From Aestuariivirga sp. (GTDB lineage: Bacteria; Pseudomonadota; Alphaproteobacteria; Rhizobiales; Aestuariivirgaceae), in contig NZ_JADCDB010000026.1 of the NCBI RefSeq assembly GCF_020252395.1, positions 1-44,364 of the forward strand: a DNA stretch of 44,364 bases. Direction: 5' to 3'. This document shows, piece after piece, positions 1 through 44,364 of the stretch. Positions within the stretch are counted from its first letter, which is position 1, and the number at the start of each line of letters is the position of its first letter. The notes under the pieces were generated by a model. It saw only the letters and a list, made by a program, of their open reading frames with translations, ran no database searches and was not told where the DNA came from. The position numbers were made by a program, and so were the translations under genes.

Positions 1-126
1 CACCTCAGAGCCAAAGCAGCACGCACCATCGATGATCTCTGGAAGGCCATCGGAAACATCTGCTCGCTCTTCACTCCAAACGAATGCGCCAACTACTTCG
101 CCGCTGCAGGATATGGATTCAATTGA
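1..126 (+). CDS. IS630 family transposase, C-terminal fragment (cut by window edge)
   Basis: The first 41 codons are open in frame 1 and end at the TGA at 124-126. The peptide contains [11 protein letters not shown], then [10 protein letters not shown] and AAAGY, the usual C-terminal tail of IS630-type DDE transposases, where the last helix follows the catalytic glutamate. The catalytic residues lie outside the window, so I cannot say whether the copy is intact. No clear terminal inverted repeat is visible just downstream. Family call is from motif memory; the boundary is seen directly. Confidence 0.8.
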
Positions 127-223
127 CCGCCCGATGCTCTAAAGGTTGTGGATTAGTGCGCGATTAATCTTTCCTTAACGCCGAGAGCCCAGCATAGTCC
201 GGAAACCTGTAGGGGTGTGGAAC

Positions 224-358
224 ATGCTTTTCGAAATCCTCGGCTTTCTGTCCGGCACGGTCGGCATCGGCGCGGCCTTCTGGATGCTGTACCGGCGTGA
301 CAGCAGCCGGGTGGTGGAAGGCATTTACGGCGTCCGCCGCAGCCGCCATCGTTTCTGA
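224..358 (+). CDS. 44-residue putative membrane microprotein
   Basis: ATG at 224 is preceded by an AGGGG ribosome site at 211-215, about 8 nt away, and the frame runs to TGA at 356-358. Residues 1-23 are hydrophobic (LFEILGFLSG then GIGAAFWMLY) and would form one membrane span. The tail is strongly basic (RRD, RVV, RRSRHRF), so it should stay in the cytoplasm by the positive-inside rule. No family is recognised. It stands between the IS630 fragment and the TPR gene. The opposite strand also has an open frame here, but it lacks comparable start signals. Coding status is inferred from the ribosome site and the clean TM-plus-basic layout. Confidence 0.5.
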   Translation: MLFEILGFLSGTVGIGAAFWMLYRRDSSRVVEGIYGVRRSRHRF

Positions 359-415
359 ATTGCCTTGATCTTGCCTTGGGGCTGATCTAGTCCGCTTCTC
401 AATCCTTTGGCTGAT

Positions 416-1087
416 ATGAGGAGCCGCGCTTTGAGCGACGAAACCCTGTTTCGCGAGGTGGACGAAGAGGTCCGCCAGGAACAGTTCAGGAAATTATGGG
501 CCCGCTATGGCAATGCTGCCATCGGTGCCGGCGTTCTCATAATCCTTGGTGTGGCCGGAATGGAAGGCTGGCGCTATTTCCAGCTGAAACAGTCGGAAGC
601 GGCCGGCGACCAGTTCTTTGCCGCCGCCGCGCTGGCGGATGCCGGCAAGACTGCCGATGCGGTGAAGGATTTCGAAGCCATCGCCCAGACCGGCTTCGCC
701 GATCTGGGCCGCCTGCGCGCCGCCGCCGAACTCGTGGCTGGCAACAAGGCGGAGGATGGCGTCAAGCTCTATGACGCCATCGCGGCTGATGCCGGCGTCG
801 ACAGGACGCTGCGCGACATCGCGCGCATCCACGCCGCCGCCGCCCTGGCCGACAGCGCGGCTTTCGCCGATGTCGAGGCGCGCCTGAAGGAGTTTGCCGC
901 TCCGGGCAACCCCTGGCGCCATGTGGCGCGCGAGATCATGGCCGGGGCGCAGTTCCGCCTCAAGGACTACGCCGGCGCCGGCAAGCAGGTGCAGGCGATT
1001 CTCGCCGATCCGGAAACGCCCGCCGCGCTGCGCAACCGCGCCGAGAAGATGTCACAGCTCCTCCTGCCCATGGCGCCCCCGAAATGA
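416..1087 (+). CDS. YfgM/CpoB-like tetratricopeptide-repeat membrane protein
   Basis: A 223-residue protein with a short cytoplasmic head containing LFREVDEEVRQEQF, one transmembrane segment at about residues 33-50, and a helical alanine-rich periplasmic part with TPR-like repeats. This is the layout of the TPR_21 family (YfgM), an ancillary partner of the SecYEG translocon that works with periplasmic chaperones. I chose ATG 416; an in-frame TTG at 407 would add three residues but has no better ribosome site. Its stop overlaps the next gene's start as ATGA at 1084-1087, indicating translational coupling with the lipoprotein and Der genes. TPR protein, BamB and Der adjacent is a common alphaproteobacterial order. 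Confident of the family, less of the exact role. Confidence 0.8.
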   Translation: MRSRALSDETLFREVDEEVRQEQFRKLWARYGNAAIGAGVLIILGVAGMEGWRYFQLKQSEAAGDQFFAAAALADAGKTADAVKDFEAIAQTGFADLGRLRAAAELVAGNKAEDGVKLYDAIAADAGVDRTLRDIARIHAAAALADSAAFADVEARLKEFAAPGNPWRHVAREIMAGAQFRLKDYAGAGKQVQAILADPETPAALRNRAEKMSQLLLPMAPPK

Positions 1088-1362
1088 GGCTTGTTCCCCG
1101 GGTGCTGCTGGCGGCGGGCGTCCTGACGCTGCTCGCGGGCTGCAGCTATCTCGACACCATCACGGGGCAGACCAACAGCAAGGTGCTGCCTGGCCAGCGC
1201 GAGGACGCGATCCCCGGCCGCCCCAGCTTCCCCGAGAAGCCCGATCCGCAGGTGGGCACTGCCGCGCCGCCGTCGGCCGGCGGAGGCTCGGGCTGCGCCA
1301 GCAATGACCCGGCCTGCAAACCTCCCTCCACCACCAACGACACGTTCAAAGATCCGCAATGA
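1084..1362 (+). CDS. Short lipoprotein in the BamB position
   Basis: A 92-residue protein with a lipoprotein signal: basic MRLVPR, a hydrophobic core, and lipobox LLAGC with the cysteine near residue 20. The mature part is short, low-complexity and rich in Pro, Gly and Ser; a later stretch has two cysteines (GCASNDPACK). It overlaps the TPR gene by ATGA upstream and der by ATGA at 1359-1362. In many relatives the gene here encodes BamB, a lipoprotein with an eight-bladed PQQ-type propeller of about 400 residues. The segment KVLPGQREDAIPG resembles the start of mature alphaproteobacterial BamB, but no blade follows. It could be a BamB eroded to its N-terminus or an unrelated lipoprotein. The lipoprotein call is firm; the origin is inference. 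Confidence 0.75.
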   Translation: MRLVPRVLLAAGVLTLLAGCSYLDTITGQTNSKVLPGQREDAIPGRPSFPEKPDPQVGTAAPPSAGGGSGCASNDPACKPPSTTNDTFKDPQ

Positions 1363-2705
1363 CCGCCACCGTCGCCATTATGGGGCGGCCAAATGTCGGC
1401 AAGTCGACCCTGTTCAACAGGCTCGTCGGCCGCAAGATCGCGCTTGTCGACGACCAGCCCGGCGTCACGCGTGACCGCCGCGAGGGCGAGGCGCGGCTCG
1501 GCGGCCTGCGCTTCCGCGTCTTCGACACGGCAGGCCTCGACAACATCAAGGGCGACAGCCTCGAAGCCCGCATGAGTGCGCAGGCCGAGACGGCGGTGGA
1601 CGATTCCGATGTCGTGCTCTTCGTCTATGACGCGCGCGCCGGCGTCACGCCGGCCGACCGCGAATTCGCGGGGCGCGTGCGCCGCCGCGGCAAGCCCGTC
1701 ATCCTCGTCGCCAACAAGGTGGAGGGCAGGGGTCACGAGGGCGCGCTTCTCGAGGCCTTCGAACTGGGCTTCGGCGAGCCGCTCGCCATTTCCGCCGAGC
1801 ATGGCGAAGGCCTCGACCAGCTCTATGACGCGCTTCTTCCGTATACGGAGGAAAAGGAAGGCGAGGTTCAGGAGGGCGAGGACAGGGGCGATGGCCCGCT
1901 GCGCCTTGCCATCATCGGCCAGCCCAATGCGGGCAAGTCCACGCTCGTCAATACCATCCTCGGCGAGGACCGTATGCTGACTGGCCCCGAGGCCGGCATC
2001 ACGCGCGATGCCATTTCCTCCGAGTTCGAATGGCGCGGCCAGAAGATCAAGCTGTGGGATACCGCCGGCATCCGGCGTAAGTCGCGCGTTGTCGGCAAGA
2101 TCGAGAAGCTGGCCGTGTCGGACGCGCTGCGCGCCATCCGCTTCGCCGAATGCGTGGTGGTGTTGATCGATGCGTCCCTTCCCATCGAACGCCAGGATCT
2201 CTCGCTCTGCGACCTCGTGGCGCGCGAGGGCCGTGCGGTGGTGCTGGCGCTGTCCAAATGGGACCTCGTCGAGGAAAAGCAGAAGAAGCTGAAAGAAGTG
2301 ATCTCCGACCTTGAGGACGTGCTGCCTGAAATCCGCGGCGTCTCGGTCGTGACCCTCTCCGCGAAGCAGGAAAAGGGCATAGACAAGCTGCTCGAGACCG
2401 TGCTGAAGGCCATGGAGCGCTGGAACCGCCGCATCCCCACATCCCAAGTCAACCGCTGGCTCGAAGCCGCCATTGAGCGCAACCCGCCGCCCGCGCCCTC
2501 GGGCCGCCGCATCAAGATCCGTTACGCCACGCAGGCCAATGCCCGGCCCCCGACCTTCGCCATCTTCGGCAACCAGCTTTCCAAGATGCCGGAAAGCTAT
2601 GTGCGCTATCTGATGAACGGCTTGCGCGAAAGCTTCGACCTGGGCGGCACCCCCATCCGCTTCAGCCTGCGCGGGGGAAAGAATCCGTTCGACAAGGACC
2701 GCTGA
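1359..2705 (+). CDS. der: Ribosome-assembly GTPase Der (EngA)
   Basis: A 448-residue double GTPase needed for maturation of the 50S subunit. The first G domain has GRPNVGKST at residues 9-17, then DTAGL and NKVEG; the second has GQPNAGKST near residue 187, then DTAGIRR and SKWD. The C-terminal KH-like domain carries KIRYATQANARPPTF. Length and order match the family. It is the last gene of a three-gene coupled unit, starting inside the lipoprotein stop. Its stop codon forms half of a short hairpin with the stop of the convergent gene (2702-2721). Confidence 0.97.
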   Translation: MTATVAIMGRPNVGKSTLFNRLVGRKIALVDDQPGVTRDRREGEARLGGLRFRVFDTAGLDNIKGDSLEARMSAQAETAVDDSDVVLFVYDARAGVTPADREFAGRVRRRGKPVILVANKVEGRGHEGALLEAFELGFGEPLAISAEHGEGLDQLYDALLPYTEEKEGEVQEGEDRGDGPLRLAIIGQPNAGKSTLVNTILGEDRMLTGPEAGITRDAISSEFEWRGQKIKLWDTAGIRRKSRVVGKIEKLAVSDALRAIRFAECVVVLIDASLPIERQDLSLCDLVAREGRAVVLALSKWDLVEEKQKKLKEVISDLEDVLPEIRGVSVVTLSAKQEKGIDKLLETVLKAMERWNRRIPTSQVNRWLEAAIERNPPPAPSGRRIKIRYATQANARPPTFAIFGNQLSKMPESYVRYLMNGLRESFDLGGTPIRFSLRGGKNPFDKDR

Positions 2706-2721
2706 GGGAAGAGACCCTCAG
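2702..2721. terminator. Short hairpin across convergent stop codons
   Basis: CTGAGGG at 2702-2708 pairs perfectly with CCCTCAG at 2715-2721 around a 6-nt loop. The arms contain the stop codons of der (+) and of the hydratase gene (-). There is no T tract on either side, so it may only be a weak bidirectional stop or an mRNA 3' end protector. Confidence 0.35.
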
Positions 2722-3485
2722 AACCTCACCGTCACCAGTCCGAGGTGCTCGAACCGCACCGTGATGTCATCGCCCAATCCCGCGGAAAAGAATTCGGTGA
2801 TCACGCCCGTGGTGACGATCTCGCCTTCCTTCAGCCCCAGCCCATGTCCGTTCAGGTGATTGGCAAGCCAGGTCAGCGCCAGGTCGCCGCCGCCGAGCGC
2901 GTTGGACCCGGCGCCGCCCTGCATCTCGCGGCCGTTCCACCACACCTGGCCGTAGAGCGATGCATATCCGGCGCGTGAGAGCGGCTTCCTCGCTTCGCCC
3001 AGCACGATCCCCTCATTGAGCCCGCCATCGACGATGAACCATGGCGCCTCTTCGCCGAAGCCCTTGGGTGTCCTCGGGTTGACGACCTCGATCGCCACGC
3101 AGACATGGGCGACCGCGGCCATCACCTCGTCAACGGAATAATTGCGCCCGCGCGGGGCCAAGTCCTTCGCCATGGTGAAGCAGACCTCGGGCTCCACCAC
3201 GCGCTTGTTCTCCGCTATGGTGGGGAAGGTTTCGCCGGAACGGTAGATGCGGTTCGCGAACATCGTGCCGGGAAAAGGGCCCGGTGCATTCAGCGCCTTC
3301 TGGGCGCGCTCCGAGGTGCAGCCGATCTTCCAGCCGGCCTGCTCCCAGCCCAGTTCCTTTGTCACCGCGCATTGCAGGCGGAAGGCGCGGGCATAGTCGG
3401 GCGCGCCGGGCTCGGGAAGGTGGCTCAGGGGCGACTGGGACTTGCGGGCGGCGGCGAAGGCCGCGATCACCTGGCTGTCGCTCAT
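2718..3485 (-). CDS. 2-keto-4-pentenoate hydratase / fumarylacetoacetate hydrolase family protein
   Basis: A 255-residue protein starting MSDSQVIAAF, with GGTGG before the ATG at 3485; a longer open frame exists upstream but overlaps the SDR gene. Motifs typical of the FAH-fold hydratases are visible: GWKIGCTS, VEPEVCF (metal-binding acidic residues), CVAIEVVN and GGDLALTWLANHL. Such enzymes add water to, or decarboxylate, 2-oxo-pentenoate-type acids with a bound divalent metal in aromatic catabolism. The gene follows the SDR gene by 14 nt in the purF transcription direction, so it is probably read as part of cvpA-purF-SDR-hydratase. No other meta-cleavage gene is nearby, so the substrate is unknown. 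Confidence 0.85.
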   Translation of the reverse strand: MSDSQVIAAFAAARKSQSPLSHLPEPGAPDYARAFRLQCAVTKELGWEQAGWKIGCTSERAQKALNAPGPFPGTMFANRIYRSGETFPTIAENKRVVEPEVCFTMAKDLAPRGRNYSVDEVMAAVAHVCVAIEVVNPRTPKGFGEEAPWFIVDGGLNEGIVLGEARKPLSRAGYASLYGQVWWNGREMQGGAGSNALGGGDLALTWLANHLNGHGLGLKEGEIVTTGVITEFFSAGLGDDITVRFEHLGLVTVRF

Positions 3486-3499
3486 GGACTCCACCTTTC

Positions 3500-4231
3500 T
3501 CAGAATTGCTTGAACAGGCCCTCGGGCGCGTATTTCCACACCCCGCCATTGTCGTTGAAGGAAGGCTCGCACATCGGCACGATCTGGGCCGCCACTTCGT
3601 CGGGGTGCGGCAGGCTCATCGGGTCCTCGCCCGGCATGGCGGTTGCCCGCATGTGGGTGCGCGTGGCGCCGGGGCTGAAGCAGTTGGCCCTGATCTTCGT
3701 CGTGGCGACTTCCGCGGCATAGGTCTTCACCATTGCCTCGAGCGCCGCCTTGGAAATCGAATAGGGTCCCCAATAGGCCCAGCACTTGTGGGCGAGGCCG
3801 GAGGTTACGAACACCGCGCGGCCGGCATCCGACTGGCGCAGCAGCGGGTCCATGGAGCGGATCAAGCGGTAATTGGCGGTGACATTCACCGCCATCACGT
3901 CGTCCCACATTTTCGGCTCCACATGCGAGACGGGCGTCAGCTTGCCCAGCACGCCGGCATTGCCGATCAGGATGTCGAGCTTCTTCCAGCGCTCGAAGAT
4001 CGCCGCCCCCAGCCTGTCGATGGCCGCAAAGTCCTTGATATCGACGGGGACCAGCGTGGCCGCACCGCCGGCCTTCTTGATCTCGTCGTCGAGTTCGGTG
4101 AGACCGCCCTCGGTGCGCGCGGTGGCGATGATGTGGGCGCCCTCACAGGCGAGCGCGATCGCGGCGGAAGCACCGAGCCCCCGCGAGGCGCCTGTCACCA
4201 GGGCGACGCGCCCTTCAAGCCTGCGTGTCAT
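3500..4231 (-). CDS. Short-chain dehydrogenase/reductase (SDR)
   Basis: A 243-residue classical SDR. The cofactor motif TGASRGLG is at residues 13-20, NAG at 91-93, and the catalytic Ser144, Tyr157 and Lys161 are in place (FVTSG, then YSISK). ATAR after the second strand, with no acidic residue at its end, suggests NADP(H). It lies 6 nt after purF on the same strand; an SDR directly behind purF is a familiar alphaproteobacterial neighbour. Substrate unknown. Confidence 0.88.
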   Translation of the reverse strand: MTRRLEGRVALVTGASRGLGASAAIALACEGAHIIATARTEGGLTELDDEIKKAGGAATLVPVDIKDFAAIDRLGAAIFERWKKLDILIGNAGVLGKLTPVSHVEPKMWDDVMAVNVTANYRLIRSMDPLLRQSDAGRAVFVTSGLAHKCWAYWGPYSISKAALEAMVKTYAAEVATTKIRANCFSPGATRTHMRATAMPGEDPMSLPHPDEVAAQIVPMCEPSFNDNGGVWKYAPEGLFKQF

Positions 4232-4237
4232 GCGATA

Positions 4238-5694
<1,457 letters not shown>

Positions 5695-5698
<4 letters not shown>

Positions 5699-6411
5699 TG
5701 GCTGTTGTCCTGTCCGCTTGGCGGTTGCCCGGTGTTGCCGCCAACGTCCTGTCCGGCAGCCGGCAGCTGGTCGTTGCCGCCGCCCGTGCTCTCCATCAGA
5801 TTGTCCAGCTGCTGGCTGTCGTTGCTCCTGTAGCCGGGGTCTGTCTGCCCGGCATCGCCGGGGGCCGAGGTCTTGCCGCCGCCCGTGGCGAGGGCCGTGT
5901 TGTTCAGCGTGTCCGCAATATCCGGCGGCATGAAGGCGAGGAGGCCCGCGCCGGCCGACTTGATCATCGGCAGCGAATAGGCGGTCCGGACCCAGCTTTC
6001 CTGCCTGTCGAAGGGCTGGAGCCAGCCATAGAACAGATAGGCGATGGCGACGAATATGAAACCCCGCGCCACGCCGAACATGAAACCCAGCGTGCGGTCG
6101 AAGGTGCCGGCCGCCGAATCGACCACCCAGTCCGAGATCTTGACGCTGATGACGGAGATGACGATCAACACGATCAGGAAGGCCGAGGCTCCCAGGGCGA
6201 TCTGGGCGATGTTCTCCTTCTCGAGATAGGGCACGCTGGCCTGAACCCAGCTCACTAAACTCGGCTGCTTGATGGAGAAATAGGCGGCCACCGCCGCCGC
6301 ACCCCACGCGACCAGCGACAGCACCTCGCGGGTGAAGCCGCGCATCAGCGCGAGGAGGCCGGAAACGAGCATGATGGCGATGAGAATGAAATCGAGGAGC
6401 GTCAGAGGCAT
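5695..6411 (-). CDS. cvpA: CvpA family inner-membrane protein
   Basis: A 238-residue protein beginning MPLTLLDFILIAIMLVSGLL, with about four transmembrane helices in the first 130 residues and the conserved RGFTREVLSL loop after the first. The last 60-70 residues are a disordered Gly/Gln/Asp/Pro-rich tail. CvpA was first linked to colicin V export and is associated with envelope homeostasis. It sits immediately before purF with a 4-nt overlap. Confidence 0.92.
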
Positions 6412-6478
6412 CTCGTGGTCCTGGAGGGGTACGGCGACCCGGTTTCGGGCTTCTTATAGAAAGAATTCCCGCTTGAGC

Positions 6479-7867
6479 CTAGGCGATTCTCCGTTGTCCG
6501 CGGTCCTGTGCGGCTGACCACGCCACGAGGTCCATGATCGTTTCGAGGCCTTTCACCTTCAGACCCTTGACGCCCGGTTGCTCCGTAGTGGCGGCGACCA
6601 CGGCCTCCTTCAATCCCAGCTTCTGGGCTTCCTTGAGGCGGGCTTCGGTCTGGCCCACGGGGCGGATGGCGCCAGACAGCGCAATCTCGCCGAACACCGC
6701 CGTGCCAGGCGGGATCACCGTGCCGGTGAGGGAGGAGAGGAGCGCCGCCGCCACCGCGAGGTCGGCCGCAGGTTCTCGCACTTTAAGCCCGCCGGCGACG
6801 TTAAGATATACGTCGTTCTGCCCGGTCTGCACGCCGGCGCGCGCCTCCAGCACGGCAAGGATCATGGCCAGCCGGTTCGAATCCCAGCCGACCGTGGTGC
6901 GTCGCGGCGTGCCGAGCGGCGAGGGCGAGACCAGCGCCTGCACCTCGATCAGCAGCGGCCTGGTGCCCTCCATGCCGGCGAAAACCGCCGTGCCTGGCGT
7001 CGGCCGCTCATCCGAGCCCATGAACAGGCGCGACGGGTTGCTGACTTCCGCCAGCCCGCCGTCGGACATTTCGAAGACGCCGATCTCGTCGGTCGGCCCG
7101 AAGCGGTTCTTGACAGCGCGCAGGATGCGGTACTGGTGGCCGCGGTCGCCCTCGAAATAGAGCACGGCATCCACCATGTGCTCCACCACCTTAGGTCCGG
7201 CGATCTGACCGTCCTTGGTCACATGGCCGACGAGCAGGATGGCCGTGCCCTTCTGCTTGGCGAAGCGGATCAGCGCCTCGGACCCAGCCTTGAGCTGGGA
7301 GACCGTGCCGGGCGCCGCCTCGATCGGGGGTGCCCACAGGGTCTGGATCGAATCGATGACTGCAATGGACGGGGGCTTCTCCTCCGACAGCGTGGCCAAG
7401 ATGTCGGAGACGTTGGTCTCTGCCGCCAGCAGCACTGGGGCGTCGTCGAGGCCCAGCCGCTGGGCCCTGAGCCGCACCTGGGCAATCGCCTCCTCGCCGG
7501 AGATATAGACCACCCGCTCGCCCCTGCGCGCCAGGGCGGCCAGGGCCTGGAGCAAAAGGGTGGACTTGCCGATCCCCGGGTCGCCGCCGATCAGCACGCC
7601 CGAGCCCGCCACGAAGCCGCCGCCCGCCACGCGGTCCAACTCGGCAATGCCGGTGATAATGCGTGGCGGTGCGGGCGACTCGCCGCGCAGGCCGACGAGC
7701 CTTGTTGCCCGCCCCTTGGGCAGGCCGGCGCCCTTCGCGCCAGACAGTGGGGCTGCTGCCTGTTCCTCGACGATGGAGTTCCACTCCCCGCAATTGTCGC
7801 AGCGGCCGGACCATTTGGAAGAGGTGGAGCCGCAGCTCTGGCAGACGAATTGGGAGGACTTAGCCAT
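6479..7867 (-). CDS. radA: DNA repair protein RadA
   Basis: A 462-residue RecA-related branch-migration ATPase. The N-terminal zinc finger has Cys9, Cys12, Cys23 and Cys26; Walker A is GGDPGIGKST; the RadA-specific KNRFG motif is present in AVKNRFGPTDEIG; and the C-terminal part is the Lon-like domain (VYLNVAGGLKV). Family length is usual. It lies between the small conserved gene at 7917-8225 and cvpA. A GAAC-N7-GAAC operator of the alphaproteobacterial LexA type lies 15-29 nt before its ATG, so damage-inducible transcription is possible. Confidence 0.97.
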   Translation of the reverse strand: MAKSSQFVCQSCGSTSSKWSGRCDNCGEWNSIVEEQAAAPLSGAKGAGLPKGRATRLVGLRGESPAPPRIITGIAELDRVAGGGFVAGSGVLIGGDPGIGKSTLLLQALAALARRGERVVYISGEEAIAQVRLRAQRLGLDDAPVLLAAETNVSDILATLSEEKPPSIAVIDSIQTLWAPPIEAAPGTVSQLKAGSEALIRFAKQKGTAILLVGHVTKDGQIAGPKVVEHMVDAVLYFEGDRGHQYRILRAVKNRFGPTDEIGVFEMSDGGLAEVSNPSRLFMGSDERPTPGTAVFAGMEGTRPLLIEVQALVSPSPLGTPRRTTVGWDSNRLAMILAVLEARAGVQTGQNDVYLNVAGGLKVREPAADLAVAAALLSSLTGTVIPPGTAVFGEIALSGAIRPVGQTEARLKEAQKLGLKEAVVAATTEQPGVKGLKVKGLETIMDLVAWSAAQDRGQRRIA

Positions 7868-7881
7868 GTCCCTTCATACCG

Positions 7882-7896
7882 GAACATTTCTGGAAC
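7882..7896 (-). promoter_or_regulatory. Candidate LexA (SOS) box upstream of radA
   Basis: The + strand reads GAACATTTCTGGAAC; the complement is GTTC-N7-GTTC, the direct-repeat operator known for LexA in alphaproteobacteria. It lies between the stop of the upstream gene and the radA start. Only eight bases are fixed, so about one chance match is expected in a window of this size, but its position just before a repair gene is suggestive. Confidence 0.55.
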
Positions 7897-7916
7897 GGAA
7901 AGGCCCAGCTTGCAAA

Positions 7917-8225
7917 TTACGCGAGAATGCCCCGGATCTTGGACATGTACTCGACCCTTACATCGCCGTCGATCTCGACCGGACGCCTGCTGGCTGGATA
8001 GAGCCTGTCTTTGCCGTTGCGGCGCGGTCCGGAAATCCAGTATTCGTCGCCGTTTTCGACGTCGAAGCAGTTGCACTTATACCCCTTCATCTTCTGGAAC
8101 TGCCGGCCCCGGTACGTCATCGTTCGGCCGGACTTTGAGAAGGTCACGCGGCCGATCCAAGCCGGCCCGTTGAGGCCTTCAGCCTTTCTTTCGATATACA
8201 TGATGCGGGATTTCGGAGTGCTCAT
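7917..8225 (-). CDS. Small conserved protein (often mislabelled DXP synthase)
   Basis: A 102-residue protein starting MSTPKSRIMYIERKAEG. The stretch contains IGRVTFSKSGRTMTYRG, then YFDVE-like FDVENGDEYWISGP and a basic LYPASRRPVEID segment. I recognise this as a small family common in Hyphomicrobiales whose members are sometimes annotated as 1-deoxy-D-xylulose-5-phosphate synthase; at about 100 residues and with no thiamine-binding motif it cannot be that enzyme. A longer frame reaches 8348, but the conserved region begins at MYIERK (8201) and the ATG at 8225 is the best start. It is 49 nt upstream of radA on the same strand. Function unknown. Confidence 0.75.
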   Translation of the reverse strand: MSTPKSRIMYIERKAEGLNGPAWIGRVTFSKSGRTMTYRGRQFQKMKGYKCNCFDVENGDEYWISGPRRNGKDRLYPASRRPVEIDGDVRVEYMSKIRGILA

Positions 8226-8680
8226 AACGTAGCATAAACCCATTGGCGCCAGGAAGCGCGTCGGTCCCGGAGGGGTGGGGTTCCTCCGGGACCATTCGGA
8301 AAACGCGCTCTTTATGGGAAGGCATGAGGCCCACTCAAACTGCCTCAAAACTCCCCGCTAACTGGCACGCCCTGCAAGGCGCCGGGGCAGGCAAACCGTT
8401 GCATACCGCTGTCCTGCTGTCGTCAGAATGACTGGTGGAAAATCAGTAATCCCGTAGAGTTCGTTAAATCAAATTAAATCTTCTGCGATCTGCACTTTAC
8501 GTCAAAGTTTGGTCGCCTGGCGCCGCGTTCCCGGCCAGACGCCCGGCACCACAAAGGTCGGCCCCACACGAACGCCAGAACAGCATAGGTCACAAGGTGA
8601 CGCTACTTCACGGGCCTCGGGGATTCGGCGGTTGGAAGGGTGCGGCACCGCCCCCCGCTCTGTCCTTTGGCTTCTTCACC
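8226..8680. other. Intergenic region without a recognised gene
   Basis: The 455 bases between the small conserved gene and the amidohydrolase hold one strong hairpin (8263-8293) and an AT-richer patch around 8440-8500 that could contain promoter elements for the leftward small gene. Short open frames exist but have neither a good ribosome site nor recognisable similarity. I see no tRNA or known RNA. Confidence 0.4.
8263..8293. other. Perfect 11-bp hairpin in the leader of the small conserved gene
   Basis: GGTCCCGGAGG at 8263-8273 pairs with CCTCCGGGACC at 8283-8293 around a 9-nt loop. It lies 38 nt before the ATG at 8225, with no T run on either side, so it is not a standard terminator. It could be a leader structure, an attenuator or a protein-binding palindrome. 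Confidence 0.5.
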
Positions 8681-10354
8681 TCACGCCTCGAAGCTTACGC
8701 GGCCATCGCAGATCGTCGTGACCGGCCGCACATTGGCAACCTGGTCCTTCGGCGTCTTCTCCATGTCAGAATCGAGCACCACCACGTCGGCGAGGAAGCC
8801 CTCTTTCAGCGTGCCCTTTCTGTCCTCCATGAATTCCATGTAGGCCCCCGCCGCGGTGAAGCTGTGGAGCGTGTCCATCAGGCTCTGCGCCTGCGGCGGG
8901 CAGTTGGGTTTCAATGGCGCCGCGGTCATCGCCGCCTGCATGCCGAGGAAGGGGCTTAAGGGCGCCACCGGCCAGTCGGAGGAGAAGGCAATCACCGCCC
9001 CCGTCTCGCGCAGCGTCTGCCAGGCATAGGCCCATGGCAGCTTGGTCCCGACGCGCGACAGAATCGGCTCATGCGGCGAGCCGGGCACGCCCACGCCGGC
9101 GATGGGCTGCAGCGAGGCGATAACGCCCAGCTCCTTCAGCCGCTTGATGTCGGCAGGGTCGATCATCTCGATATGCTCGATGCGGTGGCGCGAGTCGCGT
9201 TTGCCATTCACCTTGATCGCATTTTCATAAGCATCGAGCGTGCGCCTGACGCCGCCGTCGCCGATAGCATGGGTTGCCACCTGCAGCCCGTGCTTGTCGG
9301 CGCGGCGTACGATCTCGTTCATCTCCTCCGCCGTGAACAGCGGTGCGCCCATGTTCTCAGGCTGGCCGGGATAGCCCTCGAGCATCAGCGCGGTATAGGT
9401 TTCGAGCACGCCGTCGACGAACACCTTCACGCGGTCGCAATGCAGCATCTCGCCACCCGGCCGCGTGCGGCCATATTTGGCGCGCATCTCGGCTGCCTCC
9501 TCGACGCGGGCGATCTCGAAGGTGTTCTTCTGGTGGAAGGGAATCTCGACGCGCGCATACATCTCGCCGCGGTCCAGCAGCGCCTGCAGCAGTTCGAGCT
9601 GATACCAGTTGCCATCCATGTTGTGCATCGACGTGATGCCGAGGGACGCCGCATGCGCGATGCCTTTCTTGAAGAAGCCGATGTCGAGTTCGCGCTGTGC
9701 GGCCGTTGCCGGCGGCTCTGGATTCTCGCCCGTGGTCATGCCCAGCCATTCGCGCCCGCCCGTGGGGGTCAGCGCCTGGACAAGCATATAGGCGGCGGGC
9801 TCGCGCAGTTCGCCCGTGGCGATGCCATTGTCGTCGAGCACGATCTCATTGCCGGTGGGCAGTTCACGACCCTTCATGATGCCGGCTATCTCCAGCGCCT
9901 TGGTATTGGCCCACATGGTGTGGTGGTCGAAGCAGCCCATGATGAAGGGAATGTCGGAGACCATGCGGTCCAGCATCTGCCGGGTGATCGGCTCGCCGAA
10001 GGCCTCATGCGCGATGCCGGTTGCCAGCAGCACGGGCTCGCCCGGCCGCTGTCGGCGGAACAGGGCCACGGCTTCGGCCACCGCCGCGAAACCGGTCATG
10101 CCATTCAGCATCAGCGTGTCGAGTTCGACGGCCCCGCCGAAGAGGTGCACATGGCCCTCGATGATGCCGGGCATCACCGTCTTCTGCGCGGCATCGATGA
10201 CGCGCGTGTGCTTGGCCTTGAGTCCCGCCACGTCATCCATGGATCCCAGCCGGATGATCCGGTTCCCGGCAATCGCCACCGCTTCTGCCTGCGGCCGCGC
10301 GGGGTCCATGGTCAGCACACGGGCATTGGTGATCAGAATGTCGGCGGCGGTCAT
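8681..10354 (-). CDS. Metal-dependent amidohydrolase, YtcJ-like
   Basis: A 557-residue protein starting MTAADILITNARVLTMDP, with AAAGGACG just before the ATG at 10354. The first metal-binding motif is GHVHLFGG, followed by ATHAIGDGGVRRTLDAYE and HRIEHIEM, then FSSDWPVAPLSPF with the metal-site aspartate. This is the amidohydrolase_3 layout of YtcJ-type enzymes, whose members hydrolyse N-acyl or formamide-like C-N bonds. There is no signal peptide, so it is cytoplasmic. The substrate cannot be read from sequence. It interrupts the usual alr-radA neighbourhood, together with mlaE and mlaF. Confidence 0.88.
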   Translation of the reverse strand: MTAADILITNARVLTMDPARPQAEAVAIAGNRIIRLGSMDDVAGLKAKHTRVIDAAQKTVMPGIIEGHVHLFGGAVELDTLMLNGMTGFAAVAEAVALFRRQRPGEPVLLATGIAHEAFGEPITRQMLDRMVSDIPFIMGCFDHHTMWANTKALEIAGIMKGRELPTGNEIVLDDNGIATGELREPAAYMLVQALTPTGGREWLGMTTGENPEPPATAAQRELDIGFFKKGIAHAASLGITSMHNMDGNWYQLELLQALLDRGEMYARVEIPFHQKNTFEIARVEEAAEMRAKYGRTRPGGEMLHCDRVKVFVDGVLETYTALMLEGYPGQPENMGAPLFTAEEMNEIVRRADKHGLQVATHAIGDGGVRRTLDAYENAIKVNGKRDSRHRIEHIEMIDPADIKRLKELGVIASLQPIAGVGVPGSPHEPILSRVGTKLPWAYAWQTLRETGAVIAFSSDWPVAPLSPFLGMQAAMTAAPLKPNCPPQAQSLMDTLHSFTAAGAYMEFMEDRKGTLKEGFLADVVVLDSDMEKTPKDQVANVRPVTTICDGRVSFEA

Positions 10355-10393
10355 GTCAGGCGTCCTTTGAGTTGCGCCTGTGAAATTGCCCTC

Positions 10394-10422
10394 TTGACGA
10401 AACCCCGGCAAGCCCTCACCTT
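10394..10422 (+). promoter_or_regulatory. Candidate sigma-70 promoter of the tiny transcription unit
   Basis: CTTGACG gives a -35 element TTGACG at 10394-10399; 17 bases later CACCTT occupies the -10 position at 10417-10422. The -35 fits the rhizobial CTTGAC consensus well, but the -10 is poor. The predicted start would leave a leader of about 25 nt before the strong ribosome site. Confidence 0.4.
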
Positions 10423-10440
10423 GGACGCAGTGTCAACAAC

Positions 10441-10455
10441 GAAAGGAGGTGATCC
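10441..10455 (+). promoter_or_regulatory. Exceptionally long Shine-Dalgarno sequence
   Basis: GAAAGGAGGTGATCC is complementary over all 15 bases to the conserved 3' end of 16S rRNA. The GGAGG core is 7 nt from the ATG at 10457, the ideal spacing. Most genes in this window match only 4-6 bases. Confidence 0.75.
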
Positions 10456-10456
10456 G

Positions 10457-10519
10457 ATGTCGAGTGAGTTCACTGTGCCGGCGGGCCGGATCGTTGCCTC
10501 CGCGAGCGTGCGGAGCTGA
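10457..10519 (+). CDS. 20-residue ORF with extreme ribosome-binding site
   Basis: ATG at 10457 opens a 20-codon frame ending in TGA at 10517-10519 (MSSEFTVPAG then RIVASASVRS). It is on the strand opposite to both neighbours, lies between the starts and ends of the amidohydrolase and mlaF genes, and is bounded by a candidate promoter and a good terminator, making an independent transcript of about 160 nt. The peptide is soluble, with no membrane segment and no codon run typical of an amino-acid attenuator. It could be a real microprotein, or the RNA may act mainly by engaging the 16S tail. No family recognised. Confidence 0.55.
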   Translation: MSSEFTVPAGRIVASASVRS

Positions 10520-10558
10520 CGCAACGGTGTCGAGACCGCTTCCCGGCGCATCTCACGG

Positions 10559-10586
10559 AAAGGCCGCCAGCTCTGGCGGCCTTTTT
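10559..10586 (+). terminator. Rho-independent terminator of the tiny transcription unit
   Basis: A palindrome built on GGCCGCC and GGCGGCC with flanking AAA/TTT pairs is followed by TTTTT on the + strand. It is 40 nt after the stop of the 20-residue ORF. A hairpin plus T run of this quality supports a real short + strand transcript. Confidence 0.8.
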
Positions 10587-10658
10587 CGTTCCACACGTCT
10601 CTCTTTCCTCTCCTCCACCGGGGGATAGGAAAAGGTGAGGGGGGCCGTGAGTCCGCCG

Positions 10659-11435
10659 CTAAGGCTTCAGCACATCCATCTGGATCGGCCCTTCGGCGCG
10701 GCCGTGGATGAACTGGTCGACGTAAGGATTGCCGCTCGTGTCGATGGTCTTCGCGGGCCCCTGCCAGACGATCTCGCCTTTGAAGATCATGGCAATGTCG
10801 TCGGCGATCTTGCGGGCAGACGCCATGTCATGGGTGATCGACACGGTGGTGGCGCCCAGCCTTTTCACGCAGTCGACGATCAGGTTGTTGATGACGTCCG
10901 CCATGATCGGGTCGAGCCCCGTCGTCGGTTCGTCGAAGAAGATGATCTCGGGGTCCGCCGCAATGGCGCGGGCAAGCCCCACGCGCTTCTGCATGCCGCC
11001 CGAGAGTTCCGCCGGATAGAGATTGCCGACGTCCGGAGTGAGCCCCACCTGACCCAGCTTCTCGATGGCGATGTCGCGGGCTCGCGAGCGTGCCATGTGG
11101 CGGCCCTGGATCAGGCCGAAGGCGACATTCTCCCACACGGAGAGCGAGTCGAAGAGAGCGGCCCCCTGGAACAGCATGCCGAAGCGCGCCAGATATTCGT
11201 CGCGCGCGCTGCCCCGAAGGCCCACGGCCTCTTCGCCCGCGATGCGGATCGAGCCAGAATCGGGATGCAGCAGGCCGAGGATGCATTTCAGCATCACCGA
11301 TTTGCCCGTGCCCGAGCCGCCGATCACCACCAGCGAATGGCCCTTGGGCACCGACAGCGTCACACCGTTCAGCACATGCTTCGGCCCGAAGCTCTTCGTC
11401 ACGCCAGCAAGTTCGATGTATCCCGCTTCGGCCAT
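10659..11435 (-). CDS. mlaF: MlaF-type ABC transporter ATPase
   Basis: A 258-residue ATPase of the Mla phospholipid-transport family, which keeps outer-membrane lipid asymmetry. Walker A is GGSGTGKS, the signature is LSGGMQKR (typical of Mla/Ttg2A), Walker B is IIFFDEPTTGLDP, and THDM follows. I chose ATG 11435, two bases after the mlaE stop; an upstream in-frame TTG at 11441 adds two residues. The unit reads alr-mlaE-mlaF, but the periplasmic MCE protein MlaD is not behind it, so that partner must be encoded elsewhere. Confidence 0.92.
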   Translation of the reverse strand: MAEAGYIELAGVTKSFGPKHVLNGVTLSVPKGHSLVVIGGSGTGKSVMLKCILGLLHPDSGSIRIAGEEAVGLRGSARDEYLARFGMLFQGAALFDSLSVWENVAFGLIQGRHMARSRARDIAIEKLGQVGLTPDVGNLYPAELSGGMQKRVGLARAIAADPEIIFFDEPTTGLDPIMADVINNLIVDCVKRLGATTVSITHDMASARKIADDIAMIFKGEIVWQGPAKTIDTSGNPYVDQFIHGRAEGPIQMDVLKP

Positions 11436-11437
11436 GA

Positions 11438-12211
11438 TCAATCCGCGAAGAGCAGCGAGGTGAGGGCGAAGTTGGCGGCGAGGATCAGGATCGCCGAGGA
11501 CACCACCGCGTTCGTCGTGGCGCGGCCCACGCCTTGCGCGCCGCCCTTGGAGTTGAAGCCGTGGTAGCAGCCCATCACCGCGATGATGAAGCCGAAGACG
11601 GCGGCCTTGATGAGGCCCGAGGTCACGTCGTCAATTTCGAGGAAGTCCGCCGTGTTGCGGATATAGGCATAGCCGTTGAGGCCGATGGAGCGAGTGCCGA
11701 CGATGTAGCCGCCCATGATTCCGATGATGTCGGCGATGCCAACGAGAATGGGCAGCGTCACCACCGCCGCGATGATGCGCGGGCCCACGAGATACTTGAA
11801 CGGATTGGTGGCCAGCGTCACCAGCGCGTCGATCTGCTCCGTCACCCGCATGGTGCCGAGTTCCGCTGCGATCGAGGCGCCCACGCGTCCCGCCACCATC
11901 AGCCCCGCCAGCACCGGCCCCAACTCGCGCGTGATGCCAAGCGCGACGATCGAGGCCACCAGGCTTTCCGCGTTGAAGCGGGAGGAGCCGAGATAGATCT
12001 GCAGGGCCAGCGCACCGCCGGTGAAGAAGGCGGTGAGGCCGACCACGGGCAGCGAGAAATATCCGATGCGCATCATCTGCTCGAGGATCTGGCGCAGAAA
12101 GATCTTCGGCGTCAGGCCCTGCAGCAGCGCGTCCTTCAGGAAGATCGCGACGCGGCCGGTTTCTTCGAGCAGCGCAAGCGTCGCGCGGCCGATATGGGCA
12201 AGGATGTTCAA
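11438..12211 (-). CDS. mlaE: MlaE-type ABC transporter permease
   Basis: A 257-residue integral membrane protein with about five to six helices and the MlaE-specific stretch ELGPVLAGLMVAGRVGASIA followed by ELGTMRVTEQIDAL. The start is TTG at 12211, overlapping the alr stop as TTGA, and no suitable ATG exists before the conserved region. It pairs with MlaF two bases downstream. Coupling to alanine racemase places two envelope functions on one message. Confidence 0.92.
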   Translation of the reverse strand: MNILAHIGRATLALLEETGRVAIFLKDALLQGLTPKIFLRQILEQMMRIGYFSLPVVGLTAFFTGGALALQIYLGSSRFNAESLVASIVALGITRELGPVLAGLMVAGRVGASIAAELGTMRVTEQIDALVTLATNPFKYLVGPRIIAAVVTLPILVGIADIIGIMGGYIVGTRSIGLNGYAYIRNTADFLEIDDVTSGLIKAAVFGFIIAVMGCYHGFNSKGGAQGVGRATTNAVVSSAILILAANFALTSLLFAD

Positions 12212-13347
12212 GCTCTGCCGTCCGATTCGAGACCCGTGTAGAGCCTTGCATAGCGGCTGCCCAGCCTCGTCAGCAACTCGTAGGATATGGTGCCGGCCCA
12301 GGATGCCGCCTCGTCGATGCCGATGTGCCGCCCGATGAGCTCCGCCCGGGTGCCGCGCTTCACCTCATCCTCAGGAAGGCAGGTGATATCGATCCCCATC
12401 ATGTCCATTGAAATGCGCCCGATAACCGGGCAGCGGCGGCCATTGATGAAAACCTGGGCAGGGCCGCCGGGTTCCCGCGATGACAGGGCGCGGGGCACGC
12501 CATCCTTGTAGCCCGCGCCGAGCACCGCGATGCGCGTCGGCCGTGTTGCTTTCCACGTCGCGCCATAGCCAACCGTGTCACCGGCGGCAACCTCACGCAG
12601 TTGCATCACCGCGCCTTCCAGAATGGCAACGGCATGCATCGGATTCGCAACATTCGGCGTCGGATTTCCGCCGTAAAGCGCGATGCCCGGGCGCACCAGA
12701 TCATGCACGAAACCGCCGCCCAGAAAGATGCCGCTGGAGTTGGCAAGGCTCGCCGCCACCTCCGGCAGCTTGGCCCGCACCGCCGCAAAAGCCGCGCGCT
12801 GGCGCAGGTTCAGCGGGTGGGAGGGCTCGTCGGCGCAGGCCAGATGGCTCATCAGCAGCGTGACGTTCAGCCCCGCCATGGTGAAATTGTCCGCGAGCAG
12901 GGCCTCGAACTCCGGCATTGAGAATCCCAGCCGGTTGATGCCGGTATCGACATGAATGGCGCAGGGCAGTTTCCGCCCGTAAACCCTTCCAAACGCTGCC
13001 CATTCCCGGGCTTCCTCGATGGAAATCAGGGCCGGGCAGAGAGCGAGCTTGGCATAGAATTCGGCTTGTCCCGCAAACAACCCGTCGAGGATATAGATGG
13101 TGGCCTCGGGCAGCAGCCCGCGCAGCTCTTCCCCCTCCTTGGGCCGCGCCACGAAGAAGGAGCGGCAGCCGGCCTCCCACAGCGACTTCGCTACGGGTGC
13201 GATCCCCAGCCCGTACGCGTTGCCCTTCACTGCGGCGCCGCATTCCGCCTTTCCGGCCAATGCGTTAAGCCGGCGCCAGTTGTTCTTCAGCGCCACCAGG
13301 GCAATGGTCAGCACCGCGCCGGCGAGGTCCTCTGGAGTGGGGGTCAT
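12208..13347 (-). CDS. alr: Alanine racemase
   Basis: Makes D-alanine for peptidoglycan. The 379-residue protein has the PLP-lysine motif AAVKGNAYGLG with Lys41, slightly different from the usual VKADAYGHG, and the second catalytic base in VGYGATWK. The C-terminal beta domain has GRISMDMMGIDIT. ATG 13347 starts the conserved region; a longer open frame to 13458 has no family support. It follows dnaB by 128 nt on the same strand, the dnaB-alr adjacency seen widely in Proteobacteria. Confidence 0.95.
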   Translation of the reverse strand: MTPTPEDLAGAVLTIALVALKNNWRRLNALAGKAECGAAVKGNAYGLGIAPVAKSLWEAGCRSFFVARPKEGEELRGLLPEATIYILDGLFAGQAEFYAKLALCPALISIEEAREWAAFGRVYGRKLPCAIHVDTGINRLGFSMPEFEALLADNFTMAGLNVTLLMSHLACADEPSHPLNLRQRAAFAAVRAKLPEVAASLANSSGIFLGGGFVHDLVRPGIALYGGNPTPNVANPMHAVAILEGAVMQLREVAAGDTVGYGATWKATRPTRIAVLGAGYKDGVPRALSSREPGGPAQVFINGRRCPVIGRISMDMMGIDITCLPEDEVKRGTRAELIGRHIGIDEAASWAGTISYELLTRLGSRYARLYTGLESDGRA

Positions 13348-13475
13348 CTTGCGGGCCAAGTCCTTTCGGCGATTGCCATAAGCGGCGCGCGCGCGTGGAT
13401 CAAGCCTTCCCTTGTGGCAGTCGAGACTTCGACGGCCGCCTCCCTTCTGGCGCACCACGCATCTGCGTCTTGCCG

Positions 13476-14975
13476 CTATTCGAAGCGTTCCGGCAGGTGG
13501 TCGGCGCGCGCCAGGTTCTGGAACTTGGTGAGGCTGGCCTCGAACTGCAGCTCGACGGTGCCGGTGGGGCCGTGCCTCTGCTTGCCGATGATGACTTCGG
13601 CGACGCCGTTCACCCGGTTCATCTGCTCCTGCCAGTCGAAGTGCTCCTGCGTGTTGGGTCTGGGCTCCTTGCGGGCAAGATAATATTCCTCACGATAGAC
13701 GAACAGCACCACGTCGGCGTCCTGCTCGATGGAGCCCGATTCGCGCAGGTCGGCGAGCTGCGGGCGCTTCTCGTCGCGGTTCTCGACCTGGCGCGACAGC
13801 TGCGAGAGGGCAACGATCGGCACGGAGAGTTCCTTGGCGAGCGCCTTGAGGCCCACGGTGATTTCGGAAACCTCTTGCACGCGGCCTTCGGCGGCGCGGC
13901 GCGACGAGCCGGAGAGCAGCTGCAGATAGTCGACAACCAGAAGCCCCAGCCCCCGCTGGCGCTTGAGCCTGCGTGCGCGCGCCGCCACCTGCGCGATGCT
14001 GATGCCGCCGGTTGCGTCGATGTAGAGCGGCAGCGACTGCATCTCGCGCGTCACCTCGACGATCTTGGCGAACTCGTCCTCGTTGATCTTGCCCCGGCGG
14101 ATGCGCTCCGAGGGGATCATCGCCTGTTCGGAAATGATGCGCGTGGCCAGCTGCTCGGCTGACATTTCGAGCGAGAAGAAGGCAACCACACCGCCATCCG
14201 TCACCTTCACCGAGCCATCGGCATTGTGCTCGGCCTTATAGGCCCTGGCGATGTTGTAGGCGATATTGGTGGCCAGCGATGTCTTGCCCATGGCGGGCCT
14301 GCCGGCGATGATGATGAGGTCGGAGGCCTGAAGCCCACCCATCTTCTCGTCAAGGTCCCGAAGGCCTGTGGAGATGCCGGAGAGGCCGCCGTCACGCTGA
14401 TAGGCGTTCGCCGCCATGTCCACCGCATCGGTGAGCGCGCGGGCGAAAGGTTGGAAGCCCTGGCCATATTTGGCCGTCTCCGCCAGCGAATAGAGCGTCT
14501 GCTCGGCGCGCTCGATCAGTTCGCGGGAGGTGTCCTCGATGTCGGGTTCGAAGGCCTCGTTGACGAGATCGGTACCGATGCCGATGAGCTTACGCCGCTG
14601 CGCCAGCTCATAGATAGTGCGGCCATATTCTTCCGCATTGATGATGGTGGTGGCGCTCGCCGCGAGACGAGCGAGATATGCCGTGCCGCCGATCTCCTTC
14701 AGCGTCGCGTCATTCTCGAAATGGGTCTTGAGGGTGACGGGGCTCGCCAGCTTGCCGATCTTGATCAGCGTTGTGGCCGCTTCGTAGATGCGCGCATGCA
14801 GTGGTTCGAAGAAATGCTCCGGTGCCAGGAAGGCCGAGACCTTGTCGGCCGCCTCGTTGTTGACGAGGATCGCGCCCAGCAGCGCCTGCTCCGCCTCGAT
14901 GTTGTGGGGCGGGGTGCGATAACTCCCGTCGTCCGGTGCGGGTTCGACGGCGCGGAGGGCAGGGGTCTGAATCAT
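13476..14975 (-). CDS. dnaB: Replicative DNA helicase DnaB
   Basis: A 499-residue hexameric helicase that unwinds DNA at the replication fork. The N-terminal primase-interacting domain (PHNIEAEQALLGAIL near residues 23-37) is followed by a RecA-like core with Walker A GRPAMGKT at 225-232, FFSLEMSAEQL and LLVVDYLQLL. The C-terminus contains KQRHGPTGTVELQF. There is no intein. The gene lies between cfa and alr. Confidence 0.97.
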   Translation of the reverse strand: MIQTPALRAVEPAPDDGSYRTPPHNIEAEQALLGAILVNNEAADKVSAFLAPEHFFEPLHARIYEAATTLIKIGKLASPVTLKTHFENDATLKEIGGTAYLARLAASATTIINAEEYGRTIYELAQRRKLIGIGTDLVNEAFEPDIEDTSRELIERAEQTLYSLAETAKYGQGFQPFARALTDAVDMAANAYQRDGGLSGISTGLRDLDEKMGGLQASDLIIIAGRPAMGKTSLATNIAYNIARAYKAEHNADGSVKVTDGGVVAFFSLEMSAEQLATRIISEQAMIPSERIRRGKINEDEFAKIVEVTREMQSLPLYIDATGGISIAQVAARARRLKRQRGLGLLVVDYLQLLSGSSRRAAEGRVQEVSEITVGLKALAKELSVPIVALSQLSRQVENRDEKRPQLADLRESGSIEQDADVVLFVYREEYYLARKEPRPNTQEHFDWQEQMNRVNGVAEVIIGKQRHGPTGTVELQFEASLTKFQNLARADHLPERFE

Positions 14976-15090
14976 GGCGCGACCCTAGGTCGTTGCCGTC
15001 CCTTTGCGGCGCTTTTATGCGCCTTATGCCCGCTATCCACAATAACGCTGCGGAACGCCCGGAATGAAAGGGCGCGGCACCCCTTCGCCC

Positions 15091-16353
15091 TCACTCCGCC
15101 GGCAGCACCGATTTGAAGCGCGGCAGCTTCGAATCGATTTCGCGCAGGCGCTCTTCTTCGGCGAACATGTAGTTGCGGGTGAGCGGCAGGGCATGCTGGT
15201 TTTTCACGAACTGGATCTGGAAGTTGTTCATGCCCATGTAGCGGAAGGCGCATTCGGACGCCGCGAGATAGAACTCCCACATGCGGCAGAAGCGCTCGTC
15301 ATAGAGTTTCCTGGCGCGCTCGCGGTGATCGGCGAAGCGCAGGAACCATTCGCGCAGCGTCTTGGCATAGTGCAACCGCAGGATTTCGATGTCGCTGACA
15401 TAGAGGCCGGACTTCTCGATATGCGGCAGTACTTCGGAAAGAGCAGGGATGTAGCCGCCGGGGAAGATGTATTTCTTGATCCAGGCCGACGTGGCGTCGG
15501 GCCCTGCCGAGCGGTTGATCGAATGCAGCACCGCCACGCCATCATCCGCGAGGAGCGCGTTCACCTTGTTGAAGAACTCCCTGAAGTGGCCAACCCCCAC
15601 ATGCTCGAACATGCCGACCGAAACGACGCGGTCGAACTTGGCGTCGAGGTGGCGATAGTCCTTGAGCAGGAACTTCACGCGGTCTGAAACGCCGCGCTGC
15701 CTCGCGCGCTCGTTCGACAGTTTGTGCTGTTCTTCCGACAGCGTGACGCCGGTGACTTCGGCGCCGCAGATTTCCGCGAGGTAGAGGCCAAGCCCGCCCC
15801 AGCCGGAGCCGATGTCGAGAATCTTCATGCCAGGCTCGATGGCGAGCTTGGCCGCGATGTGGCGCTTCTTGGCCAGTTGCGCATCTTCCAGCGAGCCGTC
15901 ATCGGTCTCGAAATAGGCGCAGGAGTATTGCCGGTCGCGGTCGAGGAACAGATCGTAGAGCGCGCCCGACAAATCATAATGGTGGGCAACGTTATTCTTG
16001 GCCTTGCCGACAGGGTTATATTGGTCCACGCGCTTCAAAGCGATGCGCACGGCGTTCGCGGCCTTGGCGATCTTCGGCATCTTGTGCGTCTGGGCATTGT
16101 CCATGAGGATTGCCAGCGCATCGTAGATCGTGGAGCCGCCCGAAACGTCGAGCGTGCCGTCCATGTAGCATTCGCCGAGATAGAGGTCGGCATCGGCAGC
16201 GATCCTGGCGGCGGCGAGCGGCGTCATGATCGAGATGTTGACCGGCGTGCCTGTGCCATCGCCGTAGTCACGAAGCTTGCCGTCTGGCCCGGTCACCCGC
16301 AGCGTGCCCCTTTCGACGACCGTCTTCAGTGCCCGATCCAGAAGTGCATACAT
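15091..16353 (-). CDS. cfa: Cyclopropane-fatty-acyl-phospholipid synthase family protein
   Basis: A 420-residue SAM-dependent methyltransferase that adds a methylene bridge to unsaturated acyl chains in membrane lipids. An N-terminal lipid-binding part is followed by the SAM motif LDIGSGWGG at residues 179-187, with FETDDGSLEDAQ just before and SVGMFEHVG and FPGGYIP after it. No membrane segment; such enzymes bind the membrane peripherally. It lies between rplI and dnaB. An AT-rich patch at 16420-16440 could hold its promoter. Confidence 0.92.
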   Translation of the reverse strand: MYALLDRALKTVVERGTLRVTGPDGKLRDYGDGTGTPVNISIMTPLAAARIAADADLYLGECYMDGTLDVSGGSTIYDALAILMDNAQTHKMPKIAKAANAVRIALKRVDQYNPVGKAKNNVAHHYDLSGALYDLFLDRDRQYSCAYFETDDGSLEDAQLAKKRHIAAKLAIEPGMKILDIGSGWGGLGLYLAEICGAEVTGVTLSEEQHKLSNERARQRGVSDRVKFLLKDYRHLDAKFDRVVSVGMFEHVGVGHFREFFNKVNALLADDGVAVLHSINRSAGPDATSAWIKKYIFPGGYIPALSEVLPHIEKSGLYVSDIEILRLHYAKTLREWFLRFADHRERARKLYDERFCRMWEFYLAASECAFRYMGMNNFQIQFVKNQHALPLTRNYMFAEEERLREIDSKLPRFKSVLPAE

Positions 16354-16537
16354 GGTCCTGCGCTCCTAACCCCTTCCGCAATGGAAGTGCTGTTCAGCAT
16401 CTCCCCCAGGCGCCATACTTGTTAACAAAACTTTAATGTCAGCGGGAGGCCTGCGCAAGGGGTTGGTTTCACGAGGGTTAACGGAGCCCGTTTCTCTGGC
16501 GTCAGGCTGGGTTTTCCGCCTCCGGCGCGCAAATGAC

Positions 16538-16562
16538 AAAGGGCCGCCCGCAGGCGGCCCTG
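16538..16562 (-). terminator. Terminator of the rpsF-rpsR-rplI operon
   Basis: GGGCCGCC (16541-16548) and GGCGGCCC (16553-16560) form a perfect 8-bp stem with a 4-nt loop. Read on the minus strand it is followed by TTTGTCATTT, and it lies 27 nt after the rplI stop. Confidence 0.8.
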
Positions 16563-16586
16563 TCCTGTGTCGAATGGCGGACTGCG

Positions 16587-17162
16587 TCAGGCGTTGTCTT
16601 CCCTGGCGGCTTCGGCCTGGGCTTCCTCGAAGAGGGCCTCGGCGGCAGCACGGATTTCCGCACGGTCCGAGGTCGGGCCGGTGAGGTCTTCGCCGCGCGC
16701 CTGGGCGGCGGCTTCCTCGGGCGAGCGGGCGACGTTCACCGTGACCTTGACCTCGACTTCCGGATGCGGCGAAACGACAACATCGTGGAGGCCGATGGTC
16801 TTGATCGGGTTGGCCAGCATCACATGGCCACGGTCGATCTTGACGCCCACGGCGGCAGCCGCCTCGACGATGTCGCGGGGGCTGACGGAGCCATAGAGCT
16901 GGCCCGACTCGCCCGCCTGGCGGATCAGCGTGAACGTCTTGCCGTCCAGCGACTTGGCTTCTTCGCCGGCGGCAGCACGGCGTTCGGCGTTGCGGGCCTC
17001 AAGTGCCGCGCGCTCGCGCTCGAATTTGGCCCTATTTGCCTCGGTGGCGCGCAGCGCCTTGCCCTGCCGGAGAAGGAAGTTACGGGCAAAGCCGTCCTTG
17101 ACCTTCACCACCTCGCCCATGTGGCCGAGTTTGGAGACGCGCTCCAGAAGAATCACTTCCAT
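16587..17162 (-). CDS. rplI: Large-subunit ribosomal protein L9
   Basis: A 191-residue protein starting [19 protein letters not shown], the characteristic L9 N-terminal 23S-binding domain (with [16 protein letters not shown]), a long charged linking helix and a C-terminal domain ending [12 protein letters not shown]. About 40 residues longer than the E. coli protein because of an acidic alanine/glutamate-rich tail, common in this class. It starts 12 nt after rpsR. Confidence 0.97.
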
Positions 17163-17174
17163 GTTGCTTACTCC

Positions 17175-17414
17175 TTACTTCAGCACATAGGGCAGCAGGC
17201 CCAGGAAGCGAGAGCGCTTGATGGCCTTGGCCAGCTCGCGCTGCTTCTTGGCGCACACCGCGGTGATGCGGCTCGGCACTATCTTGCCGCGCTCGGAGAC
17301 ATAACGCTGCAGGAGGCGCACGTCCTTGTAGTCGATCTTCGGCGCGTTATCGCCGGTGAAGGGGCAGCTCTTCTTGCGGCGGAAGAAGGGGCGGCGTGCT
17401 TGCGGAGCGGACAT
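17175..17414 (-). CDS. rpsR: Small-subunit ribosomal protein S18
   Basis: A 79-residue basic protein with the S18 core [20 protein letters not shown] followed by [21 protein letters not shown]18 forms a dimer with S6 on the 30S platform. Its ATG shares one base with the rpsF stop (TGATG at 17412-17416), giving coupled, matched synthesis of the two partners. Confidence 0.97.
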
Positions 17415-17788
17415 CAGTTGCTCTCCTCAGTGGCTTCGACACGGTCATCACGGCGCTCGCGGTCTTCGCGGCGGCGCATCTGGGCCGAGGGGCCGTCCTC
17501 ATGCGCTTCGACCTTCACGGTCATGAAGCGGATCACGTCTTCCGAGATCGACATCTGGCGCTCCATCTCCTGCACGGCGGCAGAAGGGGCATCGATGTTG
17601 AAGAGCGTGTAATGCGCCTTGCGGTTCTTGCGGATCCGGAAGGTGAGGGACTTGAGGCCCCAGTATTCGGTCTTCGTTACCTTGCCGCCATGGGCGGCGA
17701 CAAGCGCCTTGTACTGGTCCGTCAGGGCATCGACCTGCGCGGGCGCTGCGTCCTGACGGGTCAGGAACACGTGCTCGTAGAGAGCCAT
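17414..17788 (-). CDS. rpsF: Small-subunit ribosomal protein S6
   Basis: A 124-residue S6 with [13 protein letters not shown] at the start, the [20 protein letters not shown] strand pair and a highly charged C-terminal tail ([12 protein letters not shown]). First gene of rpsF-rpsR-rplI. No ssb or priB gene is present between rpsF and rpsR. A palindrome 55-82 nt upstream could be part of a leader. Confidence 0.97.
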
Positions 17789-17842
17789 ATGGATTATGCC
17801 TTTCGTTGCGTTTCAACAGTGCAAGTCATCCGGCGCAGAGCC

Positions 17843-17870
17843 TCTTTCGAACCCAGAAAGGCTCGAAAGA
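17843..17870 (-). promoter_or_regulatory. Hairpin in the rpsF leader, possible S6:S18 control element
   Basis: TCTTTCGA at 17843-17850 and TCGAAAGA at 17863-17870 form a perfect 8-bp stem with a 12-nt loop. GAGCC and GGCTC in the same stretch could form a competing stem, and CCGG lies close by. Many bacteria autoregulate this operon through an S6:S18-binding leader RNA, so the position fits, but I cannot confirm the known consensus. Confidence 0.35.
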
Positions 17871-18052
17871 CCGGTCAAACGAAAGAGCGGAGACACGGGA
17901 AGACGGGGCTTCGCCCCTAGCCAGCCGCTGATGCGCGACTGACCCTTCCGTTCAGCCCCCAGCCGGGTGCCTTACAGCGACGCGGCTTATGGCGGAAAAC
18001 CGCGGCCAATGCAAGACATGGCTTCCGGCCGCCCGCCTTCCCATGCGGAACG

Positions 18053-18081
18053 TTGACAATCGATGAGCGCTGTCGGAACCT
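18053..18081 (+). promoter_or_regulatory. Candidate promoter of the polyamine ABC operon
   Basis: A perfect TTGACA is at 18053-18058, with GAACCT 17 bases later at 18076-18081 in the -10 position. The -35 is excellent and the -10 poor. It lies 31-59 nt before the GTG start at 18112. Confidence 0.35.
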
Positions 18082-18111
18082 CACTGTGAAATTCTTTTTC
18101 CCCTGGGTATC

Positions 18112-19137
18112 GTGAGCGACACGTCCAGCGTCATCGAATTCCGCAAGGTCACCAAGCGCTTCGGCGATGTGGTGGCGGTTGCCGGCAATGACCTTGCGGT
18201 GAGGGCGGGCGAGTTCATGTCCATTCTGGGCCCATCGGGCTGCGGCAAGACCACCTCGCTGCGCATGATGGCGGGTTTCGAGCAGCCGAGCTCCGGCGAG
18301 GTCTTCATCCGCGGCGAGAATGTCACCGGCGTCCCGGCCTACCGGCGGCCCGTCAATATGGTGTTCCAGCACTATGCGCTGTTCCCGCATCTCTCGGTTG
18401 CTGACAATGTGTCCTATGGCCTGCGCCAGCGCAATCCAAAGCCGTCCAAAGCCGAAATAGACCGCGCGGTGGACGGGGCGCTCGCCATGGTCCGCCTCGA
18501 AGGCTACGGCAAGCGCCGCAGCTATGAGCTCTCCGGCGGCCAGCAGCAGCGTGTGGCGCTGGCCCGCGCCCTCATCAACCGCCCCGCCGTGCTGCTGCTC
18601 GACGAACCGCTCGCCGCACTCGACCGCAAGCTCCGCCGCGACATGCAAATCGAACTCCAAAACCTGCAGCGCGACGTCGGCATCACCTTCCTTCTCGTCA
18701 CGCATGACCAGGAGGAGGCGCTGTCGATGTCCGGCCGGGTCTGCGTCATGCGCGAGGGCCGCATCGTGCAGACGGGCTCCCCGCGCGAGCTCTATGACCA
18801 GCCGGTCAACCGCTACGTGGCGGATTTCGTCGGCAAGACCAATTTCTTCGCCGGCCCGTCCCCGGCTGAAGTGCTGAGCATCCGGCCGGAGCAGATCGAG
18901 ATCGCAACCAGCCTCAGCGCCCTGCCGGAGGGGCTCATGGCCAGGCTTCCGGTCAGGGTGCTGAACCGCATCTTCCTCGGCGAGCACACGGAATATGTGG
19001 TGGTGAGCGAGAAGCTCGGCGAGTTCATGGTAATGGCCCCGCGGAAATCGGAGCGCGACGCAGGGGTCTATGACATCGGCGACATGATCGCCGCGGGATG
19101 GCGCGCCGAGGCAGAGCGTATCTTGCCGAATACGTAA
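18112..19137 (+). CDS. potA: Polyamine-type ABC transporter ATPase (PotA)
   Basis: A 341-residue ATPase with GTG start. Walker A GPSGCGKTT, Q-loop MVFQHYALFPHL, signature LSGGQQQRVALARAL, Walker B VLLLDEPLAAL and THDQEEAL are all intact. The C-terminal TOBE-like region (VLSIRPEQIEI) is the regulatory part of this class. It is the first gene of an ATPase, binding protein, permease, permease set in the order typical of spermidine/putrescine importers. The exact substrate is inferred from the binding-protein family. Confidence 0.88.
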   Translation: MSDTSSVIEFRKVTKRFGDVVAVAGNDLAVRAGEFMSILGPSGCGKTTSLRMMAGFEQPSSGEVFIRGENVTGVPAYRRPVNMVFQHYALFPHLSVADNVSYGLRQRNPKPSKAEIDRAVDGALAMVRLEGYGKRRSYELSGGQQQRVALARALINRPAVLLLDEPLAALDRKLRRDMQIELQNLQRDVGITFLLVTHDQEEALSMSGRVCVMREGRIVQTGSPRELYDQPVNRYVADFVGKTNFFAGPSPAEVLSIRPEQIEIATSLSALPEGLMARLPVRVLNRIFLGEHTEYVVVSEKLGEFMVMAPRKSERDAGVYDIGDMIAAGWRAEAERILPNT

Positions 19138-19171
19138 CGGTATAAACACAAACACAGGGAGGAGAAGACGC

Positions 19172-20323
19172 ATGACCAAGACACCTGACTATTTCCCGGC
19201 GCGGAATTTCATCGACGAGCTCCGCCGCTACCAGAAGGGCAGCGTCACCCGCCGCCACTTCCTCGGCGTTACGGGCCTCGGGCTGGCCACCGCCGTGCTC
19301 GGCGGCGCCGTGCCGGGCCTGCGCCCCCGCAAGGCCTATGCCGGCCTCACCGGCACGCTGAATGTCACGACCTGGCCCAACTACTTCAGCCAAGAGAACT
19401 ACGACAACTTCACCAAGCAGACGGGTGTGCCGATCAACATCAACGTCTTCGGCTCCAACGAGGAAATGCTGGCGAAGCTGCAGGCGGGTTCCACCGGCTG
19501 GGACGTGCTGGTGCCCACCAACTATACGATTTCCACCTACAAGAGCCTCGACTTGATCGAGCCCCTGGACCTGAAGCTCTTCCCGAACTACGACCCCGCC
19601 CAGCAGGATCCGCGCTTCCTCGGCCCGGGCACCATCGACGGCGTCACCTATGCCGTGCCGAAGGACTGGGGCACCACGGGCTTCATCGTCAACACCAAGT
19701 CGACCACCGAGAACCCGGCCAGCTGGAAGGATTTCTTCGCCCTCGCCCAGGGCCCGCTTTCGGGCAAGGCCACGGTGCATGACTATCAGCTCACCACCAT
19801 CGGCAGCGCGGCCAAGTCGCTTGGCTATTCCTTCAACACCGTGGACCCGAAGGAACTGGCCGAGATCGAGAAGCTGCTGGTTGCCACCAAGCCGCATCTC
19901 TTCGCCGTCACCTCCGACTATCAGCCCGCCATGCGCAATGGCGATGCCGCCATGGCCATGTGCTGGACCAATGACGCCGCCCAGCTCAACCGCGACCTCC
20001 CTGAGATGAGCTACCGCCTCGGCAAGGACGGCGGGGAAATCTGGGTCGATCACTATGCGGTCATCAAGGGCGCGCCCAACCGCGATGCGGCCTATGCCTT
20101 CCTCGACTTCATCCTCACGCCGTCGATCAACGCCAAGGAAATCGAGGCCCACGGCACGCCGACCACCGACGCGCGCGTTCTCAAGCTGCTCCCCGAGAGC
20201 ATCCTCAAGAACCCGATCCTCTATCCGGCGGCCGGCCAGCTGTCGGTGCTGGAATATGGCGCCGCCGAAACGCTCACCAACCCGGATCGCGCCGAGTTGA
20301 TGGCGCGCTTCAAGTCCGCGTGA
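19172..20323 (+). CDS. potD: Polyamine-type periplasmic binding protein (PotD/PotF family)
   Basis: A 383-residue extracytoplasmic solute-binding protein with a GGAGGAG ribosome site. The N-terminus carries a twin-arginine signal, VTRRHFLGVTGLGLA near residues 26-40, ending near KAYAG, so it is probably exported folded. The mature part has NVTTWPNYFSQENYDNF, VFGSNEEMLAKL and YAVPKDWGTTGFIVN, typical of PotD-type proteins. It follows potA by 34 nt. A large palindromic repeat separates it from the permease genes, which could lower their expression. Confidence 0.88.
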   Translation: MTKTPDYFPARNFIDELRRYQKGSVTRRHFLGVTGLGLATAVLGGAVPGLRPRKAYAGLTGTLNVTTWPNYFSQENYDNFTKQTGVPININVFGSNEEMLAKLQAGSTGWDVLVPTNYTISTYKSLDLIEPLDLKLFPNYDPAQQDPRFLGPGTIDGVTYAVPKDWGTTGFIVNTKSTTENPASWKDFFALAQGPLSGKATVHDYQLTTIGSAAKSLGYSFNTVDPKELAEIEKLLVATKPHLFAVTSDYQPAMRNGDAAMAMCWTNDAAQLNRDLPEMSYRLGKDGGEIWVDHYAVIKGAPNRDAAYAFLDFILTPSINAKEIEAHGTPTTDARVLKLLPESILKNPILYPAAGQLSVLEYGAAETLTNPDRAELMARFKSA

Positions 20324-20326
20324 CGC

Positions 20327-20500
20327 ACTTCGTCTTCTCCCGCTTCAGCGGGAGAAGAAGGGCCCCGTTGCGCAAGCAACGGGGAGATGAGGGGAAGTCA
20401 AAGCGCTGCATTTCATGTGCAGCACACTTCCCCTCACCTACCCCAGCTGCGCTGGGGAACTCTTCCTCTCCCGCTGAAAGAGCGAGCGAGGACGCATTGA
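20327..20500. repeat. Composite palindromic intergenic repeat inside the pot operon
   Basis: Four hairpins stand in a row: a 12-bp stem at 20333-20358, a 9-bp stem at 20363-20384, an 11-bp stem at 20388-20436 enclosing a 6-bp inner stem (20405-20423), and a 7-bp stem at 20441-20457. CTCTCCCGCT near 20466 echoes the first arm. This is the mosaic form of dispersed extragenic palindromes found in alphaproteobacterial genomes. It lies between the binding-protein and first permease genes and could attenuate or process the message. Confidence 0.75.
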
Positions 20501-20516
20501 GCAAACCCAGGAACCG

Positions 20517-21377
20517 ATGACCACCACCCCGCGCCCCAAACTCGTGACGGCCCTGCTGCTTGCGCCAGCGGGGCTGTTCTTCGTGTTCCTGCTGCTGGCG
20601 CCGCTCGCGGTGGTGCTGCTCTTTTCCTTCGGCGAGCGCGCACCGGCGGGCGGCTACGTGCCGGCCTTCACGCTGCAGAACTACATGGACCTGCCGGCGC
20701 GCGGCAAAGCCTTCTTCAACACACTTACGCTGGCGCCGTTCGGCACGCTGCTGACGGCGCTCTTCGCCTTCCCCATGGCCTATTTCCTGGCGGTGAAGAC
20801 CAGCCCTGGGTGGCGCGTGGCGCTGCTGATCCTCGTCATGGCGCCGTTCTGGACCAGCCAGCTGCTGCGCTACTATGCCTGGATGATGATCCTCGGCAAC
20901 AAGGGCATCCCCGGCTGGCTTGCCACGCTGGGCATTGCCGACGTGCGCATCATCAACACGCCCTGGGCGGTGCTCATCGGCGCCGTCTACGGTTTCCTGC
21001 CGCTCATGGTGCCGCCCATCTATGTGTCCCTCGAAAAGCTCGACAAGCGCCTGCTCGAGGCCTCTGCCGATCTCGGCGCAACGCCCATCCGCACCTTCCT
21101 GCAGGTGACATTGCCGCTGGCGCTGCCGGGTGTTGCCACCGGCTCCATGCTGGTCTTCATCCTGCTGATGGGCGATTACATCCTGCCGCAGTTCTTGGGC
21201 GGCGGTAAGGTGTTCTTTATCGGCAATGCGCTGGTGGATCTGTTCCTCCAGTCGCGCAACTGGCCCTTCGGCGCGGCGGTTTCCGTGGCCCTCGTCGCCA
21301 TCATGTTCGTCACGATCTATGTCTATATGCGCTTCGTGCTGTCGAAGTCCGGCACGCGGCGCGCGGCACTTGTGTGA
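20517..21377 (+). CDS. potB: Polyamine-type ABC transporter permease 1 (PotB)
   Basis: A 286-residue membrane protein with about six helices; the first is in TALLLAPAGLFFVFLLLA. The cytoplasmic EAA loop is visible as LEASADLGATPIRTFLQVTL, followed by PLALPGVATG, which docks on the ATPase. Adjacent to potC with a 6-nt gap. The start codon lies 16 nt after the palindromic repeat, with only a weak ribosome site. Confidence 0.9.
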   Translation: MTTTPRPKLVTALLLAPAGLFFVFLLLAPLAVVLLFSFGERAPAGGYVPAFTLQNYMDLPARGKAFFNTLTLAPFGTLLTALFAFPMAYFLAVKTSPGWRVALLILVMAPFWTSQLLRYYAWMMILGNKGIPGWLATLGIADVRIINTPWAVLIGAVYGFLPLMVPPIYVSLEKLDKRLLEASADLGATPIRTFLQVTLPLALPGVATGSMLVFILLMGDYILPQFLGGGKVFFIGNALVDLFLQSRNWPFGAAVSVALVAIMFVTIYVYMRFVLSKSGTRRAALV

Positions 21378-21383
21378 GGTGAC

Positions 21384-22196
21384 ATGATGCTGCGCGCCTA
21401 TGCCATCTGCATCTACATCTTCCTCTATTTGCCGATCAGCCTGATCGTGTTCTTCTCCTTCAATGCCGGCAAGTATGCCATGGCCTGGGAGGGCTTCTCG
21501 CTCTTCTGGTACGGCAAGGCCTTCTCCAACCCTCTGATTATGGGCGCCCTCAAGACCTCCGTCATCATCGCGCTGTCCACCGCCTTCCTCTCCGCCATCA
21601 TCGGCACACTCACGGCGCTGGGGCTTGAGCGCACCAAAGGCTGGCTGCGCGTCACCTTCGATGCGCTGATCTATATCGCCATCATGGTGCCCGGCATCGT
21701 CATTGGCATCTCGACCTTGATTGCCTTCGTGAGCTTCTTCGATCTCGTCAATCCTTCACTCGCGGGGCTGGGCATCAAGTTTCAGATGGGTACCTGGGCC
21801 GTCATCGCGGCGCATGTGCTGTTCAACATCGCGGTGGTGGCGCTGCTCGTGCGCGCCCGCCTTCAGGGCATGGACCGCAGCCTCGTCGATGCCTCGGAGG
21901 ATCTTTACGCTACTCCGCTCGGCACCTTTGCCCAAGTGGTGCTGCCGCTGCTCGCCCCCGCGATCCTCGCCGGCTTCCTGCTGGCCTTCACCTTCTCGTT
22001 CGAGGACTTCATCATCGCCTATTTCGTGTCAGGGCCGGACACGACGCTGCCGATCTACATCTTCTCCTCGATCCGCCGCGGCGTCACGCCGGAGATCAAT
22101 GCCGTGGGCTCGGTGGTGCTTCTCACCTCCTTCGTGCTCTTGATCGCGGCGCAGGCGGTGCTGAGACGGGGGGAGAGGACGGCGCGGGCGGAATGA
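21384..22196 (+). CDS. potC: Polyamine-type ABC transporter permease 2 (PotC)
   Basis: A 270-residue permease starting MMLRAYAICIYIFLYLPISL, with about six helices and the EAA loop VDASEDLYATPLGTFAQVVL. FSFEDFIIAYFVSGPDTTLP is characteristic of PotC-type subunits. Last gene of the operon; it ends shortly before a strong hairpin that lacks a T tract in this direction. Confidence 0.9.
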   Translation: MMLRAYAICIYIFLYLPISLIVFFSFNAGKYAMAWEGFSLFWYGKAFSNPLIMGALKTSVIIALSTAFLSAIIGTLTALGLERTKGWLRVTFDALIYIAIMVPGIVIGISTLIAFVSFFDLVNPSLAGLGIKFQMGTWAVIAAHVLFNIAVVALLVRARLQGMDRSLVDASEDLYATPLGTFAQVVLPLLAPAILAGFLLAFTFSFEDFIIAYFVSGPDTTLPIYIFSSIRRGVTPEINAVGSVVLLTSFVLLIAAQAVLRRGERTARAE

Positions 22197-22200
22197 GAAA

Positions 22201-22226
22201 GGGCTCCGGCCATTCCGCCGGAGCCC
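22201..22226 (-). terminator. Bidirectional hairpin between potC and the phytase-like gene
   Basis: GGGCTCCGGC (22201-22210) and GCCGGAGCCC (22217-22226) form a perfect 10-bp stem with a 6-nt loop. On the minus strand it is followed by TTTCTCATT, so it best ends the leftward gene; it may also stop the pot transcript. Confidence 0.75.
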
Positions 22227-22249
22227 CCATGTACCTTTGACGTTGTTAC

Positions 22250-23548
22250 TTACTGGAGAACAGGCGACGCGAAGGTCACCCGCAACGCCTTGTTGCCGTC
22301 GCCCTCGATACCGAAGTCAGAGTCGTTGAACACGATCATCTCTATGGGGCTCATCACCGCCACACCCTCGATCTTCTTCGGCAGGCCCTCGACGTCGTCC
22401 GAATTCAGGACCAGGGTCTTGACGACCGGCTTGATGCCCTTTGCCTTTATGTCCGCAGCACTCATCTGTTCGAGCGACGGCGAGGTCTTCGCATCGTCGA
22501 AGGACGGATCGACCGGCGTCGCCGTGGCAAGGTCGATCACATAGAACTTGGTCGTCTTGCTGATGCGCTCGTCCACCAGCAGCCTGTCGTTTCCGAGTGC
22601 CACCATTTCGCTCATGCGCACCGCGTTCTGCTTCTGCGGCTCCTTCTTGTTGTCGGCAGCGAAGGAGGCGGCGTCATCCATCACGTAGACATATTCACCC
22701 AGCACCTTGCCGGTGGCGCGGTCGATCTTCCACAGGCGGGTGTTGGCGCTCTTCTTGTAGGCATCGCTGTCCGGGTTCGCCAGCGGGCTCTGCATCAGCG
22801 CGTAGATGGTGTTGCCATCGGGCGAGAGCGCCAGGTTCTCGAGACCGCGGTTGATGTAGCGCTTAGCCATGATGGCAGGGAGCGTGCCCACAACCTCGAC
22901 GCCGTCATTGGCCAGCGCCGTTTCGAGGCCCGCCGGAACATGGCGCTTCACCAGCGTGCCATCCGCCGCCACTTCGACGATCGAGGGCGCATATTCGTCC
23001 GCAATCAGGAAGCCGCCGCCCGGAAGGCGCACCAGCGCCTCGCTGTCGAGGCCGTTGACGCCGGTGAGCGGCTTGCCGTTCATGTCAAAGGCGGCTTCCA
23101 TCTTGATGCCATCGGCCGTGAAGGGCAGGCCGCCCACCGCCTTTCCGGTCTTGTCCTTGAGCGAAATGGTCTCGGTCACCTTGGCCGTGCCGTCTGCCCC
23201 AGCCTCGACCTTCTGGATGGTGATATTGAAGTCCGGCATCGGGAAATTCTTGGCCTTGCCGTCGCCGGCGCACAGCGTGTCGATGCCGAGGCCCGTCAGT
23301 TCCTCGATGCCCTCGCAGTCGAGATTGGGGCCGCGGTCGGTGAGCGTCCAGACGACGCCGGCCGGGTCATTCGGGTCGCGGAAGGCGGCGGAGCCAATGC
23401 CGCGCACCAGTGTCAGCGTCTTGCCACCGGGGTAGGTCACCTGGCCAAGCGGGAGGTCATCGAGCTTGAATTCGGTCACCGTCACGTCGGCCGCCAGGGC
23501 GGCGGTCGCCGAGAGGGCGAATACGGTGCTGAGCAGGAAGGCGCGCAT
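22250..23548 (-). CDS. Secreted phytase-like esterase domain protein
   Basis: A 432-residue protein with a Sec signal peptide, MRAFLLSTVFALSATAALA, cleaved before ADV. The mature part is a beta-propeller of the 'esterase-like activity of phytase' family: RGIGSAAFRDP, WTLTDRGPN, NGLDSEALVRLPGGGFLIAD and NRGLENLALSPDGNTIYAL. Family members are periplasmic or secreted hydrolases, some acting on phosphate esters; the substrate here is unknown. The start at 23548 has AAGGAGAAC just before it; an upstream in-frame ATG at 23575 would break the signal peptide. Single-gene unit ended by the hairpin at 22201. Confidence 0.85.
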   Translation of the reverse strand: MRAFLLSTVFALSATAALAADVTVTEFKLDDLPLGQVTYPGGKTLTLVRGIGSAAFRDPNDPAGVVWTLTDRGPNLDCEGIEELTGLGIDTLCAGDGKAKNFPMPDFNITIQKVEAGADGTAKVTETISLKDKTGKAVGGLPFTADGIKMEAAFDMNGKPLTGVNGLDSEALVRLPGGGFLIADEYAPSIVEVAADGTLVKRHVPAGLETALANDGVEVVGTLPAIMAKRYINRGLENLALSPDGNTIYALMQSPLANPDSDAYKKSANTRLWKIDRATGKVLGEYVYVMDDAASFAADNKKEPQKQNAVRMSEMVALGNDRLLVDERISKTTKFYVIDLATATPVDPSFDDAKTSPSLEQMSAADIKAKGIKPVVKTLVLNSDDVEGLPKKIEGVAVMSPIEMIVFNDSDFGIEGDGNKALRVTFASPVLQ

Positions 23549-23645
23549 CGGGTTCTCCTTGTTGGGAAATCGCAACCCTTCGCGACTACGGCTCCCTCTT
23601 AACGATTATGTGACACCCGGCCTCTCAGAAACGTGAAGGCGCGCA

Positions 23646-25133
23646 TCACCCAAGATATCGCCGTTTCAGGTGCGCCTCGAAATATTTCGCATTCAACGGC
23701 TCACCGGTCGCCTGGCGCATGATCTCAGGCGTCGAAAGCATCGAGGCCTTCGACCAGATATTCTCCTTGCGCCAAACATTGATCCCTGAGAAGTCGCCCT
23801 TCGCGATCTGCGCTGCCGCATCCGGCACGGCGCGCTCCACCGCCACCCATTGCTGCGCCGCCATCATCGCGCCCAGCGTATAGCTGGGGAAATAGCCGAA
23901 GGCGCCGGACGGCCAATGCACGTCCTGCATCGGCCCATCCTTGTAATTGCCAGCGGTGGAGAGGCCGAGGTACTCCGTCATCTTGGCGTTCCATGCCTCT
24001 GGAACGTCCTTCGCCGCGAGCCTGCCCGTCACCAGCTCCTGCTCGATCTCGAAGCGCAGGATCACATGCAGCGGATAAGTGGCCTCGTCGGCATCCACGC
24101 GAATGAAGCCTCGCTCCACCCGGTGCACATGGGCCAGAAGATCGTCGATCGTAACGTCCTCAAGCCCGAGGATCTCTCGCGCCTTCGGCAGCGCGAATTC
24201 CCAGAACTCCGGCCGCCGCGACAGCTGCATTTCCTGGAACAGGCTCTGGCTCTCATGCATCGCCATGCCGCGCGCCCTCGTCGAGGGCCAGTGCGACAGG
24301 TCATGCGGCAGGTTCTGTTCATAAAGCCCATGACCCGTCTCGTGCAGAATGCCCATGAGGGATGAGAGGAACTCGTCCGTCCGGTAGCGCGTCGTCATGC
24401 GCACGTCGGAGGGAACGCCGCCGCAGAAGGGATGGTGCGAAATGTCGAGGCGGCCATGGTGGAAATCGAAGCCCGCCGCCTTCATCAGCTCGAGGCCCAG
24501 CGCCTTCTGCTTCTCGATTGCGAAGGGGCCGGCAAAGGCCTTCAGCGGGTGCTTTGAGCGCCTTTGCGCCTGCGCCTCCAGGGCCTCGGGAATGAAGCCC
24601 TTGAGAAAGGCCTTGAGATCGTCGAACACGGCTGAGATGTCGGCGGACCGGCTGCCGGGGTCATATTGCTCCACCATCGCATCATAGGGAGAGAGCTTCA
24701 GCACCTCGGCGCGCCGCGCCGCTTCCTCTTGCGCTAATGCCACGATGTTCTCGAAGGAGGGCAGGAAGTCGTTCCAGTCGTTCTTTGCCCTGAGCTGCCG
24801 CCACAGCTGCTCGCAGCGGATCGCGGCATTCACCTGGCGTGCCACGAAGCCGGAGGAGAGGCAGGTGCGGTTGATGTAGACGCGCTTGAACTCCGCCACC
24901 GCAGCCCTCTGCGCGTCATCGAGGTCTTCCGTCTCCGCCTTGGCGATCCAATCTCCGATGTGCGGCGCCGTCGCCATCTCATGCGCCATGGAAGCCAGCA
25001 CGCTCATCGCTTCGGCGCGCTTCTCTCCGCCGCCTTCGGGCATGTTCACGGCCTCGTCCACCCCCAGCATGGCCTGGGCATGGCCAATGGCTTCGAGGCG
25101 GCGGCAGAGATGGTCGAGTCCGGCGAAGGTCAT
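23646..25133 (-). CDS. Metallocarboxypeptidase, M32 family
   Basis: A 495-residue cytoplasmic zinc carboxypeptidase of the Taq/Pfu type, which removes C-terminal residues from peptides. The zinc motif HETGH is at about residues 265-269 in GILHETGHGLYEQ, followed by HESQSLFQEM with the third ligand. The family signature DVRMTTRY and the C-terminal GAFGYFPSYTLGAMMAAQ are present. Length is normal. The start overlaps the carA stop (TGATG at 25131-25135), so it is translated after carA, an unusual partner for a pyrimidine and arginine gene. Confidence 0.92.
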   Translation of the reverse strand: MTFAGLDHLCRRLEAIGHAQAMLGVDEAVNMPEGGGEKRAEAMSVLASMAHEMATAPHIGDWIAKAETEDLDDAQRAAVAEFKRVYINRTCLSSGFVARQVNAAIRCEQLWRQLRAKNDWNDFLPSFENIVALAQEEAARRAEVLKLSPYDAMVEQYDPGSRSADISAVFDDLKAFLKGFIPEALEAQAQRRSKHPLKAFAGPFAIEKQKALGLELMKAAGFDFHHGRLDISHHPFCGGVPSDVRMTTRYRTDEFLSSLMGILHETGHGLYEQNLPHDLSHWPSTRARGMAMHESQSLFQEMQLSRRPEFWEFALPKAREILGLEDVTIDDLLAHVHRVERGFIRVDADEATYPLHVILRFEIEQELVTGRLAAKDVPEAWNAKMTEYLGLSTAGNYKDGPMQDVHWPSGAFGYFPSYTLGAMMAAQQWVAVERAVPDAAAQIAKGDFSGINVWRKENIWSKASMLSTPEIMRQATGEPLNAKYFEAHLKRRYLG

Positions 25134-26353
25134 CAGCCCTTCGCCTTTTCCATGTAGCCGGCGAAGCGCTTGAACAGGTAATGGCTGTCCTGCGGCCCCG
25201 GCGAGGCTTCCGGATGGTGCTGCACGGAGAACACCGGCCTGTCCTTCAGCGCGATCCCCGCATTGGAGCCGTCGAACAGCGAGACATGAGTCTCGACGAC
25301 GCCGGCGGGCAGAGAGTCACGGTCCACTGCGAAGCCGTGGTTCATCGACACGATCTCCACCTTGTTTGTGGTGAAGTCCTTCACCGGGTGGTTGGCGCCA
25401 TGGTGACCCTGGTGCATCTTGACCGTCCTGGCGCCGAGCGCGATCCCCAGCATCTGATGGCCGAGGCAGATGCCGAAGACAGGCTTGCCGGATTGCACGA
25501 GCTTCCTGATCTCCGGCACCGCATATTCGCCCGTGGCCGCCGGGTCGCCCGGGCCGTTGGACAGGAACACGCCATCCGGCTTCATGGCGAGAATATCCTC
25601 GGCCTTGGTGGTGGCGGGCACCACGGTCACATCACAGCCCGCCGAGGTGAGGCAGCGCAGGATATTGCGCTTCAGGCCATAATCGACGGCCACCACCTTC
25701 CACGGCGATGACATGGCGGTCCGATAGCCATTCTTCCAGTCCCACAGCAGCTCGTTCCAGTGCATGCGCTGGGTGAGGCACACGTCCCTGGCGAGGTCGA
25801 GGCCGGCGAGTCCCGGCCAGTCTGCCGCCATCTTCTTCAGCTTCTTGAGGTCGAACTTACCCCTGGCATTATGCGCGATGACGCCATTGGGCATGCCCTT
25901 CTCGCGGATGCGGGCAGTCAGCGCGCGCGTGTCGATGCCGGAGAGGCCGATGATGCCCCGCGCCTTCAGCCACTTCTCGAAATGCTTGGCCGAGCGGTAA
26001 TTGGCGGGCTCGGTGATCGCTTCCTTGATCACGCAGCCGACGACGCCCGCGTGTGCGGCAAGGTTGGTCGTTTCGGTGTCCTCGTCATTGGTGCCCACAT
26101 TGCCAACATGTGGGAAGGTGAAGGTCACGATCTGCCCGGCATAGGAGGGGTCGGTGAGTATTTCCTGATAGCCGGTCATGGCAGTGTTGAAGCACACTTC
26201 GCCCACCGCCTCGCCCTCCGCCCCGATGCCGAAGCCCTCGATCACCGAGCCGTCCGCGAGCACCAGAAGGGCCGTCACGCGCGGCTGGTCCCAGTCGCCG
26301 AACGGGCGGCGTGCGGGTTTCCTGGCCTTGGCAGGCTTTTTTGCGCTCGGCAT
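25133..26353 (-). CDS. carA: Carbamoyl-phosphate synthase small subunit
   Basis: The glutaminase subunit of carbamoyl-phosphate synthase, feeding arginine and pyrimidine synthesis. The 406-residue protein has the CPSase N-terminal domain (VCFNTAMTGYQEILTDPSY) and a class-I glutamine amidotransferase domain with the nucleophile in FGICLGHQMLG and the His-Glu pair in HHPEASPGP. A basic 25-residue N-terminal extension (SAKKPAKARKPARR) precedes the core. The start at 26353 follows AGGAGT. carB is not in the window. It is divergent from the YqeY-domain gene, as in many alphaproteobacteria. Confidence 0.95.
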   Translation of the reverse strand: MPSAKKPAKARKPARRPFGDWDQPRVTALLVLADGSVIEGFGIGAEGEAVGEVCFNTAMTGYQEILTDPSYAGQIVTFTFPHVGNVGTNDEDTETTNLAAHAGVVGCVIKEAITEPANYRSAKHFEKWLKARGIIGLSGIDTRALTARIREKGMPNGVIAHNARGKFDLKKLKKMAADWPGLAGLDLARDVCLTQRMHWNELLWDWKNGYRTAMSSPWKVVAVDYGLKRNILRCLTSAGCDVTVVPATTKAEDILAMKPDGVFLSNGPGDPAATGEYAVPEIRKLVQSGKPVFGICLGHQMLGIALGARTVKMHQGHHGANHPVKDFTTNKVEIVSMNHGFAVDRDSLPAGVVETHVSLFDGSNAGIALKDRPVFSVQHHPEASPGPQDSHYLFKRFAGYMEKAKG

Positions 26354-26475
26354 GGCGGACTCCTGGGGAATTTGAGGCTGGTTAGGGGAAGGGGGCCGGG
26401 CCGTCAAGGTTGCGGTGCAGCGTTATCCGCCCTACATGTGGCCGGAACCCCTGATATTCGAGAGGAACAGGCAGA

Positions 26476-26937
26476 ATGGCCCTGCGCGACGACATTATGG
26501 CGGCAGTCAAGGATGCGATGAAGTCAGGCGACAAGAAGCGCCTCGGCACGCTGCGCCTCATGCAGGCCGCCATCAAGGACAAGGACATCAACAGCCGCAC
26601 CGACGGCCACGATTCGGCGCTGACGCCGGACGCTGGCTTGGCCGAGCTCTTCGCCAAGATGGTAAAGCAGCGCCAGGACTCGGTCGCGGCTTACGAGCAG
26701 GGCGGCCGCCCCGAACTCGCCCAGGCGGAGCGTGACGAGATCGCCGTCATCCAGTCCTTCATGCCCAGGCAGATGTCGGAGGAGGAAGCCAAGGCAGCGG
26801 TGGCGGGCGTCATCGCAGCGGTGGGCGCCTCCTCGGTCAAGGACATGGGCAAGGTCATGGCCGAGCTCAAGGCCAAGTTCGCCGGCCAGATGGACATGGG
26901 CAAAGCAGGCGGCATCGTGAAGGCGCTCCTGGGCTAA
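26476..26937 (+). CDS. GatB/YqeY domain protein
   Basis: A 153-residue helical protein starting MALRDDIMAAVKDAMKSGDK, with RLGTLRLMQAAIKDK and, at the C-terminus, MGKVMAELKAKFAGQMDMGK, the YqeY family hallmarks. The family is related to the tail domain of the GatB amidotransferase subunit; its role in transamidation is unproven. Divergent from carA across 122 nt. In many relatives dnaG and rpoD follow; here they do not, so a rearrangement probably occurred just downstream. Confidence 0.92.
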   Translation: MALRDDIMAAVKDAMKSGDKKRLGTLRLMQAAIKDKDINSRTDGHDSALTPDAGLAELFAKMVKQRQDSVAAYEQGGRPELAQAERDEIAVIQSFMPRQMSEEEAKAAVAGVIAAVGASSVKDMGKVMAELKAKFAGQMDMGKAGGIVKALLG

Positions 26938-27282
26938 CGGCTGGCTTCGCCCCGGACCCCCTCATGTCCGTCACTCCAGCGCAGGCTGTGGTTTATCCAC
27001 GCGCCAACCGCCCGAAGCGCGATCCCATCCCACGCCGGGGCGGCGGCGCGGAGGGGATGGCGGCCATGGACGGAATGGGGCCGCACAAAACAGATTCACA
27101 ATGTCAATCAGCAGAAAGCACGAGAAGCCGATATCTAGCACAGATTAGGAAGAAAGTCAAGATCGAAGAAGGAGTATTTTCCGCAATCCTTTGCGGCGGC
27201 CCGCATGGGTGGAGGCGTAACAAAAAGAACAATGCGGGGCCGCCATGCAGCCCCGCATTTCGTGCGCAACCCGCAAGGATAC
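26938..27282. other. Intergenic region with repeat remnant and AT-richer stretch
   Basis: These 345 bases hold CCGTCACTCCAGCGCAGGCT near 26969, a phrase typical of dispersed alphaproteobacterial repeats that is often mistranslated as a protein beginning with SVTPAQA. A lower-GC stretch follows at 27085-27180, then the terminator of the leftward ohr gene. A 114-codon frame crosses the region but looks like translated repeat. Confidence 0.4.
27231..27259 (-). terminator. Rho-independent terminator of ohr
   Basis: AATGCGGGGC at 27231-27240 pairs with GCCCCGCATT at 27250-27259 (10-bp stem, 9-nt loop). Read on the minus strand it is followed by GTTCTTTTTGTT. It lies 23 nt after the ohr stop. Confidence 0.8.
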
Positions 27283-27702
27283 TCAGACGATCTTGGTGGT
27301 CACCTTGATGTTTCCCTTTGTGGCGTGGGAATAGGGGCATACCACGTGGGCCTTGGTGGCAATGTCCTCGGCCTTGGCCTTATCGAGGCCGGGCAGGTGC
27401 ACGTCGAGCGCCACTTCGAGGCCGAAGCCTCCACCATCCTCGCGCGGGCCAACGCCCACATGCGCGGTGACGGAGGCGTCGGGCGTGATCGTCACCTTCT
27501 CCGTGCCGGCGACGAAGCGGATGGCGCCGAGATAGCAGGCCGAATAGCCGACGGCGAAAAGCTGCTCGGGGTTCGTCCCTTTGTTGTCGCCGCCCATTTC
27601 CTTGGGCAGAGAAAGATTGACGTCGATCTTGCCGTCATCCGTGCGGCCGTGGCCGTCGCGGCCGCCGGTGGAGGTGGCATGGGCAGTATAGGCGATGGGC
27701 AT
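27283..27702 (-). CDS. ohr: Organic hydroperoxide resistance protein (Ohr/OsmC family)
   Basis: A 139-residue thiol peroxidase that reduces organic hydroperoxides using lipoyl-dependent reduction. The two catalytic cysteines are in place: Cys56 in YSACYLGAI and Cys122 in VVCPYSHATKGN, whose context is the Ohr rather than OsmC form. I chose MPIAYTAHA at 27702, preceded by AAGGAGACCTCC; a longer in-frame start at 27717 lies inside that ribosome site. No ohrR regulator is nearby. Confidence 0.93.
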   Translation of the reverse strand: MPIAYTAHATSTGGRDGHGRTDDGKIDVNLSLPKEMGGDNKGTNPEQLFAVGYSACYLGAIRFVAGTEKVTITPDASVTAHVGVGPREDGGGFGLEVALDVHLPGLDKAKAEDIATKAHVVCPYSHATKGNIKVTTKIV

Positions 27703-27825
27703 GGAGGTCTCCTTCAAGAAGCCGGTTGACTGCTTTCCCCGCCATCTTGGATGCGATGCGGCGGCGGATCAAGCTTTCATCATTGCCCTGGCTTGGCCGC
27801 CAGCGCCAGGCCCAAGGACAATGTC

Positions 27826-28641
27826 TCAGGCGAGTTCAAGCCACACCGGCTTGTGGTCGGAGCCCGCCGCCTCCTCGTCGATCCGGGCGTGGCGGAAGCG
27901 GGGAACGAGCGCGGGGCTGAGGAAAATGTGGTCGAGCCGCAGCGGCGGCGCGTGGCCGGGGAAGGTGACGCCCTCGTGCGGCGCAAGGCCGGCCAGTTCC
28001 AGCGCATCGGCGAAGCCTTCGGCCCGGATCGACCGGTAGGCTGGCGAGCCCGGCACGCAGTTGAAATCGCCGAGCAGGATTGCCGGTTCGGGCATGGTGG
28101 GAAAGCGCCCGTCCGGCAGCACGATCCACTCGTCATCGGGTCCGAGCGCGGTCCGGCCGGGCGCCGTCACCGGCCCGCCGCGCTGTGGCGCCTCTGCGAT
28201 CATCGCGAGCAAGCGGGCCGCCTGGTCCAGCCGCTGGTCCTCGCCGAGATAGTTGAGGTGGGCGTTGTACAAGCGCAGTTCGCCGATCACCGCCTCGGTC
28301 ATGGCCTGCTGGTCATTGACCTGACCCTCGACCGGCCAGGAGGGCAGGGGCAGGGTTCGGGTCGATTCAATGGGCGCGCGCGAAAGGATCATATTGCCGA
28401 TCTGCCGCCGCCGCCCAACCCCGCCATGGAGGTCGACGCCCGCGCCGTAAACCCAGTCGAAGCCGGGCAGCAACTCCGCCAGCCGGGCCGCCTGGTCCGG
28501 CCAGTCCTGCTCCCGCCAGTTCCGCTCCACCTCCTGCAGCGCGATGACATCTGCCGCGGCGACAGTCCCGGCGATGCGGCTCAAGTCGATCCGCCGGTCG
28601 CGGCCCATGCCCCACTGAATGTTGTAAGTTACAAGCAACAT
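27826..28641 (-). CDS. Endonuclease/exonuclease/phosphatase (EEP) family protein
   Basis: A 271-residue single-domain EEP-fold metal-dependent phosphohydrolase. YNIQWG, ALQEVERN (metal-binding glutamate), GDFNCVPGS and the C-terminal GSDHKPVW with the catalytic Asp-His pair are present in order. No signal peptide or membrane span. Members act on nucleic acids, sphingolipid headgroups or inositol phosphates; this one cannot be assigned. It is divergent from the amino-acid ABC operon across 86 nt. Confidence 0.87.
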   Translation of the reverse strand: MLLVTYNIQWGMGRDRRIDLSRIAGTVAAADVIALQEVERNWREQDWPDQAARLAELLPGFDWVYGAGVDLHGGVGRRRQIGNMILSRAPIESTRTLPLPSWPVEGQVNDQQAMTEAVIGELRLYNAHLNYLGEDQRLDQAARLLAMIAEAPQRGGPVTAPGRTALGPDDEWIVLPDGRFPTMPEPAILLGDFNCVPGSPAYRSIRAEGFADALELAGLAPHEGVTFPGHAPPLRLDHIFLSPALVPRFRHARIDEEAAGSDHKPVWLELA

Positions 28642-28727
28642 ATGGCCATCATGACGGGATTTCCCGCTCTGGACAAACTGTCACAATCAGTGCCTAACTT
28701 TGCGCTGTCCTAAATTGGAGAACTGAC

Positions 28728-29519
28728 ATGAAACTGCTGAAGATCGCCGCCTTGGCGCTCGGCCTTACCGTGCTGGCGGGTCCGGCGCTTGCCGGCCAGA
28801 TGAAACTCATTATCGCCACCGAGGGGGCTTACCCTCCCTACAACTTCGTTGCCGCCGACGGCAGCCTGCAGGGCTTCGACGTCGATTTCGCCAAGGCCCT
28901 GTGCGTCAAGCTCGATGCGCAGTGCGACATCATCAAGCAGGACTGGGACGGCATGATCCCCGGCCTCATCGCCAAGAAGTATGACGTGATCGTCGCCTCC
29001 ATGGGCATCCTGCCGGAGCGCGAGGAGAAGATCGACTTCTCGATCCCCTATTACCAGTCGCCCACCGGCCTTGTCGCCAACAGGAACTCTGGCATCACGG
29101 CCGGCGCCGATGGCTATGTCGATCCCGCAACGCTCGCCGGCAAGAAGATCGGCGTGCAGCGCTCCACGGGTTACGAGAGCTATGCCCGCAAGACATGGCC
29201 GCAAGCCGAGATCGTGGTCTATGACACGTCGGAGAGCGCTGATCTCGACGCCACCGCGGGCCGTGTGGACGCGCGCTTCGATGACTTCATCGTGCTCAAG
29301 AACGGCCTGCTGGCGGGCGACTCCAAGGATGATTTCGCGCGCGTCGGCAACACCTGGCCGGAGACCGCCTTCGGCTCCAAGGGCGAGGGCATCGGCGTCC
29401 GCAAGGGCGAGACGGAGCTGCTGAACGCCATCAACCAGGCGATCAAGGACATGCGCGCCGACGGCACCTACAAGACGATCAACGACAAGTATTTCGACTT
29501 CGACATCTACGGCGGCTGA
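28728..29519 (+). CDS. Polar amino-acid ABC transporter binding protein
   Basis: A 263-residue periplasmic binding protein of the HisJ/ArtJ type (family 3). The signal peptide MKLLKIAALALGLTVLAGPA ends near ALA-GQM. EGAYPPYNFVAADGSLQGFD and the PEREEKIDFSIPYYQSPTG segment are the classical signature of basic amino-acid binders, and GRVDARFDDFIVLKNGL is the later hinge region. Good ribosome site (TTGGAGAA). First gene of a binding protein-permease-permease set; lysine/arginine/ornithine-type substrates are likely but not proven. Confidence 0.9.
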   Translation: MKLLKIAALALGLTVLAGPALAGQMKLIIATEGAYPPYNFVAADGSLQGFDVDFAKALCVKLDAQCDIIKQDWDGMIPGLIAKKYDVIVASMGILPEREEKIDFSIPYYQSPTGLVANRNSGITAGADGYVDPATLAGKKIGVQRSTGYESYARKTWPQAEIVVYDTSESADLDATAGRVDARFDDFIVLKNGLLAGDSKDDFARVGNTWPETAFGSKGEGIGVRKGETELLNAINQAIKDMRADGTYKTINDKYFDFDIYGG

Positions 29520-29522
29520 TCC

Positions 29523-30227
29523 TTGGCCCTCCCGGCCTTTCTTGACCTCAAAGGCTATGGCCACCTGCTGATCGACGGTGCGCTCATTACCCTGTCGGTC
29601 GGCGTGGCGGCCATGATGGTGGCGCTCGCGCTGGGCATTCTCGGCGCGCTGGCCCGGCTGTCGGGGAACCGTTTCCTGCGCGGCGCCGGCGCCACCTATA
29701 CAACCGTTATCCGCGGCATTCCCGAACTCGTGCTCATGCTGCTGGTCTATTATGGCGGCACGGTGCTGCTGCAGTGGCTGCTGTCGCTGGGGGGCGCCGA
29801 GGTGCGCGTCGACATCAATGCCTTCATGGCGGGAACCCTGGTCGTCGGCTTTGTCTATGGCGCCTATGCCACCGAGATCTTCCGCGGCGCCTTTCTGAGC
29901 GTTCCCAAGGGCCAGAGCGAGGCAGGGCAGGCCTTTGGCATGTCAAACCGTCAAGTGTTCCTCCGCATCGAACTGCCGCAGGCCTGGCGGCTGGCCATTC
30001 CCGGTCTCGGCAATCTCTGGCTCACGCTCCTGAAGGCCACCTCCATCACCTCGGTGATCGGCGTCACCGAGCTCGCCCGCCAGGCGGACCTGATCAAGGC
30101 GCCGACCCATATGCCCTTCACCGTCTTCTTCATCGCCTGCATCATCTACCTCGCGATGACGGCGGTTTCGGACCTTGCCCGCATCCGCGCCGAGCGCTGG
30201 GCCTCCTCCGGCTTCCGGCGGAGCTAA
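29523..30227 (+). CDS. Polar amino-acid ABC transporter permease (HisQ-like)
   Basis: A 234-residue inner-membrane permease with about five helices. The start is TTG at 29523, three bases after the binding-protein stop; no ATG fits before the first helix. TVIRGIPELVLMLLVYYGG is the family's conserved N-terminal part and EAGQAFGMSNRQVFLRIELP the EAA loop for ATPase docking. It pairs with the next permease to form a heterodimer. Confidence 0.9.
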   Translation: MALPAFLDLKGYGHLLIDGALITLSVGVAAMMVALALGILGALARLSGNRFLRGAGATYTTVIRGIPELVLMLLVYYGGTVLLQWLLSLGGAEVRVDINAFMAGTLVVGFVYGAYATEIFRGAFLSVPKGQSEAGQAFGMSNRQVFLRIELPQAWRLAIPGLGNLWLTLLKATSITSVIGVTELARQADLIKAPTHMPFTVFFIACIIYLAMTAVSDLARIRAERWASSGFRRS

Positions 30228-30231
30228 GGCA

Positions 30232-30960
30232 ATGGGCGGCTTTGATCTCACCCTCATCTGGACCAGCCTGCCGGACCTGTTCTCCGGCCTTGTGGTGACA
30301 CTGCAACTCACCGTGCTCACCGTCATCGGCGGCATCCTGCTCTCGGTTCCGCTCGGCATACTCCGCACCTCGCCCAACAAATTCATCAGCGGGCCGATCT
30401 GGGCCTATACCTATTTCTTCCGCGGCACGCCGATGCTGATCCAGCTGTTCCTGATCTATTACGGCCTCGCCCAGTTCAAGGCGGTGCGGGCCTCAGGGGT
30501 CTGGTTTATCCTGCGCGATGGCTATTGGTGCTGCCTCATCGCCTTCACGCTCAATACCGCGGCCTATACGATCGAAATCGTGGCGGGGGCACTCCGCAAT
30601 GTGCCTCTGGGCGACATCGAGGCGGCGCGAGCCCTGGGGATGAGCCCCTTCGCCATCCTGCGCCGCATCAAGTTCCCGATAGCGCTCCGCATCCTGTTCC
30701 CAGCCTATACCAACGAGGTCGTGTTCATCCTGCAGTCCACTTCGCTGGCGAGCCTCGTCACCGTGATGGACCTGACGGGAGCCGCCCGCGTCGTCATCGC
30801 CCGCACCTTCGCGCCCTATGAGATGTTCATCACCATCGGGGTGATCTACCTGATCCTCACCTATCTCACTCTGTGGGGCTTCCGGGGAATCGAGGGGCGC
30901 CTGTACCGCCACTTGAAGAGCCACAGGGAAGTGGTGTCGGAGGTTCCGCTTCTGCGGTGA
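30232..30960 (+). CDS. Polar amino-acid ABC transporter permease (HisM-like)
   Basis: A 242-residue permease; ATG at 30232 is four bases after the previous stop. YTYFFRGTPMLIQLFLIYYG and the EAA loop EAARALGMSPFAILRRIKFP are diagnostic. About five helices. The ATPase gene that normally completes such an operon is missing: next comes a hairpin and the convergent trmFO. The pair must borrow an ATPase encoded elsewhere. Confidence 0.9.
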   Translation: MGGFDLTLIWTSLPDLFSGLVVTLQLTVLTVIGGILLSVPLGILRTSPNKFISGPIWAYTYFFRGTPMLIQLFLIYYGLAQFKAVRASGVWFILRDGYWCCLIAFTLNTAAYTIEIVAGALRNVPLGDIEAARALGMSPFAILRRIKFPIALRILFPAYTNEVVFILQSTSLASLVTVMDLTGAARVVIARTFAPYEMFITIGVIYLILTYLTLWGFRGIEGRLYRHLKSHREVVSEVPLLR

Positions 30961-30971
30961 GTTCCGATATT

Positions 30972-31003
30972 GCCGTCACCCTGGCCCTCGCTGGGGTGAC
31001 GGC
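30972..31003. repeat. Short palindromic repeat between convergent genes
   Basis: GCCGTCACCC (30972-30981) and GGGTGACGGC (30994-31003) form a perfect 10-bp stem with a 12-nt loop. The same outer arm GTGACGGC recurs at 35467-35473, so it belongs to the same dispersed repeat family. It may also serve as a terminator between the convergent permease and trmFO genes. Confidence 0.6.
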
Positions 31004-31038
31004 GCCTGGGGGAGGATGACGTCAGGAGCAAGGGGAGA

Positions 31039-32445
31039 TTATTCCGCTGCCTTCAACCCCGCCGCACCCAGCCACGCGTCGAACGCCGCCATCGCCCGCG
31101 CAGTGTAGGCGCGCTTCCGCTCGACCGCCTGTTCGGAGTGCTTGATGCGCTTGCCGTTGCGAAACCTCACCGTGTCGATGGGCGGGAAGAGGCCGAAATT
31201 GACGTTCATCGGCTGGAAGGAGGATTTCTGCCCGTCGGTGGTCTCGATGTGTCCACCGGTGATGTGGTTGATGAGCGCGCCATGCGCCGTGGTGGGCGGG
31301 GGCACGTGGAAGGGCAGGCCCAGCGCCTCGGCGGCGGCCATGCGCCCCGCCATCAGCCCCATGGCAGCACTCTCGACATAGCCCTCGACGCCGGTCACCT
31401 GTCCGGCGAAGCGCAGGGCGGGCCTCGCCTTCAGCCGCAGCAGGCCGTCGAGCACGCGCGGGCTGTTGAGGAAGGTGTTGCGGTGCAGGCCGCCCAGTCG
31501 GGCGAACTCGGCGTTCTCCAGCCCCGGAATGGAGCGGAACACCGTCACCTGCGCGGCATATTTCAGCTTCGTCTGGAAGCCGACCATGTTGTAGAGCGTG
31601 CCGAGCTTGTTGTCCTGGCGGAGCTGGACGACCGCATAGGGCTTCTCGCTGGGCTTGTGCGCATTGGTGAGGCCCCGCGGCTTCATCGGCCCGTGGCGCA
31701 ACGTCTCCGGCCCGCGCTGCGCCATCACCTCGATGGGCAGGCAGCCGTCGAAATAGGGGGTCGACTTCTCCCACTCCTTGAAATCCGTCTTCTCGCCGTC
31801 CATCAGGGCACGGACGAATTGCTCGTACTGCTCCTTGTTCATCGGGCAGTTGATGTAATCCTTGCCGGTGCCGCCGGGCCCCACCTTGTCGTAGCGTGAC
31901 TGGAACCAGCAGACGTCCATGTCGATCGTCTCGCGGTGCACGATGGGCGCGATGGCATCGAAGAAGGCGAGGGAGTCTTCGCCGGTGAGCGAACGGATCG
32001 CCTGCGCAAGCGCAGGGGAAGTGAGGGGACCCGTCGCGATGATGACGCTCTCCCAGTGCTCCGGCGGCAGGCCATCGACCTCGCCTTCAACCACCGTTAC
32101 CAGCGGATGGCGCTTCAGCGTCCCGGTCACCTCTGCGGAGAAGGCGTCGCGGTCCACCGCAAGGGCGCCGCCGGCTGGCACCTGGTGGCGGCCGGCCATG
32201 GTCATGATCAGCGAGCCGCAGCGCCGCATCTCCCAGTGCAGCAGCCCCACGGCATTGTTCTCGGCGTCGTCCGAGCGGAAGGAGTTGGAGCAGACGAGCT
32301 CGGCAAAGCCGCCGGTGCGGTGGGCGTCGGTTCCAACCTTGGGGCGCATCTCGTGCAGGATCACGGGGACGCCGAGGTTCACCGCCTGCCAGGCGGCTTC
32401 GGAGCCTGCCATGCCGGCGCCGACGATGTGGAGGGGCTGTGTCAT
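31039..32445 (-). CDS. trmFO: tRNA (uracil-54-C5) methyltransferase, folate/FAD-dependent
   Basis: Makes ribothymidine at position 54 of the tRNA T loop using methylene-tetrahydrofolate and FADH2. The 468-residue protein has FAD-binding GAGMAGSE at residues 9-16, Cys52 in [10 protein letters not shown] and a second cysteine in [10 protein letters not shown], matching the two family cysteines, plus [20 protein letters not shown] in the substrate domain. ATG 32445 is the start of the conserved region; the open frame continues upstream under the divergent transpeptidase gene and is not coding there. Confidence 0.96.
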
Positions 32446-32511
32446 AGCCCCGCTGGTAGCACGATGGTGCAGGGGCTTCAAATCGCCTCGCATCCGGTCT
32501 ATGGCTGCGAC

Positions 32512-33123
32512 ATGCGCATCACCCGCCGGCAGGTTCTGCTTACCCTCCCGCTTCTCGCCCTCGCCACTCCTGCCCGCGCTGCGCGCGACACGCTGGAATC
32601 CGAATGGTTCACCGGCATCATCCCGGATACGCCCTTCAACATCGAGATCGTCAATATCCGCAAGATTCCGCCAGAGTTCCGCCGCCAGGACGTACGCTAT
32701 TCGGGGCGCGAGCCGGTGGGGAGCCTCGTCATCGACAAGGCCAGCCGCTTCCTGTTCCACATCACCGGCCCGGGCCGGGCGGTGCGCTATGGCGTGGCGG
32801 TGGGCCGCGACGGGGCGCAGTGGCAGGGCGAGGCCGTGGTGGGCCGCCGCGCGCGCTGGCCGAGCTGGACGCCCACAGCCAACATGCGCCGCAGGAACCC
32901 GAACCTCCCCCGCACCATGCCGGGCGGCCCGCAGAACCCGCTCGGCGCGCGGGCCCTTTATCTTTACCGGAACGGGCGGGACACGCTCTACCGCATCCAC
33001 GGCACCAACGAGCCGTGGTCGATCGGCAGGGCGGCCTCCTCGGGATGCATCCGTATGCTGAACGAGGACGTCTTCGAGCTTTTCGGCAGCGTGCCCAACG
33101 GCACGCGCGTCTTCGTCAGGTGA
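32512..33123 (+). CDS. L,D-transpeptidase (YkuD domain), Tat-exported
   Basis: A 203-residue periplasmic cysteine transpeptidase that makes 3-3 peptidoglycan crosslinks or anchors proteins to the wall. The N-terminus [20 protein letters not shown] is a twin-arginine-like signal ending at ARA. The YkuD active site has His163 in [12 protein letters not shown] and Cys179 in SSGCIRM. An in-frame ATG at 32464 would add 16 residues and spoil the signal. Divergent from trmFO. Confidence 0.9.
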
Positions 33124-33171
33124 GAGGTTTCGACCCTTCTACATGAGGCGCAGGCGGGCTAGCATCGCCTC

Positions 33172-34353
33172 ATGAGTACAACCCTCGCCGATATTTCCGC
33201 CGAACTTGACGCCATCCGCGCCCAGTCGCTGTGGAAGGTGGAGCGCCCCATCCTCGGCCGGCAGTCCGCCCATATCCGCGTGAAGAGCGGTGAGGTGCTG
33301 AACTTCTGCGCCAACAATTACCTGGGGCTCGCTGGCCATCCGGAACTGCTGAAGGCGGCGCACGAGGCGCTCGCCACCCACGGCCTCGGCATGGCCTCGG
33401 TGCGCTTCATCTGCGGCACCTCGGACCTCCACCTCGCGCTGGAGCGCCGCCTTGCGGACTATCTCGGCATGGATGACTCGATCCTCTTCGCCGCCTGCTT
33501 CGATGCGAATGGCGCGGTGTTCGAGCCGCTGTTCGGCGAGCAGGACGCGATCGTGTCCGACGCGCTCAACCATGCTTCGATCATCGACGGCATCCGCCTC
33601 TCCAAGGCCAGGCGCTTCCGCTATGCCAATGGCGACATGAACGGCCTCGAGGCGCAGCTCAAGGCCGCGCGCGAGGGTGGCGCGCGCCGCATCGTCATCG
33701 TCACCGACGGCGTGTTCTCGATGGACGGCTATTTCGCCAAGCTCGGCGAGGTCCGCGCACTGGCCGACAGTTTCGACGCGCTGGTGATGGTGGATGACTG
33801 CCACGCCACCGGCTTCATCGGGCCGCAGGGCCGCGGCACGCCGCACCGCGTCGGCGTCAAGGCGGACATCCTCACCGGCACGCTGGGCAAGGCTTTGGGC
33901 GGTTCGGCAGGCGGCTACATCGCAGCGAGCCAGCCCATCGTGGACCTGATGCGCCAGCGCGCCAGGCCCTATCTCTTCTCCAACGCGCTCCCGCCGCCCA
34001 TCGTGGCTGCCGGCTTGCGCGCCATCGACATGGCGGAGCAGGGGGACGATCTCCGCGCCCGGCTGTTCGGCAACACGCAGCGCTTCCGCTCCGGCATGGC
34101 GGCCGCGGGCTTCACGCTGCTGCCGGGCGAGCACCCCATCGTCCCCGTCATGCTGGGCGAGGCGAAGCTGGCGCAGGAGATGGCGGCGAAGCTCTATGAC
34201 ATGGGCATCTATGTCACCGGCTTCTTCTTCCCCGTGGTGCCCAGGGGCCAGGCGCGCATCCGCACCCAGATGTCGGCGGCGCATTCATCTGAGGACATCG
34301 ACACGGCGATTGCCGCCTTCACCGCCGCGGGCCGGGAGCTGGGAGTGATCTGA
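33172..34353 (+). CDS. kbl: Glycine C-acetyltransferase (2-amino-3-ketobutyrate CoA ligase)
   Basis: A 393-residue PLP enzyme that splits 2-amino-3-ketobutyrate with CoA to give glycine and acetyl-CoA. The PLP lysine is Lys240 in [32 protein letters not shown] and [14 protein letters not shown] are the family signatures. It ends one base before the tdh start, making the classic kbl-tdh threonine-degradation pair. Confidence 0.96.
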
Positions 34354-34354
34354 C

Positions 34355-35386
<1,032 letters not shown>

Positions 35387-35387
35387 C

Positions 35388-35473
35388 GCCGTCATCGCGG
35401 CGAAAGCCGGGACCCTGCTTTCCCTAGGCTCCAAAGGCCAAAGCTGGGCCCTGGCTTTCGCCAGGGTGACGGC
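35388..35473. repeat. Imperfect 86-bp palindromic repeat
   Basis: Outer arms GCCGTCA (35388-35394) and TGACGGC (35467-35473) and inner arms CGAAAGCC (35401-35408) and GGCTTTCG (35453-35460) fold into one long interrupted hairpin. The wording CGGCGAAAGCCGGGACC is typical of dispersed extragenic palindromes of Hyphomicrobiales. It starts directly after the tdh stop and could act as its transcription end. Confidence 0.75.
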
Positions 35474-35560
35474 ATGCAGGGGTCCACCTTGCCATTCCCC
35501 GCCATGAGGGTTACGGAGGGGGCTCCGTACCCCCGTAACCCAGGTCTCCGAGTTCACCCC

Positions 35561-36565
35561 ATGATGACTGTGTATGGCACGGCCAATGGCTGCCTGACCG
35601 AGTTCCCGGCCGATCCGCCGGACCTGCCGCCGGATGCCGTGTGGATCGACCTGGTGGAGCCGACGGCCAACGAGGAATCGAAGGTCGAGGGCGTGCTGGG
35701 GATCGACATCCCGACGCGCGAGGAGCTGGCCGAGATCGAGGCGTCCTCGCGCCTCTACCAGGAGGACGGGGCGGTGTTCATGACCGCGAACCTGATCCGC
35801 CGCGGCGAGAATGACGAGCCGGAATCCTCCCCCGTCACCTTCATCGTCAAGGACAACACGCTCATCACCGTGCGCTATCACCACCCGCAGGCCTTTCCGG
35901 CCTATGTGAAGCGGGCGATGAAGTCGCAGTCCGCCTCGATGAGCGGCTGGGGCATTCTGATTTCGCTCTTGGAAGCGGTGGTCGACCGCGCCGCCGACCA
36001 CCTGGAGCGCGCCGGTCAGATCGTGGACGAAACATCGAAGAAGACCTTCGGCGCCAAGCGCACGCTGGCCGGCACCCACAAGCAGAACCCGAGAAAGGGC
36101 GTCAATCTGCAGGAGCTGATCGAGAACATCGGCGAGGAGGGCGACTTCGTCTCCAAGATGCGCGAGAGCCTGGTTTCCATTGGCCGGGCGGTGGCCTTCA
36201 TGCAGGCTATCGCCGACCAGCAGTCCGACAAGAAACAGGCCAAGGAGAATGTGGGCCGCATCAAGATCCTGCAGCGCGACATCGTGTCCTTGACCGACCA
36301 TGCCACCTTCCTCTCCGGCAAGATCAGCTTCCTGCTCGACGCCGTGCTGGGGCTCATCTCGATCGAGCAGAACGGCATCATCAAGATCTTCTCGGTGGCG
36401 GCCGTGGTCTTCCTGCCGCCCACGCTGGTGGCCTCGATCTATGGCATGAACTTCGCCTTCATGCCGGAGCTGCAATGGCAGCTCGGCTATCCGCTGGCCA
36501 TCGGGCTGATGGTGATGTCCGCTGTGCTGCCCTACTATTATTTCAAAGGCAAAGGCTGGCTGTGA
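35561..36565 (+). CDS. corA: CorA-type magnesium/divalent-cation transporter
   Basis: A 334-residue homopentameric channel. The long cytoplasmic alpha/beta domain is followed by two C-terminal helices; the GMN selectivity motif is at SIYGMNF after the first. The start at 35561 begins MMTVYGTANG; the open frame upstream crosses the repeat. crcB begins inside its stop (TGATG at 36563-36567), so ion homeostasis genes are co-translated. Confidence 0.93.
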   Translation: MMTVYGTANGCLTEFPADPPDLPPDAVWIDLVEPTANEESKVEGVLGIDIPTREELAEIEASSRLYQEDGAVFMTANLIRRGENDEPESSPVTFIVKDNTLITVRYHHPQAFPAYVKRAMKSQSASMSGWGILISLLEAVVDRAADHLERAGQIVDETSKKTFGAKRTLAGTHKQNPRKGVNLQELIENIGEEGDFVSKMRESLVSIGRAVAFMQAIADQQSDKKQAKENVGRIKILQRDIVSLTDHATFLSGKISFLLDAVLGLISIEQNGIIKIFSVAAVVFLPPTLVASIYGMNFAFMPELQWQLGYPLAIGLMVMSAVLPYYYFKGKGWL

Positions 36566-36948
36566 TGCCGGTGGTGCTGTGGGTGGCACTTGGCGGCGCC
36601 ATCGGCTCGGCGGCGCGCTATGGCGTCAATGTCTGGTCGGGGCGCATGTTCGGCGCGGAATTTCCCTGGCATACGCTGATCGTCAACATTCTGGGCTGCT
36701 TCATCATGGGTGTGCTGACCGCGATGATGGCGCTGAAGCTGAACATGGGGCAGGAGGCGCGCGCCTTCCTCACCACCGGCATTCTCGGCGGCTTCACCAC
36801 CTTTTCCGCCTTCGCGCTGGATTTCGCCTATCTGGTGGAGAGGAAGCAGCTCGCCGCGGCCGGCGGCTATGCGCTGGCCTCCGTCGTCATCTCGCTCCTC
36901 GCCGTCTTCGCCGGCTTGGCCCTCATCCGCGCGCTTTACGCGGCATGA
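36565..36948 (+). CDS. crcB: Fluoride channel Fluc/CrcB
   Basis: A 127-residue, four-helix membrane protein that exports fluoride as a dual-topology dimer. GGAIGSAARYGV, NILGCFIMGVL and the diagnostic GGFTTFSAFALD are present. Translationally coupled to corA upstream and to the pseudouridine synthase downstream (ATGA at 36945-36948). No fluoride riboswitch is visible. Confidence 0.95.
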   Translation: MPVVLWVALGGAIGSAARYGVNVWSGRMFGAEFPWHTLIVNILGCFIMGVLTAMMALKLNMGQEARAFLTTGILGGFTTFSAFALDFAYLVERKQLAAAGGYALASVVISLLAVFAGLALIRALYAA

Positions 36949-37931
36949 GCGAGGTCAAGCGGCACGTGGTCTCGGCGGAAGAGGCCGGGATGCGGCTCGA
37001 CCGCTGGTTCAAGATCCATTTCCCGCAGGTGACCTTCGCCTATCTCAACAAGCTCACCCGCACCGGCCAGGTGCGGGTGGGAGGCGCCCGGGCCAGGACC
37101 AACACCAGGCTCGAGGCCGGGCAGGAAATCCGCGTGCCGCCCCTGGCCTTCGACACGCGCCCGGCGGATGCGCCCAGGGGTGACGTGAAGCCGTTCACTG
37201 CGCAGGAACGCAGGCTGTTCGACTCCATGGTGCTCTACGAGGACAAGGACCTCTTCGTCCTCAACAAGCCGAGCGGATTCGCGGTGCAGGGCGGCGCCAA
37301 GACGCATCATCACCTCGACGGCTTGCTGATGGGGCTTGGCGCGGAGTTGGGCGAGCGGCCGTTGCTCGTCCACCGGCTGGACCGCGACACCTCGGGCGTC
37401 ATCGTCATCGCCAGGCGCCGGTCGATTGCCGCGGCACTCGGCAAGCTCTTCGCCACGCGCGCGGTGAAGAAGACCTATTGGGCCGTGGTGAAGGGGGTCC
37501 CTGAGCCGCCGCAGGGGCGGATCGAGGTGGCCCTCATCAAGGCCAAGGGGCCGGAGGGCGACCGGATGCGCGCCTCGCGCGAAGGCGAGGAGGAGGATGA
37601 GCAGCGCGCGGTCACCTTCTACAACGTGCTCGACCGCACGCCGCCGGTGGCGGCCTGGGTGTCCTTGAAGCCCGTCACCGGCCGCCAGCACCAGCTCCGT
37701 GCCCATATGGCCCATATCGGCACGCCGATCTGGGGGGACGAAAAATATGGCGGGCTCCAGGGCCTGCCGGATGGCATGGACAGGAAGCTTCACCTCCACG
37801 CCCGGCGCATCGTCTTCCCGCACCCTCGCGAGGGAACGGTCGATATCTCCGCGCCGCTGCCCGAACATTTCCTGAAGACCTTCAAGCTCCTCGATTATGA
37901 CGCCGGGCGCTTCGCGGAGGGGCAGGCGTGA
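36945..37931 (+). CDS. RluA-family pseudouridine synthase (RluC-like)
   Basis: A 328-residue rRNA-modifying enzyme. An S4 RNA-binding domain occupies the first 60 residues (GMRLDRWFKIHFPQ), and the catalytic aspartate is in LLVHRLDRDTSGVIVIA. GRQHQLRAHMAHIG is the conserved later motif. Layout fits RluC/RluD types, which modify 23S rRNA; the exact position is not deducible. It starts in the crcB stop and ends one base before the ATP12 gene. Confidence 0.92.
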   Translation: MSEVKRHVVSAEEAGMRLDRWFKIHFPQVTFAYLNKLTRTGQVRVGGARARTNTRLEAGQEIRVPPLAFDTRPADAPRGDVKPFTAQERRLFDSMVLYEDKDLFVLNKPSGFAVQGGAKTHHHLDGLLMGLGAELGERPLLVHRLDRDTSGVIVIARRRSIAAALGKLFATRAVKKTYWAVVKGVPEPPQGRIEVALIKAKGPEGDRMRASREGEEEDEQRAVTFYNVLDRTPPVAAWVSLKPVTGRQHQLRAHMAHIGTPIWGDEKYGGLQGLPDGMDRKLHLHARRIVFPHPREGTVDISAPLPEHFLKTFKLLDYDAGRFAEGQA

Positions 37932-37932
37932 C

Positions 37933-38628
37933 ATGACGACCCGCCGCCGCTTCTACAAGGACGTGACCGTCACTGGGGATCTCGGCATCGCACTCGATGG
38001 CCGCCCGGTGAAGACCCCGATCAAGGCGCCGTTGCGGCTGCCCACCCGGGCGCTCGCCGAGGCGGTGGCCACCGAATGGGCGGAGCAGGGCGGCGAGATG
38101 AAGCCCGCCACCATGTACCTGACGAAGCTCGCCAACACTGCCATCGACCGGGTGGGCGCGCACCGCGCGGCCATTCTGCAGGAGCTGCTGGACTATGCCA
38201 ACTCGGACCTCGTCTGCTACCGCGCCGACCGGCCGCCGCAGCTCGTCGAGCGCCAGGCCAGGGCCTGGGATCCCATCGTCGACTGGGCGCGCACCGATCT
38301 CGATGCGCCCTTCGAGGTCACCGGCGGCATCCTCCACCGCCCGCAGCCCGAAGCGGCACGCGCCGCCTTCGGCGAGGCGGTGAAGCCGCTCACCGACTTC
38401 GAATTGGCCGCCTTCCACTCGGTCATGACGCTGACCGGCTCGGCCCTGATCGCCATGATGCTGGCCCGCCGGGCGACGGTTCCCGAGGCTGCTTGGATCG
38501 CCGCCCATGTCGACGAGGACTACCAGATCGAGCATTGGGGCCATGATGCCGAGGCCCAGGCGCGGCGGGCGGCCCGGTTTACCGAATTCATGGCCTGCTG
38601 CCGGTTCATGGCGCTCTCCCGCCCATAG
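37933..38628 (+). CDS. ATP12 family F1-ATPase assembly chaperone
   Basis: A 231-residue protein with the ATP12 sequence [20 protein letters not shown] near the start, then [20 protein letters not shown] and [17 protein letters not shown]. In mitochondria ATP12 escorts the F1 alpha subunit, and alphaproteobacteria keep the homologue. I chose ATG 37933, one base after the previous stop; a longer frame upstream overlaps that gene. In many relatives a HAD hydrolase gene stands before it; here it is absent. Confidence 0.9.
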
Positions 38629-38641
38629 CCTTAAGGCTGAT

Positions 38642-38670
38642 TTGACGGCTTGGACCAAGGGCCTTAACAC
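38642..38670 (+). promoter_or_regulatory. Candidate pccB promoter
   Basis: TTGACG at 38642-38647 and TAACAC at 38665-38670 are separated by 17 bases, leaving about 34 nt before the pccB ATG. CTTGGACCAAG in the spacer is an 11-base palindrome that could be an operator. Confidence 0.4.
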
Positions 38671-38704
38671 ATGGGAAAGACAGATATTTCCCGGAGTGTG
38701 GCCC

Positions 38705-40237
38705 ATGCAGGAGATCCTCGAGAAGCTTGAAGCCCGCCGTGTGCAGGCCAGGGCCGGTGGCGGGGAAAAGCGCGTGGCCGCGCAGCATGCCAAGGGCAAG
38801 CTGGCGGCGCGGGAGCGGATCGCGCTGCTCCTCGACGAAGGCTCCTTCGAGGAGTTCGATATGTTCGTCGAACACCGCTGCACCGATTTCGGCATGGAAG
38901 ACCAGAAGCTGCCGGGCGATGGCGTGGTGACGGGCTGGGGCACGGTCAATGGCCGGGTGGTCTATGTCTTCGCCAAGGACTTCACCGTGTTCGGCGGCTC
39001 GCTGTCGGAGGCGCACGCCCGCAAGATCACCAAGATCCAGGACATGGCGCTGCAGAACCGCGCGCCCATCATCGGCCTGTTCGACGCCGGTGGCGCGCGC
39101 ATCCAGGAAGGTGTCAACGCGCTCGGCGGCTATGGCGAGGTATTCCAGCGCAACGTGATGGCCTCGGGCGTCATCCCGCAGATTTCCGTCATCATGGGCC
39201 CCTGCGCGGGCGGCGACGTCTATTCGCCGGCCATGACGGATTTCATCTTCATGGTGCGCGATACGAGCTATATGTTCGTCACCGGGCCTGACGTGGTGAA
39301 GACCGTGACCAACGAGACGGTGACCGCCGAAGAGCTCGGCGGCGCCTCCGTCCACACCACCAAGTCTTCCATTGCAGACAAGGCCTTCGAGAACGACGTC
39401 GAGGCCCTGCTTCAGATGCGGCGGCTCATCGACTTCCTGCCATCCTCCAACACCTCGCCCCTTCCCGAATTGCCGAGCTTCGATGCCGCGGACCGCATCG
39501 ACCCCTCGCTCGACACGCTGATCCCCGCCAATCCGAACCAGCCCTATGACATGAAGGAGCTGATCCTGAAGGCCGTGGACGAGGGCGACTTCTTCGAGAT
39601 CCAGGAGGCGCATGCGAGGAACATCATCACCGGCCTCGCCCGCATCAACGGCCGCACCGTGGGCATTGTGGCGAACCAGCCGATGGTGCTGGCAGGCGTG
39701 CTCGACAGCGACGCGGGCCGCAAGGGCGGCCGCTTCGTGCGCTTCTGCGACTGTTTCAACATCCCCATCGTGACGCTGGTCGATGTGCCCGGTTTCCTGC
39801 CTGGCACGGCGCAGGAATATGGCGGCCTCATCAAGCACGGCGCCAAGCTGCTCTTCGCCTATGCCGAGGCCACCGTCCCCAAGATCACCGTCATCACGCG
39901 GAAGGCCTATGGCGGCGCCTATGTCGTCATGGCGTCGAAGCACCTGCGGGGCGACGTGAACTATGCCTGGCCCACCGCCGAGATCGCGGTGATGGGCTCC
40001 AAGGGCGCGGCCGAGATCATCTACCGCTCGGAACTCTCCGACCCGGCGAAGATCCAGGCCCGCATCAAGGACTATGAGCAGCGCTTCGCCAATCCCTTCG
40101 TTGCCGCCGAGCGCGGTTTCCTCGACGAGGTGATCATGCCGCACTCGACAAGGAAGCGCATTGCGCGCGCGCTCAACATGCTGCGCGGCAAGGAATTGCA
40201 GAACCCCTGGAAGAAGCACGACAATATTCCGCTGTGA
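38705..40237 (+). CDS. pccB: Propionyl-CoA carboxylase beta chain
   Basis: The 510-residue carboxyltransferase half of a biotin-dependent acyl-CoA carboxylase, moving CO2 from carboxybiotin to propionyl-CoA. [32 protein letters not shown] and [16 protein letters not shown] are the acyl-CoA and biotin pocket motifs. I chose ATG 38705 ([12 protein letters not shown]), the family start; the longer frame covers the ATP12 gene. The alpha (biotin) chain is not in the window. Alternatives such as acetyl- or methylcrotonyl-CoA carboxylase are less likely from the N-terminus. Confidence 0.93.
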
Positions 40238-40244
40238 TTCCGGC

Positions 40245-40273
40245 TTGACGCAATGTCACAATGCGCTCATTCT
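40245..40273 (+). promoter_or_regulatory. Candidate promoter of the unknown three-gene cassette
   Basis: CTTGACG provides -35 TTGACG at 40245-40250; CATTCT follows after 17 bases at 40268-40273. It lies just after the pccB stop, with about 80 nt to the first cassette gene, suggesting separate transcription. Confidence 0.45.
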
Positions 40274-40353
40274 TTAGCTTGATGAAGCGGGTATCCGTTT
40301 GGGCGCAGCGTGCATCGTAATCGTGCCTTTCACTGCCCAACAAGAGGTGGTCC

Positions 40354-40629
40354 ATGGCTGTCGAACAACTCAATATCAGGCCTTTGTTCCGCGCGACCGA
40401 AGTGCCCTGTGACGGGCAGGTCGGAGACGTGCTGATCGTAACGCCGCTGTCCGAGAAGGACATCGATCCGGACAAGCCCGGCAATGTGCAGGTTTTCATC
40501 TGCACCCGCGCGTCCAATGCCGAGACAGGGCCAGCCATTTGGTCGCGCCTGCGCTTCGATGGCTATACCACCTGCAAGAGCCCCTTGCCCAACCCGGTTA
40601 AGGATATACCCGTGCTGAGGGGCGGTTGA
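40354..40629 (+). CDS. Unknown 91-residue beta-rich protein (cassette gene A)
   Basis: No family is recognised. The protein starts MAVEQLNIRPLFRATE after AAGAGGTGG, has no signal peptide or membrane span and is predicted beta-rich. GDVLIVTPL, then VQVFICTRAS and PAIWSRLRFDG resemble the G-D-x-x-x ... L-Y-x-C-T ... W-x-K pattern of small knob domains in phage tail fibres. It has two other cysteines (PCDG and TTCKS). It opens a three-gene same-strand run with genes B and C. Function cannot be assigned; a structural tip or adaptor role is inference. Confidence 0.75.
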   Translation: MAVEQLNIRPLFRATEVPCDGQVGDVLIVTPLSEKDIDPDKPGNVQVFICTRASNAETGPAIWSRLRFDGYTTCKSPLPNPVKDIPVLRGG

Positions 40630-40694
40630 CGCGGTGCAGCCCCGCCGGCCCAAGACGTGCAGCCCCATAACGCGCCGATTACCGGAGGATGGCC

Positions 40695-41510
40695 ATGGCC
40701 AAGCTGACGATCAGGACTGACACCCAGGAAATAGCGATCAATGCCGTCTCGGACGGACCCGGCCTAGTGGCCGAAACATCGTCGGCGGCGATGGACCCTG
40801 CCATCTCTGGCGTGGCCAGCAATCCCGGGGGCGGCGGTGCCGGGCTTATCGGGCAGACCTTCGGCAGCGGCGCGGGCGTGGTCGGCCTCGGCAACGACAG
40901 GGGCCTCGGCGGCTTCTTCCAGAGTGTCACGCGCGGGGCGTTGGTTTGCGAAACGCGGTCCGCGGTGGAAGCCGCTGCGGCGGTGTTCCAGAAGAATCCG
41001 GCCGGCGTCTCTGCTTTGCATGTCGAACATATCACGGATGGCACGGCCGCCTTCTTCAAGGGCAATGTGATCGTCACCGGCGATGTGTCGTTTCCCGGCG
41101 CCGATTGTGCCGAGGAGTTCGTTATTGCCGATGCAGCCCCGGCCGAGCCCGGCAGCGTGATGGTGATGGCGGCGGACGGCCGCCTGCTGCCGTGCACCGA
41201 GGCCTATGACCGTGCCGTGGCCGGCGTGGTGGCGGGGGCGGGGGACCTGCGTCCGGGCATCGTCATGGGGCGCGATCCGGCCGACACCCGGCGGCGCTCG
41301 CCGATAGCGCTGGTCGGGCGCACCTTCTGCAAGGTCGATGCGGCTTATGGCGCAATCGCCACGGGGGACCTGCTCACCTCCTCGGCCACGCCGGGCCATG
41401 CGATGAAAGCTGCCGACCCCGCGCGGGCCTTCGGCGCCGTCATCGGCAAGGCCATGGCCCCGCACGCCGCGGGCACGGGCCTCATTCCGATACTTGTCGC
41501 GCTGCAGTGA
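40695..41510 (+). CDS. Unknown protein with a tail-appendage-like C-terminal domain (cassette gene B)
   Basis: A 271-residue soluble protein. I chose ATG 40695, 7 nt after GGAGG; an ATG at 40689 overlaps that site. Residues 36-76 are glycine-rich repeats (GVASN, GLIGQ, GVVGLGN, LGGFF). Residues 118-145 read AAFFKGNVIVTGDVSFPG and then ADCAEEF. The rest, PGSVMVMAADGRLLP, VAGVVAGAGDLRPGIVMG, ALVGRTFCKVDA, TPGHAMKAADPARAFGAVIG and GLIPILVAL, is a conserved domain of unknown function seen in many bacteria. It resembles in layout the autoproteolytic C-terminal domains of phage neck or tail appendages (Peptidase_G2 type). The catalytic residues cannot be identified with certainty. Structural, trimer-forming function is inference. 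Confidence 0.78.
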   Translation: MAKLTIRTDTQEIAINAVSDGPGLVAETSSAAMDPAISGVASNPGGGGAGLIGQTFGSGAGVVGLGNDRGLGGFFQSVTRGALVCETRSAVEAAAAVFQKNPAGVSALHVEHITDGTAAFFKGNVIVTGDVSFPGADCAEEFVIADAAPAEPGSVMVMAADGRLLPCTEAYDRAVAGVVAGAGDLRPGIVMGRDPADTRRRSPIALVGRTFCKVDAAYGAIATGDLLTSSATPGHAMKAADPARAFGAVIGKAMAPHAAGTGLIPILVALQ

Positions 41511-41522
41511 AGGCTCTGTGCC

Positions 41523-42839
41523 ATGCGCAATGTCCGGGCCTTCGTCAAACGCAGCGGCAATTCCAGCCTGCGGGGCTATTTCGGTTCGGATGCGGTGGAC
41601 TTCGACCCGCGCAGCCTCAGCCTGCGCCAGAACATCCGGAAGGACCTGGCCAAACGCGTCTATGACCTTGCCTCCGGCGCCACCGGCGACGACGAGGAGG
41701 ACGAGATCCGGGATCTCATGGCGGGGGCGGACAATTCCTATGAGCTGATCCGCATGATGCAGGCGATCGGCGGCTGGCCGGGGCTGGACGACGAACTGCC
41801 CGAAAGCCACCTCGACGATGTCGCGCAGGGTCTCGTGCGTGTACTGGACCAGCGCGACTATGCGCCCTATCGCCTGGGGCGGCGTCACCTTGCCGTGCTC
41901 GACTACAACGCGCCGCCCACGCTGGACCAATGCTTCCGCAACTTCCTGCTGGCGTGGCCCGCGCCGTTCCGCGGCGATGAAATCGACTTGATCCTGGCTG
42001 ACAAGCAGCGCCTGCTGAAGGATGTGACGCGGGCCGCCCTTCGTGAGCGCGTGGTTATGGCGGGCGCTGCCGCCATCGATCCCGCAACGGTTACGCAGTA
42101 TGCCGGGGCCGGCCTGCACCGCGGGGGCGAACTGGTGGCGCTGATGCATGAGACCCGATACACGCTGCGCATTTGCTCGGCCTTGGCCCGCCTCGATTAC
42201 TTCCCGCTCTATGACGTTATCCTTGACATGGCGCGGCCGCTGCCAATGACCAATGCACAGCGCATCGCATGCCGGGACACATGCGTGCGGCTGCAGCCGG
42301 AATTCGCCGCCGCGGCGCGGCTGGTCGCGCTTGCTGGCAGCGGCGAGGCCAAGGCCACCGTCAACCGCTTCACCAATGCGCTGCAGGCCGCCATCGACAA
42401 TTTCCCGGCCGCGGCGCCTAACCCTGGGATCCTCAATGCCATTGCGGCGGCGTTGGGCGGTGTCGCTGGCAGCATTACCGATCTGGTGACGCTGGTGTCC
42501 AATTTGCCGGAGGCGCTGCTGGGCGAGATCACTGTCGCATCCATTCTTGGCACCGACGATGACGATAAGGCCCGGCTGATCGCAAGCGAGCTCCATGCGC
42601 TTTCCCTGCTGGGGCAGGCGCCCTTCCGCATCAAGACCGCGATGATCAACGCGCTCCTCAGCGGCTCGACCGACGATGATGACGAGATCGCCATCATCCG
42701 CATCCTGGAAGAGAGCCGCGCCCTGTGCCAGGCCGAAGTCTACCAGTTGTCCACGGCGGCCACCTGGGAGTCGCTCTGGTCATCCGTGGATGGCGACGAA
42801 TACGACATACTGGAAGGCGTGCTCGACGCCCCAGTCTGA
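41523..42839 (+). CDS. Unknown 438-residue protein with acidic annexin-like repeats (cassette gene C)
   Basis: No named family is recognised. Starts 12 nt after gene B. Residues 49-105 and 379-434 follow one pattern: SGATGDDEEDEIRDLM and SGSTDDDDEIAIIRIL, then about 25 helical residues with a Trp, then acidic DELPESHLDDV or DGDEYDILEGVL. A third copy begins at 342 (LGTDDDDKARLIASEL). This recalls annexin repeats, in which G-x-G-T-D-E precedes a helix and an acidic residue about 40 positions on completes the calcium site. The middle (110-330) is helical with a weakly hydrophobic stretch at 300-330. No signal peptide. Calcium or membrane binding is inference. Confidence 0.78.
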   Translation: MRNVRAFVKRSGNSSLRGYFGSDAVDFDPRSLSLRQNIRKDLAKRVYDLASGATGDDEEDEIRDLMAGADNSYELIRMMQAIGGWPGLDDELPESHLDDVAQGLVRVLDQRDYAPYRLGRRHLAVLDYNAPPTLDQCFRNFLLAWPAPFRGDEIDLILADKQRLLKDVTRAALRERVVMAGAAAIDPATVTQYAGAGLHRGGELVALMHETRYTLRICSALARLDYFPLYDVILDMARPLPMTNAQRIACRDTCVRLQPEFAAAARLVALAGSGEAKATVNRFTNALQAAIDNFPAAAPNPGILNAIAAALGGVAGSITDLVTLVSNLPEALLGEITVASILGTDDDDKARLIASELHALSLLGQAPFRIKTAMINALLSGSTDDDDEIAIIRILEESRALCQAEVYQLSTAATWESLWSSVDGDEYDILEGVLDAPV

Positions 42840-42881
42840 CAGCCCGAGACAAGGCAGCGTCGGCTGTTGTAGCATCCGCTC

Positions 42882-44141
42882 ATGGACATCACTTCGCTTG
42901 CAACCCGCCTCGGCCTGGCCCTGGCGCTGGGCTTCGTCATCGGCCTTGAGCGCGGCTGGAAGGAACGGGGCGAGGGGGAGGGGAAGCGCGCGGCGGGGCT
43001 TCGGACCTTTTCGCTGATCGGCCTGATGGGCGGGATGTTCGGCATGCTGTCGCTGGGGGGCGACCGCATTTTGCTGGCGGCGGGTTTCGTGACGACGGGC
43101 GCGGTGATGGCCGCCTTCATCTCGCGGGAGAGCCAGCGTGAGGGCGACTACAGCGCCACGACGCTGGTGGCCGCGCTCCTCACCTTCATGCTGGGCGCCT
43201 CCGCCGTGCTGGGCGACATGAAGATCGTAGCCGGGGCGGGCGTGGTCACCGTCGGGTTGCTGGCCTACAAGACGCAGCTTCACGGCTGGATTTCCCGCAT
43301 CACATGGGACGAGCTCCGCTCCGGCTTCTTGCTCGCCGCGATGACCTTCATCGCGCTCCCGCTGCTGCCCGACCGCCCCATTGATCCGTGGGGCACGCTC
43401 AACCTGCATGAGCTCTGGCTGATCACTATTCTCATCGCGGCGATCTCCTTCCTGGGATACGTCGCGGTGAAGATCGCCGGGCCCTCGCGCGGGCTCGTCA
43501 TGGCGGCGGCGCTGGGCGGGCTCATCTCCTCGACAGCCGTGACGCTGACGCTGGCGGGTCTCGCGCGATCAGGCGCCGCAAGGCTGGGGCTGCTGGCGGG
43601 CAGCATCCTTGCCTCGGGGGCGGTGATGATGGCGCGCGTCCTCGTCCTTGCCGGCGTGCTGAACCTTTCGCTGGCGCTGGCGCTCGCCGTACCGCTCCTG
43701 GCGGCAGCGCTGGTCCAGGCGATTGCCGCCTGGGTGCTGATCGGCCGGGGAAAGAACGGCGGGGCGAAGGCAGAGGACCTCGCCCACAAGAACCCCTTCC
43801 TGCTCTCGCAGGTCCTGCGCTTCGGCGCGATGCTGGGTGCCGTGATGCTGGCCGCGGGCATCGCCCACAGCGTCTATGGCGGGGCGGGGCTGATGGCGGT
43901 GGCGGCCATCTCGGGCTTTGCCGACGTCGATGCCATCACCCTCTCTGTTGCCAAAATGGGTCCCGCCTCAGTGACGGGCGCTGCGGCGGTGCTGGTGGCG
44001 GCCGGCGTCAATACGCTTGCGAAGGCCGTCTATGCGGGCGTTGCTGGCGGGGTGAAGCTCGGGGCGCTTCTGTTCGGGCTGAATGCCGCCGCGCTGGCGG
44101 TGGCGGCGGCGTTTTTCCTGCTGGTTCCACCGTTGCGCTAG
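42882..44141 (+). CDS. MgtC/SapB family membrane protein with DUF4010 domain
   Basis: A 419-residue polytopic membrane protein with about twelve helices. The N-terminal MgtC part has LGLALALGFVIGLERGWKER and RTFSLIGLMGGM; the longer remainder, with RGLVMAAALGGLISSTAVT and GFADVDAITLS, is DUF4010. MgtC-type proteins are linked to magnesium limitation and virulence, but this two-domain group is uncharacterised. It begins 42 nt after cassette gene C. Its stop codon lies exactly at the junction with the IS256 remnant, so its last residues may have been altered. Confidence 0.88.
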   Translation: MDITSLATRLGLALALGFVIGLERGWKERGEGEGKRAAGLRTFSLIGLMGGMFGMLSLGGDRILLAAGFVTTGAVMAAFISRESQREGDYSATTLVAALLTFMLGASAVLGDMKIVAGAGVVTVGLLAYKTQLHGWISRITWDELRSGFLLAAMTFIALPLLPDRPIDPWGTLNLHELWLITILIAAISFLGYVAVKIAGPSRGLVMAAALGGLISSTAVTLTLAGLARSGAARLGLLAGSILASGAVMMARVLVLAGVLNLSLALALAVPLLAAALVQAIAAWVLIGRGKNGGAKAEDLAHKNPFLLSQVLRFGAMLGAVMLAAGIAHSVYGGAGLMAVAAISGFADVDAITLSVAKMGPASVTGAAAVLVAAGVNTLAKAVYAGVAGGVKLGALLFGLNAAALAVAAAFFLLVPPLR

Positions 44142-44364
44142 CAGCTGGCGCACAGCACCTTGGAGACAGCGGCCTTGATCCCCTCATGAGCATCGGAGAC
44201 GACCAGCTTCACGCCTCTCAGCGCGCGCCGCGTCAGCTTGCGAAGGAAGGCGGTCCAGATGGGTTCGGCCTCCGCGGTGCCGATCTCCATACCCAGAATC
44301 TCGCGCCGTCCGTCGCTGTTGACGCCTGTAGCGATGATGACGGCGAGCGAGACGACACGCCCGC
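44138..44364 (-). pseudogene. Truncated IS256 family transposase (cut by window edge)
   Basis: Reading leftward, the frame gives VVSLAVIIATGVNSDGRREI, then LGMEIGTAEAE, WTAFLRKL and LVVSDAHEGIKAAVSKVL, the central DDE region of IS256/mutator transposases including the aspartate of SDAHEG. The family normally continues with W-Q-R-C-x-V-H-F, but here it ends in CASC and TAG at 44138-44140, just where the MgtC-family gene stops. The 3' third, with the catalytic glutamate, is gone, so this copy cannot be active. The 5' part lies outside the window. Confidence 0.85.

Follow-up and report, generated by a model that had tools for sequence, protein, structure and literature searches.

Gene content and setting of the locus

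The window, that is, the whole 44,364-nt stretch of Aestuariivirga sp. DNA that was analysed, carries three co-directional open reading frames, A, B and C (91, 271 and 438 aa), on the forward strand between pccB and an MgtC/DUF4010 gene. Positions, lengths and strand of the three, as well as the 12-nt gap between B and C, agree with the initial annotation, and so does the identity of the right-hand neighbour (PF13194, 1.6e-49; PF02308, 4.5e-17); the name pccB derives from that annotation and from the sequence, not from the family-library scan. The features are the following.

40238..40353, + strand: module leader; the match to three empty-site relatives ends at the pccB stop codon (40235-40237)
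40354..40629, + strand: gene A, 91 aa; three cysteines, conserved, without a family match
40695..41510, + strand: gene B, 271 aa; variable Gly-rich N-terminal half and conserved C-terminal domain
41523..42839, + strand: gene C, 438 aa; predicted to be helical; two acidic helix-loop-helix copies
42840..42881, + strand: right-hand limit of the insertion, ahead of the DUF4010 gene; boundary approximate

An alternative start of B, an ATG six bases earlier at 40689, gives 273 residues. In GC content the trio (A 0.60, B 0.69, C 0.65) differs little from its surroundings (pccB 0.64, DUF4010 gene 0.69), so that compositional foreignness is not marked, with A somewhat lower. A promoter of its own had been proposed for the cassette at 40245-40273; its TTGACG (40245-40250) is shared with the same-genus copy, but a consensus scan of 40150-42950 found no sigma-70-like promoter. 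The IS256 remnant reported nearby corresponds to an ORF at 44138-44290 on the reverse strand which by eye looks like an IS256-type transposase fragment; its place is the contig end, past the DUF4010 gene.

Comparison of the window with a same-genus relative gave dN/dS values of 0.103 for A, 0.056 for B and 0.076 for C, close to that of pccB (0.093). All three genes are thus under purifying selection and, since they are also conserved in other genomes, the reading frames are not due to chance. None of the three matches a curated family in Pfam, PHROGs or NCBIfam.

The trio as an insertion next to pccB

A search for pccB found it in 34 of 37 genomes, and 30 loci, the window included, were compared, four further pccB matches standing outside this comparison. 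At three same-genus loci (L023, L025 and L026) the DUF4010 gene directly follows pccB and A, B and C are absent, which means that the trio sits in the window as an insertion. The other 26 of the 29 loci have neither the DUF4010 gene nor the trio in flanks of ∼1.5 kb, two of them (L030 and L044) being uninformative as they end at or inside pccB. On the left, the three empty sites cease to resemble the window at the pccB stop codon or no more than two bases from it. The right edge is not sharp. The trio is missing from the genome whose pccB came closest in this search (98%), which makes it likely that the genes were lost or transferred within the genus.

Recurrence of A, B and C in distant bacteria

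Exact peptide patterns of C, run against 84,980 species genomes, recovered two loci, one in a same-genus Aestuariivirga sp. (L002, the same place as G031 and G799 and counted once) and one in Sphingomonas sp. LaA6.9 (L003); this count is a lower bound and may leave out records very near the window. At both, A, B and C lie on one strand in the same order as in the window. When the Sphingomonas C was searched against 72,556 plasmid records, a single match was obtained, on a conjugative Rhodococcus plasmid, with A and B immediately upstream. All four genomes or records found with C, representing three lineages, therefore have A-B directly upstream of it, and the trio spans two phyla, being carried by both Sphingomonas and the Rhodococcus plasmid. 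Identity to the window trio is 92–96% in the same-genus relative, 46–57% in Sphingomonas and 43–55% on the Rhodococcus plasmid; between the last two it is 63% for A, 57% for B and 54% for C.

The trio is uncommon in the genomes sampled. C was found in 2 of 61 relatives (the own genome and G031), in 1 of 386 genomes of the class (the own genome) and in 1 of 5 from the genus of the Sphingomonas genome (itself). B matched in three of the 61 relatives, the third match being weak (G034, 4.1e-4, 41% over residues 52-119), while at the level of the phylum A was found in 1 of 397 genomes (the own genome) and the C-terminal domain of B in 2 of 397 at 1e-8. Homologues of A stand upstream of B at L002, L003, L008 and L009, and a search of plasmid records with A returned two records only. 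On the Paraburkholderia plasmid the A homologue upstream of B (L009:11628-11945) is unannotated and absent from the PLSDB gene table.

The initial annotation had suggested that the three genes could form one system. The joint occurrence of B and C, with A, in Sphingomonas and Rhodococcus, together with the insertion site, bears this out, and it is well supported that A-B-C is one horizontally spread unit whose members travel together between very distant bacteria.

Genes that follow A-B elsewhere

B matched 11 plasmid records at E ≤ 0.01, two of them weakly (Leptospira, 28%), and the genes after B were compared in six of the 11. On the Rhodococcus plasmid A-B is followed by C, with transposase genes within a few kb. 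The Paraburkholderia plasmid carries A-B without C; a 164-residue gene and a metalloprotease-like gene (M6, 2.5e-4, under the cut-off) follow instead. In Rhodobacteraceae SC52 the B-type gene precedes Reprolysin-like (2.9e-4) and HEAT-like genes, both under the cut-off, on the Streptomyces plasmid B precedes a 244-residue gene without a family, and in Runella the next protein is annotated with a T9SS sorting domain; Acaryochloris has no annotated gene within 1.2 kb after its B-type gene. By tblastn, A is not beside B in Rhodobacteraceae SC52, Streptomyces, Runella or Acaryochloris. Judged from these sequences the third gene after A-B may be exchangeable, a pattern drawn from few cases.

Downstream of the Sphingomonas trio (L003:9426-14066) we noticed D (940 aa), a DUF2515 gene (2.7e-23) and a gene of 272 aa in which an H...C pattern looks caspase/CHAT-like by eye. 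Partial relatives of D occur in 13 plasmid records, including one from a haloarchaeon; tblastn with A, B and C on four of these 13 found none within the stretch covered. Since D, E and F, the genes after the Sphingomonas trio, are lacking from the Rhodococcus trio, and since A, B and C were not found near D in those four records, D, E and F were set aside as parts of the system.

Gene B and its relation to phage proteins

B consists of a Gly-rich variable half (residues ∼1–127) and a conserved domain (∼128–271), and the ∼145 residues at its C-terminal end are also found attached to further proteins of repetitive sequence. This architecture, a C-terminal domain on a repetitive shaft, is shared with the Peptidase_G2 or intramolecular-chaperone tips of phage appendages (PF11962), which it had been proposed to resemble. 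The resemblance is weak: the Runella homologue of B reaches 3e-4 and 20.7 bits against Peptidase_G2, below the cut-off of 25 bits, and one of eight B-domain members matches at 0.0094, whereas B itself gives no match at E ≤ 10 and is not found in phage. For other relatives, phage head-decoration and scaffold models do about equally well. Matches to PF23982, phrog_766, phrog_673 and phrog_8960 are weak and come from one or two of the eight members (best 0.016 and 0.0012), the domain in the window matching PF23982 only, at 0.19; in contrast to these phage families, the trio has no recognised capsid gene near it. A search of 50,697 phage records with B found no relative at E ≤ 0.01, and pattern-based scans of viral contigs gave no confirmed relatives. 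The B-type C-terminal domain of Runella weakly resembles (E 0.07) a hypothetical protein of Sinorhizobium phage Phosso (L055:3516-5396), which lies one gene away from an exceptionally long gene for a virion structural protein.

Gene C and the annexin question

C contains two diverged acidic helix-loop-helix copies, at residues 41-70 and 370-399, and its repeat score exceeds those of all 300 shuffles. The loops read SGATGDDEE and SGSTDDDDE and lack the GxGTD calcium motif. The idea that C is annexin-like is not upheld by profile, as PF00191 matched neither C nor four homologues at E ≤ 10; in the own genome it gave one match only, elsewhere and under the cut-off (E 2.0). With bacterial annexins, as PMC3894181 describes them, C shares a patchy distribution and an acidic loop between helices, but differs in having neither the PF00191 match nor GxGTD. 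A two-domain Rhodococcus imtechensis protein listed there could be a relative of C.

Fold searches with structure models of C brought up nothing that is clearly related; the 50 matches listed in each include no annexin chain, though one may stand outside those listed. For the C domain model, Smaug-type PHAT folds occupy ranks 1–2 and astrotactin-2 rank 20 among the matches listed; PMC4892435 describes an annexin-like domain in astrotactin-2 and counts a Smaug structure as one of its structural neighbours. In C, nothing resembling a toxin or nuclease domain scored better than chance. At the sequence level, C, B, the Runella relative and the A5, A7 and A4 profiles matched PDB entries only weakly; the strongest match, to a ribosomal protein (0.0073 over 27 positions), we took as chance, as we did the weak matches of A, B and C in Pfam, PHROGs, NCBIfam and PADLOC.

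Discussion

It had been suggested that the cassette is no obvious prophage or contractile injection system, and the data agree. The sheath family PF04984 had no match at E ≤ 0.001 in any of five genomes or records (the own, same-genus and Sphingomonas genomes; of Rhodococcus and Paraburkholderia, the plasmids), while 3 of 14 control genomes matched (E. coli, B. subtilis and Synechococcus). Extracellular contractile injection systems resemble the trio in its fibre-like and cargo-like genes, and the Annexin domain is named among domains near their core genes in PMC8213781; they differ by the sheath, for which none of the five genomes or records with the trio or A-B gave a match. Of the first interpretation, the single system and the lack of a sheath match thus stand, B as an appendage tip keeps weak backing, and the annexin idea finds no support by profile.

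Our tentative preference is for A-B-C as a horizontally spread fibre-plus-partner module, acting outside any recognisable phage or tail machine. B would be fibre-like, probably an oligomeric shaft capped by a conserved beta-type tip domain, with A as its small companion, a cap or an adaptor, and C as a helical, exchangeable partner or cargo that would dock on B; the acidic repeat units of C may bind metal and membranes. By eye no N-terminal export signal was seen, so the assembly would either act inside the cell or leave it when cells lyse or by a non-classical route. We infer this mechanism as a whole.

A somewhat doubtful alternative is that the trio is a mobile defence- or toxin-like conflict system, with C or another gene after A-B as the effector and B and A as the sensor or carrier. 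The sparse and mobile distribution is in line with it, as are the varied genes after B, of which two are metalloprotease-like, and the transposase genes near the Rhodococcus trio, but PADLOC models gave no match for any of the three genes at E ≤ 0.1 and no toxin or nuclease domain scored above chance in C. It is unlikely that the trio was domesticated from a phage or tail-like particle, with its fibre, companion and accessory protein retained as an adhesin or competition factor: B looks fibre-like, its relatives weakly match models of phage tips and of head-decoration or scaffold proteins and, in Runella, the Phosso protein, and A recalls tail-fibre knobs by eye only, but no relative of B turned up in the phage records at E ≤ 0.01 or was confirmed in the pattern-based scans of viral contigs, and the sheath family had no match in any of the five genomes or records. 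That the trio encodes a Ca2+-responsive complex inside the cell, serving as membrane or scaffold assembly with C annexin-like in action, seems improbable, even given the two acidic units, the export signal not seen by eye and the PHAT and astrotactin-2 folds linked in PMC4892435.

It would be a long shot that a plasmid-borne, phage-independent A-B fibre platform with interchangeable partners across phyla (C, metalloproteases and others) is a new mobile protein-delivery or surface assembly, its annexin-fold partner being of independent sequence origin. Three unrelated-looking hypothetical genes have become a single unit that has an insertion site, recurs in two phyla and can be expressed and tested together. 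Should the third gene prove exchangeable, A-B would serve as a portable carrier, and the partner would predict function.
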